Shown here: positions 1 to 64,000 of the stretch, in pieces
How the letters are laid out: the number at the start of each line of letters is the position of its first letter
How positions within the stretch are numbered: the first letter of the stretch is position 1
Notes under the pieces: model-generated
Told to the model about the DNA's origin: nothing
What the model saw: the letters and a program-made list of their open reading frames with translations, nothing else
Databases searched by the model: none
From: Hysterangium stoloniferum
Lineage: Eukaryota; Basidiomycota; Agaricomycetes; Hysterangiales; Hysterangiaceae
DNA: 64,000 nt
Assembly: GCA_015178975.1 (NCBI GenBank)
Contig: WHVD01000010.1
Location: 310,001 to 374,000, forward strand
Reading direction: 5' to 3'
Made by a program: the position numbers and the translations under genes

Positions 1-546
1 GCCTGATACCGGTTAGATGTAACAATTACTAGTCATTCACTGAAAAACTGTTGAAGTCATTTGTGCAGTTCTATATATAACCTCTTAGTGATAAACCTTC
101 ACTATAACGTGTATTGTTATCTACCTATATAACCTAAGTAACAGTAAGAAAAGTATTAATGTAAAACAAGGGAAATGTGCATACCTCTCAGTGAGTGATA
201 AACCTTTACTGAGAGGCTACACAATTGGTCTCCATTGTTAAGATCTAAACAAAAAAGGGGTGAAGGGGGGTCTATGTCCGGGGGCTGACGATAGAGATCA
301 TACTAGTGAAGTGAGAGTATGGAAATTGAGAAAGAGAAAGTGGCACTTTCCCACACTTCCACTTCCCTGCCAAGAGTGAGCGCTCCATGACACTTCTTTT
401 ACCACAGACGCGTAGGTGAACATATGTATGTACCCTTCTAGGGGCTGTGCCCGAACATCACAACAGGAAGGTCTCGACACAACTTTTAACATCGTCCACA
501 TTTTCCTATTGAAAGTGTTTATCATCACTACTTATTCTGATTGAGC
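1..546. other. Intergenic, upstream of Hsp70-like gene 1
   Basis: I see no convincing gene here. The last ~120 bases before the Hsp70 start are recognisably similar to the sequence upstream of the second Hsp70-like gene (about 28460-28600), so this is probably its promoter and 5' leader. Confidence 0.5.
435..449 (+). promoter_or_regulatory. Conserved Hsp70 promoter motif with AGGGG core
   Basis: The 15-mer CTTCTAGGGGCTGTG lies about 100 bases before the start codon and recurs exactly 120-130 bases before the start of the second Hsp70-like gene (28468-28482). It contains AGGGG, the core of the fungal stress-response element (STRE). No contiguous GAAnnTTC heat-shock element was found. A regulatory role is inferred from conservation only. 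Confidence 0.35.
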
Positions 547-3078
547 ATGGCACGGTCAGCCACCAAAGCTATCGGAATTGATCTCGGGACCATTTATTCG
601 TAAGGCTCCTACTATATCTTAAATCTTGATTAATTTACTAACGTCCCCTTCTTCTAGTTGTGTTGGCGTGTGGCAAAATGACCATGTCGAAATCATTGCT
701 AATGATCAGGGGAACCGCACTACCCCGTCATATGTGTCATTCTCCGAAACTGAACGACTTATCGGAGACGCTGCAAAAGACCAGATTGCAACGAATCCTC
801 ACAACACGTAAGTGACCTCATACTCTTATTTGGTCTTTGCGATACTCAAAAAGGTTTTGCAGTATTTTTAATGTCAAGCGACTTATTGGTCGCAACTTCC
901 AGCATGCGAATGTCCAGTCTGACATGAGGTACTTCCCATTCAAAGTCATCAACAAACGTGGCAAGCCTTCTATCAAGATTGAGCACCGTTATGAGACGAA
1001 GCAGCTTGTGAGTTTATTTACTTTCTCTTTCGCTTCTTAGTTACTGAATTTATTTTATTTTATAGATACCCGAGGAAATCTCCTCTATGATCCTCGCAAA
1101 ATTGAAAGAAACAGCCGAGGCTTATCTCGGAACGACCGTCACCGATGCTGTCGTCACGGTTCCAGTTTATTTCAACAACTACCAGCGACAAGCTACCAAA
1201 GACGCTGCTACTATCGCCGGCCTGAACGTCCTTCGAATCATAAACGAACCTACAGCAGCCGCTATCGCCTACGGTCTCGACAAGGAAGTGACTAGGGAAT
1301 GCAATGTCTTAATTTTCGACCTGGGAGGATGGTCATTCGATGTTTCACTGCTCACTATTGAAGACCACATTTTCCGGGTGAAGGCTACTGCTGGAAATAC
1401 TCATCTAGGTGGAGAGGATTTCGACAACCGTCTCGTCGATCACTTTGTCAATGAATTCAGAACGAAGAATATGATAGGTTTGTTAATCTCTCTCTCTCTC
1501 TTTTGGGAGGAGGGGGGGGCATTCCTCGTTTGCTTATACTGTTTCTCATAGACATCAGCAGTAATGCTAGAGCTCTTCGCCGTCTCCGCAAAGCCTGCGA
1601 GTACGCCAAACGCACGCTTTCATCCGCCACTCAAGCTTCCGTCGAAATTGACTCTCTGCACGAAGGAATTGATTTCTATACCTCCCTCACACGTCCGCGC
1701 TTCGAAGAACTCTGCGACGACCTCTTCCGCAGAACCTTGGAGCCCGTGGAGAAAGTCCTTCGAGTTGCCAAGGTCGACAGGTCCTCTATACACGAAATCA
1801 TCCTCGTTGGTGGCTCAACTCGTATCCCTCGCATTATCAAGCTTGTCTCCGAATATTTCAATGGCAAGGAGCCGAACCGTTCCATCAACCCTGACGAGGC
1901 TGTAGCTTATGGTGCTGCCGTTCAGGCTGCTATACTGGCGGGAGATAAGTCTGAAAGGATTCAGGATATCCTTCTAATGGATATTGTGCCAAGCAGCATC
2001 GGGTAAGCTATATTGCTATTCAACGAGTGCTCATCACCTGTATCAACTTGTTCATAGTATTGAAACCGCCAACGGGGTCATGAAAGCTCTCATTCCGCGT
2101 GGAACAATCGTCCCTGCCGAGAAATCGGATACGTTCTCCACGTATGCCGACAATCAGCCAAGTATCATGGTGAAGGTTTACGAAGGAGAACGTCCCCTCA
2201 CAAAGGGCAACTATCTGCTTGGCAAATTCGAACTTATTGGGATCCCACCTGCCCCCCGTGGCGTCCCACAAATCACAGTCTCATTCGATGTTGATACGCA
2301 TGGTATACTCGACGTCTCCGCTTCACAAATGACCTCTGGAAAATCCAACCGCATTACCATCAGGAATGATAGGAATCGTCTATCACAGAAAGAAGTCAAT
2401 CGTATGATTGCAGAGGCCAAGAAATATAAAGGTGAGCATTAAAAGTTCACCGTGGCCTTTTATCTACTCACCGCCATCCATCGCCATTTTAGCCCAAGAC
2501 GAAGCTGAAGCATCTCGCATAACTGCCAGAAATAGCCTCGAATCTTACGTTTACAATTTACGCAATTCACTCAGCGACGAGAAAGTTACTAGTGTCATGG
2601 AACCGACTGACAAGCGGAAATTGGATGCCGTAGTTTCTAAAGTAATAAGGTGGATTGATACGTCGCAGGCGGCTTCGAAGGAAGAATACGAGGACCAACA
2701 GGAAGAACTTGAAGGGATTGCCAATCTGATCATATCACAGAAGAGTATCAATCCCGTAGTGGTGGGGGTCAAGAAATGTAGAGGTGAGGACTAGAGCTCA
2801 CCGTGCCCTTGATCTACTAACCGTCATCTATCGCCCTTTTACCTCAAGACGAAGCTGAAGCATCCCGTATAACCGCCAAAAATGGCCTCGAAACCTATGC
2901 CTACAATTTACGCAATTCACTACGAGACGAGTTGTCGAAGTTAGATGTGACAATTTCAGAGACAATAAATTGGCTTGACGCGTCCCAGGCGGCATCAAAG
3001 GAAGATTACGAGACGCAACATCAAGAGCTTAAAGAGAACGTCAATCAGATTATACAGACCATTTCCCGCAGCTGGTGA
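547..3078 (+). CDS. Hsp70-like chaperone 1, with duplicated lid exon
   Basis: An Hsp70-family ATPase/chaperone. Exons: 547-599, 658-807, 863-1007, 1066-1477, 1552-2002, 2058-2431, 2493-2783, 2849-3078; they sum to 2106 nt in frame (701 aa). The nucleotide-binding domain is about residues 1-375 ([10 protein letters not shown] near the N-terminus, [32 protein letters not shown] near 340). The substrate-binding domain follows, with GIPPAPRG and QITVSFDVD. Exons 7 and 8 are two copies of the helical-lid exon ([10 protein letters not shown]... in both), so the protein is about 75-95 aa longer than its paralogue at 28.6 kb. The first phosphate loop has Ile where Hsp70s have the second Thr (DLGTT). 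The second loop reads DLGGWSFD, with Trp replacing a Gly of DLGGGTFD. The C-terminus (ISRSW) lacks the cytosolic EEVD tail. It is probably a divergent, perhaps non-canonical, cytosolic Hsp70. The exon 8 acceptor (CAAG) sits a few bases later than in exon 7. Confidence 0.88.
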
Positions 3079-3603
3079 GCGACAGGATCCTTTTATTGCT
3101 GGCAGCGGCGAAGAAGGTCATTGTGTGAAAGGTCAGGTATTTCCCTCATTTTTGACCTTCTGAATGATATTCTGATGGTTCTTTTGCCCAGGTAGATTAA
3201 GCTTTCTAACAGGATGGTTCCGCTGAAATCCCCTCAAATACATGCGAAAATCAGGTGTAAGATAATTTGGAAGATGTAATTTTGTATTAGGTCCGAAGTC
3301 GAAACCCGCATTGCTATGCGACCCGTATGTGTCAGTTAATGACAATGACTTTTTAAGAAAAGGGAACTTAATGTCCACATATTGTCAGTACCTTCAAGGT
3401 TTGAATCTTGAAGTGGTCGCTCCCGTTATGAAAAGCATAAGGATAGAAGAAGTGCCAGACAAGGAGTATTATAACCATTTCCATCAAAACAGTCTGGAGT
3501 ATTTGATAGAAAATTGAGGGTAAATCGAATTGAAAGTAGTCCCATGTACAAATTCAGGTGTGAGTGTAAAAAGATGTCCTTTAGGAATTGGTAGGTATGG
3601 ATT
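3079..3603. other. Intergenic
   Basis: This is the 3' flank of the Hsp70-like gene. It contains only short reading frames with no recognisable domain, and I see nothing else supportable in it. Confidence 0.4.
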
Positions 3604-4834
3604 ACAGTGAGTGACAAAACCCTTTCAATGATTTTTAGTTATGCAAAGATTCTTGAATAACTCAAGAACCACTGTAGCTACAGACCTATGATTTGGTGGG
3701 GGGTTAGGTTTATGTATATGTTATCTATTTACCCTCAAAATATTATGATATAAGCATCAGTTTTTCCCACACTATAAATAAATACCAATGAAAACACATT
3801 GGAAGGGTTTTGTCCCCATCACATGGTCAACACATGACCTTATTGAATATATGCAAATGAGTGCAAATAAAAATCATAGATATATGTATATACAGCTGTT
3901 CACTTTCTAATTCAACAACATCCCCACAACTCAACATTCTACACTATAAAGGCTCTTACTCCTGCTCAGCTTAGCCACATTCTCACTTTGCTCAATAAGG
4001 GCAAGTTTGCTTCTCAGATCTCTAAAATCACTGGCTGGGGTCTGTCCACTATATCCAGAATTCACTCTACTCATTGACCATTACTTGCCAAATCATCTGG
4101 TGGCCATCTATGCAAACATTCCTCCTCAGATATTCATTATTCCATTCAACAAATCACTTCTCAAAAGGTGAACATGCTACTGAGATCACCAAAATCCTTC
4201 AAGGTATAATGGGGAAGTCCATTTCAGCAAGGACTGTTCATTGGGCACTCAAGAAGGTTGGAATGAGGGCTATTGTGAAGAGAAAATGGCCTTTACCACT
4301 AAGAGGCATGGAAGACAATGATGGACTTTGCTCAGGTACACAAGGGCTGGACTGTGGATGATTGGAAGAGGGATGTTTGGTCAGATGAGACAAAAATCAA
4401 TTGTTTGGGGTCAGATGGGAGGAAATGAGTGTTGAAAAGAGCAGGTGAGGGGCTCAGTGATAGGCTAGTTAAGGGCAGTCAAGTTTAGAGGAGGAAATCT
4501 AATGTTATGGGACTGTATAATGTGGGAAGGTCCAGGATATTCCACCAAGATTGATGGGAGAATGGATGCTGACCTTTATGTCAGCATTCTGGAAGATGAA
4601 CTTCAAGCAACTATGGAGTATTATGGCAAGGATACAGAAGGTGTGGTCTTTCAGCAGGACAATGACTCCAAACAAAAGAGCAAGAAGGCCACCAATTGGT
4701 TCAAAGACCATGGATTTTTGGTCATGATATAGCCACCTCAGTCTGCCGATCTTAACCCAATTGAACACATCTGACATTACCTCAAAAGGAACTTGGAAGA
4801 GTATGAAGTGGCACCCAAGAGTATTCATGAGTTG
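3604..4834 (+). mobile_element. Decayed Tc1/mariner-like transposon
   Basis: A Tc1-type transposase can be traced across interrupted frames. It shows a helix-turn-helix start near 3950-4070 (LTPAQLSHILTLLNKG, then ITGWGLSTISRI), the first catalytic Asp in VWSDETKIN (about 4375-4400), the second in FQQDND (about 4650) and the third in the DLNPIEH block (about 4750). Several stops and at least one frame change make it a pseudogene. A likely left end begins CAGTGAGTGACAAAACCC at about 3605 after TA. A related inverted sequence lies at about 3797-3825, so the 5' part may contain a nested MITE. The right end is missing from view because an LTR retroelement starts at 4835 inside the transposase 3' region. 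Confidence 0.75.
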
Positions 4835-5311
4835 TGTTAAGGGTATATACACGGTGGGTTTCCAGAGAAACCCATGGGAAATCTGGTAGGACTTGGTTTA
4901 GCTTATAGGCTGTGTCCTTGCAAGATCATGTTGTCCAATTTCAAACAGGTGGATGGGAAACCCGGGGAGTCCAGGCAGAGTTGGTGGGTCGAGGATTTGT
5001 AGGTCAGAGGTCATGGGTCGAGAGGTTGGGGAGTTGAGGTAAATAAGTTGGAGGTTAAGAGATAGATGCATCGGAGCCTGTGGGCTCTGACTTCGCAAGA
5101 GCGGTGTAATTCAGAGAGGAGTTTAGAGTGGAAAATGTACTAGATTACTGGGGAGAATCTAAGCTGATTTTCTGACTTGATTGTATGTACAACATCTGCC
5201 AGACTGTATATAGACTGTGGAATGAATAACATACCAAATCCAGTAATAATGAAATGAAACTAACAAAACATAAAACAGGATAAGTAAACACCAAATTTGG
5301 TGTTAGGAATG

Positions 5312-6124
5312 TGTTACGACCAGACAATCCCGCTGGACTCCGGGCACTAAACCATACACCCCCATGCCCTACATGCACCAATCATCTGTTTATAGGATTT
5401 CCCACCTGGACTCTGTACGTCAAGACTCGTTACGTTCGACCTCATTATGACACATATCAGTTACTGGACTTCCCCTGGACTCCGTCTCTGTCTATGTCCA
5501 TCTTCATCCCACGCATCAGTCACCGGACCCCACTCAGAATCCCATCACTGCTCTAATTGAGCCCCGTTCCCATTTTAGTCAAATGACCTGTCACGATTTA
5601 GGACTCCACTCCCACTCCATTTCCCATTATGGGTTATGCTTTGTCACGATTCGGACTCCGCTCCATTCCATCCCATTCCTAACACCAAACTTGGTGTTTA
5701 TTATTCCCGTTTTATGTTTTGTTAGTTTCGTTTCATCAATACTGGATTTGGTATGTCATTCACTCCACAGTCTATATAAACTGGCAGATGTTTTAAATAC
5801 AATCCAGTCAGAAAATTAGCTTAGATTCCCCCAAGTAATCTAATCCATTTTCCGCTCTAAAACCTTGCTTGATTCACACCGCTCACACTAGTCGGAGCCC
5901 ACGGGCTCCGGCACATCTATCTCTCTCAACTATCTCGACTCACGACCCACGACCTCTGACCTACAACCTATGACCCACCCACCCGGACTCCCTGGGATTC
6001 CTGTCTGCCTGTTCAAAGTTGGACAACACAATCTAGCGAGGGCAGAGCCTATAAGCTGAAGCCAAGTCCTACCGGATATCCTGTGGGTTTCTCCAGAGAC
6101 CCGCCCTGTGTGTGTATCCTAACA
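5312..6124 (+). repeat. Solo LTR of the chromovirus family
   Basis: This is an 813-bp LTR running TGTTACG...CCTAACA, inserted in the older reversed LTR. It is flanked by the 5-bp direct repeat GAATG (5307-5311 and 6125-6129). It is homologous along its whole length to the LTRs at 9503 and 16160, but with many CpG-to-TpG/CpA differences, so it is older than they are. Confidence 0.88.
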
Positions 6125-6698
6125 GAATGGGACAGAATGGAGCAGAGTCTGAATCATGACGAATCATAACCATAATGGGAAATGGAGCGGGAGCAGAGTC
6201 CAAATCATGACAGGTCATTGACTAAAATGGGAACAGGGCTCAGTTAGAGGGATGATGGGTTTTCCGAGCAGGGTCTGGTGACTGATGTGTGGGACGAGGT
6301 TGGACATAGACAGGAATGGAGTCCAGCGGGTACTCCAGTGACTGATACAGGACATAACAAAGTCAAATGTGGACAAGTCTGACGTACGGAGTCCGGCAGG
6401 AATTCCGGTAAACTGACAATTGGTGTGTATAGGGCACAGGTGTGTATAAGTTAGTGCCTGGAGTCTGGCAGGAATTCTGGTCGTAACAGTACCCTCCCTT
6501 TATGCTGAAGTCCCAAAGAGGCTCTAGACCTTGATAAGGTTCTTGTTGGCTACGTGCACATATCAAAAGTTCATGTGGTTACATGTATGTGTCAAAGAGT
6601 CACATGATCTGGAAGGTAAGGTTCAGACGCGATGAGCCTATATAAAATTTTGAAAAAATGAAATTTCTTCTTCTTTATTACCCCCATCTTTGACATAA

Positions 6699-7604
6699 AT
6701 GGGTCCAAAGCCAACGCCACAAAGGCCAATGCCGACCGCTGGGCCCTCCACTGGCAACCAATACCAGGTGCCTCTCACCACTGCCCAAATTTTGGCACAG
6801 TGGGAGGAACAATGTTGACAGTGAGAGGAGGCAGAAAAGGAAGCCAGGGAGGTCAAGGAGGCATTGGATAGAGAATACCAGGCAGCATTGGCCATGGAGA
6901 AAGTGGCTGAGGAGAAAAGGAAGAAGGATGAGGAGGAGGCTGTGTGGGTTGCCATGGAGAAAGCCCAGGTGGCTGTGGAGAGGGCCACAGTTGCCGCAGG
7001 CAAAGTAAGTCCCATAGATACAACTTGTCGTTTTGACTGACTTGGCATTTTCAGTGCAAGGTGACAGAGGTCGAGTCTGAGTCTGAGGGGGAGCCAGAGA
7101 GCCCCCATAAAGTAAGTCTCGGGTCTGTGGGCCCACGGTGTTCTGGTTGTAATGACCAGAACACTGAATGCAATCAGAAGTCTGGGCAGAGACCGGGCTG
7201 CTACCAGTGTGCGCATCTCAAAGCGAGGTGCTCACTCATTCACGAGCAGCCCACAGGGTCTGTGGCATGGGACATTAGTGGGTCAGATGGGATTTCTGGA
7301 TTGGATGAGGTTTTGGGATGGATTGCCGAGGGCATAGAGGCCCAAAATGAGTTGCTCCGGAAGAGCAACAAGGTTCAAATTGTAGTGGTGAACGAACTCC
7401 CATGGGTTCCACTCAGAATATTTCAAATTCCTGGTGGAGTTTGGTGGCTATGTCTATGAGGAGCTGCAGATCGGGAGTTCCAAGGATGCTAGTTCAGACA
7501 AGGATGGGATGCCTACGGAGATAGTGGAGCTCCCTGAGGAGGTAAAGGAGGTGGAGAAAGCTGAGGTGGGGAAAAAGGACAGCCCCATAAATGTAGATGA
7601 ATAA
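6699..7604 (+). pseudogene. Antisense accessory gene of the old chromovirus, degraded
   Basis: Transcribed opposite to the pol of its host element. A TATA-like CCTATATAAA lies about 60 bases upstream (6627-6636). The start MGPKPTP and the end KKDSPINVD match the antisense frame of the young element (15579-15947). Between them are a charged Glu/Ala-rich predicted coiled coil (about 6800-7000), a possible GT-AG intron and, at 7139-7231, six cysteines spaced CxxCx6Cx9CxxCx6C, like a fungal Zn(II)2Cys6 cluster. This copy is decayed. The function is unknown; the cysteine spacing suggests DNA or nucleic-acid binding by analogy only. Confidence 0.55.
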
Positions 7605-8539
7605 AATAATAAAACTTGATAATAATTTCTTTTTAGAAATAAAAGTAAAGTGTGAAAAAAACATAAGAATCAAAGTCTGTGGAAAATCCACTTAAGGACT
7701 TGAAAGACATGTCAGAACCTGTAAAAGCAAAGAGAGACATAGGGCAACAGGGAACAATGAGAATGAGTCCAAATGTAACACGGGGTCTGTGGAGTGCAGT
7801 CAGAGAGACGATAGTGGTCCGGGTTTGAGTGGGTAAGCTGTATGAAAGTCAGTAACAATTTCTGTGGCATTATTGAGTTCTGTGGCCAAATTCCATGAAG
7901 TCTCTTCATTGGTGCCCTCATAACCCACCCACTTGACCAAGTAAAGCAGTTTTCAAGTGCATCAATGCTTATCAATTTTCGAATCTAAAATTTGTGAGAT
8001 TTCAAACTCGGGTTCTCTGTCAATAATGACTGGAGGGGGTAGAGATTGCACATGATCCAGGATAGTGTTAGCAGTACAAGGTTCTAACATAGAAACATGA
8101 ACTACCGGGTGTACCATGTGCATACTATCCAGAAGCCATAGGGTCCAAGTGTTAGGGTACGTACATGGCAGGTTTCTGGAGAAACCTGCAGAATATCTGG
8201 TAGGACTTGGCTTCAGCTTATAGGCTGCACCCTTGCAAGATCGTGTTGTCCAATTTCAGACAGACGGACAGGAATCCTGGGGAGTCCGGGTGGGGTTTGT
8301 GGGTCAAGGGGTCATAGGTTGGAGGTTGTGGGTCGAGAGGTCATGAGTCGAGATAGATAAGAGAGATAGATATGCTGGAGCCCATGGGCTCTGACTAGCG
8401 TGAGCAGTGTAATTCAAGTAGGAGTTTAGAGTGGAAAATGTATTAGATTACTGGGGGAATCTAAGCCGATTTTCTGACTGGATTGTATGTACAACATCTG
8501 CCAGACTATATAGACCATGGAATGAATGACATACCAAAT

Positions 8540-9281
8540 TGTTATGACCGTGTCGCAACCCTATCAGTCCCCAAGGTTATCGCCACTTATCGACGATTCA
8601 AGTTACTGTTCAAGTCACCACATTGGAAACCATCAGCCTCCCGACACTGACGTATGCTTTCGCGATGATCAAACTCCATTTATGCCCACGTCAAGATATA
8701 CTCGTACTATCTGGTTAAACTTTGATACGTCCCCTTTTATTATGATGATCCATTTTATCCTATGTTTCACATATGTCTATATATATCTGTAACCCTCGAA
8801 CTATTTCCTTTTACCATAGTTCTGCTCTCAGTTATCATCGGCCTCCGAACTAATCATAAACTTCCCGTTCCTAGTCAAGCTTATTGTTAATACCGTTTTC
8901 CGCCTTTCTTCCCGTTAGTATTTTCTAGACACCTGTTACTTGTATATGAACCCGCTGTAGTTGTAGTTACTAGGCAATCAGAATATCGACTCAGAATACC
9001 CTCTTACGCCTCCAGAAGTCTCATACTAAGAATTCCATCTTCCGCCTTCGCATGCACTCGCCCCCCTTCGGTCCCTGACCCCTTGGCTGACACTCGACTC
9101 ATCCCTCAGTTCCAATCAGTAGTTTTCACCGAGAGGTATTGGTTGGGACTAGTCTTTGCCTGCCCAAAATTTAAGGACACCTGACGGACAACTGCAAAGG
9201 TGCAGCACATAAGCTGAAGCCAAGTCCTTCCGATTGGTCTCCATCAGTCCACCGACATTAGTCAGTTTCTAGTTCTTAACA
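8540..9281 (+). repeat. Solo LTR of a second family
   Basis: A 742-bp segment starting TGTTATGACC and ending TTCTTAACA, with a 5-bp target duplication CAAAT at 8535-8539 and 9282-9286. It has a TATA-like run near 8775-8790. Near its 3' end, ATAAGCTGAAGCCAAGTCC (9209-9227) is also found near the 3' end of the chromovirus LTR (10250-10268). The rest is not obviously similar, so it is a related but distinct LTR family. No internal region of this family is in the window. Confidence 0.8.
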
Positions 9282-9502
9282 CAAATCCAGTAATAATGAA
9301 ACAAAACTAGCAAAACATAAAAGGAGAATAGTAAACACCAAATTTGGTGTTAGAAACAGGACGGATGGAGCGGAGTCTGAATTGTGACAAATTATAAACC
9401 ATAATGGGAAGCAGAGCAGGAGCGGAGTCCAAATAGTGACAGGTCATTTGACTAAAATGGGAATGGGACTCTGTTAGAGGGATGATGGGTTTTCTGAGTG
9501 GG

Positions 9503-10323
9503 TGTTACGACCCGGACAAATCCCGCCGGACTCCGGGCACTAACCCGTACGCCCCCACGCGCTACAAGCACCAATCGTCTGTTTATAGGATTTCCCGCCC
9601 GGACTCCGTTACGTCAAGACTCGTTACGTTCGACCTCATTAAGACACATATCAGTCACCGGACTTCCCCCGGACCCCGTCTCTGTCTATGTCCGTCTTCG
9701 TCCCACGCATCAGTCACCGGACCCGCTTAGAATCCCGTCACCGCTCTAATCGAGCCCCGTTCCCGTTTTAGTCAAATGACCTGTCACGATTTAGGACTCC
9801 GCTCCCGCTCCGTTTCCCGTTATGGGTTATGCTTTGTCACGATTCGGACTCCGCTCCGTTCCGTCCCGTTCCTAACACCAATTTGGTGTTTACTATTCCC
9901 GTTTTATGTTTTGCTCGTCTCGTCTCATTATTACTGGATTCGGTATGACATGCATTCCACGGTCTATATAAACTGGCAGATGTTGTACATACAATCCAGT
10001 CAGAAAATTAGCTTAGATTCCCCCCAGTAATCTAATACATTTTCCTCTCTAAAAACCCTACTCTCATCAGACCGCTCGCACTAGTCGGAGCCCACGGGCT
10101 CCGGCGCATCTATCTCTCTCGACTATCTCGATTCACGACTCTCGACTCACGACCTACGACTCACGACCCACGAACCCCCGCCCGGACTCCCCGGGATTCC
10201 CGTCCGCCTGTCTGAAATTGGACAACACGATCTAGCGAGGGCGCAGCCTATAAGCTGAAGCCAAGTCCTACCGGATATCCCGCGGGTTTCTCCGGAAACC
10301 CGGCCTGAGTGTGTATCCTAACA
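9503..10323 (+). repeat. 5' LTR of the young chromovirus
   Basis: It begins TGTTACG and ends CCTAACA. It contains a 17-nt palindrome AACACCAATTTGGTGTT (9874-9890) and, about 75 bases later, a TATA box TCTATATAA (9963-9971), which probably drives the element's transcript. The short open frames within it are incidental. Confidence 0.93.
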
Positions 10324-10359
10324 GTATTTTCTGACTAATACTCGCAGATTGTTTTCATT

Positions 10360-11652
10360 ATGCCACCAAGAAGAAGTACACGCGCACAGTCATCAATGCC
10401 TGGACCGTCGACTCTTCATTCCCCGTTAACTCTGTATACCAGTCAGACGCTTGCGAACCAGTCGGAACCCATGGAAGAAGCCCGCATCGAAGAAATCCCG
10501 GAAGACCTGGACGAATCCGAGCGCGAGGACGATTCCGTGGCCCCCGACAAGGGCAAAGGTGTCGAAATCCCTCTTGAAAATCCTCCGCCTTTTCAACGAC
10601 CGAACACGAGGGATCCTACTTCTGAGTTTTTAGCAGGTACTATAGATAAATTCATGACGCACCTGCTAGAAGAACGAAAAAGAAAGGAACAAGAACCTCC
10701 ACGGTCAAAAGTCAATGCTCCGGAACCCTTCACGGGTTCCAACCCAAACAAACTCTCTACTTTCCTCATGCAATGTCGCTTCAATTTCCGCGATCGCGCC
10801 GCTGCATTCTCCACGGACTCCCGAAAAGTCAACTACGCACTTTCATATTTGTCGGGATCCGCGTTGAAATGGTTCGAACCGGCTTTTAGCGGGATTACCG
10901 AGGAAGAGCCGCTCTGGCTTGAAAATTGGGAAGCTTTTGTTGAGGAGCTTGAAACCAACTTCGGCCCGTATGACCCGACAGGAGAAGCCGAGAATAGTCT
11001 CACAAATCTTCGTATGAAGGACACGCAGCGCATCACGGACTACATCGTCCAATTCAATAATCTTGCAGCTCGTTGTCAGTGGGGCGATCCCGCTCTCCGC
11101 CACCAATTCTACGCCGGTCTGCCGTCCCGCCTTAAAGACGAAGTCTCAAAAGGAGAAGATGGCAAGCCAAAAACCCTGTCCCGTATGCGCCTCAAAGCTC
11201 AAAACGCGGACGCACGTTATTGGGAACGTCGCGCGGAAGTTGCCCGCGAGACATCCGCGGACAAAATAAATAAGTCCAAGGACAAAAACAATAACACCAA
11301 TTCGTCAACCAGCAACCAGAACTCCACGCAATCCGACAAGAAGAACGATAAAAAGTCTTCAAACAACAACAACAACAATAAGGACAATAAGGACAACAAC
11401 AAGGGTCAACAGTCCGGCAAGCAAGCTGGAAAACCCGACCTCTCAGGCAAACTCGGACCTGATGGCAAATTGACTCCACAAGAAAGACAACGTCGTATGG
11501 ACAACAACCTCTGTCTCTTGTGCGGGAAACCCGGTCATCGAGTCCCGGAATGTCCGCTGGCAAAAGCAAACTCTTCAAAGGGTCGAACAGCCAAGGCCTC
11601 CACGGAAACCCCGTCGAAGGACAAACCGGCTGCCGATTCGAAAAAAGAGTAA
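10360..11652 (+). CDS. Gag of the young chromovirus
   Basis: A 430-aa structural protein of the retroelement. A retrotransposon-gag core spans about residues 115-290 (PEPFTGSNPNKL, YLSGSALKWFEP). A long Asn/Lys/Ser-rich low-complexity stretch follows, then a CCHC zinc knuckle (CLLCGKPGHRVPEC) near residues 386-400. The pol frame lies in the -1 frame relative to gag and overlaps its end, as in family members that express Gag-Pol by -1 frameshifting. Confidence 0.92.
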   Translation: MPPRRSTRAQSSMPGPSTLHSPLTLYTSQTLANQSEPMEEARIEEIPEDLDESEREDDSVAPDKGKGVEIPLENPPPFQRPNTRDPTSEFLAGTIDKFMTHLLEERKRKEQEPPRSKVNAPEPFTGSNPNKLSTFLMQCRFNFRDRAAAFSTDSRKVNYALSYLSGSALKWFEPAFSGITEEEPLWLENWEAFVEELETNFGPYDPTGEAENSLTNLRMKDTQRITDYIVQFNNLAARCQWGDPALRHQFYAGLPSRLKDEVSKGEDGKPKTLSRMRLKAQNADARYWERRAEVARETSADKINKSKDKNNNTNSSTSNQNSTQSDKKNDKKSSNNNNNNKDNKDNNKGQQSGKQAGKPDLSGKLGPDGKLTPQERQRRMDNNLCLLCGKPGHRVPECPLAKANSSKGRTAKASTETPSKDKPAADSKKE

Positions 11653-14600
11653 GCAACCCCGCGGACTCCGCGCGGGTTAGGGGTTGCGTTGCCTCTCCGC
11701 GCATTCAAGAGTTCACTCGCCTCAACGCATCCGCTCTTTCACATTCTGATTCATTTTTCGTTAAACTTATGTCTAATATGCTTCCGAAATTCGTTTTTTC
11801 AGCTCTCATAGATTCCGGCTCGACTCATTGTTTTTTAGATACAAAATTCACGCAAAAAAATTCTTTGTCAACTTATTCGATAAATCCCGTCGCTCTCCGC
11901 CTCTTCGATGGCACAAGTAATTCGGTTGTTACCCAAGCTTGTGATTTACCCATCAGTTTCCCTTGTGGAACATCTCAATTGGTCACTTTCTATGTGACCC
12001 AGTTAGACTCAAGTTGCTCGGTGGTTCTAGGACATAACTGGCTTACCCGCTACAATCCGTTGATTGACTGGATAGCTAACAGTATAACATTCCGAACTCC
12101 CGCGGTGACCGAGGAAACTGCGCCTGTCTCGGCCTCCACGGCACCCAAGGCCTTCCCGGCACCTGCAGTCTCGAGGACTCCTGTGATCCCTACGGCACCC
12201 ACAGCTTCCCCGGAACCCACGGCATCTCCGTCCATTTCTCTGATTAATGCTGCAGCTTTTATTAGGGCTTCAAAAATGGATGGATCCCAGGCGTTCACTA
12301 TCAACTTAAAAATTGATGAAGCAACTGGACGTTTCTCAACCCCAGTATCCGAATCTGAGCAAGCTGCTGACCTAGAAGGCGTCCCGGAGAAATACCATGA
12401 CTTCGCGGATGTTTTTAGCAAGCGAAAAGCTGACCGGCTTCCGCCTCACAGAGAATACGACTTAAAAATCGATCTTGAAGATGGCGCCCAGCCACCCCTA
12501 GGACATATTTACCCGCTTTCGTCCACGGAACTATCCGCAATCCGTGATTTCCTGGATGAACATTTGTCCATAGGTTTTATTCGACCCTCAAAGTCTCCTT
12601 TTGGAGCACCTGTTCTGTTTGTCAGAAAAAAGGATGGATCCCTTCGACTATGTGTTGATTTTAGAGGACTCAATGCTGTCACCAAAAAGGACAAATATCC
12701 ACTCCCACTTATATCTGACCTGCTCGATGCTCCGCGGAATGCCCGGATTTACACCAAAATAGATCTCAAGCATGCCTATCATTTGGTCCGGATTGCCGCG
12801 GGCGATGAATGGAAAACCACTTTTAGAACCCGCTATGGGGCCTTCGAGTGGTTGGTCATCCCTTTTGGACTCACTAATGCCCCGTCTGTTTTTCAGCGTT
12901 TTATCAACGACATTTTCTCCGACATGCTCGATGTATGCGTCATTGTTTACTTGGACGACATTCTTATCTACTCCGAGAATCCCGCGGAACACGACAAACA
13001 AGTCCGTGAGGTTCTCCGGAGGCTCAGACAACATGGTTTATTCGCAAATGGTAAAAAATGTACTTTTGACACGGACTCCGTGGAATACCTAGGTTTCATG
13101 ATGGGACCCGATGGACTCCGCATGGACGAAACTAAAGTGCAAGTCATCAAAGATTGGCCCGAACCCCGAAAAGTTAAAGATATACAATCCTTCCTCGGCT
13201 TTGCCAATTTTTATAGACGTTTTATCCGTGGATATTCCGACATCACGGTACCCCTTACCCGTCTTACGCGTAAGGGTACTCCGTGGAACTTTAACGATAA
13301 GTGTCAAAAAGCTTTCAATCTTTTAAAAAATTCTTTTTCCACAGCTCCTATTCTGTCGCATTGGAAACCGGACTTCCCGCTCATTGTTGAAACGGACGCC
13401 TCCGACTATGCACTTGGAGCCATTCTCTCTATCCAGGACTCCGACGGAGAAGTTCACCCCGTGGCTTTTCTGTCCCGGACTTTTACCGGAGCAGAGCTCA
13501 ACTACGACGTTCATGATAAAGAACTTCTGGCAATCTTTTCAGCTTTCAAAGCGTGGCGACACTATTTGGAAGGTTCAGGAGCTCCTATTGACGTTGTAAC
13601 AGATCACAAAAACCTGGAATACTTTTCTACCACAAAACTCTTGACCCGTCGGCAGGCCCGCTGGTCTGAATATCTCTCCGCCTTCAACATGATTATCCGT
13701 TTTCGACCCGGCCGTCTCGGCGGCAAACCCGACGCTTTAACTAGACGATGGGACGTCTATCCTAAAGAGGGGAGCAACGACTATGCAACGGTAAATCCGC
13801 ACAACCTGAAACCTATCTTCACGAATCAACAACTTACCGCATCGGTCCGCGCAACTTTCCTCGTCAATCCCATTGTCCGTGGAATTATCATTATGGATAT
13901 CGAAAAGCTACATCAAGATATTCTATCGGCAATTCCGCTAGACCCAGTTACTAAAGCTCATCTGGACAATCCCGTGGACCCCGATCAACCTCGGTGGTCT
14001 CTTGATCAACATGGTTTCATTAGACTTGACGATAGGATCTATGTACCGGACTCCGACGGCCTCCGCCTCAGGATCCTTCAATACAAACATGATCATCCAC
14101 TCTCAGGACACTTCGGGTACAACAAGACTCTATCATTAATAAGAAGAGAATATACTTGGCCCGGACTCCGTGGATTCGTTAAGCACTATTGTAAATCTTG
14201 CACTACTTGTCCCCGCTCGAAATCTCAGCGACACAAGCCATACGGCCTTTTGAAACAACTCCCGGTACCGGAACACCCGTGGAATTCTATATCTATGGAT
14301 TTCATTGAACACCTGCCGGATTCCGAAGGCTTTTCCGCTATCCTAGTCGTTGTTGACAGATTCTCAAAACAAGGTATATTCATCCCTACATATGATACAA
14401 TTACGTCCGTGCAGCTAGCGGAACTTTTCATTATCCACGTATTTTCCAAGCACGGAGTTCCGTCCCACGTGACTTCCGATAGAGGATCAGAGTTCGTGTC
14501 TCACTTCTTTAGATCCCTCGGAAAATCCTTGGACATGACCTTACATTTCACGTCCGGACATCACCCGGAAGGCGACGGACAAACCGAACGCGTCAACCAG

Positions 14601-15377
14601 ACATTGGAACAATACCTCCGCGTATATTGCAATTATCAACAGGACAATTGGAAATCTTTGTTACCACTTGCAGAGTTTGCTTACAACAATGCACCTTCGG
14701 CCACTACTGGCGTTTCCCCGTTCTTTGCAAATAAAGGATATAATCCAAATATTACAGTACATCCAGAACGAAATCTCGCCTCTGTTCGTGCTCAAGAGTT
14801 CACCACGGACCTCCACGAGCTCCACGAGGAACTCCGGACTGCAATATTGTCCGCCCAAGAGCAATACCAACATTCAGCGGACAAACACCGGATCCCGCCA
14901 CCAAACTTCAAGATTGGCGACCGTGTTTATGTCAAAGCTCAATTCTTCCGGACTACCCGTCCATCAAAGAAGCTTGCTGAAAAATATTTAGGTCCGTTTG
15001 AAATTATCGCACAAGTAGGTTCAGTTTCTTGGACTCTACGGCTTCCGGATAGCATGCGCGCGGTACACCCGGTATTTCATGTCTCTATGCTAGAACCTTG
15101 TACTGCTAACACTATCCCGGATCGCGTGCAATCTCCGCCTCCTCCTGTCGTCATTGACGGAGAACCCGAGTTTGAAATCTCTCAGATTTTAGATTCAAAA
15201 ATTGACAAGCGTCGACGCACTTGTAAACTGCTTTACTTGGTCAAGTGGGCGGGTTACAAGGGCACCGATGAAGAGACTTCATGGATTTTGGCCACGGAAC
15301 TCGGTAATGCCACGGAAATCGTTACTGACTTTCATACAGCATACCCACTCAAACCTGGACCATTATCGTCTCTCTGA
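11520..15377 (+). CDS. Pol of the young chromovirus: protease, RT, RNase H, integrase, chromodomain
   Basis: An uninterrupted frame of about 1285 codons overlapping the end of gag; the first codons are probably never used as a start. In order: aspartic protease (ALIDSGSTHCF), reverse transcriptase (LCVDFRGLN, catalytic YLDDILIYS), RNase H (ETDASDYALGA), and integrase with an HHCC zinc region (HPLSGHFGYNK ... CKSCTTC) and D,D,E core (SMDFIEHLP, TSDRGSEFV, GQTERVNQTLEQ). A C-terminal chromodomain (LYLVKWAGYKGTDEETSW) ends the protein. This domain order is diagnostic for chromoviruses. Confidence 0.95.
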   Translation: MRETRSSSPGMSAGKSKLFKGSNSQGLHGNPVEGQTGCRFEKRVSNPADSARVRGCVASPRIQEFTRLNASALSHSDSFFVKLMSNMLPKFVFSALIDSGSTHCFLDTKFTQKNSLSTYSINPVALRLFDGTSNSVVTQACDLPISFPCGTSQLVTFYVTQLDSSCSVVLGHNWLTRYNPLIDWIANSITFRTPAVTEETAPVSASTAPKAFPAPAVSRTPVIPTAPTASPEPTASPSISLINAAAFIRASKMDGSQAFTINLKIDEATGRFSTPVSESEQAADLEGVPEKYHDFADVFSKRKADRLPPHREYDLKIDLEDGAQPPLGHIYPLSSTELSAIRDFLDEHLSIGFIRPSKSPFGAPVLFVRKKDGSLRLCVDFRGLNAVTKKDKYPLPLISDLLDAPRNARIYTKIDLKHAYHLVRIAAGDEWKTTFRTRYGAFEWLVIPFGLTNAPSVFQRFINDIFSDMLDVCVIVYLDDILIYSENPAEHDKQVREVLRRLRQHGLFANGKKCTFDTDSVEYLGFMMGPDGLRMDETKVQVIKDWPEPRKVKDIQSFLGFANFYRRFIRGYSDITVPLTRLTRKGTPWNFNDKCQKAFNLLKNSFSTAPILSHWKPDFPLIVETDASDYALGAILSIQDSDGEVHPVAFLSRTFTGAELNYDVHDKELLAIFSAFKAWRHYLEGSGAPIDVVTDHKNLEYFSTTKLLTRRQARWSEYLSAFNMIIRFRPGRLGGKPDALTRRWDVYPKEGSNDYATVNPHNLKPIFTNQQLTASVRATFLVNPIVRGIIIMDIEKLHQDILSAIPLDPVTKAHLDNPVDPDQPRWSLDQHGFIRLDDRIYVPDSDGLRLRILQYKHDHPLSGHFGYNKTLSLIRREYTWPGLRGFVKHYCKSCTTCPRSKSQRHKPYGLLKQLPVPEHPWNSISMDFIEHLPDSEGFSAILVVVDRFSKQGIFIPTYDTITSVQLAELFIIHVFSKHGVPSHVTSDRGSEFVSHFFRSLGKSLDMTLHFTSGHHPEGDGQTERVNQTLEQYLRVYCNYQQDNWKSLLPLAEFAYNNAPSATTGVSPFFANKGYNPNITVHPERNLASVRAQEFTTDLHELHEELRTAILSAQEQYQHSADKHRIPPPNFKIGDRVYVKAQFFRTTRPSKKLAEKYLGPFEIIAQVGSVSWTLRLPDSMRAVHPVFHVSMLEPCTANTIPDRVQSPPPPVVIDGEPEFEISQILDSKIDKRRRTCKLLYLVKWAGYKGTDEETSWILATELGNATEIVTDFHTAYPLKPGPLSSL

Positions 15378-15578
15378 CCGCACCCCGCGGACCCCGTGTT
15401 ACGTTTGGACTCATTTTCACTATTCCCTGTCGCCCTATGTCTCTCTTTGCTTTTACAGGTTCTGACACGTCTTTTTCAAGTCTTTAAGTGGAATTCCCAC
15501 GGACTTTGACTTTGACTTTTATTCTTATGTTTTTCACACTTTACTTTTATGTTTAATTTGTTTTATTTCTATATTACT

Positions 15579-15947
15579 TCAGTCTACATTTATGGGACTG
15601 TCCTTTTTCCCCGCCTCCTGTTTTCCCGCAACAACGGCGGCCCTCTCCGCGGCCACCCGGGCCTTCTCTGCAGCCACCCGGGCGTTCTCCGCGGCCACTC
15701 GCGCAGCCTCCTCCGCCTCACGTTCCCTCTCCTTCGCGGCCTCTTCCTCCGCGGCCAATGCTTCCCGATACTCTTTGTCCAGGGCCTCCTCGGCCTCCCT
15801 TGCCTCTCTCTCTGCTGCTTCACGCAGTTGGCGCTGCTCTTCTCGCCGCGCCAACAATTGGGCCGCACTCCATGGCGCCCGATACGGAGTGCCCGTGGAG
15901 GGCCCTGCTGTTGGCATTGGTTTGCGTGGTGTCGGTTTTGGTCCCAT
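15579..15947 (-). CDS. Antisense accessory protein of the chromovirus
   Basis: A 122-aa frame on the strand opposite to gag-pol, between pol and the 3' LTR. It starts MGPKPTPRKPMPTAGPSTG and ends KKDSPINVD. Residues ~30-110 are Glu/Arg/Ala-rich and strongly predicted as a long coiled coil. A TATA-like CTATATAAAA lies about 55 bases upstream on the minus strand (16001-16010). The same gene, including start, TATA and C-terminal motif, exists in the old reversed copy (6699-7604), where a Zn2Cys6-like cysteine cluster is also visible. Conservation across two copies of very different age argues against a chance frame. I do not know the function. Overlapping plus-strand frames here are shadows. Confidence 0.6.
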   Translation of the reverse strand: MGPKPTPRKPMPTAGPSTGTPYRAPWSAAQLLARREEQRQLREAAEREAREAEEALDKEYREALAAEEEAAKEREREAEEAARVAAENARVAAEKARVAAERAAVVAGKQEAGKKDSPINVD

Positions 15948-16000
15948 TGGTGACGAAGATGGGGGTAATAAAGAAGAAGAAATTTCTATTTTTTCAATTT

Positions 16001-16010
16001 TTTTATATAG
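16001..16010 (-). promoter_or_regulatory. TATA box for the antisense accessory gene
   Basis: The minus strand reads CTATATAAAA, 54 bases before the ATG at 15947, inside a region conserved with the old copy (6627-6636). The position and conservation suggest an internal promoter directed away from the 3' LTR. Confidence 0.45.
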
Positions 16011-16159
16011 GCTCGTCGCGTTTGAACCTTACCTTCCAGATCACATGACTCTTTGACACATACGTGTAACCGACATGACTTTTGACACATGCGCGTAGCC
16101 GACAAGAACCTTATTTAGGTCTAGAGCCTCTTTGGGACTTCGGCATAAAGGGAGGATAC

Positions 16160-16980
16160 TGTTACGACCCGGACAAATCCCGCCGGACTCCGGGCACTAA
16201 CCCGTACGCCCCCACGCGCTACAAGCACCAATCGTCTGTTTATAGGATTTCCCGCCCGGACTCCGTTACGTCAAGACTCGTTACGTTCGACCTCATTAAG
16301 ACACATATCAGTCACCGGACTTCCCCCGGACCCCGTCTCTGTCTATGTCCGTCTTCGTCCCACGCATCAGTCACCGGACCCGCTTAGAATCCCGTCACCG
16401 CTCTAATCGAGCCCCGTTCCCGTTTTAGTCAAATGACCTGTCACGATTTAGGACTCCGCTCCCGCTCCGTTTCCCGTTATGGGTTATGCTTTGTCACGAT
16501 TCGGACTCCGCTCCGTTCCGTCCCGTTCCTAACACCAATTTGGTGTTTACTATTCCCGTTTTATGTTTTGCTCGTCTCGTCTCATTATTACTGGATTCGG
16601 TATGACATGCATTCCACGGTCTATATAAACTGGCAGATGTTGTACATACAATCCAGTCAGAAAATTAGCTTAGATTCCCCCCAGTAATCTAATACATTTT
16701 CCTCTCTAAAAACCCTACTCTCATCAGACCGCTCGCACTAGTCGGAGCCCACGGGCTCCGGCGCATCTATCTCTCTCGACTATCTCGATTCACGACTCTC
16801 GACTCACGACCTACGACTCACGACCCACGAACCCCCGCCCGGACTCCCCGGGATTCCCGTCCGCCTGTCTGAAATTGGACAACACGATCTAGCGAGGGCG
16901 CAGCCTATAAGCTGAAGCCAAGTCCTACCGGATATCCCGCGGGTTTCTCCGGAAACCCGGCCTGAGTGTGTATCCTAACA
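16160..16980 (+). repeat. 3' LTR of the young chromovirus
   Basis: The same 821-bp sequence as the 5' LTR (9503-10323), with no difference noticed by eye. It is followed by the GTGGG target duplication. Confidence 0.93.
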
Positions 16981-17161
16981 GTGGGGTCCAGTGACTGATG
17001 CATGGGATGAGGTCAGACATAGACAGGGACAGAGTCCGGTGGGTATTCTGGTGACTGATACACAACATAATGAGGTCGAATGTAGACAAGTCTGACATAC
17101 GGAGTCTGGCAGGAACTCCAGTAAACTGACAATTGGTGCATATAGGGCACAGGTGCATATA

Positions 17162-18725
17162 CAGTGGCTTCCAAAACTGTCCCAATGTTTTGGTAATTCT
17201 CAATAAATGCTTTATAACCTACCAAATAAATTTTTTAAAATAGTGAAATTATTTCCACATATACCTTACCTACTAGCTTTGATATACCCAAATATTACAT
17301 AATATAGATCAATATTGGTGTCACAGTGAATATTTAAAAATGACCAATCATTGGGACAGTTTTGCAACCCTCTCTTTTCACACATTTCATTATATCATAT
17401 TATATTCTAGAGGGCCAGGAAAATTACAAGAAAATTCACATGACATCTATTTGATGTTATAATTAATATGTGACATGAATCACATTTTAACTATCATTCC
17501 TATCATGAAAGCTATTTCCCCTCTCAAAAGAGAACAAGCCATCTCCCTCCTACAAAATGGACTCTCCAATAGGAATGTAGCCTCTACAACAGGTCTTAGC
17601 AAATCTACTATCAGTAGAATTCCTCAGGAGATAGAGATAGACAAAGAAAACCTGAAAGGAGGATCATATATCAAATCACCTCTGGAAAACTAGATAATGC
17701 TGTCCAGGCTACACACTACATTAATTCCATCAATAAATAAATATCATGTCTCACCCAAAATAGTCAGAAGGACCTTGAAACAGCATGGTTTCAAAGCTGT
17801 AGTCAATGCAAAAAGACCTTTGCTCAAGGCTCAACATATAAAGGCCAGGTTAAGCTTTGCCCTCAAGTACCAAAACTGGACTGTGGATGATCAGAAAAGG
17901 GTCTTGTGGTCTGATGAGACCAATATCAATAATATTGGGTCAGATGGACATCAATATGTGTTGAAGAAAGCTGGAGAACCACTTTCTGATAGGACAACCC
18001 AACTTACAGTCAAGTATGGAGGTGGAGATATCATGGTGTAGGGCTGTATGGGTTGGAATGGAGTGGGAATGCTTGCAGAGATTGAAGGAAGGAAGGATTC
18101 TGCACAATATGTGGAGATCCTGGCTCAGCATTTGTCCCAGAGCATTGAAGATTTGGATATTCCAGCAGATGAGGCCATTTTCCAGCAGGATAATAACCTA
18201 AACACATATCCAAGATGGCACAAAAATGGTTTTTTGAAAATCATATTCAGGTGTTAAACTGGACAGCACAGTCTCCTGACCTGAATCCCATAGTACATCT
18301 TTGATTCCACCTGAAGAAACAGCTCCAGAAATATCCTTCACCATTAAAGGGAGTTTAGGGGTTATAGGAGAGGGTGGAAGTGGAATGGGCAAAGATTGAG
18401 CCTTAGAAGTGTCAGAAACTGATCAAGAATATGCCCAGAAGACTTGATGCTGTAATAAAGCCTAAGGGAGGCCATACAAAGTACTAGAATAACAAGATAT
18501 CTGATTAAAAAAGGGTGGTTGCAGAACTGTCCCAATGATTGGTCATTTTTAAATATTCACTGTGACACCAATATCGATCTATATTATGTAATATTTGGGT
18601 ATATCAAAGCTAGTATGCTAAGGTATATGTGAGAATAATGTCACTATTTTAGAAGATTTATTTGGTAGGGTATAAAGCATTTATTGAGAATTACCAAAAC
18701 ATTGGGACAGTTTTGGAAGCCACTG
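17162..18725 (+). mobile_element. Tc1/mariner-like transposon with long inverted ends
   Basis: A 1564-bp element bounded by TA (17160-17161 and 18726-18727). Its ends CAGTGGCTTCCAAAACTGTC and the reverse complement are parts of ~215-bp terminal inverted repeats (17162 to about 17376, and about 18513-18725). It sits in a chromovirus LTR. The homologous uninterrupted LTR position at about 6434-6450 reads GTATAAGTTAGTGCC, giving a paralogous empty site. A decayed Tc1 transposase lies between the repeats. Confidence 0.92.
17505..18487 (+). pseudogene. Tc1-type transposase, inactivated
   Basis: It starts MKAISPLKREQAISLLQNG with an N-terminal helix-turn-helix (TTGLSKSTISRI). Catalytic-core traces follow: WSDETNIN (first Asp, about 17915), FQQDNN (second Asp, about 18185) and QSPDLNPI (third acidic site, about 18275). 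Several stops and frame changes interrupt it, including a stop at 17693 and another near 18040, so it cannot make a full transposase. It may still be movable in trans because both inverted ends are present. Confidence 0.85.
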
Positions 18726-20280
18726 TAAGTTAGTGCCTGGAGTTTGGCAGGAATTCCAGTCGTAACACCAAGAGACTGAACCTACTTGTGCGATAATTTC
18801 AAATGGACCTAAATATTTTTCAGCAAGCTTTTTTGATGGATGAGTAGTCTGAAAGAATTGAGCTTTGACAAAAACATGATCGCCAATTTTGAAGTTGGGT
18901 GGCAGAATCCAGTGTTTGTCCGCTGAATGTTGATATTACTCTTGGGTGGACTTTATTGCAGTCCAGAGTTCCTCATGGAGCTCGTGGAGATCCATGGTGA
19001 ACTCTTGAGTGTGAGCAGAGGTGAGATTTTGTTCTGGATGTACTGTAATATTTGGATTATACCCTCTATTTACAAAGAATGGGGAAACACCAGTAGTGGC
19101 TGAGGGTGCATTGTTGTAAGCAAATTCTGCAAGTGGTAATAAGGATTTCCAATTGTCCTGTTGATAATTGCAATATATGCAGAGATATTGTTCCAATGTC
19201 TGATTGACACATTCAGTTTGTCCGTTACCTTCTGGGTAATGTCCGGACATGAAATGTAGTTTCATGTCCAAGGATTTCCTGAGAGATCTAAATAAGTGAT
19301 ACACAAACTCTGATCCTCGGTCGGAAGTTACGTGGGATGGAACTCCATGCTTGGAAAATATATGGATAATAAAAAGTTCCACTAACTGCACGGATGTAAT
19401 GGTATCATATGTAGGAATGAATATACCTTGTTTTGAGAATCTGTCAACAATGACTAGAATGGCGGAAAAGCCTTCAGAATCCAGTAGGTGTTTAGAGATA
19501 AAATTCCATGGGTATTCCAGTACCGGGAGTTGTTTCAAAAGGCCATATGGCTTGTGTCACTGAGATTTCGAGTGGGGACAAGTAGTGCAAGATTTACAAT
19601 AGTGCTTAACAAATCCACGGAGTCCAGGCCAAGTGTATTCTCTTCTTATTAATGATAGAGTTTTGTTGTACCTGAAATGTCCAGAGAGTGGGTGATCATG
19701 TTTGTACTGAAGGATCCTGAGGTGGAGGCTATCTGAGTCTGGTACATAGATGTGATCATCAAGTCTAATGAAACCATGCTGATCAAGAGACCACCGGGGT
19801 TGACCAGAGTCCATGGGATTGTCAAGGTGTGCTTTAGTTATCGGGTCTAGCAGAATTGCTGATAGAATATCTTGATGTAGCTTCTCAATATCCATAATGA
19901 TAATTCCATGGACAATGGGATGGATGAGGAAAGTTGCGTGGACCGATGTGGTAAGTTGCTGATTTGTGAAAATAGGTTTCAGGTTGTGCAGGTTTACCAT
20001 GGCATAGTCGTTGCTCCCCTCTTTAGGATAGACATCCCATCATCTAGTTAAAGTGTCGGGTTTGCCGCTGAGACAGCCAATAGTCATATTGAAAGCAGAT
20101 AGGTATTCAGACCAGTGGGCCTGCTGACGGGTCAAAAGTTTTTCCAGGGGCAAAGCCTACATACATCGCTGAACAAAGAAGCACTCTGTTCATGTTGGCC
20201 TTCACACTTCCGTCCGGTGCCCACAACCTTGACTTTTTCAGTATATACGGAACACCCTGGCTCGCAGCTGTTTGTGAGTG

Positions 20281-20510
20281 AACATGTGTTGGATATGGTT
20301 GGTTTGACAGCCTAGACTCAGCTTTAGAGCAGTGCGAATGTGTGACTGTCTCTCACAGTTTCTGTGTATATGGAATGTTAATGGCCATATAGAGTTGACT
20401 TCACTACTGAGTACCTAAAGGGTTGGTAGCTCAGTGGTAGATCATCCAGTCTAGATTACAGATGGTCCCAGGTTCAATTCCTGGCCAGTCCAATATTTTC
20501 CAATAACATG
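20281..20510 (+). mobile_element. Small inserted element with pol III A and B boxes
   Basis: About 218 bp (20287-20504) absent from the homologous place in the right arm (about 60746), flanked by AACATG on both sides. Its right part (about 20417-20491) looks tRNA-like: a GGGTTGG/CCAGTCC acceptor pairing, an A-box-like TAGCTCAGTGGTAGA and a perfect T-arm with B-box GGTTCAATTCC. The anticodon arm does not fold canonically, so this is not called as a functional tRNA. A tRNA-derived short element is the likeliest reading, although its tRNA-like part is at the 3' end, which is unusual for a SINE. Confidence 0.5.
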
Positions 20511-23500
20511 GTGTTCATGCCTCGAGAACCTGTCCGAATTTGTCCTCCGACTAACACCCTCACGCGTCCATTGCTCATGTCTACGCACAAACATAATCCC
20601 TCCTCAATCACTACTCTTTGCCGTTTCTCCCGGTTTTTTCTTGCCCTTGTCCAACAATATGTCCCGCTCACACCACGCTGTCCCTAGGGGTCCGATTAGA
20701 CTGTCATCCATTGGACGGACCACCGCTCTCGCTTTCAAATTGTCCCAGGCACGCTAAACGCCAGCCCCGATGATTCACATAGGCGCACAAACAAAACCTC
20801 GGTGCGATCTCCTTGGATGACATGGCAAATAGGTAGTCCTGTAGGCTGTCACAAACACCAGGGGCTTGAGTGTAAAGGTTAGGTTAAGGGGGATGGGGGA
20901 CGAGGGTGCTTAAAATACCGAGACCGAGGAGTACTTTTCAGGAGATCTCGATCGCGTGTTATGGAGAAAAAAATGAATGTGTGTGAGTCTTTGCATGAAC
21001 CTTTATCCTACCCTCTCCATTATTGTCCCCATCTCTTGCGCTTCTGACTGTGGGCTATTTACTGGTTTCCGTTTCCGTCTGACATAGGTGCATAGTTAGG
21101 TGTTGTGTTGTCACCACGATAACCATTCAAATAAATAAATAAATAATATAAACCAAATATATCCATGCCAGTTGAAGACGACTCATGAAACTGAGGGATA
21201 AGTACTTCAAAGAAAGCAACACGAATGTGGCCATAGTTTTGAGTCCAGACAAGGTCGCATACATACTACGCATTGAAACACTTGGAATACTCCAACCACA
21301 TCTATTGGCAATGAGGTAGCGCACAATTTACGGCAATGGAACTTCTCCAACTCGATGAGATTCCGACTGCCAAGCATGGGTAGATAGCCGTCGACCACCT
21401 CTCCATATTAAGTTCAAACATCCACAGAATGACAACATTGACCTTAACGTTCCAAAACATCCTCAACGTCATTCATGCGCAAGCGTGTCGTGGGTATTTG
21501 CCGGGATTGAAGAGGGCGGATAATTGGTTGGACCTTTGGCGTATTCGACGATGAGTTTGATGATGACATCTCTGCCTGCTAATCCAACTCACCCTGACCA
21601 AAAATCCAACAAGACAAGATATGACATTCCATCAGAAATTCATTCAACGATCACATTAGCAGGGCCCTTCGCTTGTGAATTGACAATGCCATAGGCACAA
21701 TGTCATACTGTAGAAGAACAAGAAAGGAAAATATAGTGATATTTGAAGATAGGTCTGGAGCCACAGCACCATTCATGTTCCATTTATTCCAAAGTAAAAA
21801 TCTCTCCCTTTTCTCAAGCTGAACCTGAACCACATAAAATCGAAGAGTTGCAGGTCCTTGCTACAATAAGAACGATTCAGTGAGTCCTCTTATACGCACG
21901 ATTTTCCTGAGAGCTTGGGATTCATAGGCCGAACCCACTCACCACAGCTCACCGGCTACTATACTTATCTTCCTTTTACAGAGGGTCTCGTTACTACCAT
22001 ACTCAACTCATCGGGCCTCAAACTGAACTGGCATAACTAGTTAAACATCTCAACTCCAAACCACGATACTATGTGACCATTGCCAAACATGAACACATGG
22101 GTGATTATATTGTAAACTCTTTTCGAGATTAAGGTGTTAGAGTGTTGGAGATTAGAGTTTTACAGATTAGAGCTTTGCATATCATTTTGTGCTGTTAGGG
22201 CCGTCAGTGGACTCCTATATATCTTGTAAATAATTCCAAAGCCCGCAGGCTACCTAGTGCACAAGTTTAGTAGAACGTAATATTGTTGTTGTGTGGAGAA
22301 TCAGAATCCACGGGGTAAAACACTGTAATTGTTATAACATGGGCCAGCACTTGGCAACTGCTATTTGATAGGTATGTAATTATAAGACAAGGAAAAAACG
22401 GGTATATCTCTCCCGAGATTAAATTGGTGAATAGCTCTGGTTTCTTGTTGCTGATTATTAATAGCAATATTAATGAGTTCGAACATTAATAGGTAAAATA
22501 ATGGCAAATATATCGGGACAGTTTGCGTTCAATATTGCTGCCCTACACCGTGACGTCTGCATTAATTGAAACAAGATATGGGCGGGCGAGGACCAGCGCG
22601 CAAAAGTGAGCGGGGGAAGTTGATGGAACAAGTACAGAGTAATCCGATTTTAGAAAGTGGCTAGATGGCGGAGAATAGCTATAGCATGTAGACGACAAGA
22701 ATCATGTCGTTGTCACCTAAGTGTCAGTGATTTGACAAATTGAGATGTCTGGTGCAGGCTCTTGGATACCTTTGGTTGTGTTCCGAATCGCCTCTGACTT
22801 TCTGATCCACGATGCTCAATCAGCCACGTTACGTTAGATGAAATGAAGGGAGAATAATGGGTCATGTTTGTATCTGAAATGGAGAAAACATCGGTTTATG
22901 TCTTGCTTTTTCCCAATCTGGCATGATTTTGAGTTGCAGTATGCGTGTCCCGCCAAAATGTCACATTCCCGAAAACATTGAAATGCCCCCCTTGCCCTGG
23001 CAATGCTGTGTCTTCCCTATACAAACTGAAGCATGGTAGTATGGATGATGGAATTAACTTTTACCATAAAAATGAAAGCAGACCCTTAAGATAGTCAACG
23101 GTCATGAGGGCAATAAATACTGTCCCAGTATATCATGCGCTAATTTGCGTCCAGGGCTGTTATGTGGTCTATATGGTCCTAATACAAATTCCATTAGATA
23201 TGAACCCTAGTCCATCCAATGCGCTTTAAAAAAAAATCGGATGCCTAGACTTAAGAAACCGGGATCCCCTGATTTGATCATCATGAGGTCGAAACCTTAG
23301 ACTCTACCTCAGTCAATCCAACAGATTATAATTATAATTACGGTTTGTCGTACACATGTACCTGTGAACACAGATTGATCGTCTTCTTATTCTTATTTGG
23401 CACTGCTGCATTTTAATGTGTTGTAATATCCGGCTAAAATCGTGGGGTTTCCTATGCTGCTTTTCTATTCGGGTAAGTGACTTGTTTGGAAGAGTCATTG

Positions 23501-24084
23501 ATTGTCAACGACTTACATATCAATAAAAATGTTGGCAAGGCATGCCTAAACATCGCGGCCTCCTGTGGTGTCACAGCTACCAAGAGAATGGGGCAATTCG
23601 ATCGACCATGTGGATCTGACTTTGCATCGTGGCTTCCGGTGATCGGTGATGGTGCTATCTAGTCCCGAGTCATAATACACCGTTCAGATCACACTCAAGA
23701 AACGTCCAAGTATGGTGCTGCTATAATTGCCTGACTCGCTGAGGCCGTGAAGGGCACTTCTAAGCACCTGGGATACAAGCCTCGTGCACTTTTTGTGCCT
23801 CCATCGATATTCTAATTAGCACCAAGAAAGATGATTATAACAAACGAAAGCATATTTCTTATTGGTGAATACAAACACTGTCCCAAAATGGACACAACGA
23901 GGCCGCTCGGCTACGCCGGTAGTCACCGACGGCTGCACCGCATTGCAACGAGGCGAGGTGTACCACAAAAGCTCCCAATTGGTCATCAGAACTTACCGCA
24001 AGTAATACTGTTTGCATACACGCGTCTCACCAGCTGGCAGCTCAACCTGTTCTCCAGTTATCTTTAAAATCATCTGCAAAAGCC

Positions 24085-25569
24085 ATGTTTCATCGTTTCC
24101 TCGAAGAGGCCCGTCGTCGATATTTCACCGTTTCTCGCATAATGTCAGGCGACACTACCAGAGACCTCTTCTCTTTGACTCCAGGATCTACTCACGAGCT
24201 ACATCGGGTCAACATCTGCATCAACGAGGAGAGATTCTCCTTAGCTGAGTACGCGGTCGTCCAGCAAGTTACATGGTACAAAACCCGGTCAGATCACTAC
24301 CAACACGAATTTCTTCTTGTTGAGTTCAAACATGCAAAACTGGTTACGGCACCATTATACTGCGTAGTGACTAGAGGTACATCGGAAATTAAAGAAATGA
24401 ATGTTCAAGATTCGGAGTTGGATAAAGAATACGGCGAGGATGCGCCGACAACACCCCCGGCCGACATCCCTCTCAACCAGATGGATAAGACGGGAGAGAT
24501 TAGAGTCGTAGAGGGACAAGATTACATAAAACAGGTTCATGCGAATCCGGACTTGAGTAATGAGGAAGTTGCCAAGGTATGATTTATTCTACTACTTGGG
24601 GCGGCGCGTCACATACATTTGCAGCGCAATGGTGGACCCACCTCCATACATCGGCCAGTCACAAGATATTCACACACTTTTTCGTCAGTGGCATCAGCAA
24701 CGGCTTCAAGTGTAACCTCTAAAGACATCTCGGATGTGATTTCGTCGGGAATTGTTAACGGCGCAGCAAAAGTCCTCGATTTGGCCAATTATCAGATGCT
24801 TGCATTGGATCAACTTATGTTCTCAACGGATGGGTCTTCGGAATTCATTAAAGTGTACTGGAATAATATCGAGGTTTGTCGAACGCTCGATATGTCTGGC
24901 AGGAACGCGCGCCGCTTCACTCTCGCCAACCTCGTTCTGTTAGCTTCCATTGCTAACCGCTATCACCGCAAGTATCGACTTGCGGGATACCAGTGTTACT
25001 GGTACGCAAGTGTCATTTTTGACGCAATTGTAGAGATTACTGGTGCGAAGACTGTGGATGGGCCAGCGGTGTCAAAGAGGGGACAATTTGGGCGAGTCAA
25101 AGTGGTGCGAGGGCGACATGACACACTTGGTGTGATCCTTCAGAGGTATCATGTGAAGTGGACGACCACAGAAGCTCGTATTGCGGAGTTGAAGAATCCA
25201 GAGGTATGTTAATGCGTCCATATATCTCAATAAAACTATTTTCACCAATGCACGGTTTTCCAGATTGTGGCGAAGAGAATCGCGCAGTTGGATGCAAGAG
25301 CGGCACAGTCGGATGCAAGAGCGGCACAGTCGGATGCAAGAGCGGCACAGTCGGATGCAAGAGCGGCACAGTTGGATGCAAGAGCGGCACAGTTGGATGC
25401 AAGAGCGGCACAGTCGGATGCAAGAGCGGCGGAGGAGACGCAGAAGAGGGAAGCAGCTGAGGAACGAACAAGGCAGCTAGAGGCGGATAATGCAAGGAAA
25501 GATACTATGATGGCTGAGATGCAGCAACAAATGGCGGCACTCTCAGGCAATTCAGCTCACACACGCTAA
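24085..25569 (+). CDS. Uncharacterised gene X, copy 1 (458 aa, C-terminal repeat helix)
   Basis: Exons 24085-24576, 24625-25203 and 25264-25569 sum to 1377 nt in frame. I recognise no named domain. Residues 1-164 are acidic toward the end (DSELDKEYGEDAPTTPPADI). Residues 165-357 form a conserved core (LDLANYQMLALDQL, IANRYHRKYRLAGYQCYWYA, FGRVKVVRGRHDTLGVIL). Residues 358-458 are a charged, Ala-rich helix with seven DARAAQS-type heptads, then Glu/Gln-rich sequence, probably a coiled coil. Two further copies lie at 49855-51263 and 51264-52518. The core is almost unchanged between copies while exon 3 differs, which suggests constraint on the core. The start was chosen as the first Met in the open frame; Met at 24142 is an alternative. 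It looks like one of the many lineage-expanded Agaricomycete hypothetical families. No function is claimed. Confidence 0.7.
25291..25437 (+). repeat. 21-bp minisatellite in exon 3 of gene X copy 1
   Basis: Seven tandem units of about 21 bp (GATGCAAGAGCGGCACAGTC plus one base) encode DARAAQS/L heptads. The other two X copies keep only one unit and carry a different, longer repeat (about 42 bp, REAAEKQATEDALK), so exon 3 changes by repeat turnover. Confidence 0.9.
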
Positions 25570-26864
25570 TATAATTTGTTTTCGATGTCCTTACCATGTC
25601 CATGCCATCTTTTTTCTTTCTTTCAAGCTTGGCGCTCCTTGATAATTTGGCATTTTCTTCCTTTCCCCCGTCATGTTCTCCCGCTTTCTTGAATCACATT
25701 ATAGTTGTATTCACTGCTATCAATTAGCCTAACTTACTGTGTCACATCGTCATAATGTTACTTGTTCAAAGTAGTCATGATTCTCCTAACGCCATGCCGG
25801 AAGCAAGAGTTCGGAGTTCAATGTGAGTATGACTGATTAGCATTTTACAATAGAAATATCAGTGGCATTCCGAGTGGATCACTTAATAATACTTGTCAAT
25901 TGCAAGAGATATCCTGTCAAGATCGCAAGAGATATATCCAAGAGATTAGGTCCGGTTGAACTAATCTCAAGCCTTGGGCTCTACAGACCTTCAACGCAAT
26001 TTGTTGAGCAGATACAGGAGGAGCCCCTAGCGCGTGCCAGCACAACCATTCATCGACCAAACATTTTATGGTTACTATGGATCATTACAAGTTCCTATAC
26101 TTATCTTCCTGAAACCGAGGGTCTCGGTAAAAACTACTTTACCGGGTGGGGTGAGTCGATGATGCTCTTGCTCTATCCATTCGGTACGATCTATAATGAT
26201 TTCTTTTAAACAACACTGACACATCTTATATGAACTAGGAGGAGGGAGTGTACTACTCTCTACTTAACTCGCTTTTTAACAATATTTGCAAGTTATTTAA
26301 AGCTACATAGTTTGAGCCAATTAAGAGTGCGTATAGTCACCTTTTACCATCTCTGCATGTTTTGCAGCTTCTCGTTGATGCTATACACACGTTGCATATA
26401 TTAGTGAGTCCTAGCAGTGGCTAGAATCACATCCGATTTATGAACGAGAATCAATTGAAATAGAATACCACTGGGAAGTCCCAAAGAAAGCAGCGCGTCA
26501 GTTACGTGGGATAGAATGAAACCGTTAAACGTTCAAAGCTGGTGCGAGTTCAACCGTTGGAAACACCACCTTGTTCGACGCTGGTAAGTTGTCAACTTCT
26601 GGATTCGCCAGGAAGAAATAATAATATAAGTTCTCTAGAGACACTGCAATATCGTTGGGGACCAAATGGATCCAGTTCCTTTATGCCATTCGCTTTACTG
26701 GTGTCAGATATGCATCCTCACGGCCATTGAAGACGTTTGAGGGAACACCTTAGTTCATGGCCCCACTTATAAAATCTTATTCCATTGGCCAATCACTACG
26801 TTCACAGCCGTTTTTCATCAGGCCCATGAGATTATGTTGTTAAAACAATCTGAACTCGTCGAAT
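25570..26864. other. Duplicated segment without intact gene
   Basis: This is the 3' flank of gene X, followed by decayed sequence homologous to 48900-49850 on the right arm. A 115-codon frame at 25862-26209 includes pieces that may belong to the membrane-protein relic downstream (YFTGWGESMMLLLYPFGT), but it cannot be modelled with confidence. The stretch from about 26520 to 26850 differs from the right arm. Confidence 0.4.
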
Positions 26865-27263
26865 ATGGACGGATGCGGGTTCTCATTCTACGCCTTTTCA
26901 CATCAATCATCTGATTCGCAGAATTTCAACATTCTCCCATTAGTTCTCGAAGCAGTATCTGGAGCCATTCATTTCTTTCATTGGTTATACATATTCCCAA
27001 CTCACAGAGAGTTGCTCCTTTGGCGCGTTTGCTCCGTTCTGGTGGCTGCCATTCCGAGCCTTTTCTATACTTATTTTGCATTTGTGCGCGTCAGCCCACC
27101 AAATAGGGGACCAAGGTGCTTTGCTGCACTGTTAATCCTTACTCTCCCGGTATTGGTCCTAGCACGACTTGGTCTACTCCTGGAGACCATCATCTTGTTT
27201 AGAGCCCTACCCTCTAAAGCGCATGCGAATGTAGAATGGACATCATTTATTCCACATATTTGA
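26865..27263 (+). pseudogene. Fungal predicted membrane protein, C-terminal remnant (left arm)
   Basis: The translation contains SGAIHFFHWLYIFPTHRELLLWR, matching the GAIHxxxWxxxFPxxxExxLWR pattern of a widespread fungal family of predicted integral membrane proteins. Three hydrophobic segments follow and the end is VEWTSFIPHI, also typical of the family's C-terminus. The N-terminal half present in the right-arm copy (48202-48870) is replaced here by unrelated sequence, so this copy is a fragment. The family's role is unknown to me. Confidence 0.5.
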
Positions 27264-27863
27264 CTAGCAGAGTGTAGTTTTTTTCTTCTTAGAACTAGTG
27301 CGAAGTGGTGAAGAGTCTCCAGGATATCCAAGCAGCTGAATCTAAGCCGCTCTAATCACTCAGTGCTATGAATCATAAAACAGCAGACGAATGTGAGTTT
27401 CGGATACAATATTACATGTTGAATGTCGCTCCGACCACTAGATAACGAATGCTTTAATAGATATAGTCAGATAGAGTTTCGGGATCTTCCCCCGAATCAC
27501 TTTCTACCCTAAGAGAATTTCTAAAGTCCAAATCTAAGTGTAATAGTACAAGGCATCAAGAGATGCAGCCCATAGTACACAGACAACTCGCGCACGGGAC
27601 GAACTCTAACATGGAATGTATTAAGAGCAACTCTCCCCTCTACGTGCAATGGCAAGTCATACATCTACACAGACATCTTATCCACCCCATCTTTCTTCTC
27701 CTTCCCCAGCACACGAGCGACGGGCCGGTCACCCCCCTTCGAAGGTTTCTTCCGGTCCGCTCGCCTCGCTCCTCCTCTCCTCCCAGTTTAAGTATGTCTC
27801 CCAGAAGATTGAGAACCAGCTGCCCCTACCACCCGCAATCCCGCAACCTGGGACTGCTCCACC

Positions 27864-28600
27864 CTATTCTACAATCCTTCATTTCTAACTTGGATACTCT
27901 ATAACACCTTTCGCCGACGTTCCCTATTAGACTTTGCTATCCCATTATATGACTGCTTAGTCCTTTTTCAGGTCTAGACTAAGTTGTCCAGGCTCTCCGC
28001 TCAAGTTCCAGCAAGGGATATTTTAAGCCCGAGCTAGGACGCGAGGCCGCCGCGTACAGGTCAGTCCCACGGGTGGGAGTAGGACACCGCATGCTACATG
28101 GTGATAGTAATTTGGTAAGCGTATAGAATCAGTATAATAGGTAGCAATTGTACAGCTGTATTGTTATCCCGGCACCATTGTATACAATGCCGACGAAGTC
28201 CAAACCCTGTGCGGCACAGCCTCGCCCCAGGCAGCCCCCACAACTCCTGCCTCGTTTGAACAGAGATAATTTGTCTGCCTTTCTGGTATGTATTTACTAA
28301 GTATGTATACTTTTCTCCTCTTTCAACATTAACAATAAAAATGCAATAATATTATTGGTTCCGACTGTATGCGAGTTGTGTTTAACATGATTTCACGATC
28401 TGTGAGGTATTTTCCAATCAGCCGTGCCAAAGTTATGCGAAGTGAGCGCTGTAGGGCGCGTGAGTATCTTCTAGGGGCTGTGTTCGAACCATCACACGAG
28501 GAATAAAGAATTGTCCTTTCCACAACGTCCTGGATCGTCCTCATCGTTTTAATTAATTGAAAGTGTCCGACACTACCATCATTACTGATTCTCACTGAAT
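27864..28600. other. Intergenic, promoter side of Hsp70-like gene 2
   Basis: Single-copy sequence just outside the duplicated arm. A small frame starting at 28186 (MPTKSKPCAAQPRPRQ...) ends at a possible GT donor near 28285 but leads to no recognisable exon. The last ~130 bases resemble the region upstream of Hsp70-like gene 1. Confidence 0.35.
28468..28482 (+). promoter_or_regulatory. Conserved Hsp70 promoter motif, second copy
   Basis: An exact match to the 15-mer CTTCTAGGGGCTGTG at 435-449, about 120 bases before the start codon, with an AGGGG core as in stress-response elements. The role is inferred from conservation between the two paralogous promoters. Confidence 0.35.
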
Positions 28601-30783
28601 ATGCGACCAAATATGCGACCAGCTGCCAAAGCTATCGGAATTGATCTTGGGACCATCAATTCGTATGGCTTTTGGTTCATCTCTAATTTTTAACTGGTTT
28701 GGTAACGTCCCTTCACCTAGTTGTGTCAGCGTGTGGCAAAATGACCATGTTGAAATCATCGCTAATGATCAGGGAAATCGCACTACCCCGTCATATGTGT
28801 CATTCTCCGATACTGAACGACTTATCGGAGACGCTGCAAAAAACCAGAGCGCAACGAATCCTCACAACACGTGCGCGATATCATATATGTACTCGGTCCT
28901 CGCGATGCTCACAAGGGTTTCGCAGTGTTTTTGATGTCAAACGGCTTATTGGTCGCAACTTTAATGATAAGGATGTCCATTCTGATATGAAGTACTTACC
29001 ATACAAAGTCGTCAACATAGGTGGCAAGCCTATTGTCCAGGTTGAGCATCGTGGCGAGACGAAGCAATTTGTGAGTGCATTTATTTTCCTCTTCGCTTGT
29101 AAGTTACTGAATTATTTATTTATTTTACAGACACCTGAGGAAATTTCCTCCATGATCCTCATTAAAATGAAAGAAACGGCCGAGGCTTATCTCGGAACGA
29201 CTGTCACCGATGCTGTCGTTACGGTTCCAGTCTATTTTAACAACTCCCAACGACAAGCTACCAAAGATGCTGCCGCCATAGCCGGCCTGAACGTCCTTCG
29301 AATCATCAACGAACCTACAGCAGCGGCTATCGCCTACGGTCTTGGCAAGAAAACGGATGAAGAACAGAAAGTCTTAATTTTCGACTTGGGAGGAGGGTCA
29401 TTCGATGTTTCCCTAATCGCTATTGAAAATAATGCATTTGAGGTTAAGGCTATCGCCGGAAATACTCATCTAGGTGGTGAGGACTTCGACAACCGTCTTG
29501 TTGATCACTTCGTCCAAGAATTTAGAAGAAAGACCAAGAAAGGTGTGCTGAGTATTTTTTTTCCTTTTTAAGGGCCATCCCTTGTTGCCTATATTGTTTC
29601 TTATAGACATCAGCAATAACGCTAAGGCGCTTTGCCGTCTCCGCATTGCCTGTGAGCGAGCCAAACGCACACTTTCAACCGTCACTCAGACTAGCATCGA
29701 AATCGACTCCTTCTACGAAGGAATCGACTTCCATACCTCCCTGACACGTGTACGCTTCGAAGAACTTTGCGACGACCTCTTTCGTAGCACCTTGGAGCCC
29801 GTGGAGAAAGTTCTTCGAGATGCCAAGATCGACAAGTCCTCTGTGCACGAGATCGTCCTCGTTGGTGGCTCGACTCGTATCCCTTGTATTATCAAGCTTG
29901 TCTCCGATTATTTCAATGGCAAGGAGCCGAGCCGTACCATCAACCCTGACGAGGCTGTGGCTTACGGTGCTGCCGTTCAAGCCGCCATGCTGGCGGGAGA
30001 TGGGTCTAAAGCGCTTCTTGATTTTCTCCTGTTTGACGCCGCGCCATGGAGCATTGGGTGAGCTTTATTTTTATCCAAAGAGTCCTCAGCAACCGCACTG
30101 ACCTGTTCTGTAGTATCGAAACCACCGGTGGCGTCATGACACCTCTCATCCGCCGTGGAACAACCATCCCCACCACGAAATCGGAGGTATTCTCCACACA
30201 CACCGACGATGAGCCAAGTATTCTGGTAAAGGTTTACGAAGGAGAGCGTGCCCGCACAAGGGACAACAATCTGCTTGGCGAATTCGAACTTACCGGGATT
30301 CCACCTGCCCCCCGTGGGGTCCCGCAAATCGAAGTCTTCCTCGATGTTGACGCGAATGGCATACTCCATGTCTCCGCTTCAGAAAAGACCTCTGGAACAT
30401 CCAACGGCATCATTATCAGGAATGACAAGAATCGCCTATCGCAGAGGGAGATCAAGCGCATGGTGGCGGAGGCCAAGAAATATAAAGGTGGGGACGAAAT
30501 CTTACCGTGGTTTTATATTCATTAACCACCATCTATCGCTCTTTCAGCTGAAGACGAAGCTGAAACATTCCGCATAACCGTCAAAAACCGTCTCGAATCC
30601 TACGCTTACAGTTTACGCAGTTCACTACACGACGAGGCGGTGAAGTTGGATGATGCGATTTCAGAAATGATAAAGTGGCTTGATGTATCCCAGGCGGCTT
30701 CCAAGGAAGAATACGAGGAACAACATCAAGAACTCCAAGAGAATGTTGGTCAGTTCATACAGAATATTCCCCGCAAGTGGTGA
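28601..30783 (+). CDS. Hsp70-like chaperone 2
   Basis: A paralogue of the gene at 547-3078 with the same intron positions. Exons: 28601-28662, 28721-28870, 28926-29070, 29131-29542, 29607-30057, 30114-30487, 30548-30783; they sum to 1830 nt in frame (609 aa). The nucleotide-binding domain has [11 protein letters not shown], where Thr-Tyr of the canonical DLGTTYSC loop is replaced by Ile-Asn. The second loop is normal (DLGGGSFD), and [11 protein letters not shown] is present. The substrate-binding domain ([14 protein letters not shown]) is followed by one lid exon, against two in gene 1. The C-terminus (IPRKW) lacks EEVD. The donor after exon 2 (GTGCGC) is weak but conserved in place. A second in-frame Met at 28613 could also start the protein. 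It is probably a divergent cytosolic Hsp70 that keeps more of the ATP site than gene 1. Confidence 0.88.
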
Positions 30784-31561
30784 GCATCAGGCCCCCTTTA
30801 CTGCGAGGAAGGTCCCCGTGTTGAAGAAGAGGTCAGGCATTTTGACCGTATAAATAATATTCTGACGCTTCCTCTGTCCAGGTTGATTAAGCTTGCCACC
30901 AGTGTGATTTCGCTGCGACCGCCTAAAATATATGCCGAAATCCAGACTGGACGGTTGTAGGATCTAAAGCTTTGTACTATCTCCGAAGTGGGGATGCCAT
31001 GTTCGGAAAGTGTATTTTTCCTGTTGTTTAATATTGAATCACGACTGGACAGTTTACCTATCAAACATGTTTGTATCGCGGCTTATTATGTGCCAGGTGT
31101 TTGATAATTAAATAAATACGGGTGTTCCTGTGTGCCTACTAATATACTGAGCACCTATGGTTCCTTGACACATGGACTATACCTAATAATTCCTCTGAGG
31201 CTTTTATCTTACTTTCTCCCAGCTTCATCATTCCCCCTTTTTTCCAAACTCATGAAGGCCTTTCGAACAACTGGTACCTCATTCTTGTCCAAATACTGAA
31301 TGAACACGTGCAAAAATCTGTGTTGAAGCCATAGCCAAGGAAAACTACAGGTGTACATCAGACCACTCAGACCAAGTATCACTGCATGTAAACATCATAA
31401 GTGCATCAGCATAATTATATACGGGGTCCTTATACATGAATATGATGGGAGTAGCAATATGAGATTGTATAAAAGGACTGTGAAAGAAAGAAGAAAAGTT
31501 CATAAATGACGTTAAGAGTTAAGAGTTGACTGTTGAATAATACACCACCGTCTCTATTCAT
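30784..31561. other. Intergenic
   Basis: The 3' flanks of two convergent genes. Only short frames are present and nothing can be recognised. Confidence 0.4.
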
Positions 31562-33149
31562 TCACCCCCTCCTCGATACCCTCTTCACGCCATTCTTCAC
31601 ACTCTGCATCATGTTCCCCATCTTACCCAGCTTTCGTGCGGGCGATGACAAGTCTTGTTGCCCAAGTACAGAGGGCGATGCAAGTGTAGAGTCGACAGAG
31701 ACAGGCCTCGCACGAGCAGCGGAGGACGCCGATAGCGGATCATGATTTTCCTTCGATTGCGGACTTCCCGAGGCCGGCCTACTAAATGGACGGCCTAAGA
31801 AGCCTCTTGAACCCACGGAAGGTAGTTTATTGCCAGAAGGTCGTGGGGTGACATTCACATTCATATGAGAGTCCGCTGTTGTTGTTGTCGTGCTTGCATT
31901 GGATGAAGACGAAGGAGAGAGAGGCGGGGGGATGGCACTTCCAAAATCGAATGCATGTGAGCCTATCCGATCTGCTGCTAGTTCGTCTAGAAGCGCGTCG
32001 ACGTAACTTGGAAGGCGGACGTGACTTTGTGGCGTTGGAGACCCGTCGCTATCGGAGTCCATTTGGGTAGCGTATTGCTGAGCAGTCTTTAATGAGAGAC
32101 GGCTATGAATGAAGATAGCCCCGAAGTCGTCCATTGTTGGAGTTAATGGTAATGGTGTCGATGGGGCGGTGCTCGACAATGAGACGAGCGTGGAGGCACG
32201 ACGTCGATGACCCGGCCGAGACCGCTGTTGTTGTTGCTGCTGCAGCTGCACTTGTTGTTGTTGACGTAAGGGTAATTGCAAGGGCTCGACACTCCGCCGC
32301 AAACGAGGCAGTCTTTCCAAATAGGGCGAAGGAATCTTCCCAGAAAATAGAATTGCGGCCTTTTTCGATGTAGCAATTCTGTCTGCCTCCGACTCATCGA
32401 CAGGAAGACTCAAAATAGGATGTGCAGGGGGGTGCAATGAAGGCTTCTTCGATCCCGCCTTGATCTCAGCATTCAACTCGACAATCAACTTTTTAATCTT
32501 ATCCACCATGGCCAAGGCTTCATCCCGTTCCTTCATGCCCATCCATTTCTCCCGGTGTAGCTCGGGAAGACTGTTTCTAGGCGAAGCAGATGCCTCTTCA
32601 CTCTGCCTTACGGCCGCCAAAGCCTCCTCAGCTTTTTGAACTCGATCCTGTCCCCTGGCTGCTCGAGAATTCCACGCCTGTAGTCCTTTCGCCATGACAC
32701 GGACTTGGAGCTCCAAAGGACTTGGTTCATTTTCGCTTTTAGACAAGGCGAGACGTAGAGCTGCTTCTGCACGAGCGTAGCGTGCTTCCCGTGTTAGATT
32801 CGTCAGGGACGGTGCAGAGGATACACGTGAGAGACGAGTAAAGGGTGTAACAGTTGTAAGAGTTTTCTTTACCAGACTAGACAACCATAAGAGTTAATGG
32901 ATGAAATACATAGGTAAGTGCTAAAGTTCATACTGAGATCGAGCAACAGCCTGAAATTTCACGATGAAATCCTTGAAACTTCGTGTTTGGCCTGTACTCG
33001 CAGATGCGAAAGAAGATGTCCATGAGTTCACATTGTCCTCAGTTATAATAGCAAGTCTAGATCGAGGTGAACTCTAGAGACGAGGAGTTTTTCAGACAGT
33101 GCCTCTATTCATTAACAATATTACTCACCAAGTGAGATCCCGTCGCCAT
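31562..33149 (-). CDS. Uncharacterised coiled-coil protein (479 aa)
   Basis: Exons on the minus strand are 33149-33129, 33037-32934 and 32876-31562; they sum to 1440 nt in frame. The N-terminus reads MATGSHLDNVNSWTSS, then SFKDFIVKFQAVARS, a motif style seen in fungal membrane-curvature or trafficking proteins, but I cannot assign a family. Residues ~60-165 are charged and helical (ARAEAALRLALSKSE, RDEALAMVDKIKKLIVELNAEIK), probably coiled coil. The remainder is low-complexity: a Gln-rich stretch (about 210-225) and Ser/Pro/Thr-rich sequence with a basic C-terminus (KNGVKRVSRRG). Intron 2 (57 nt) joins the short exons to the large one in frame. The first two exons are less certain than the third. 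Confidence 0.62.
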
Positions 33150-33556
33150 TAATGAAGACTGATTCAATGAACTCGGGACTTGTTTTAAACAGGGTGATGA
33201 TGATTGTGACACAAGCGTTCTTGCTGCGAGAGCAACAGCACTTAAATGACCAAAGAAAAGAAACGGTATGGCACGTGACCGTGCCAACACGTGACACCGG
33301 GTCAAAACCGTAACCTGGTCACGGCCGAAATTTTGCCGAAATTTCCATCTTCCAAACGTCTTTATTATGAATATTAGAAGAAAAGACATTCTCATCAGAA
33401 ATTTTCAAAAAAATATAATTGGAGGTTCTTTAAGTTCAAGAAGGGTAGCCGAATACGTCCAATGTAAAAGTGAATAAAGATCGTAAAAGTTGACTTGAAC
33501 ATGCCATTTTCTACAGCTCATTTATTTATAAGAACTTCACCAAAATTGGTAAAAGT
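33150..33556. other. Intergenic
   Basis: This lies between the start of the coiled-coil gene and the 3' end of the tRNA gene. It probably holds the promoter of the former. I see nothing else. Confidence 0.4.
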
Positions 33557-33634
33557 GCATCAAGCGAGAATCGAACTCGCGGCTAGTCGAATGTTTATTG
33601 GCAACGACTAAGGTTACCACTACCCCATTGATGC
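33557..33634 (-). tRNA. tRNA-Gly(GCC) with 8-nt intron
   Basis: The minus strand folds as a tRNA. It has a 7-bp acceptor GCATCAA/TTGATGC, a D-arm with GTAGTGGTAA, an anticodon stem AGTCG/CGACT with loop TTGCCA, and a perfect T-arm GCGAG-TTCGATT-CTCGC. The anticodon loop is 15 nt, which fits an 8-nt intron (ATAAACAT) after position 37, the standard place. A run of T follows the 3' end (polymerase III terminator). Confidence 0.92.
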
Positions 33635-33873
33635 TCATAAGATGGACTGATTTTCGCTACCCACGGCCTTGATTGCCATGATTGCCCGTCGAGGGACACC
33701 AAGACAACGAGAAGAATCAACATGATCGTTTGCATAAATCCATCCACCAGGTACGGAACATCATTGGAAAATATTGGTATTATAAGACCGCAGCAAAGTC
33801 AATAGACAGAACACAACAGCTCACGCAAATAATACACTTGTAAAACAGAATAAACAAGACCAGAGATGATGCA

Positions 33874-34288
33874 TCATCCACTATTATGACGGAGCATGCC
33901 ATGCGGCACAGGGGACTGGGGGGCACTACCGGTCATATCTCCGTTGATTAAATCCTGGATAGACGACTCCAAAGAATCAACTCGTGCCGACATCTGCGTC
34001 ACTTGAAAGACAATGAATTTGGTGGTGGCACAGAGACACTAAATGCAACATACTCCGATCTAGAATCTGCGCCGACATATCCTCGAACCGCGTTTCCAGC
34101 TGTCCCAGCAGTGTCTCGACGAACGCGGTGAGCTCATGCGGACTCGAGATATCCTCTGGTTTAGGAGCAGATTTAGAAGCTTCCTGTGCACTACTATGGT
34201 CTGACAGCACCGCGTTAGACGTGCTAGAGGTGACTTTCAGGGCTTTGAATGGTTCTGATGGTGGAGGCATCTGGTATTTAGCCTGCAT
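33874..34288 (-). CDS. Heat shock factor-binding protein 1 (HSBP1) homologue
   Basis: A small coiled-coil protein of the HSBP1 family, whose animal members bind the trimerisation domain of heat-shock factor 1 and dampen its activity. Exons 34288-34054 and 34001-33874 sum to 363 nt (120 aa). The conserved helix is ELTAFVETLLGQLETRFEDM, then SAQILDRMTQMSARVDSLES, matching the family pattern of heptad Leu/Ile/Val. Residues 1-55 are a Ser/Pro-rich extension; Met at codon 7 (MPPPSEP) is an alternative start. The C-terminus is a short Gly/Pro/His tail. The intron interrupts the helix at DR/M, and splicing with GTATGT...CAAG restores the frame. It lies about 3 kb from the second Hsp70-like gene. Confidence 0.88.
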
Positions 34289-36727
34289 CGGAGCTTGAAA
34301 ACAGACGCTTTCAAGTTCCGACGCCGTGACCCTCCTGCCAGACCTTCACTTAGGCCGTTCTGGCGGTGTTTCCAATCATAAAAACAGTGTAATATTTAAA
34401 TTAGCTGATATACGGTAGCTTTTTTGATTATGAGTTTTTTTTTTTTCAGTCTGCGAATGTTGATCAATAACAGTTCTTTTGTCTCCCTTGGTATTTTTTT
34501 CACCCATATGATCGAGAAGTAATAATATTTTAAGAGGTGGAATCTGGACTTGCTGCTACTGTGTGATAATCATTGGCATCGTAGAGAATTACCGTGCGTG
34601 TCTATGTACTTGATGTCTGGATCAGCGCCGACACCCCCACCACTATCCGTAACCCGGGAATCTGGACGATGGAACACGATTTCCCAAGAAAATGACAGAA
34701 TCCTCAACACAGTGAACGCTATTAGAGTCAGTTAGACCTGCCCAAAACCAATAACAATCATGAAAAATATTTTCTGACACATCTTCACTACTAAATAATT
34801 CTGACAGCATGTCCTCTCATATCAACATCCAATGTCGTCTCTGATTCCTGTCCTTCTAAGGACTACTCGTCCACCTTGGTGGCACATTGATTAATACAGG
34901 TTGAGCAGCACAGGGCCCCTATATTATCGAAGGGAGTAGCATCAGCAAGACCAGAATATGCTTCACCTTAATGTTCACATTCACTATTGACCACGCCAGT
35001 CACGGACAAGAACTCCCTCCACGTTTGGTTTGACGCGGTCAGATCGCCATCGTACGTGTCACTATTGTGATGTCATGAGGTCGGTGGGCTGTTGTGTTAT
35101 ATTTGAAACTGTTGGAGGTAGACTCTGAATATGATAGACACGGCTGAAAAAAAGAGTCTTGTCCTGGATTATCAATTATATACATATATGTCTTTGAGAC
35201 TTTAGATGTTGTAGAACGAGCATGTGGAAGCTTAGGGTGGTCCTACAGCAGCCACAGCCAAAGTTGTTACTGGGAGCCGAGGTATTTATAGTGGCGCCAT
35301 TAGCCGATTTCAATATCTTCATCCTGAATATTTGGGTTTTTCCCGTGTTTGTTTGTAAATGTATTTTTATTACGCACCCCATCACAATTCAGAGGAGCAG
35401 ATTTTTCAAAAGAGGTAACATGTGCCACAAGGACCTTTTTGAATCCGATCTTCGATCGTGGTATGGCCGAATAAGTTGAAACAAAACGATCGTATCGATC
35501 GGCAAGCGTGGCGTACTGCGAATCTGGATCTCAGGAGATGTATCGAAATCGTTAAATTTTTCCAAAAATAAAAATTGTCCTGGAAGTCCTGATCAAAACA
35601 AAATATCCTCAGTCATGTTTCTTGCCTTGCGTTGAAATATCGAATATCTGGCTGTTGGCGGCATGGTGCAATGATATGCGAAGAGCGTGACCATGTCTTG
35701 TAGAGTGGATAGAAATCGATCGCAACGATCGGGCGCGGTAGAGGCCTGTCGCCGGATATCTACTCGTTTCAGAATATCTCATGCCACACTGTTCCTGTTA
35801 CTATACGCACACATACATTTTCCCGTGTTTTCCCGACCGACTCCCCCTTAGCGGTAATTACTTTGAAAATTAGACGCGGTCCGTCACTCGTGACCCTTAC
35901 GCGGCGTCACCTAATATCTCCGCCGAGCGCTCAAATGCCTATTTATAAAAAAATGCAGTACACCACTCAATTTACTCCCAGTTTCAGGGTATTATATATG
36001 CCTCGTTTTTGTTTCAGGAATAATTGCACATTTTAGTTGTGCAAAGCGGGAAGAAAAAAAAAAGGGCAGAGACGGAAAAGAGGGCATGTAAAAAGTGAAG
36101 CCAAGCCTGTTTTGATTCTCGTGTGTTTTTGAGCCAAATTCGGCCGCCGATAAGGCGTGTAGATCGAATTAGTGTCGTCACTACTGCGTTTGCCCATAAC
36201 AAAGCTAGGAACACCTTCTAATATATATATTATCCAATGGCAATGACTCTCTGAGAGACGAGCAATGAATTGCGGAAATCTATGAAGATGTATATATGAG
36301 CGCGTGCATGTATTACTGAGTGAATAGCTTAATTCTGCTCGACAAAGTACCTACAAAACCTTGAATTAACTGAATGTAGAATGCGTGCATAGTTCGCGAG
36401 TTGGTGTGAGTAAATGTACTGTATGATAATGAGGCGTGCGGCAAAGCGAGGAGAAATGCAGGATAGGACAAAAAAGAAATAAAACCAGAAGAAAATCAAC
36501 GTCAAATTCAGCGTTTGTATGGGCGTGTTTACGGAGGGTGTGGTATCAAATCGTGAGGTTCATTCATCGGGTCGTTCCATGATCGTCAAGAGGGGGCGTG
36601 CGGGCGCGTTTGCCAAACAAAAAGGGACGTCAGCTCGAAGACCTACTTCCAGAGCTACAGATAACGCAAATGCAACACCATCAGCCCAAGACCGGAATGC
36701 GGAATTAATGACTGATAGGGCGCAAAC
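34289..36727. other. Long intergenic stretch
   Basis: No supportable gene was found on either strand. The region is AT-rich with scattered short frames. The start probably contains the HSBP1 promoter. Confidence 0.4.
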
Positions 36728-37976
36728 TTACACAATACTGATAGAATGTCGCAAGAAACCGCTCATGCGTCGCTTCCACCGTCGCGAGGACTGGTCTCCC
36801 GATGCACGATCTAGCATCGGGAACGGCTCCGACCGCGAATGCGAATGCGTAGGTCTCGTCGGGATGTACGGACCGGCCATCGTTCGAACAGATGCTGGTG
36901 GCGACGATGCAGGCAGGTTCCGATACTGCTCGGGACGGTACCAAAACGGCGAGAGGAAAGAGGGCGGCTCCGGCGTCGTGCAGGTGGCCGCTGGGGCTGC
37001 ACTCCTCCCCGATGCGGAAGCGACAGGGGGCACTGCAGCATCCGGGATAGTGGGAAGTGTGGGGAGAGAAGCGAGCTTGCCTCGCTTCTGCCGGATCTGC
37101 CGCAGCTCCGCGGTGTTGATCTTGAGCTTTTTCGGCCTCGATCTGGTGTCAATCGACGGTCCCGCTTCCGCACTGAGGTCGATAACGGGCACTGCGTCCT
37201 TGCGGAAGAGGGCTGATAGCCTCGAGCTGTTCACAATCATGCCTGCCGTCGTGCGCAGAATGTTTCCGCGGCGTCGTAAGGGAAGCGTGTGGAAGCGTCC
37301 TTCCTGTGTCGTCGGCGACTGCGATTCGATGCTTCCAAAGTCGTTTACCCCAGGATGCGCTGAATCTGGTGTGGTCTCTGCAGTGGTCGTGGTGGTCGTG
37401 CGTATGGATGAGGAGCGTAACGGGTTCGAATTGCTAGCGACGCTGACGATAGACGAGGTACGAGAGGAAGCAGAGCGCATGGAAGGAGCACCCTGCGTGG
37501 TGCGACTACGAGGGCGAGAGCCAAGAGTCGCCTGTGGAAGACCGTCAGCAGCCGTTTCTACTACAATTGACTAACGCAAATGGCAGAATCGGCACATGTC
37601 CTCATCCGCGAACCGGGATGGTTTTCCCACGCTTTTCAAAAAGAAAGCGACAGCCGCCCCATTCACAATGAGCTGATCCCGATCTTTTTTTATCTGTACG
37701 GCAGTGCAGTTGCTGCGAGCCACAGGTACAACTTGTAATATGTATGGAGGGTGACTTGCTCACCTTGATTGGATCAGACTGACCTAGACTACAAGGTACC
37801 CAGCCAGAACCCACGGTGGTGGTCTTCATAGGCGCACTGATAGTTCGTTGTTTCGGCATGCTCGCCCAAAACGCTCTGGCACTCTCTTGGCTAGTCGATC
37901 TACACCAGAGACAGACGGGAACTCTGTCATTAAAGGCGTAACAGACAGGGCATTCGAAAAAGGGGCGAGAAGGGCT
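36728..37976 (-). CDS. Cysteine-motif protein with an in-frame stop; 5' end unresolved
   Basis: An upstream exon (about 37976 to 37764) encodes FFECPVCYAFNDRVPVCLWC, two CxxC pairs like a zinc ribbon. A 70-nt intron (37763-37694) joins it in phase to a 966-nt exon ending at 36728. That exon reads KKDRDQLIVNGAAVAFFLKS, then FADEDMCRFCHLR, then a TAG (37573-37571), and continues in the same frame with SIVVETAADGLPQATLGSRP and about 280 codons of Ser/Arg/Thr-rich, probably disordered sequence. The coding-like sequence on both sides suggests either a recent nonsense change (CAG to TAG would do it) or a 60-nt in-frame intron (weak donor GTGGGA, acceptor GTTAG) that removes the stop. The gene may begin further upstream (38000-38150). 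I do not recognise the family. Confidence 0.5.
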
Positions 37977-38159
37977 GACAAGTTGCAGGCGTGGTAAGGA
38001 AACGGAACCTCGTACGACCTGTATGTTACGATATGAGCATCTGACCAATCCGGGATGCCAACCTGGCACGTACACGTCTCTGCAGCCTCCAATCTCTGCA
38101 ATACACGCGTCTCGGTTGTGAAGAAATCTGCATGCGCCGATGGTTATTGAACGCTAATG

Positions 38160-40520
38160 GTGGTGTTTGTCCTGAATTCGTTAAAAAGGTATCAAGTATG
38201 TAGGGGTATCGAGTTATCGTTAAAACGGAAGAGCTCCGCTGCTGCTTCAAATGGCTAGAACGGAAGCCGCGAGCCGTGGTCACGCGCCCCCCCCTTGCAA
38301 ATGATTAATGTGTTGACCTTGAAGTGTTCGAGAACAGAAGCCCTTCTTAAGACATTAATCACGTCGCAGATGGGAGTACAGGTATGGTGCTACGGAGAGG
38401 ATTCAAAGTGTAGGATTGCTCACGGTTGCTCCTCGGAGTGTTTTGTATGGCCAAAGTGAGGCTTTTCAAAGTCAGCCGGGAAACACATGGATCGGCGGAT
38501 GCAAGTATATACTTCTATAAACCGCTAATTAAAACATGTTTCCAGCTTTAAATAACCTTGTTTATGTAATACAATATTTGGGCTTGCGATGGCAGCGTAC
38601 CCATGTCAAATATGCAACGGCGTTCGAGGAATACTTCAGGTCAGTTCTCATTAAGCACGCACTAGTCCTTCCCAAGTGTTTCGGACGTTTGCAAGTTTTA
38701 ATTTAACAATTTAATTATGACGCCTTTATCTCGATAGCACCTTCAAGCGCTGGGAGATTATGGGAAGCTCCAGACAGCTCCACAGGACTACAACGTCCAG
38801 GAGCATCCTAGAATGGGGTGACTTTCTTGAGGAGCCGTCCAGATCAAAAAAAAAAAACCATTTCTACTGATGCTATGATAAAGTTGACGGCTAGAGTCGA
38901 AATAGGATCGGGGTGACAACACAAGAAGATCACGCGTGATAGAGCCCAGGATATTTTTATGTTGTTAACATCAGCTCACATCAACCCGCAGCTGCTGCCT
39001 TGCTGTGTTTTATTTTAATGGGTATCCATTATAAAAAGTGCACTGTGGTAAGGCACATTGAAGCCCTCTCTCTTCACTATGTAAGATTTCTTAGACGAAC
39101 ACTTGTCCATTTGGTCCTCAAAATTCTCCACCTTTCATCTCCTTTTTCCGACCTCTGCCTTCTCCCATCTCTCTTCCTCGCTGCTACAACCCCTCCTCCT
39201 CCTGTTTCTGCTTCTTCAGTGGTTATAATCTCTTTGCTATATCAATCCCGTGTGAGTGCTTACCTATTATGCCATAGGCATGGGGTTTGTAGTTATCTCA
39301 TTGTACTTAGGAGGTGCGGTAAAAATCGACAGGGCATATTATCTACCATAATCTACCGTTAACAATGCTCATGTCGTTTCGATATTGAGGTCTTCTGATG
39401 CTCTGAACCAGCGGAATAATGTTCAGGCAAGCCGGGGAGATCGCAAAGTTGGCTGTTGCTTGATATGAGACGGTTGATGCGAAGGCATCTTCCATCAGGG
39501 TGTATAAAAAATGCATCTGTTCAATCAGAGCATTTTCTCTTCATATAATTAGAGCACGGGCAATATCACTATTAGCTCCAATGCTTTTTGCGTGATTCTG
39601 TATTTCCTTCTCTTGTCAGGTTGCGGGTCGTGCGGCAGCGTCCAACAATGTTATAGGATATTGTTGCATCTACTCTCATGCCCCATTGAACAGTGAAAGC
39701 AATGGTAGCGGAGTTGTGAGTCGTCTACATGCCAGGGAGGTCTTTGATACAGATTATTGGTTCGCTGGCCGTTCCGGAATCTCGGCCGTGCTGCGTGGTA
39801 CCTCTATGTATATTCCCACTAGCACTAATTTCGGACTATGTAGTCTGTTTATCTCATGATAAAAGTAACTCACTTGAGCTGTGACGAATAGTTTTAGGCC
39901 ATATTTTGTGCTATAACCGAAATATATGAACCACTAGTAGTACTACCGCATAGTTCATGTGAAGGTGCCAATAAGACAATGTGCGCCATCAAATGCTCTT
40001 CGGTGTCTGGGGCGTGGACGAGTGGACTATTAACTGGTTCAATGCGTTTGTTTATTAGTAAGAGTCCTCCAGGGAATAAAGCCTCGGTGATTAATACCTA
40101 ATCTATCACAGTCAAAGCCCTCTCAACCCATACCTCTCGGTGGATGGCCCAAGGAATGGGTTAAAAAGATTATTGGGCTTTGAGAAGTGTGCTAAAGCCC
40201 TGTAAAGCAAGTTGGTGGATGGCTTTAGCTATGGATATAAGGGGTGATGTATTATCAGAGGCATAAGCTAAGAGGGGTTCAACTGTACCCGAATTAATCA
40301 GTTTTCTAATCATCCAAAGGTAGCATATGGACGAAGGTTCATCGTGTGTGTAGGTGTCTGCGCTAGTTACTGATGGACAGGAAAGGGGCTGGCCATTTTG
40401 AAGTGTAAGATTATCTCACGTAGGTATTGAAACATATGCCAATATAACCAACCATGGACTAAATACAGCTGTTTTTTTAGAAGGAAACAAATAGACTGAA
40501 ACTATTACTTTCTCAACTAG
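38160..40520. other. Long intergenic stretch
   Basis: No convincing gene. A small possible two-exon frame starts at 38589 (MAAYPCQICNGVRGILQ, donor GTCAGT), but its second exon cannot be confirmed. A pyrimidine-rich tract lies near 39120-39240. Short inverted CAAAGCCC/GGGCTTTG sequences around 40113-40180 could mark another small non-autonomous element. Confidence 0.35.
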
Positions 40521-40887
40521 CACTGGGAAAAGCCCTAGCTCCAAAATTTTTTAGGATCCTCAATAGAGGCTTATTTTATATAAACTTCATCAATCACTCA
40601 TCAGATCCTTAACTAAGTTAAAGTTGGTCAAGGATCCAACATGTGGTTGGGAGGTTTAGGTTCCAATGAACTTTTGGATCCTTAAAAGATCCATTACTGA
40701 GTTAAAACCAATTAAGGATTTAACATGTGATTGCAGTGTTTAGAATTCAATGAACATTTGTATCCTCAAAAGATCCTTAACAAATTTTAACTCTTATAAG
40801 GATTCAATGGATGGTTGTTGTAGTTTATATAAAATAAAGCTCTACTAAGGATCCTAAAACCTTTTGGAGAAGGGGGTTATCCCAGTG
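40521..40887. mobile_element. MITE with ~65-bp inverted ends and internal ~84-bp repeats
   Basis: The left end CACTGGGAAAAGCC and the right end (reverse complement CACTGGGATAACCC) are imperfect inverted repeats of about 65 bp ending in TTATTTTATATAAAC. TA lies within one base of both ends. The interior holds about 2.5 tandem copies of an ~84-bp unit starting AGATCC. There is no coding capacity, so it is probably a non-autonomous DNA transposon of the Tc1/mariner or a similar superfamily. Confidence 0.65.
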
Positions 40888-41374
40888 TAGGCTGTTGTAC
40901 ATTTACTGAGCCCTCACCCAAATTTCTTCTTCCATGAGATCATTTGTTTCACACGCGGATGGGGATTCTGTGCGACCATGCACATGAATGTTTTTGTGCT
41001 TCCTCGACCAATGGCGCAATACTTTGGAAGCATAAGTCGGAGGTGCTTCTCCGGATCTAGACGCTTGGGGTCTTCGCCATCTGAGCGCCGTCACAATAGG
41101 TCATTCAAAGCGTTCTATTGGCACCGTGAACCTTCCATTTCTGTGTAAGGGAACGGTAGTTAAACCCAAAACAAGGCTGGAACACTTCTGATATGACATT
41201 GAATTGATACATTTAGGCGCGGATATACTCATGTGAGCAAAAAACAGTTGGGAGTGAGTTGGGGGGAAGGATCTTCGGGGGTGCTTGAACAAATAGATAA
41301 ACATTCAATCGAAGGGAGACAGGAATAAGATGCCTCTTACAATATTAATGTAGCAATGTCCGTGCAAGGGGATG
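40888..41374. other. Intergenic, possible small minus-strand frames
   Basis: A 63-codon minus-strand frame at 40903-41094 (SGEAPPTYASKVLRHWSRKH...) looks mildly coding-like but begins at GTG and has no recognised domain. Nothing else can be supported. Confidence 0.3.
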
Positions 41375-41729
41375 TCACCGTTTGGCACGCGCCGCATCCG
41401 CCTGTGCCTGGGCCAAAGCAAGTTGGTCTTTTTGCTCCTCTGCCAAAACTCTTCGTTTATCAAAATAAGCGATCTTCAAAAAATAATATCAGTATACAAT
41501 GTGCTCAGAAAGTCAAATTACATACCCAACTCTTCGCGCAGTTTCCTTCGTAACTCTTTTTCTCCTTTGTACAGACATTCCGCTCTTCACCGGGTTTCAG
41601 AACAGAGTTCTTGTCTAGACAGGCGTAATAACAATCCCTAGCATCCCAGCAAACTTGTCTTTGCGACCTATCAGGTGCTACTCCAGAAGAAATGTCAGGC
41701 TTTGATGAAAACCAAGAAAACCAGCCCAT
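41375..41729 (-). CDS. Cytochrome c oxidase assembly factor 6 (COA6)-like
   Basis: A small mitochondrial intermembrane-space protein of the twin-Cys COX6B/COA6 fold, needed for copper delivery to cytochrome oxidase in family members. Exons 41729-41526 and 41473-41375 sum to 303 nt (100 aa). The motif CWDARDCYYACLDKN supplies the CX9C-type pair, and CTKEKKSYEGNCAKSW supplies the second pair (CX10C). YFDKRRVL after the junction is typical of the family. An Ala/Gln-rich helix forms the tail. The start MGWFSWFSS is the first Met. The intron after KSW is 52 nt. An extra Cys in the first motif (DCYY) is a small deviation. Confidence 0.9.
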
Positions 41730-41916
41730 GGTGAGTGACGGTCACGCGATTGGATTCGTCACACTTGTGTGGTCTGGCGCCCTCGCCTATCTTGGGCCGC
41801 CTCAACTAGTAATCGCTTACTTCTCGCCTTCTACCTTCATATTCACACTTATAACTCTTTAAACCTATGATAAAACTGGGGCTTTACAGCTCAATTTCCC
41901 TCTCTAGTTGCTCGAT

Positions 41917-44900
41917 ATGAGCATTTCTTTGAACAATTCGTCAATACCCGTTGATTCCCATCCGCTTTCACCCGAAGATTTAGAGTCTACTGGTCGATCT
42001 ACCCGTCGTCGTCCACGAAGAAAAGTTGATAAAACTCAAGTAGATGCTAAGCCTTTAGCAGGTTATTTCTCGTTTAAACAACCCCCGAAATCGGAGGATG
42101 GGACCTTGAAAGCGTTCGCACATAACACGTATACCTCTCACCATACAAGCCGAGCCAATGTTGACTGGAATGGCAGCGTTAGAGGATTCGCCAAACGGAA
42201 ACCGACCGAACAGCACATCTCAAAGGAGCATTTACAACCGCCAGAAGCAACGGTGTCCACACGAGCTAGTACTCTTTCATTGGTCTGGGACCGACCTTCC
42301 GTACCGTTTTTCATAGTTGGATCGTCGAAACAGGTCGCGTCATCCGATAGGTCACTGACGACACCGCCAGGAACGCCTCTAGAGCGTCCTATATTTACGC
42401 TTTCGCCAGCTGATGGGCCTCGGCGAACAACTCTTCACGGTTTGCCTGCGCGTGCCGCGTCCCACGTCCTCTCGACACCATTTCACAGTCTTGATGATTC
42501 ACGAATCCAAAGCGCCATTTCAGATCTATCTGTACTATCCGAGGAGGAAGAAGTAAAGTAAGGACCATGTATCCTATCCATTCTACTTGGTTAACCCATG
42601 GATAGTGTCACCCACCCGTACCATTCTGCCTTGAGGGTATTGTCGGAAGCTGTGGCGAAGTTAAGTAAAGCGAGGGTGGAGCTTGAGCAAGGGCGAAGAG
42701 TGCTTCTTGAGAAGCAAGCCAAAATACGGGACGTTATGCTTTTTTCCGACTCTGATTCTATCCATATGCTTCGAGAGTCGGTTTTGAACATCATAAATGA
42801 CCGTCAGGACGACGTTGCCGACTCGGAAGAAGATGACTACGCGTACTCGGAAAACCAGGGCAAGGACGGCTTCTGGGACCATACACATGATGGTGTTGTA
42901 GGTGTTTGGTTACATCGCGTCGCATCTTTTCTGAGGTTTATTTCTTAGTCTTTAAAAGACTCCCTGTCGGTTGCGCTCTCGGAAGACTTAACCCCGACAG
43001 TGAATGATAATATTCCCAGCTCCCACTCTCCCACAATGTCCATCACGCCACCAGACGAGGCATCTGAATTTAACTCGAAGATCAATATCACATCATTAAC
43101 AAAACAAGTGCTTTCGTCTGAGGTCGAAGATTCTCTGTTCACTCCCATCGACCAGAGTGACAGAGGAAGCATCATATCTGATACGCACCAGGAACCACTT
43201 ATTCCATCTCCGCAATCAGCCCCACGCGTTCCACCTATGAGATTGAAAACTCGTGCGGATAGCTCAACATCATTGGCATCTGGGTCGCTAGGGGATTGGA
43301 TGGGATGGTTTGGTAAAGGCACATTGGCCAGAGCTCAAGACAAACAGCCGGCAAAGGCGGAGAGCGTGAAATCAGAGAACGTGGCTACAGTGGACGATGT
43401 GGTCTCTGGAGATGCGATCGTCAAGGATCCCGCTGAGCAACCCGACACGGCGTCTATCAGACAGAGCGATCAGGCATCCGATGAGGTGGACAACTCGTTG
43501 ACAATTACTCCGAAGTCGGCTAGAGCGCGCTCTAAATCGACTATGCGTCTCGTGGGTGGCATGCTTAATGTCTTTCGGCCTGGCTCATCATCGCCTCATC
43601 CACAGACCCCCTCCTCGCCTGCTGCCACCGCGGTTGGTAGGCCTGGTCATAAGCGGAAAGCCTCGATCACCATCAGCACAAAGTCGCTGGCACCTAGTGT
43701 CGTGAACTCCCCTATTCTTGGCACCTTTACACTTCCTCCACCAACTCCCATTCTTCCCATCGCCTTATCTCCTGGAGTTGACCCTCAGGCTGTGGAGCAT
43801 CGCAAAGAAGATGATGTGAAAACGTTGGCTCAGCACTCCGTAGCCTCTGCTGCAGCTTCTGTCTTCGAAGCGGAGTCGGCTTCTTTGCTCTCCTCCAGTC
43901 GTTCGCCAATAGAGCACACGAACGATGAATCTGCTCGAATGCAGGGATCTAGCTTGCGTGCTCTAAGCAATGCAACACGGGTTATGAGCTCTGAACCCTC
44001 GTCAATCCTTGTAGATCACGGACATGATGTTGGCGAGCTTGTCACGAGGCTTGCCTGGGAATTAATTGTGCATGTCAGAGACAGTGGCGTGGTGTTCAAG
44101 GAGCCAGTGAAACCCAAGGCGAAATCCAGGCCTTCACTAGCAGCTCAGGAACCTTCCCCAGAGGCAGAGAATGATCAAATCGCTGAAGGTTCTCGCAAGG
44201 CTATAACCCGTCACACAACCAGAGCACTTTCTATCTCAGGCTCTGCAGGTGCCATGCTGGAGAAGGCTCGAAGAACAAGTGCACTCAGTAATCTGGCTAG
44301 TCCCCTCCTGGGCGGGTTTGGTGTGGGCGCCTCCAAACCTAGGCCATCTTCTACAAATCTACGTGATGACATTAGTGCTACCTCTTCAACCGCTTTTGCT
44401 GCGCCTGGCGGCCCTTCAGTTGTGACGCCTCCCGCCATGACTACTGGTACACTTCCAGTCGCTTTAGAAAGTATAATCCCCGCTACGGCAAAGCCTCCAA
44501 CCCACTATCTGTCACGAACATATACGTCGCTTACTTCTCCGGATTTCAAGCCTCCGAGTTCTTTTGGTGGATTCATAGGCGATAGATTCGCCACTAGGCA
44601 AGACACTGAAGGGAGGGAACCTATTACGGATCGGTTCGGTTTTGTGTATGAAGTATCTTCATACGATGTACTTCTACTTGATCGCGCGCTGCGTGCGAGC
44701 AATTCTGCTCCTGGTTGTTTGACTGGCATCAAGGTGGCTGACCGGGAAGAGGATGACGATTGGCCGGCGGAGGACGATACTAGCCGAGCGAGAGAGTTCG
44801 AGGTCATTCGAGGCGTCTGTGATTGTGTGGATGGCGTAAGAGTAGCAGATCACGTGGAGGCAGATGAGGGAAGGCTACATGGCTCTGGGAATTCGAGCGA

Positions 44901-46327
44901 GGTGGCATCGGTACTCAGCAATTCATCGTCCAAACGATCCAAGCGCGTCGCGGAGAGTAAGCATCGTCGTACCTTGGCTCTTTCCTCGCCTCTTAAGATA
45001 GCCAACCTGGATTTCCTTCCATCAACTGAGGATGGTGCACTGGTACCAACCCATGCTTGTCCGAACACAGTGCATACCCTGGTGGCGCGTATGACAACAA
45101 TGCATGACAAGAAGCAAGCCAAGCTGAAAGCGGAATGGGGCACCTTCCTTAGGGCAAGGCGGGAAACCAAGCCAATCAAAGCACTTACGCATGTCGTACG
45201 TTCGACAGCGGCATCGAGTGGTGCAGCTGCCATTTTAGGGCTTGGTTCCCATGGCGGACAAGACGTCGAAGAACTGCGGCAAAGTGAAGGGCTTGTTGGA
45301 TTTGCCCAAATGGGTCTATTATCCAATCAGAACGAACGCAAGGAGTTTGGGCGTTTGGTTCAGGGTGGCATTCCTCTTGTCTACCGAGCGAAAGTATGGC
45401 TCGAGTGCAGCGGAGCCCTTGAAATGGCGGAGCCTGGTGTGTTTAGGGATCTCCTTGAGGAAGCGGATAGGGAAGGTGGGCTTGCTATTCTCGAGATTGA
45501 AAAGGATGTAGGACGGACGATGCCGCTGAATGTTTTCTTTGGTGGCGATGGCGTTGGTGTCGATAAGTTGCGGAGAGTTTTGCGGGCGTACAGCAGGTAC
45601 GCAACATCTTGCAACTTGCCGACCAGATCTAACACTGTTATAGACGTAATCCTGCCGTGGGTTACTGTCAGGGCATGAACCTCGTTGCTTCGACGTTATT
45701 ATTGGTTCATGCAGATGAAGAAGACGCGTTTTGGAATCTAGCTTATATCATTGAAAAATCGCTGCCCGAAGATTTCTTTTCGCCGTCTTTGCTCGTCTCG
45801 CGAGCATGTCCTCTCGTTTTGCTGGATTATGTCCATGACTTGATGCCAGCCTTTTTCGAACACTTAATGGAATTAGAGGTTGATCTTCCTGCCATATGTT
45901 TCTCCTGGTTTCTCTCGCTCTTTACTGATTGCCTACCTGTTGAGGTATGTCATAAATTTCTTGTTGTTATACCGCTTTTCAAATTAACTGGCTTCATTTA
46001 GACGCTTTTTCGAGTGTGGGATGTATTTCTTGTTGAGGGACTTGATGTGTTATTCCGCATCGCGCTCTCTATACTCCGTCTTAACGAAGTCGAGCTCCTC
46101 CAAGCGAAATCTATCCCTGCACTGTATGTCGTTCTAGAAAGTTTGCCCACTCGTATGTGGGAAGTCGATAAATTGCTGAAGGTATGACATTAGAATCGGT
46201 AGCTTGACAGCGACTGACACAATATTACCTCTAGTACGAAGTTGAATTGCGATCCTATGTAGTCAAAGCCGATATAATTAAGAAGCGAGACGCACGGGTG
46301 AAGGAATTAAGAGAGTTGTCTGCATAG
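41917..46327 (+). CDS. Large TBC-domain Rab GTPase-activating protein
   Basis: Exons 41917-42557, 42606-42897, 42949-45596, 45644-45944, 46002-46181 and 46235-46327 join in frame (1384 aa). The first ~1000 residues are mostly disordered, Ser/Thr/Pro-rich, with an early coiled coil (SKARVELEQGRRVLLEKQAK, exon 2). The TBC domain occupies the C-terminal third: GIPLVYRAKVWLECSG, then the arginine-finger motif IEKDVGRTMP (IxxDxxR), then VGYCQGMN with the glutamine finger (YxQ), WNLAYIIEK, LPAICFSWFLSLFTDCLP and LFRVWDVFLVEGLDVLFRIAL. Both catalytic fingers are present, so it should be an active GAP acting on a Rab/Ypt GTPase in membrane traffic; the target is not predictable. I start at the ATG at 41917 because the frame upstream begins with TTG. 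Introns are 47-57 nt. Confidence 0.9.
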
Positions 46328-47616
46328 ATTGGACATAACTAATAGGTTTATAACATTTGTTGTTGATTGTTTGTCACTCATTAAGGCTGTATCATTGATA
46401 ATTTCATAATGAAAAGTCGGATAGACATATAAATTCTCCTTGATTACTTCATCTGGTCCTACAACGAGGAGGTCCAATTTCGATTCAGATACATGACCTG
46501 TAAAACATCAAGTCGCGCTAATGCTGAATTCCTAACCTCAGAGTACATCCAGGAAATTCTAATAATTCTCTTCTAGGGGAGCTACTACATGTGTAATTGT
46601 GCGCCATAAATAGGATTAGTTGGATGGACTGCGGCGAGGAAAGAGAGTTACTAAATATTGCCACTGATCTTGCAATTCGGAGCGGGCCACCTTCCAGTCA
46701 CCCGGGTAGCCACAGGGTCGGTTAATTGACGCGAACTGCTTGTCGTTATGGTTATGGATCAAGCCTAGTGCGTACTCAAGGCATCACTTTAACTTTTTTT
46801 TTTCATTGTTTCAATTTACTATAATTAGCTAAGCAATATGCTACCCTCAGCCGATTTTCCGACTTCATATCGACTGTTACGAATAGTTCTTCCGCTGTAG
46901 TTGATTACTCACATTCATGAGAGACATTATACTTGTTATAGGTACTACTCAATATTAGTATATTTTCCTACACCGTATCGACTGAGAAATTATGCTTGTT
47001 ATACGTTAGATATAAGCAGAACATTTATTCCTATCAAGTCTTTACCTGGGAACCTCTTCCACGTGTCGACGCCCTCAGCTTGCAACTAAGCACCCTTGTC
47101 CCATGCCGCACCCTCGTCTCCCGCCGCACTGTGTGTTCTGTATATTCTTCAACCGTTTTCTTGAGGAGGCGTAGGCTGTTAATAGGTGGGCTCTGGAAGG
47201 GACCACCGTATGGGTTTGAGACACATGAGGTGGGAGATATACTTTGGAATGGATGTATTATGTTAGTGAGAGAGAGAAAAGGGAGGGCGGGCTGTTTGAT
47301 GTTCATATTCTTTATATCCCTTTCGTGTCATTCTCATTCTAATTTTCTTCACATAAGTTAATACCCTGCTTGGACCACCACACATTCCTTCAACCCACAA
47401 TCAACTCCTATATTTACATCCACATCCACATCCACATCCACACCAACGCCCACAACAGTACTATTATTCATAGCCATCCAACAATAGCAATGCGACCAAG
47501 GTCAGCCGAAAGAGAATTTCAATCTGAATCTAAGGGAGATTCAGGAGGGGGAACGTGTGAAGTGGGAGGAGACCGTTTATAAGGTGGTGGGCTGCTGAAG
47601 AGGAGAGGGTGTGGGT
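46328..47616. other. Intergenic up to the right duplication arm
   Basis: No supportable gene. A CACATC-type short tandem repeat occurs near 47412-47445. Short frames around 47000-47300 have no recognisable domain. Confidence 0.4.
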
Positions 47617-48201
47617 GGAGCAGTCCCAGGTTGCGGGGTTGCGGGTGGTAGGGGCAGCTGGTTCTCAATCTTCTGGGAGACATACTTAAACTGGGAGGAG
47701 AGGAGGAGCGAGGCGAGCGGACCGGAAGAAACCTTCGAAGGGGGGTGAACGGCCCGTCGCTCGTGTGCTGGAAAAGGAGGAGAAAGATGGGGTGGATAAG
47801 ATGTCTGTGTATATGTATGACTTGCCATTGCACGTAGAGGGGAGAGTTGCTCTTAATACATTCCATGTTAGAGTTCGTCCCGTGCGCGGGTTGTCTGTGT
47901 ACTATGGGCTGCCTTGTAGTATTACACTTAGATTTGGACTTTAGAAATTCTCTTAGAGTAGAAAGTGATTCGGGGGAAGATCCCGAAACTCTATCTGACT
48001 ATATCTATTAAAGCATTCGATATTTAGTGGTCGGAGCGACATTCAACATATAATATTGTATCCGAAACTCACACTCGTCTGCTGTTTTATGATTCATGGC
48101 ACTGAGTGATTAGAGCGGCTTAGATTCAGCTGCATGGATATCCTGGAGACTCTTCACCACTTCGCACTAGTTCTAAGAACAAAAAAACTACATTCTGCTA
48201 G

Positions 48202-48870
48202 TCAAATATGTGGAATAAATGATGTCCATTCTACATTCGCATGCGCTTTAGAGGGTAGGGCTCTAAACAAGATGATGGCCTCCAGGAGTAGACCAAGTCG
48301 TGCTAGGACCAATACCGGGAGAGTAAAGATTAACAGTGCAGCAAAGCACCTTGGTCCCCTGTTTGGTGGGCTGACGCGCACAAATGCAAAATAAGTATAG
48401 AAAAGGCTCGGAATGTCAGCCACCAGAACGGAGCAAACGCGCCAAAGGAGCAACTCTCTGTGAGTTGGGAATATGTATAACCAATGAAGGAAATGAATGG
48501 CTCCAGATACTGTTTCGAGAACTAATGGGAGAATTTTGAAATTCTGCGAATCAGATGATTGATGTGAAAAGGCGTAGAATGAAGGAACCCGCATCCGTCC
48601 ATATTCGACGAGTTCAGATTGTTTTAACCTCATGAGCGGATTGAGGCAGGTGAGTGCGAGGGTGGAAAGCTCTATCTGTGTCGTATCCAGCCCAATGCTG
48701 TCCCTATATGCTTTAAAGGCCCCCAAGTTGATTCGAGAGTTTTGTGCCGCACAATCGTGGATCTGGAGATTGAACATAGATTTTGAAGACAGACAAAATG
48801 AACTTGAACGAGCCAAACGTCGGCATGGACTTATGAGTGATTGTAGCCAGTATTCTTTGGTGTTCTCCAA
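48202..48870 (-). pseudogene. Fungal predicted membrane protein, right-arm copy, partial
   Basis: A 222-codon open frame without a good ATG at its head, so it is probably an exon or fragment. It holds YGRMRVPSFYAF, then SGAIHFLHWLYIFPTHREL, then LLWRVCSVLV, then hydrophobic helices and the end SKAHANVEWTSFIPHI, matching the pattern of a common fungal integral-membrane family. It is longer than the left-arm relic (26865-27263) at the N-terminal side. Upstream sequence to about 49400 has further decayed pieces. Whether any product is made is doubtful. Confidence 0.5.
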
Positions 48871-49854
48871 TGACTTGTTTCATTCTATCCCACCTAACTG
48901 ACGCGCTGCTTTCTTTGAGACTTCCCAGTGGTATTCTATTTGAATTGATTCTCGTTCATAAATCGGATGTGATTCTAGCCACTGCTAGGACTCACTAATA
49001 TATGCAACGTGTGTATAGCATCAACGAGAAGCTGCAAAACATGCAGAGATGGTAAAAGGTGACTATACGCACTCTTAATTGGCTCAAACTATGTAGCTTT
49101 AAATAACTTGCAAATATTGTTAAAAAGCGAGTTAAGTAAAGAGTAATAGTACACTCCCTCCTAGTTCATATAAGATGTGTCAGTGTTGTTTAAAAGAAAT
49201 TATTATAGATCGTACCGAATGGATAGAGCAAGAGCATCACTGACTCACCCCACCCGGTAAAGTAGTTTTTACCGAGACCCTCAGTTTCAGGAAGATAAGT
49301 ATAGGAACTTGTAATGATCCATAGTAACCATAAAACGTTTGGTCGACTATGAATGGTTGTGCTGGCACGCGCTAGGGGCTCCTCCTGTATCTGCTCAACA
49401 AATTGCGTTGAAGCCCAAGGCTTGAGATTAGTTCAACCGGACCTAATCTCTTGATATATCTCTTGCGATGTTAACAGGATATCTCTTGCAATCTTGACAG
49501 GTATTATTAAGTGATCCACTCGGAATGCCATTGATATTTCTACCGTAAAATGCTAATCGATCATACTCACATTGAACTCCGCACTCTTGCTTCCGGCATG
49601 GCGTAAGGAGAATCATGAGCAATGTATCATATAGTAATGCCAATCATGACTACTTCGAACAAGCGACATTATGACGATGTGACACAGTAAGTTAGGCTAA
49701 TTGATAGCAGTGAATACAACTACAACGTGATTCATGAAAGCGGGAGAACATGACGGGGGAAAGGAAGAAAATGCCAAATTATCAGGGAGCCCCAAGCTTG
49801 AAAAAAAGAAAACAGATGGCATGGACATGGTAAGGACATCGAAAACAAATTATA

Positions 49855-51263
49855 TTAGCGTGCGTGAGCCAAATTGCCTGAGAGTGCCGCCATTTGTTGC
49901 TGCATCTGAGTCATCATAGTTGCATTATCTGCCTCTAGCTGCCTTGCTCGTTCCTCAGCCGCTTCCCTCTTCAGCATCCTCCGTGGCCTGTTTCTCAGCT
50001 GCTTCCCTCTTCAGTGCATCCTCCGTGGCCTGTTTCTCAGCCGCTTCCCTCCTCAGCGTCTCTCCACGGCTCTTGCATCCGACTGCGCGATTCTCTTCGC
50101 CACAATCTGGAAAACCGTGCATTGGTGAAAATAGTTTTATTGAGATATATGGACGCATTAACATACCTCTGGATTCTTCAACTCCGCAATACGAGCTTTT
50201 GTGGTCGCCCACTTCGCATGATACCTCCGAAGGATCACACAAAGTGTGTCATGTCGCCCTCGCACCACTTTGACTCGCCCAAATTGTCCCCTCTTTGACA
50301 CCGCTGGCCCATCCACAGTCTTCGTACCAGTAATCTCTACAATTGCGTCAAAAATGACACTTGCGTACCAGTAACACTGGTATCCCGCAAGTCGATACTT
50401 GCGGTGATAGCGGTTAGCAATGGAAGCTAACAGAACAAGGTTGGCGAGAGTGAAGCGGCGCACGTTCCTGCCAGACATATCGAGCGTTCGACAAACCTCG
50501 ATATCATTCCAGTACACTTTAATGAAATTCGGAGACCCATTCGTTGAGAACATGAGCTGATCCAATGCAAGCATCTGATAATTGGCCAAATCGAGGACTT
50601 TTGCTGCGCCGTTAACAACTCCCGACGAAATCACATCCGAGATGTCTTTAGAGGTTACACTTGAAGCCATTGCTGATGCCACTGACGAAAAAGTGTGTGA
50701 ATATCTTGTGACTGGCCGAGGTATGGAGGTGGGTCCACCATTGCGCTGCAAATGTATGTGACGCCGCCCCAAGTAGTAGAATAAATCATACCTTGGCAAC
50801 TTCCTCGTTACTCAAGTCCGGATTCGCATGAACCTGTTTTATGTAATCTTCTCCCTCTATGACTCTAATCTCTCCCGTCTTATCCATCTGGTTGAGAGGG
50901 ATGTCGGCCGGGGGTGTTGTCGGAGCATCCTCGCCGTATTCTTTATCCAACTCCGAATCTTGAACATTCATTTCTTTGATTTCCGATGTACCTCTAGTCA
51001 CTACGCAGTATAATGGTTCGGTAACCAGTTTTGCATGTTTGAACTCAACAAGAAGAAATTCGTGTTGGTAGTGATCTGACTGGGTTTTGTACCATGTAAC
51101 TTTCTGGACGACCGCGTACTCAGCTAAGGAGAATCTGTCTTCGTCGATGCAGATGTTGACCCGATATAGCTCGTGAGTAGATCCTGGAGTCAAAGAGAAG
51201 AGGTCTCTGCTAGTGTCGCCTGACATTATGCGAGAAACGGTGAAATATCGACGAAGGGCCTCT
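49855..51263 (-). pseudogene. Gene X, copy 2 (minus strand, truncated at the start)
   Basis: Homologous to gene X copy 1. Exon 1 starts inside codon ~7 at the palindrome junction, so the original start and promoter are missing. The next Met in frame is at 51226 (MSGDTSRDLFSL). Exon 2 (50745-50167) is intact, 579 nt. Exon 3 keeps one DARA unit, then is out of frame relative to copy 1, with a 42-bp repeat (REAAEKQATEDALK). A later acceptor could restore a readable C-terminus there. Expression is uncertain. Confidence 0.65.
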
Positions 51264-52518
51264 CCAGAAAGTTACATGGTACAAAACCCGGTCAGATCAC
51301 TACCAACACGAATTTCTTCTTGTTGAGTTCAAACATGCAAAACTGGTTACCGAACCATTATACTGCGTAGTGACTAGAGGTACATCGGAAATCAAAGAAA
51401 TGAATGTTCAAGATTCGGAGTTGGATAAAGAATACGGCGAGGATGCTCCGACAACACCCCCGGCCGACATCCCTCTCAACCAGATGGATAAGACGGGAGA
51501 GATTAGAGTCGTAGAGGGACAAGATTACATAAAACAGGTTCATGCGAATCCGGACTTGAGTAATGAGGAAGTTGCCAAGGTATGATTTATTCTACTACTT
51601 GGGGCGGCGCGTCACATACATTTGCAGCGCAATGGTGGACCCACCTCCATACATCGGCCAGTCACAAGATATTCACACACTTTTTCGTCAGTGGCATCAG
51701 CAACGGCTTCAAGTGTAACCTCTAAAGACATCTCGGATGTGATTTCGTCGGGAGTTGTTAACGGCGCAGCAAAAGTCCTCGATTTGGCCAATTATCAGAT
51801 GCTTGCATTGGATCAGCTTATATTCTCAACCAATGGGTCTCCGAATTTCATTAAAGTGTACTGGAATAATATCGAGGTTTGTCGAACGCTGGATATGTCT
51901 GGCAGGAACGTGCGCCGCTTCACTCTCGCCAACCTCGTTCTGTTAGCTTCCATTGCTAACCGCTATCACCGCAAGTATCGACTCGCGGGATACCAGTGTT
52001 ACTGGTACGCAAGTGTCATTTTTGACGCAATTGTAGAGATTACTGGTGCGAAGACTGTGGATGGGCCAGCGGTGTCAAAGAGTGGACAATTTGGGCGAGT
52101 CAAAGTGGTGCGAGGGCGACATGACACACTTTGTGTGATCCTTCGGAGGTATCATGCGAAGTGGGCGACCACAAAAGCTCGTATTGCGGAGTTGAAGAAT
52201 CCAGAGGTATGTTAATGCGTCCATATATCTCAATAAAACTATTTTCACCAATGCACGGTTTTCCAGATTGTGGCGAAGAGAATCGCGCAGTCGGATGCAA
52301 GAGCCGTGGAGAGACGCTGAGGAGGGAAGCGGCTGAGAAACAGGCCACGGAGGATGCACTGAAGAGGGAAGCAGCTGAGAAACAGGCCACGGAGGATGCT
52401 GAAGAGGGAAGCGGCTGAGGAACGAGCAAGGCAGCTAGAGGCAGATAATGCAACTATGATGACTCAGATGCAGCAACAAATGGCGGCACTCTCAGGCAAT
52501 TCGGCTCACGCACGCTAA
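51264..52518 (+). pseudogene. Gene X, copy 3 (plus strand, 5'-truncated)
   Basis: It begins within exon 1 at about residue 65 of copy 1 (VTWYKTRSDHYQHEF), so the first third of exon 1 is absent. Exon 2 (51628-52206) is intact and exon 3 starts at 52267 with the same repeat arrangement and frame change as copy 2. It shares these features with copy 2 against copy 1, so copies 2 and 3 are each other's closest relatives. Confidence 0.7.
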
Positions 52519-55016
52519 TATAATTTGTTTTCGATGTCCTTACCATGTCCATGCCATCTTTTTTCTTTTTTTCAAGCTTGGCGCTCCCTGATAATTTGGC
52601 ATTTTCTTCCTTTCCCCCGTCATGTTCTCCCGCTTTCATGAATCACGTTGTAGTGGCGTAGCCGAACGGCCTTGTTGTGTCCATATTGGGACAGTGTTTG
52701 TATTCACCAATAAGAAATATGCTTTCGTTTGTTATAATCATCTTTCTTGGTGCTAATTAGAATATCGATGGAGGGACAAAAAGTGCACAAGGCTTGTATC
52801 CCAGGTGCTCAGAAGTGCCCTTCACGGCCAGTGGTTATGTGTTATTTTTAGGTTCAGGGCCGATATCATATACTTGGACGTTTCTTGAGTGTGATCTGAA
52901 CGGTGTATTATGACTCGTGGCTGGGTAGCACCATCACCGGAAGCCACAGTGCAAAGTTAGATCCACATGGTAAATCGAATTGACCCATTCTCTTGGTAGC
53001 TGTGTGACACCACACGAGGCCGCGATGTTTAGGCATGCCTTGCCAACATTTTTATTGATATGTAAGTCGTTGACAATCAATGACTCTTCCAACAAGTCAC
53101 TTACCCGAATAGAAAAGCAGCATAGGAAACCCCACGATTATAGCCGGATATTACAACAGATTAAAATGCAGCAGTGCCAAATAAGAAGATGGTCAATCTG
53201 TCCTCACAGGTACATGTGTACCACAAACAGTAATTATAATTATAATCTATTGGAGCTACTAAGGTAGAGTCTAAGGTTTTGACCTCACGATTTGATCAAA
53301 TCAGGAGGTTCGGATTTCTTCAGTCTAGGCATCCGATTTTTATTTTATTTTAAAGCGCATTGGATGGATACAAACTGAAGCATGGTAGTATGGATGATGG
53401 AATTAACTTTTACCATAAAAATGAAAGCAGACCCTTAAGATAGTCAACGGTCATGAGGGCAACAAATACTGTCCCAGTATATCATGCGACTAATATGCGT
53501 CCAGGGCTGTTATGTAGTCTATATGGTCCTAATGGAACTTCCGATAAATGTGAGCCCTTAGGGAAGACACAGCATTGCCAGGGCAAGGGGGGCATTTCAA
53601 TATTTTCGGGAATGTGACATTTTGGCGGGACACGCATACTGCAACTCAAAATCATGCCAGATTGGGAAAAAGCAAGACATAAACCGACGTTTTCTCCATT
53701 TCAGATACAAACATGACCCCTGATTCTCCCTTCATTTCATCTTCACGTAACGTGGCTGATTGAGCATCGTGGATCAGAAAGTCAGAGGCGATTCGGAACA
53801 CAACCAAAGGTATCCAAGAGCCTGCACCAGACATCTCAATTTGTCAAATCACTGACACTTAGGTGACGACGACATGATTCTTGTCGTCTACATGCTATAA
53901 CTATTCTCCGCCATCCACCCACTTTCTAAAATCGGATTACTCTGTACTTGTTCCATCAACTTCCCCCGCTCACTTTTGCGCACTGGTCCTCGCCCGCCCA
54001 TATCTTGTCGGGCAGCACTATTGAACGCAAACTGTCCCGATATATTTTCCATTATTTTACCTATTAATGTTCGAACTCATTAATATTGCTATTAATAATC
54101 AGCAACAAGAAACCAGAGCTATTCACCAATTTAATCTCGGGAGAGATATACCCGTTTTTTCCTTCTCTTATAATTACATACCTATCAAATAGCAGTTGCC
54201 AAGTGCTGGCCCATGTTATAACAATTACAGTGTTTTACCCCGTGGATTCTGATTCTCCACACAACAACAATATTACGTTCTACTAAACTTGTGCACTAGG
54301 TAGCCTGCGAGCTTTGGAATTATTTACAAGATATATAGGAGTCAACTGACGGCCCTAACAGCACAAAATGATATGCAAAGCCCTAATCTGTAAAACTCTA
54401 ATCTCCAACACTAACACCTTATTCTCGAAAAGAGTTTACAATATAATCACCCATGTGTTCATGTTTGGCAATGGTCACATAGTATCGTGGTTTGGAGTTG
54501 AGATGTCTAACTAGTTATGCCAGTTCAGTTTGAGGCCCGATGAGTTGAGTATGGTAGTAACGAGACCCTCTGTAAAAGGGAGATAAGTATAGTAGCCGGT
54601 GAGCTGTGGTGAGTGGGTTCGGCCTATGAATCCCAAGCTCTCAGGAAAATCGTGCGTATAAGAGGACTCACTGAATCGTTCTTATTGTAGCAAGGACCTG
54701 CAACTCTTCGATTTTATGTGGTTCAGGTTCAGCTAGAGAAAAGAGAGAGATTTTTACTTTGGAATAAATGGAACATGAATGGTGCTGTGGCTCCAGACCT
54801 ATCTTCAAATATCACTATATTTTCCTTTCTTGTTCTTCTACAGTATGACATTGTGCCTGTGGCATTGTCAATTCACAAGCGAAGGGCCCTGCTAATGTGA
54901 TCGTTGAATGAATTTCTGATGGAATGTCATATCTTGTCTTGTTGGATTTTTGGTCAGGGTGAGTTGGATTAGCAGGCAGAGATGTCATCATCAAACTCAT
55001 CGTCGAATACTAAAGA

Positions 55017-55219
55017 TGAACGAGTGTAAAATATGTGTTATATTTCGTTACACTAATTCTCGTGTATATATATATCGTACATGTGGATAGAGTTTATCCA
55101 CAAAGTGGATTGGTACATCATAACGCACATCATAATAGTATCATATGCACAACCCCACTTGTATCATACACGCGGCCCCACACGTTTCAGCGCCTATGTT
55201 CTTCAACGCTCGTATCACA
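55017..55219 (-). repeat. Copia LTR (3' LTR of the minus-strand element)
   Basis: 203 bp, TGTGATACGAG...CTCGTTCA on the minus strand. It differs from its partner at 59492-59694 at four positions, all CpG in the partner or in this copy and TpG/CpA in the other. Confidence 0.88.
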
Positions 55220-58200
55220 ATACTCCTCCTCGAGTGTTGAAGTATCAATACCCAGTCGGCGCGTATGATAAGAGTGAGTTGACGGTGGTAGTGATTTCGT
55301 CAAGATATCCGCAATCATCTCCTTCGTGTGCCTATAGATAAGTTGGATCGTTCCGTTTTCGATTAAGTGTCGAATAAAATGGTATTTAACCTCGATATGT
55401 TTCATTCTCCTTAGGGCACACTGATTCTGGGCAAATGCGATTGTTCCTTGGTTGTCCTCGAAGATCACAGTCGGCTCTTCATAAATAATATCCAACTCTT
55501 CCACAAAATGTCGCGTCCACATAACTTCGCGTGCTGCCTCAGATAACACGTTGTATTCAGCCTCCGTCGAAGACAGGGCTACTGTCGACTGTTTTCTTGA
55601 AGACCAAGATACGGCCCCTGATCCTAAAAATACAACATATCCTCCAGTCGACTTTCTATCCTCTGTATCGCCAGCGAAATCCGCATCCGAGTACGCGTGT
55701 AAACAAAGTGCTCCTCCTCCCAAATGAAGGTCGTGATCTCGAGTGGTGTATAGGTATTGGAGAATATGTTTAGCTAAGTTCCAATGTTCTCTTGCTGGGT
55801 TTGTCGAATACTGCAACAGTTTGTTCACAGGATATGCGATATCGGGATGTGATACCATGGCAGCAAACATCAAACTTCCTATAATTTCGCGATACGGGAG
55901 TTTCGCCATTTCCTCACGTTCTTCTTCTGTTTCCGGATGTGTAATAGATTGGAAGTCGACTCCTAGTGCGATAGGGGACCAAACTGGTCTTGAATTCTGT
56001 ACGTTGAATTTCTGCGCAGTGTTTTTGATATATTCCTTTTGTGATATGAATACTGACTTCGAATCAGTGTTTCGACGAATACTCGTTCCCAAAATCCAGT
56101 GCGCTTCTCCCTCGCTCGAAATTCCGAATCGTTCGCTAACTGCCTTTTCGAGATCTAGAAGACGCTTTTCATCGCCCACGGCTGTCGCATCGTCCACCCA
56201 AAAAGCGACCACGGCCCAACTTCCATCGTCCCACGTTTTGAAGAATGTAGCGCTGTCGAAGTCGGAACAGAACCAGGTGAGTTCTTTAACCATAAAATTG
56301 TATAGCATTTTTCTCCACTCATTGCCTCCTTGTTTCGTGCCATACAGGGCCTTTAATAACGGTAATGGTAGGTGCTCCTTTCCAGGTTCTTCAAACCCTT
56401 CTGGTTGGCGAACCCAAACTTTCTCCTTCATTGTCCCATGTAAGTACGCCGATTTGACATCGAATTGACGAATGGCTGAATTCGTTATTCCTCCCAGTGC
56501 CAGTAAAATTTGAAATGTTTCCCATTTCATAACAGGTGCGTACGTCTCGTTGAAATGCAAACCGGGAATTTGACTGAACCTCTTGACAACAATCCGAACT
56601 TTTTGTTTTACCAGTTCGCCATTCTTGTACGTTTGACGACATACAGTTCCCATCTCCAAAATTCACGTTCCGGGCAGTGGTTCTTCAGGTGGTCCGAACA
56701 CATTATGATCCAACATATTCTGCCATTCTGCTTGTCACGCCTTCTCCCAGGCCACTCCTTCTTCTCCTGGCATGTTAAGTGCCTCTTGGATTGTTGGATT
56801 ATCTCCTATGGCGGAATACATGATGAGTCCTTCTTCATGTCCAGATTTGACCTTATCTGCTAATATTGTACTTTCAGCTATTTCTCGTGTGTGTCCAGAT
56901 CGTGACATTCCACGTGGGATATCAGGTACGTTCGAAACTAGCTGTGACTGGTCTGATGATTTGCTGATTTCTTTTCCCTTTTCATCAGCGGGTCTTGGAC
57001 GCGGAGGAATTTGTATCGTGAGTCTAGGCTGCGACTCATTCGGCATCACCTTTAGTGGGGGTTCATTATTTTCCTTCGTATCTGCAACATTCCTAAATTG
57101 CCCTTCGTCTCCATACAGGACCGGTGACGGCAATGTCATTGTGCTTTCGTGGAATATTGCGTCTCGTACCTTTTCGATACGTCTAGACCCAGGATACCAT
57201 ACCAAATAACTGGTGGAGTATGGTTCATATCCAACCATGTAGCCCATTCTAGAACGTGGGTCCAATTTCTGTCGTTTTTGTCTAGGGATAGTGACACTAA
57301 CTGGACTGCCAAAAATACGCAAATGGGATAGATCTGGCTTCTTTCCAGTAATTTGTTCGATTGGCGTGTGTCCATCGTTTGATCGAGTCGGACTTCGGTT
57401 TTTCAGGTACGCCATCATCTTGATAGCTATTGACCAAAGGAATTTGGGCAATTTCGATGAAAACAACATTGATCGACCCCCCTCTGAAGTCATGCGTATG
57501 CCTCTTTCTGCGATTCCATTTTGCTGAGGCATATAGGGAACTGATGTGAATAGCAATATTCCCTTGGACGATAAGTATCTCTTGATTTCCAGATTGATGA
57601 ATTCGGTTCCATTGTCTGCCATTACACCTTGGACTTTTGCATCAAACTGTGTCTCGAGTTTCTGTATGTATTCTCGTATTTTCTGGATGGCCTCTGATTT
57701 GATTGCTAACGTGTCAATCCATACAGCGCGTGAGTAATCGTCAATGATTATTATAAAGTATCTTTTCTTATCAAAGCTTATCGTCTCCATTGGTCTGGCC
57801 AAATCCATGTGAAGGAGTTCTCCGAGTCGCGTCGCTCGAGTTCGGCCAGTCTTAAATGGGATTCGATGCTGCTTCCCTTCGATGCAGGCAATACAGTCAG
57901 CTTCGAATTCTTCATAATCTTCGATTTCTATTCCAGATGCGAAATGCTGTGCCAGATTTTGGATGGTGGCTATGTGTAGATGTCCCAATCGCTGATGCCA
58001 TAGCATCAAGTTGCTTAGCGATTTTGTGGAATACGCTACAGGTATGTTATCCAATTTTTCTTGTAATTCGCCTTCTGATAAATTCGTATATCTGCATATT
58101 GATGACGAGGCTGGGATCGTCCTGAATTGAAATGGATACACATTCCCACTTTCGATGGCTTCGCCTATGGTTCGTCCTTTCGTATCGACAATTCTTGAAC

Positions 58201-59491
58201 CGTTTATATCCAAATTGACTTGATATCCGTCTTTGAAGAGCTGTGCAGGATTCAGTAATTGTACCTTGGCTTCGGGTGTCCATTCGACATTTGGAATTTC
58301 ATCTATGAATTCCGGCCCAAAACTTGACACGTTCAATTTCAATGTTCCGACACCTTTGGCATAAATGTAACCACCGTTTGCCGTCTGAATCTTCTTCGGC
58401 ACATTATATGCCGTAAAATCATGTAAGTCCTGGATATTTGGCACGTAGTGTCCTGACGACGCGGAATCCAGAAAATATTTGTGTTGAGTTGTGTCCTTAC
58501 CCGTGAAGAATACGGAATCCACTGCTGTAAACATTCCTCAGCTCGAAACTGAGGTTGGTGGATTTTCAGGTGCGTTCGCCGGCCCTTTTTCCTGCTTTTG
58601 TTGTGCTCCGGATTGATGGAAATTTCTTCTTTTCCTTTTTGGACAGTTTCGCACCCAATGGGATAAATCCCCACACTCGTAGCATCCCTGCGAACTCCTA
58701 TTGTTAGGTCTTCCTCGTCCCAGGTTCCCACGTCCTCGCTGGAATTGTCCCCGGGACCTGATTGGGTCACTTTGAGTGCGAAATGCAGAACCGTCTGCAA
58801 ATCCGGGACATATTTCTTTTCGTATTTCGATTTGTCAAAGCTTGTTGACGATTTCTTCAACAGTGTCCTTGTCATAGGTGATCGTTGTCGACATGATATC
58901 GAAATCTTCTGGGAGAGTGCTCATGAAAAGGCTAAGGTAATCAGGGTCCGCAATACTATGTCCTGCTTCTAACAACTTGATTCATATAGAATCCATTTGG
59001 GCCTTATATTCAATTATTCCAGTCCCATCGTACCTCATACGTACGAGTTCGGAGAGTAACGTTGCCCGGCTGTTAGCAAGACGTGTTCCGTAAGTATTTT
59101 TCAGCTTATTCCAAGCATCAACAGGATTATCATTGGTCATAATAGCTACCCTTGGTTCGTCTTCTACATGCAACATTATTTCGCTATACGCCCTCTTCTT
59201 TCGAAGCACCCAGGCTTCTTCGATTTCCAATTCGTCTTTCATCGGGGCATCCAATTTAGCGTGTGCAGGATCTGCCAATTCACCAGTTACGACTTTCCAC
59301 TGGTTCAAGGATTCGAGTACAGTCTTCATACTTGTGCTCCATGTAAAGTAGTTGTCCTTTCGTAGCTTCGGAAAGACTTGATATGCGCTTCCAGTACTCG
59401 ATTCGTAGTCCTTGATCTTCTCCAAGGTAGACATGATAATAATTGTGAGCGGTTCAAAGTTCTTTCACTGATAAGAAGGGCCGGGGCCCGA

Positions 59492-59694
59492 TGAACGAGT
59501 GTAAAATATGTGTTATATTTCGTTACGCTAATTCTCATGTATATATATATCGTACACGTGGATAGAGTTTATCCACAAAGTGGATTGGTACATCATAACG
59601 CACATCATAATAGTATCATACGCACAACCCCACTTGTATCATACACGCGGCCCCACACGTTTCAGCGCCTATGTTCTTCAACGCTCGTATCACA
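59492..59694 (-). repeat. Copia LTR (5' LTR of the minus-strand element)
   Basis: 203-bp partner of the LTR at 55017-55219. It includes a run of alternating AT (TATATATATA) that probably overlaps the promoter. Confidence 0.88.
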
Positions 59695-60888
59695 ATAAAT
59701 ACGCTCAAGGTCCAACCAATTATCCGCCCTCTTCAACCCCGGCAAATACCCACGACACGCTTGCGCATGAATGACGTTGAGGATGTTTTGGAACGTTAAG
59801 GCCAATGTTGTCATTCTGTGGATGTCTGAACTTAATATGGAGAGGAGCAAGTAGTGGTCGACGGCTACCTACCCATGCTTGGCAGTCGGAATCTCTCATC
59901 GAGTTGTAGAAGTTCCATTGCCGTATATTGTGCGCTACCTCATTGCCAATAGATGTGGTTGGAGTATTCCAAGTGTTTCAATGCGTAGTATGTATGCGAC
60001 CTGTCTGGACTCAAAACTATGGCCACATTTGTGTTGCTTTCTTTGAAGTACTTATCCCTCAGTTTCATGAGTCGTCTTCAACTGGCATGGATATATTTGG
60101 TTTATATAATTTTATTTATTTATTTGAAGGGTTATCGTGGTGACAACACAACACCCAACTATGCACCTATGTCAGACGGAAACGGAAACCAGTAAATAGC
60201 CCACAGTCAGAAGCGCAAGAGATGGGGACAATAATGGAGAGGGTAGGATAAAGGTTCATGCAAAGACTCACACATTCATTTTTTTCTCCATAACACGCGA
60301 TCGAGATCTCCTCAGAAGTACTCCTCGGTCTCGGGATTTTAAGCACCCTCGTCCCTCATCCCCCTTAACCTAACCTTTGTACTGAACTGGTGCTTGTGAC
60401 AGCCTACAGGGCTACCACTTTGCCATGTCATCCAAGGAGATCGCACCGAGGTTTTGTTTGTGCGCCTATGTGAATCATCGGGGCTGGCGTTTAGCGTGCC
60501 TGGGACAATTTGAAAGCGAGAGCGGTAGTCCGTCCAATGGATGACAGTGTAATCGGACCCCTAGGGACAGTGTGGTGTGAGCGGGACATATTGTTGGACA
60601 GGGGCAAGAAAAATCCGGGAGAAACGGCAAAAGGTAGTGATTGAGGAGGGATTATGTCTGTGCGTAGAGGGAGCAGTGGCATGAGCAATGGACGCGTGAG
60701 GGTGTTAGTCGGAGGACAAATTCGGAGAGGTTCGCGAGGCATGAACACCACGTTCACTCACAAACAGCCGTGAGCCAGGGTGTCCCGTATATACTGAAAA
60801 AGTCAGGGTCGTGAGCACCGGACGGAAGTGTGAAGGCCGACATGAATGGAGTGCTTCTTTGTTCAGCGATGTATGTAGGTTTCGCCCT

Positions 60889-61908
60889 AAAATGCAACGA
60901 AAGAGATGTGGGTAAATAAGATGCTATTCCGGAGGATACGGGGCGGCCTGTTTGGCGTTTGTCAGTATCGACATGAATTGACGGTAAGGAACCTGCGGGT
61001 AGAGCTAACGTTGGGCAGATAGACCCATACAATAGGACGCGATACACACCTCACTCCAGGCCTTTTCATGACCACGCACACGACGGTATGGCGATCACTG
61101 TCCTACCGCGTTTTGAACTCCCCGCTCCCTTTCATTCCTATGTAATGAGGCATTGACCGGGAGAACGTGAAGTGACATTGGGACGGGAGTCGTCACTCCA
61201 ACAACCGTGACAGCGATCGCCATTGTACGATCCGGTGACAATTATAACTCACCCCTGCGTCTGATTACACAAGCAGGATAGAAATGTAAAAAAGGGGAAG
61301 AAACCAACGCCAACAGAAGATATGCATGTTCAACAAAGATCGCCAGTGAACTCACCGACAACTCAGATGGAAATTCTGCTATATAAAGGTTGTTTGTTTA
61401 AAACGGCCAGAATAACTACTCGTCTTTCCCCTCGAAAAATACAACATAAATGACTATGTATGAAGGACGGTCCATATGTCTTCTCCTGGCACAAATATCG
61501 TAAGTAGAACATGCTTTCAATAGCTGTTTTCATAGGAGGTTAACGTAAATGGGCGTCTCCTATGAAGTGCACCATTCAACAGCGTCTTAGCGAAGGCCGT
61601 TTGCATCTGGGCCTATGCCCATGCTGATAGGGAACGTGCGTTACTGACAGAATTGAGTATGGCTTGGGCCTCTTTTGTTTGACCGAAGCTGGCACAGCAA
61701 AGTCTTCTACAAAAAGTACAGCCTACAAGGCTACCGGCAAGGGACGCTGTCGCGGTAGAAAGAGAAGAGGATAATAGATGGCAAATAAACTTTGGTTAAC
61801 GCACGCCACTCGTCGGCCAATGTTGATTCTCGTGCCTGGTTTTGGGCGTCCATCAAAATGAAGCACATTTCCGTTGTCGCCGTTTGAAGCCTCCAACCGG
61901 CTCAGACC
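60889..61908. other. Intergenic, upstream of the DUF6535 gene
   Basis: Outside the duplicated arm. No supportable gene; it probably holds the promoter of the following gene. Confidence 0.4.
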
Positions 61909-63606
61909 ATGTCTTCGCAGTATTCCCAAGACCTTAGCTCCGCCGAATCACAGATACCGTTTGCCTCAGGTATTAAATCAGAGTTTACACTTATTCTAAA
62001 CTGAGGCACACAAACAGAGGCAGAAGGAACAATTAACAGTCAATCTTCGCCTACTAATATTCCATCAAGCCCAACCGAGGCAGTATCCAGTGCCGATAAT
62101 AGCTTAGAAAGCGAGGACGATAACCCCTATAGCAAGCATGTTGAATCGGATTCAACCATATGGTCATTATACCTGAAGGAAACGGAAAAAGAGGACAAAG
62201 AGCTTGCCAACTCATTGCAAGTCGGTGTCGACGAGCTTCTCATATTTGTATATTCAATACGTTTTCCTTTATGGATATTTAATTAATTCACAGTTCTTCA
62301 GGCGGGTTTGTTTGGAGCGATTCTTACCGCGTTCCTGATCGAAAGTAGGAAGGATTTGCAGGTAGATCCTCTTCGGGAAATCCTTCAGGCGCTTCAAAAT
62401 CCCCTCGCTGTAACTACCTCTCAGCCTTTTCAAGTCTCCAAATCATCCCTTGTTGTCAACTATTTGTGGTTCACTAGTCTCGGTCTGACTCTCTTCAGTG
62501 CACTTTGTGCTGTACTTGCAAGAGAATGGTTGGCGAAGTATATTCCTGTATCCCCCGGAAGTCGCTCAAGTGATGCATGCCAACGTCTCCTTCGTTTTAA
62601 CAGAGCACAGCAATGGCGCCTCGAGTCGGTTGTCACTGGAATCCCGCTTTTGATTCAACTAGCTCTCTTCCTTTTCTCTGCAGGTCTCGTCTTATTCACC
62701 TGGAATAACAGCGTAGCTTTGGGTGTTCTTATGCTTTGTTTGACCATATTCGGATTCGTGCTATATATACTCGGCACGGTTTTTCCGTTGTTTTCCCCCG
62801 CTTGTCCCTTTCAGACAACAATGTCACGGGCTTTCCCAGTCGTCGCTGCCAGCGCAAAGTACGAGACGTCCACTTCAGACTACTGTGGGCCTCCCCCACC
62901 GACAAGGACGTATACGTACCGAATTTCTGAATGGCTAGAAAGCCTTTCTCGGTTCTTGGTCGAAACGCAACGGAAGCCTAAACGGGCCGAACTTGAAGCT
63001 GATGTTCTGGCATGGATGCTTGCAAAATCCACATCGGAGGAGGCAGTTAACGAGGCACTTAGGGCTGTAGCTGGTGCTAAACAGTATGAACAATTGCGGG
63101 TTGCCTTGTGCCAACGAGCCGTGACTGAGAAATTATGCAAAATTTTGGAGAACTGCTTTCACCTCACTGCGGGCGCCGTCACTGTACGTGATGCAGCGCT
63201 TGCGGATGTTTCTCTCCTTGCAATGTCACGAGTCTTATCGCCGCCAACAGACAAACTCTTGGACAATGGGTACCTTACGCCCTTCAAAACACTGCTACAT
63301 GTCGGGAGACCATTACATCAGTTAGAAAATTTAGCTGCTTGTGTGAAGACATTGGGGTTGGCGGTTCATATTGGTATTTTGGTAAACATGGATAAAGATA
63401 ACCGGGAGGTGGCAATACGCTTGCACCCTCAAACGGTGGCCACTATGGGCGCAGCACCATACGAGCGAAGGACATTAATGACGGCGGCTATTGATGGTGC
63501 ATTGTCAGAAAAGGAGAGCTTACGCGCAACCTGCGAAACGTTAATATTGGCATACTGGCAACTTAGTATGAACTTTTTCCGTGGCTCCGATAAAGAAACT
63601 GACTAA
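61909..63606 (+). CDS. DUF6535-type four-helix membrane protein
   Basis: Exons 61909-61969, 62018-62247 and 62302-63606 sum to 1596 nt (531 aa). Residues 1-70 are acidic and disordered. The DUF6535 region follows: WSLYLKETEKEDKELANSLQ, then LIFAGLFGAILTAFLIES (helix 1), YLWFTSLGLTLFSALCAVLA (helix 2), REWLAKYI, IPLLIQLALFLFSAGLVLF (helix 3) and LMLCLTIFGFVLYILGTVF (helix 4). This arrangement is typical of a large Agaricomycete family of unknown role. The C-terminal ~300 residues are soluble and helical. The frame stops at TAA TAG (63604-63609), but the same frame then continues with readable codons to about 63650, so the true 3' structure is uncertain. A 44-nt intron with acceptor TAATAG is possible. 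Confidence 0.82.
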
Positions 63607-64000
63607 TAGGCAGCGGATTGCCGGAAAATGCTGAATGAAAAGGGTTTAATGGCAGGTAAACTATGCGTTTACCATGAGTCAAACACATAGTTAATGTGCT
63701 ATCACACAGGAAAAGAAAAAGAGTGGATAAAGAAACTGGTGGAAGTAGATTATACTGGAGAAGAACTTCTATTAAATTGTGGTAAGAGATGCCAAGTGTA
63801 GAAGGGGTGCGATATAATATGCACCGGTGTTCAGCTAGATTCCCAACTGGCATCGTTGGTGCCATTCCCGACATTGTTGCACTTTTGGAGGACTCTAGCG
63901 CCTCTGTTCGCTCAAAGGGAGTATCGACCCTGGCGATGGCTTCAGAGCAAGGTTCAGTGTGTCATAATGGGATGGAAATCTAGCTGACATTTCACCACAG
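63607..64000 (+). other. HEAT/ARM-repeat-like coding piece at the window edge
   Basis: The translation around 63850-63960 (GAIPDIVALLEDSSASVRSK) has the pattern of a HEAT/ARM repeat helix pair. It may be a further exon of the DUF6535 gene or the start of a separate gene that continues beyond the window. No full model is possible here. Confidence 0.4.

Follow-up and report, generated by a model that had tools for sequence, protein, structure and literature searches.

Two related high-copy chromovirus families carry a spliced protein-coding antisense gene that is preceded by a TATA-like box. The full gene comprises three exons and two GT-AG introns of ca. 50 nt, and lies on the antisense strand between pol and the 3' LTR, a position read in the window (the whole stretch of 64,000 nucleotides that was analysed, a part of contig C2) and in the copies fetched from the genome, not in every genome match of exon 3. 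The gene is not a product of chance, since its splice borders, its cysteines, and its codon pattern are conserved. As its product we favour, as rather probable, a nuclear zinc-cluster DNA-binding regulator that would act in trans. PMC7264820 gives the function of antisense accessory genes in LTR retrotransposons as unknown; the role of the present one can be tested directly, since it is present at high copy number in two families of one genome, is spliced and constrained, and has a recognisable metal-binding signature.

The window contains a young and an old copy of the gene. The young one belongs to an element spanning positions 9503–16980, with identical LTRs of 821 bp at 9503–10323 and 16160–16980 (+ strand), flanked on each side by the target duplication GTGGG, which stands directly before the 5' LTR and again after the 3' LTR; the purine tract AAAGGGAGGATAC directly precedes the 3' LTR. 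The gag ORF (10360–11652, + strand, 430 aa) has a Retrotrans_gag domain and CCHC knuckle matches below the cut-off, and the pol ORF (11550–15377, + strand, 1275 aa) codes for protease, reverse transcriptase, RNase H, integrase, and a chromodomain. The element is a chromovirus, i.e., a Ty3/gypsy element with a chromodomain, as seen from the gag, RVT_1, RNase H, and integrase domains found with Pfam, from the C-terminal Chromo domain at residues 1208–1262 of pol (27.3 bits vs a cut-off of 25.1), and from the presence of LTRs, target duplication, and purine tract; a primer-binding site was not identified in it.

Between its pol and 3' LTR, the antisense frame pointed out in an earlier note on this DNA is present at 15579–15947 (− strand) and codes for 122 aa, beginning with MGPKPTP and ending with KKDSPINVD. 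It had been taken for the gene itself, which is right as regards exon 1 (15621–15947, − strand, 109 codons, coiled-coil-like), preserved in full, but the frame as a whole is a truncated form of the three-exon gene. The last codons of exon 3 with the stop (15579–15620, − strand) are fused in frame with exon 1 via a deletion between GCGGGAAAA repeats. In comparison with the relative L009, the stretch that separates the two repeats, beginning where exon 1 ends and extending almost to the end of exon 3, is missing. The 122-aa open frame is therefore a derivative that arose by deletion and has no Cys cluster; its deletion junction was found in none of the 39 other copies scored when the genome was searched with this frame.

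The old copy, at 6699–7604 (+ strand), was said to encode the same protein. It does have the same gene start and end as the young copy, but it is not a single frame, being interrupted by introns, a deletion, and stops met in straight reading. Its exon 1 (6699–7004, + strand), containing in-frame stops, is followed by intron 1 (7005–7054, + strand, GTAAGT...CAG), the 57-nt exon 2 (7055–7111, + strand), and the start of intron 2 (7112 to approximately 7130, + strand), the intron donors lying at 7005 and 7112. A deletion spans the border of intron 2 and exon 3, so that the end of the former and the start of the latter are missing relative to L009, and the remainder of exon 3 (from approximately 7131 to 7604, + strand) has a frame break near 7400. 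This remainder contains the cluster CxxCx6Cx9CxxCx6C at 7139–7231 (+ strand); scanning the window in all six frames gave only two other six-Cys matches, which overlap each other inside a tandem repeat rich in Cys at 25.3 kb.

The intact structure was read from relatives of these copies (family A), the genome searches covering the 111-Mb assembly of 554 contigs. In the search with the young frame the best 40 of 711 candidates were scored: the window copy matched over its full length, 38 others over bases 1–326 or 1–327, and one over bases 1–294 plus a fragment; L009–L047 are all the 39 scored outside the window. The matches of the relatives stop at base 326 or 327 because exon 1 ends there and an intron begins, as read in L009, in which base 327 is followed by GTAAGT...CAG, an exon of 57 nt, a second GTAAGT...CAG, and an exon of 513 nt with the stop. 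The spliced product has 298 aa in L009 and 294–298 aa in its relatives. By manual count, the spliced frame reaches its normal end in 32 of the 39 best-matching copies, many of which are near-identical (the exceptions are L010, L012, L014, L016, L035, L040, and L043), and a genome search with exon 3 gave 115 stop-free places among the best 150 of 1283 candidates, likewise counted manually.

Splice borders were compared in 71 copies, L009–L047 (39) and L056–L087 (32), the latter picked by hand among the stop-free exon-3 matches, a choice that favours intact frames. Intron 1 has GT-AG borders in all 71 copies and intron 2 in 70; a CTRAY branch-point-like sequence near the acceptor is found in 70 and 71, respectively, and intron lengths are 48–72 nt and 47–52 nt, with all three phases represented. 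The TATA-like box that had been noticed before the ATG in both window copies is indeed there, as TATATAAAA ca. 60 nt 5' of the ATG, at 6639–6647 (+ strand) in the old copy and 16001–16009 (− strand) in the young one, and TATAWA occurs at most 60 nt from the ATG in 68 of the 71 copies. In the 39 copies, introns diverge by 6.6 and 8.5% vs 2.5, 1.7, and 4.6% in the exons, with 1.3% upstream and 7.8% downstream of the gene. L040, which has an insertion in exon 1, is counted among the 71 for the splice borders and the TATA-like box and left out of the representative sets; 38 representatives were obtained as copies of less than 98.5% identity among 70.

Purifying selection on the antisense frame had been set beforehand as a test of the proposed gene, and the gene passes it. 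In the 38 representatives, divergence at the three codon positions is 0.084/0.093/0.218, whereas the introns are flat, and omega of the gene is 0.312 (lnL −9004.8 vs −9234.9 at omega 1; best of three fixed kappas), omega 1 being worse by 230 log units; stop and gapped codons were masked in the omega computations. By part, omega is 0.437 in exon 1 and 0.259 in exons 2 and 3 together. As the picking of 32 copies for lack of stops in exon 3 favours intact frames, the computation was repeated without regard to stops on 38 unchosen copies (L009–L047 minus L040), giving 0.305, with 52 log units over omega 1, and on 11 representatives of these, giving 0.323, with 37 log units. In the same 25 copies, omega is 0.301 for the gene and 0.285 for a 420-nt fragment of adjacent pol, i.e., the codon constraint on the antisense gene is as strong as that on adjacent pol. 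During propagation it was probably stronger than measured, because decay after insertion is included in omega.

The predicted protein comprises, from the N- to the C-terminus, a coiled-coil-like region rich in Glu, Ala, and Arg, a basic stretch QKKARK (KKARK-like), CSGCSDRSTECNKKSGRGPGCYQCAHLKARC, a predicted helix, an acidic tail, and a conserved C-terminus; the long coiled coil proposed from the window copies is supported as a coiled-coil-like region, judged by eye. The spacing of Zn2Cys6 clusters (PF00172) is CX2CX6CX5-12CX2CX6-8C, and their CGG-recognising first half usually has a run of basic residues between Cys 2 and Cys 3. The suggested resemblance of the six cysteines to such a cluster stands as far as spacing and conservation are concerned: CxxCx6Cx9-10CxxCx6C of the two families falls within this range, and in family A (CxxCx6Cx9CxxCx6C) the successive Cys are kept in 38, 37, 37, 38, 38, and 38 of the 38 representatives. 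It does not reach the Pfam cut-off. Zn_clus is matched below threshold in both families, A and B, only by pieces of 65–67 aa (E 0.055 and 0.16; 14.0 and 12.6 bits; cut-off 21), and for the family A piece it ranks below DUF5539, likewise under its own cut-off; formally, the protein is not a member of the Zn2Cys6 family. It also differs from that family in having its basic residues in the second half of the cluster, with one Arg each between Cys 2 and Cys 3 (CSGCSDRSTEC in A, CYRCSIRNMTC in B). The whole 298-aa protein matches no Pfam family at E up to 1, its Pfam matches include no fungal regulator domain, and no PDB relative was found at E up to 10. An AlphaFold model of the Zn region of the old copy is poor (pLDDT 51), exceeding 70 only in the helix after the cluster, and a scan of viral contigs with exon 3 gave 11 pattern matches and no relatives.

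If the product is the regulator that we favour, transcription would begin downstream of the TATA-like box and the antisense transcript would be spliced twice. The result would be a nuclear protein of ca. 295 aa, multimerising through its coiled coil and further comprising the basic stretch, the Zn2Cys6-like cluster, and the acidic tail. It would bind DNA and act in trans on the element family, most likely controlling transcription or copy number. The introns would outlast retrotransposition because the genomic RNA is the opposite strand, on which they are no introns. The full protein may be dispensable in cis, because in the recently inserted window copy exon 2 is missing and very little of exon 3 is left. 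A gene regulating its element in this way would be an LTR-retrotransposon counterpart of antisense retroviral regulators, its function resembling that of HBZ.

The LTR was also considered as a CGG binding target, and this gained no LTR-specific support. Inverted repeats in the young LTR are more frequent than in shuffles (CGG-N3-CCG 5 vs 0.4; CGGACTCCG 3 vs 0.02), and of the 59 copies examined, 56 had a U3 that could be read, 53 of them with at least two CGGACTCCG. This excess is not counted as evidence because that in pol is at least as strong (CGG-N3-CCG 11 vs 1.0 in shuffles) and the family B LTR has no CGG-N3-CCG; it has CGGAA in excess (11 vs 1.4).

The protein might instead be a nucleic-acid-binding accessory of the particle or the integration complex, serving packaging, nuclear entry, or site choice, a reading that we regard as possible, if doubtful. 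A coiled coil, a basic stretch, and a Cys cluster are equally compatible with a chaperone or a tether, and the constraint equals that of pol; however, a separately promoted, spliced antisense mRNA would be an odd route for a particle protein, and the acidic tail and the Zn2Cys6-like spacing suit a regulator better. Less probable still, and in our opinion quite unlikely, is that the antisense unit acts mainly as RNA, pairing with the genomic RNA at its 3' end and feeding RNAi or another kind of silencing, with the protein being incidental. The gene and the genomic RNA are complementary, and for plant antisense ORFs an RNA role has been put forward (PMC7264820), but the codon constraint, the kept Cys, and the kept splice borders and phases suggest a translated product, and a pure RNA role is not expected to produce codon-position bias.

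The second family (B) came from six loci hand-picked from a search with the SH3 domain of pol (best 150 of 2638 candidates). In L092, the pol C-terminus is 83.5% identical to that of family A over 152 aa, and the antisense frame carries CYRCSIRNMTCWKQKVKWGGTCYPCAVLKLPC, with the spacing CxxCx6Cx10CxxCx6C, an acidic tail, and TATAAAA 57 nt 5' of the ATG. In the four family B copies read, exon 1 ends with GGAAA(A/G), followed by GTAAG, and the 54-nt exon 2 begins with RKA (QKA in L096) and ends with SPK, followed by GTAAGT; exon phases and intron positions are common to the two families. Exon 1 has one or two stops in all four, and L095 lacks one Cys. A genome search with family B exon 3 gave matches of 73–100% identity, 114 of 150 being stop-free (manual count; best 150 of 867 candidates), and omega of this exon in four copies is 0.404 (lnL −1563.2 vs −1576.7 at omega 1). 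The profiles of the two families, built from nine copies of A and four of B, match in the Cys cluster only, over 50 columns (38% identity, probability 92%, E 6e-7). The remaining loci, L088–L091 and L093 (39–46% pol identity), had neither a match to the gene below E 0.01 nor a six-Cys motif in the 2.8–2.9 kb read from each, and may contain diverged forms of it. A single 29-aa match in L091 (E 0.03) lies on the pol strand.

Because the two families match in the Cys cluster only, yet have common intron positions and constraint, the gene appears to be old and to have been kept in both. The same observations make it very improbable that a host gene was recently captured by one element and is carried as a passenger, even though introns and a TATA-like box are what a host gene would have; an old capture of a host gene may be the origin of the antisense gene.

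Frames other than that of the gene were compared in the 38 representatives. The gene frame is stop-free in 27 of them, and the mirror frame (other strand, common third positions), with 129 stops, in none; omega of the mirror frame is 0.391, while four control frames have 1.67–1.94, and one further opposite-strand frame is stop-free in 19 representatives, with omega of 1.67. Relative to a context-matched expectation, the ratio of nonsynonymous to synonymous changes is 0.48 in the gene frame and 0.52 in the mirror frame (0.46 and 0.48, respectively, in the 27 stop-free representatives), and 1.42–1.68 in the other four. That the frame is open only through the composition of the sense strand, whose Ala/Arg/Glu-rich GC codons would leave frames on the other strand open, or that the sense ORF 15592–16056 is the real gene, has next to no probability left and is judged refuted by the stops in the mirror frame, despite the reduced nonsynonymous change there, by the omega of the partly open sense-strand frame, and by the splice signals at the exon borders, which run in the antisense direction.

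Antisense extra genes are already known from plant elements and from fungal gypsy elements (brtn of Boty); within the open-access literature searched, the features that seem new are splicing combined with a zinc cluster, occurrence in two diverged high-copy families, and mosaic evolution. In that literature, which mostly excludes subscription papers, no description of a zinc-cluster gene antisense to a fungal LTR element was found. The HBZ gene of HTLV-1 is spliced, represses the LTR, and differs from the present gene in coding for a bZIP protein, not a zinc cluster. Among fungi, brtn was reportedly described by Zhao et al. (2011, Virology 417:248) as an antisense gene of Boty-like gypsy elements in Botrytis cinerea. 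The author of the earlier note was not aware of an antisense frame of this sort in fungi, but in Botrytis and in Sclerotinia, Boty carries brtn as an extra antisense gene that lies between pol and the 3' LTR (PMC7264820), and the Boty-like element is a fungal gypsy element with a chromodomain (PMC4227169). The host element, antisense orientation, and position between pol and 3' LTR are alike in brtn and the present gene, compared by description only.

Plant antisense aORF-3R comprise gene23 of Grande and those of RIRE2 and of Retand, with TRP28 (PF04195), and are similar to the present gene in position, orientation, occurrence in most copies, and a suspected nuclear or DNA-binding role (PMC7264820, PMC11963269). 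They differ in that Retand is of a non-chromovirus lineage, unlike the elements described here, and in having TRP28, absent from the Pfam matches of our antisense protein, in place of the Cys cluster; moreover, the present gene is spliced, and the word "intron" does not occur in the texts of the two papers. HBZ, also an antisense gene near the 3' end that codes for a nuclear regulator (PMC11963269), is alike in these two respects by analogy only, and differs in having its promoter inside the 3' LTR (PMC7264820), whereas the TATA-like box of our gene sits outside the LTR.

The gene diverges in a mosaic manner. Five pairs of copies show differences of 0–9% per 100 nt in the flanks (LTR, spacer, and pol) and of up to 28% in the gene body, the divergence climbing at the ATG and dropping again near +1150 to +1200. 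Third-position divergence in 300 pairs of 25 copies is 0.055 in pol, 0.161 in exon 1, and 0.155 in exon 3, its value for the gene being nearly three times that for adjacent pol and more than twice the pol value in 200 of the 300 pairs. In the pair L009/L058 exon 1 differs by 0.44, exon 3 by 0.088, and pol by 0.06, while L009/L014 is a mosaic in the opposite direction (0.119, 0.223, and 0.04, respectively). Decay of methylated CpG as the cause of the high divergence was rejected because transversions are common, accounting for 33 of the 77 differences in exon 1 of L009/L058, with transitions at CpG accounting for 13. We infer that gene segments were exchanged between lineages during replication, on common backbones, though exon 1, exon 3, and pol do correlate in their pairwise distances (0.55–0.65). 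A further reading, which we advance as speculation and hold to be unlikely, is that the gene is a specificity cassette, with old diverse alleles swapped between near-identical element backbones, so that the regulator or self-recognition factor of a newcomer would differ from those of the residents, much as phages swap immunity regions. The divergence figures and mosaic pairs above, and the 83.5% identity of the pol ends of families A and B with a gene match confined to the Cys cluster, speak in its favour, and allele-specific recognition, if true, would amount to a self/non-self system of retrotransposons. The 560 nt upstream of the gene diverge with a median of 0.050 and a mean of 0.107 in the 300 pairs, the mean being raised by three of the 25 copies, L065, L068, and L071, whose upstream stretches do not resemble those of the rest.

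The chromovirus at window positions 9503-16980 is a very recent insertion; its two 821-bp LTRs show no differences between them, and the element is flanked on either side by GTGGG. Old fragments of the same family occupy 4856-8539, comprising LTR-like stretches at 4856-5309 (-), 5313-6125 (+), 6125-6487 (-), and 8150-8539 (-), together with a pol remnant at 7803-8150 (-), which represents only the end of the gene; gag gave no match within these pieces. The pol piece of a third element remnant, located at 18768-20141 (-), is 85% identical to the pol of the young element.

L090, a locus elsewhere in the same genome (G000:C79:313100-315930), carries a pol of a different family, ca. 40% identical. 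Downstream of it, at oriented positions 1765-2399, open frames overlap on both strands and could constitute another accessory gene; the Cys motif of the antisense gene is absent from these frames. Within the window, the six-Cys pattern is also matched at 25294-25410 (-), owing to the low complexity of a Cys-rich tandem repeat of CRSCIQL-like units.

By resemblance of their translations, ORF fragments at 1087-2442 are presumably Hsp70-like, and those at 4110-4361 and 17697-18041 are taken to be Tc1/mariner-like transposase fragments.
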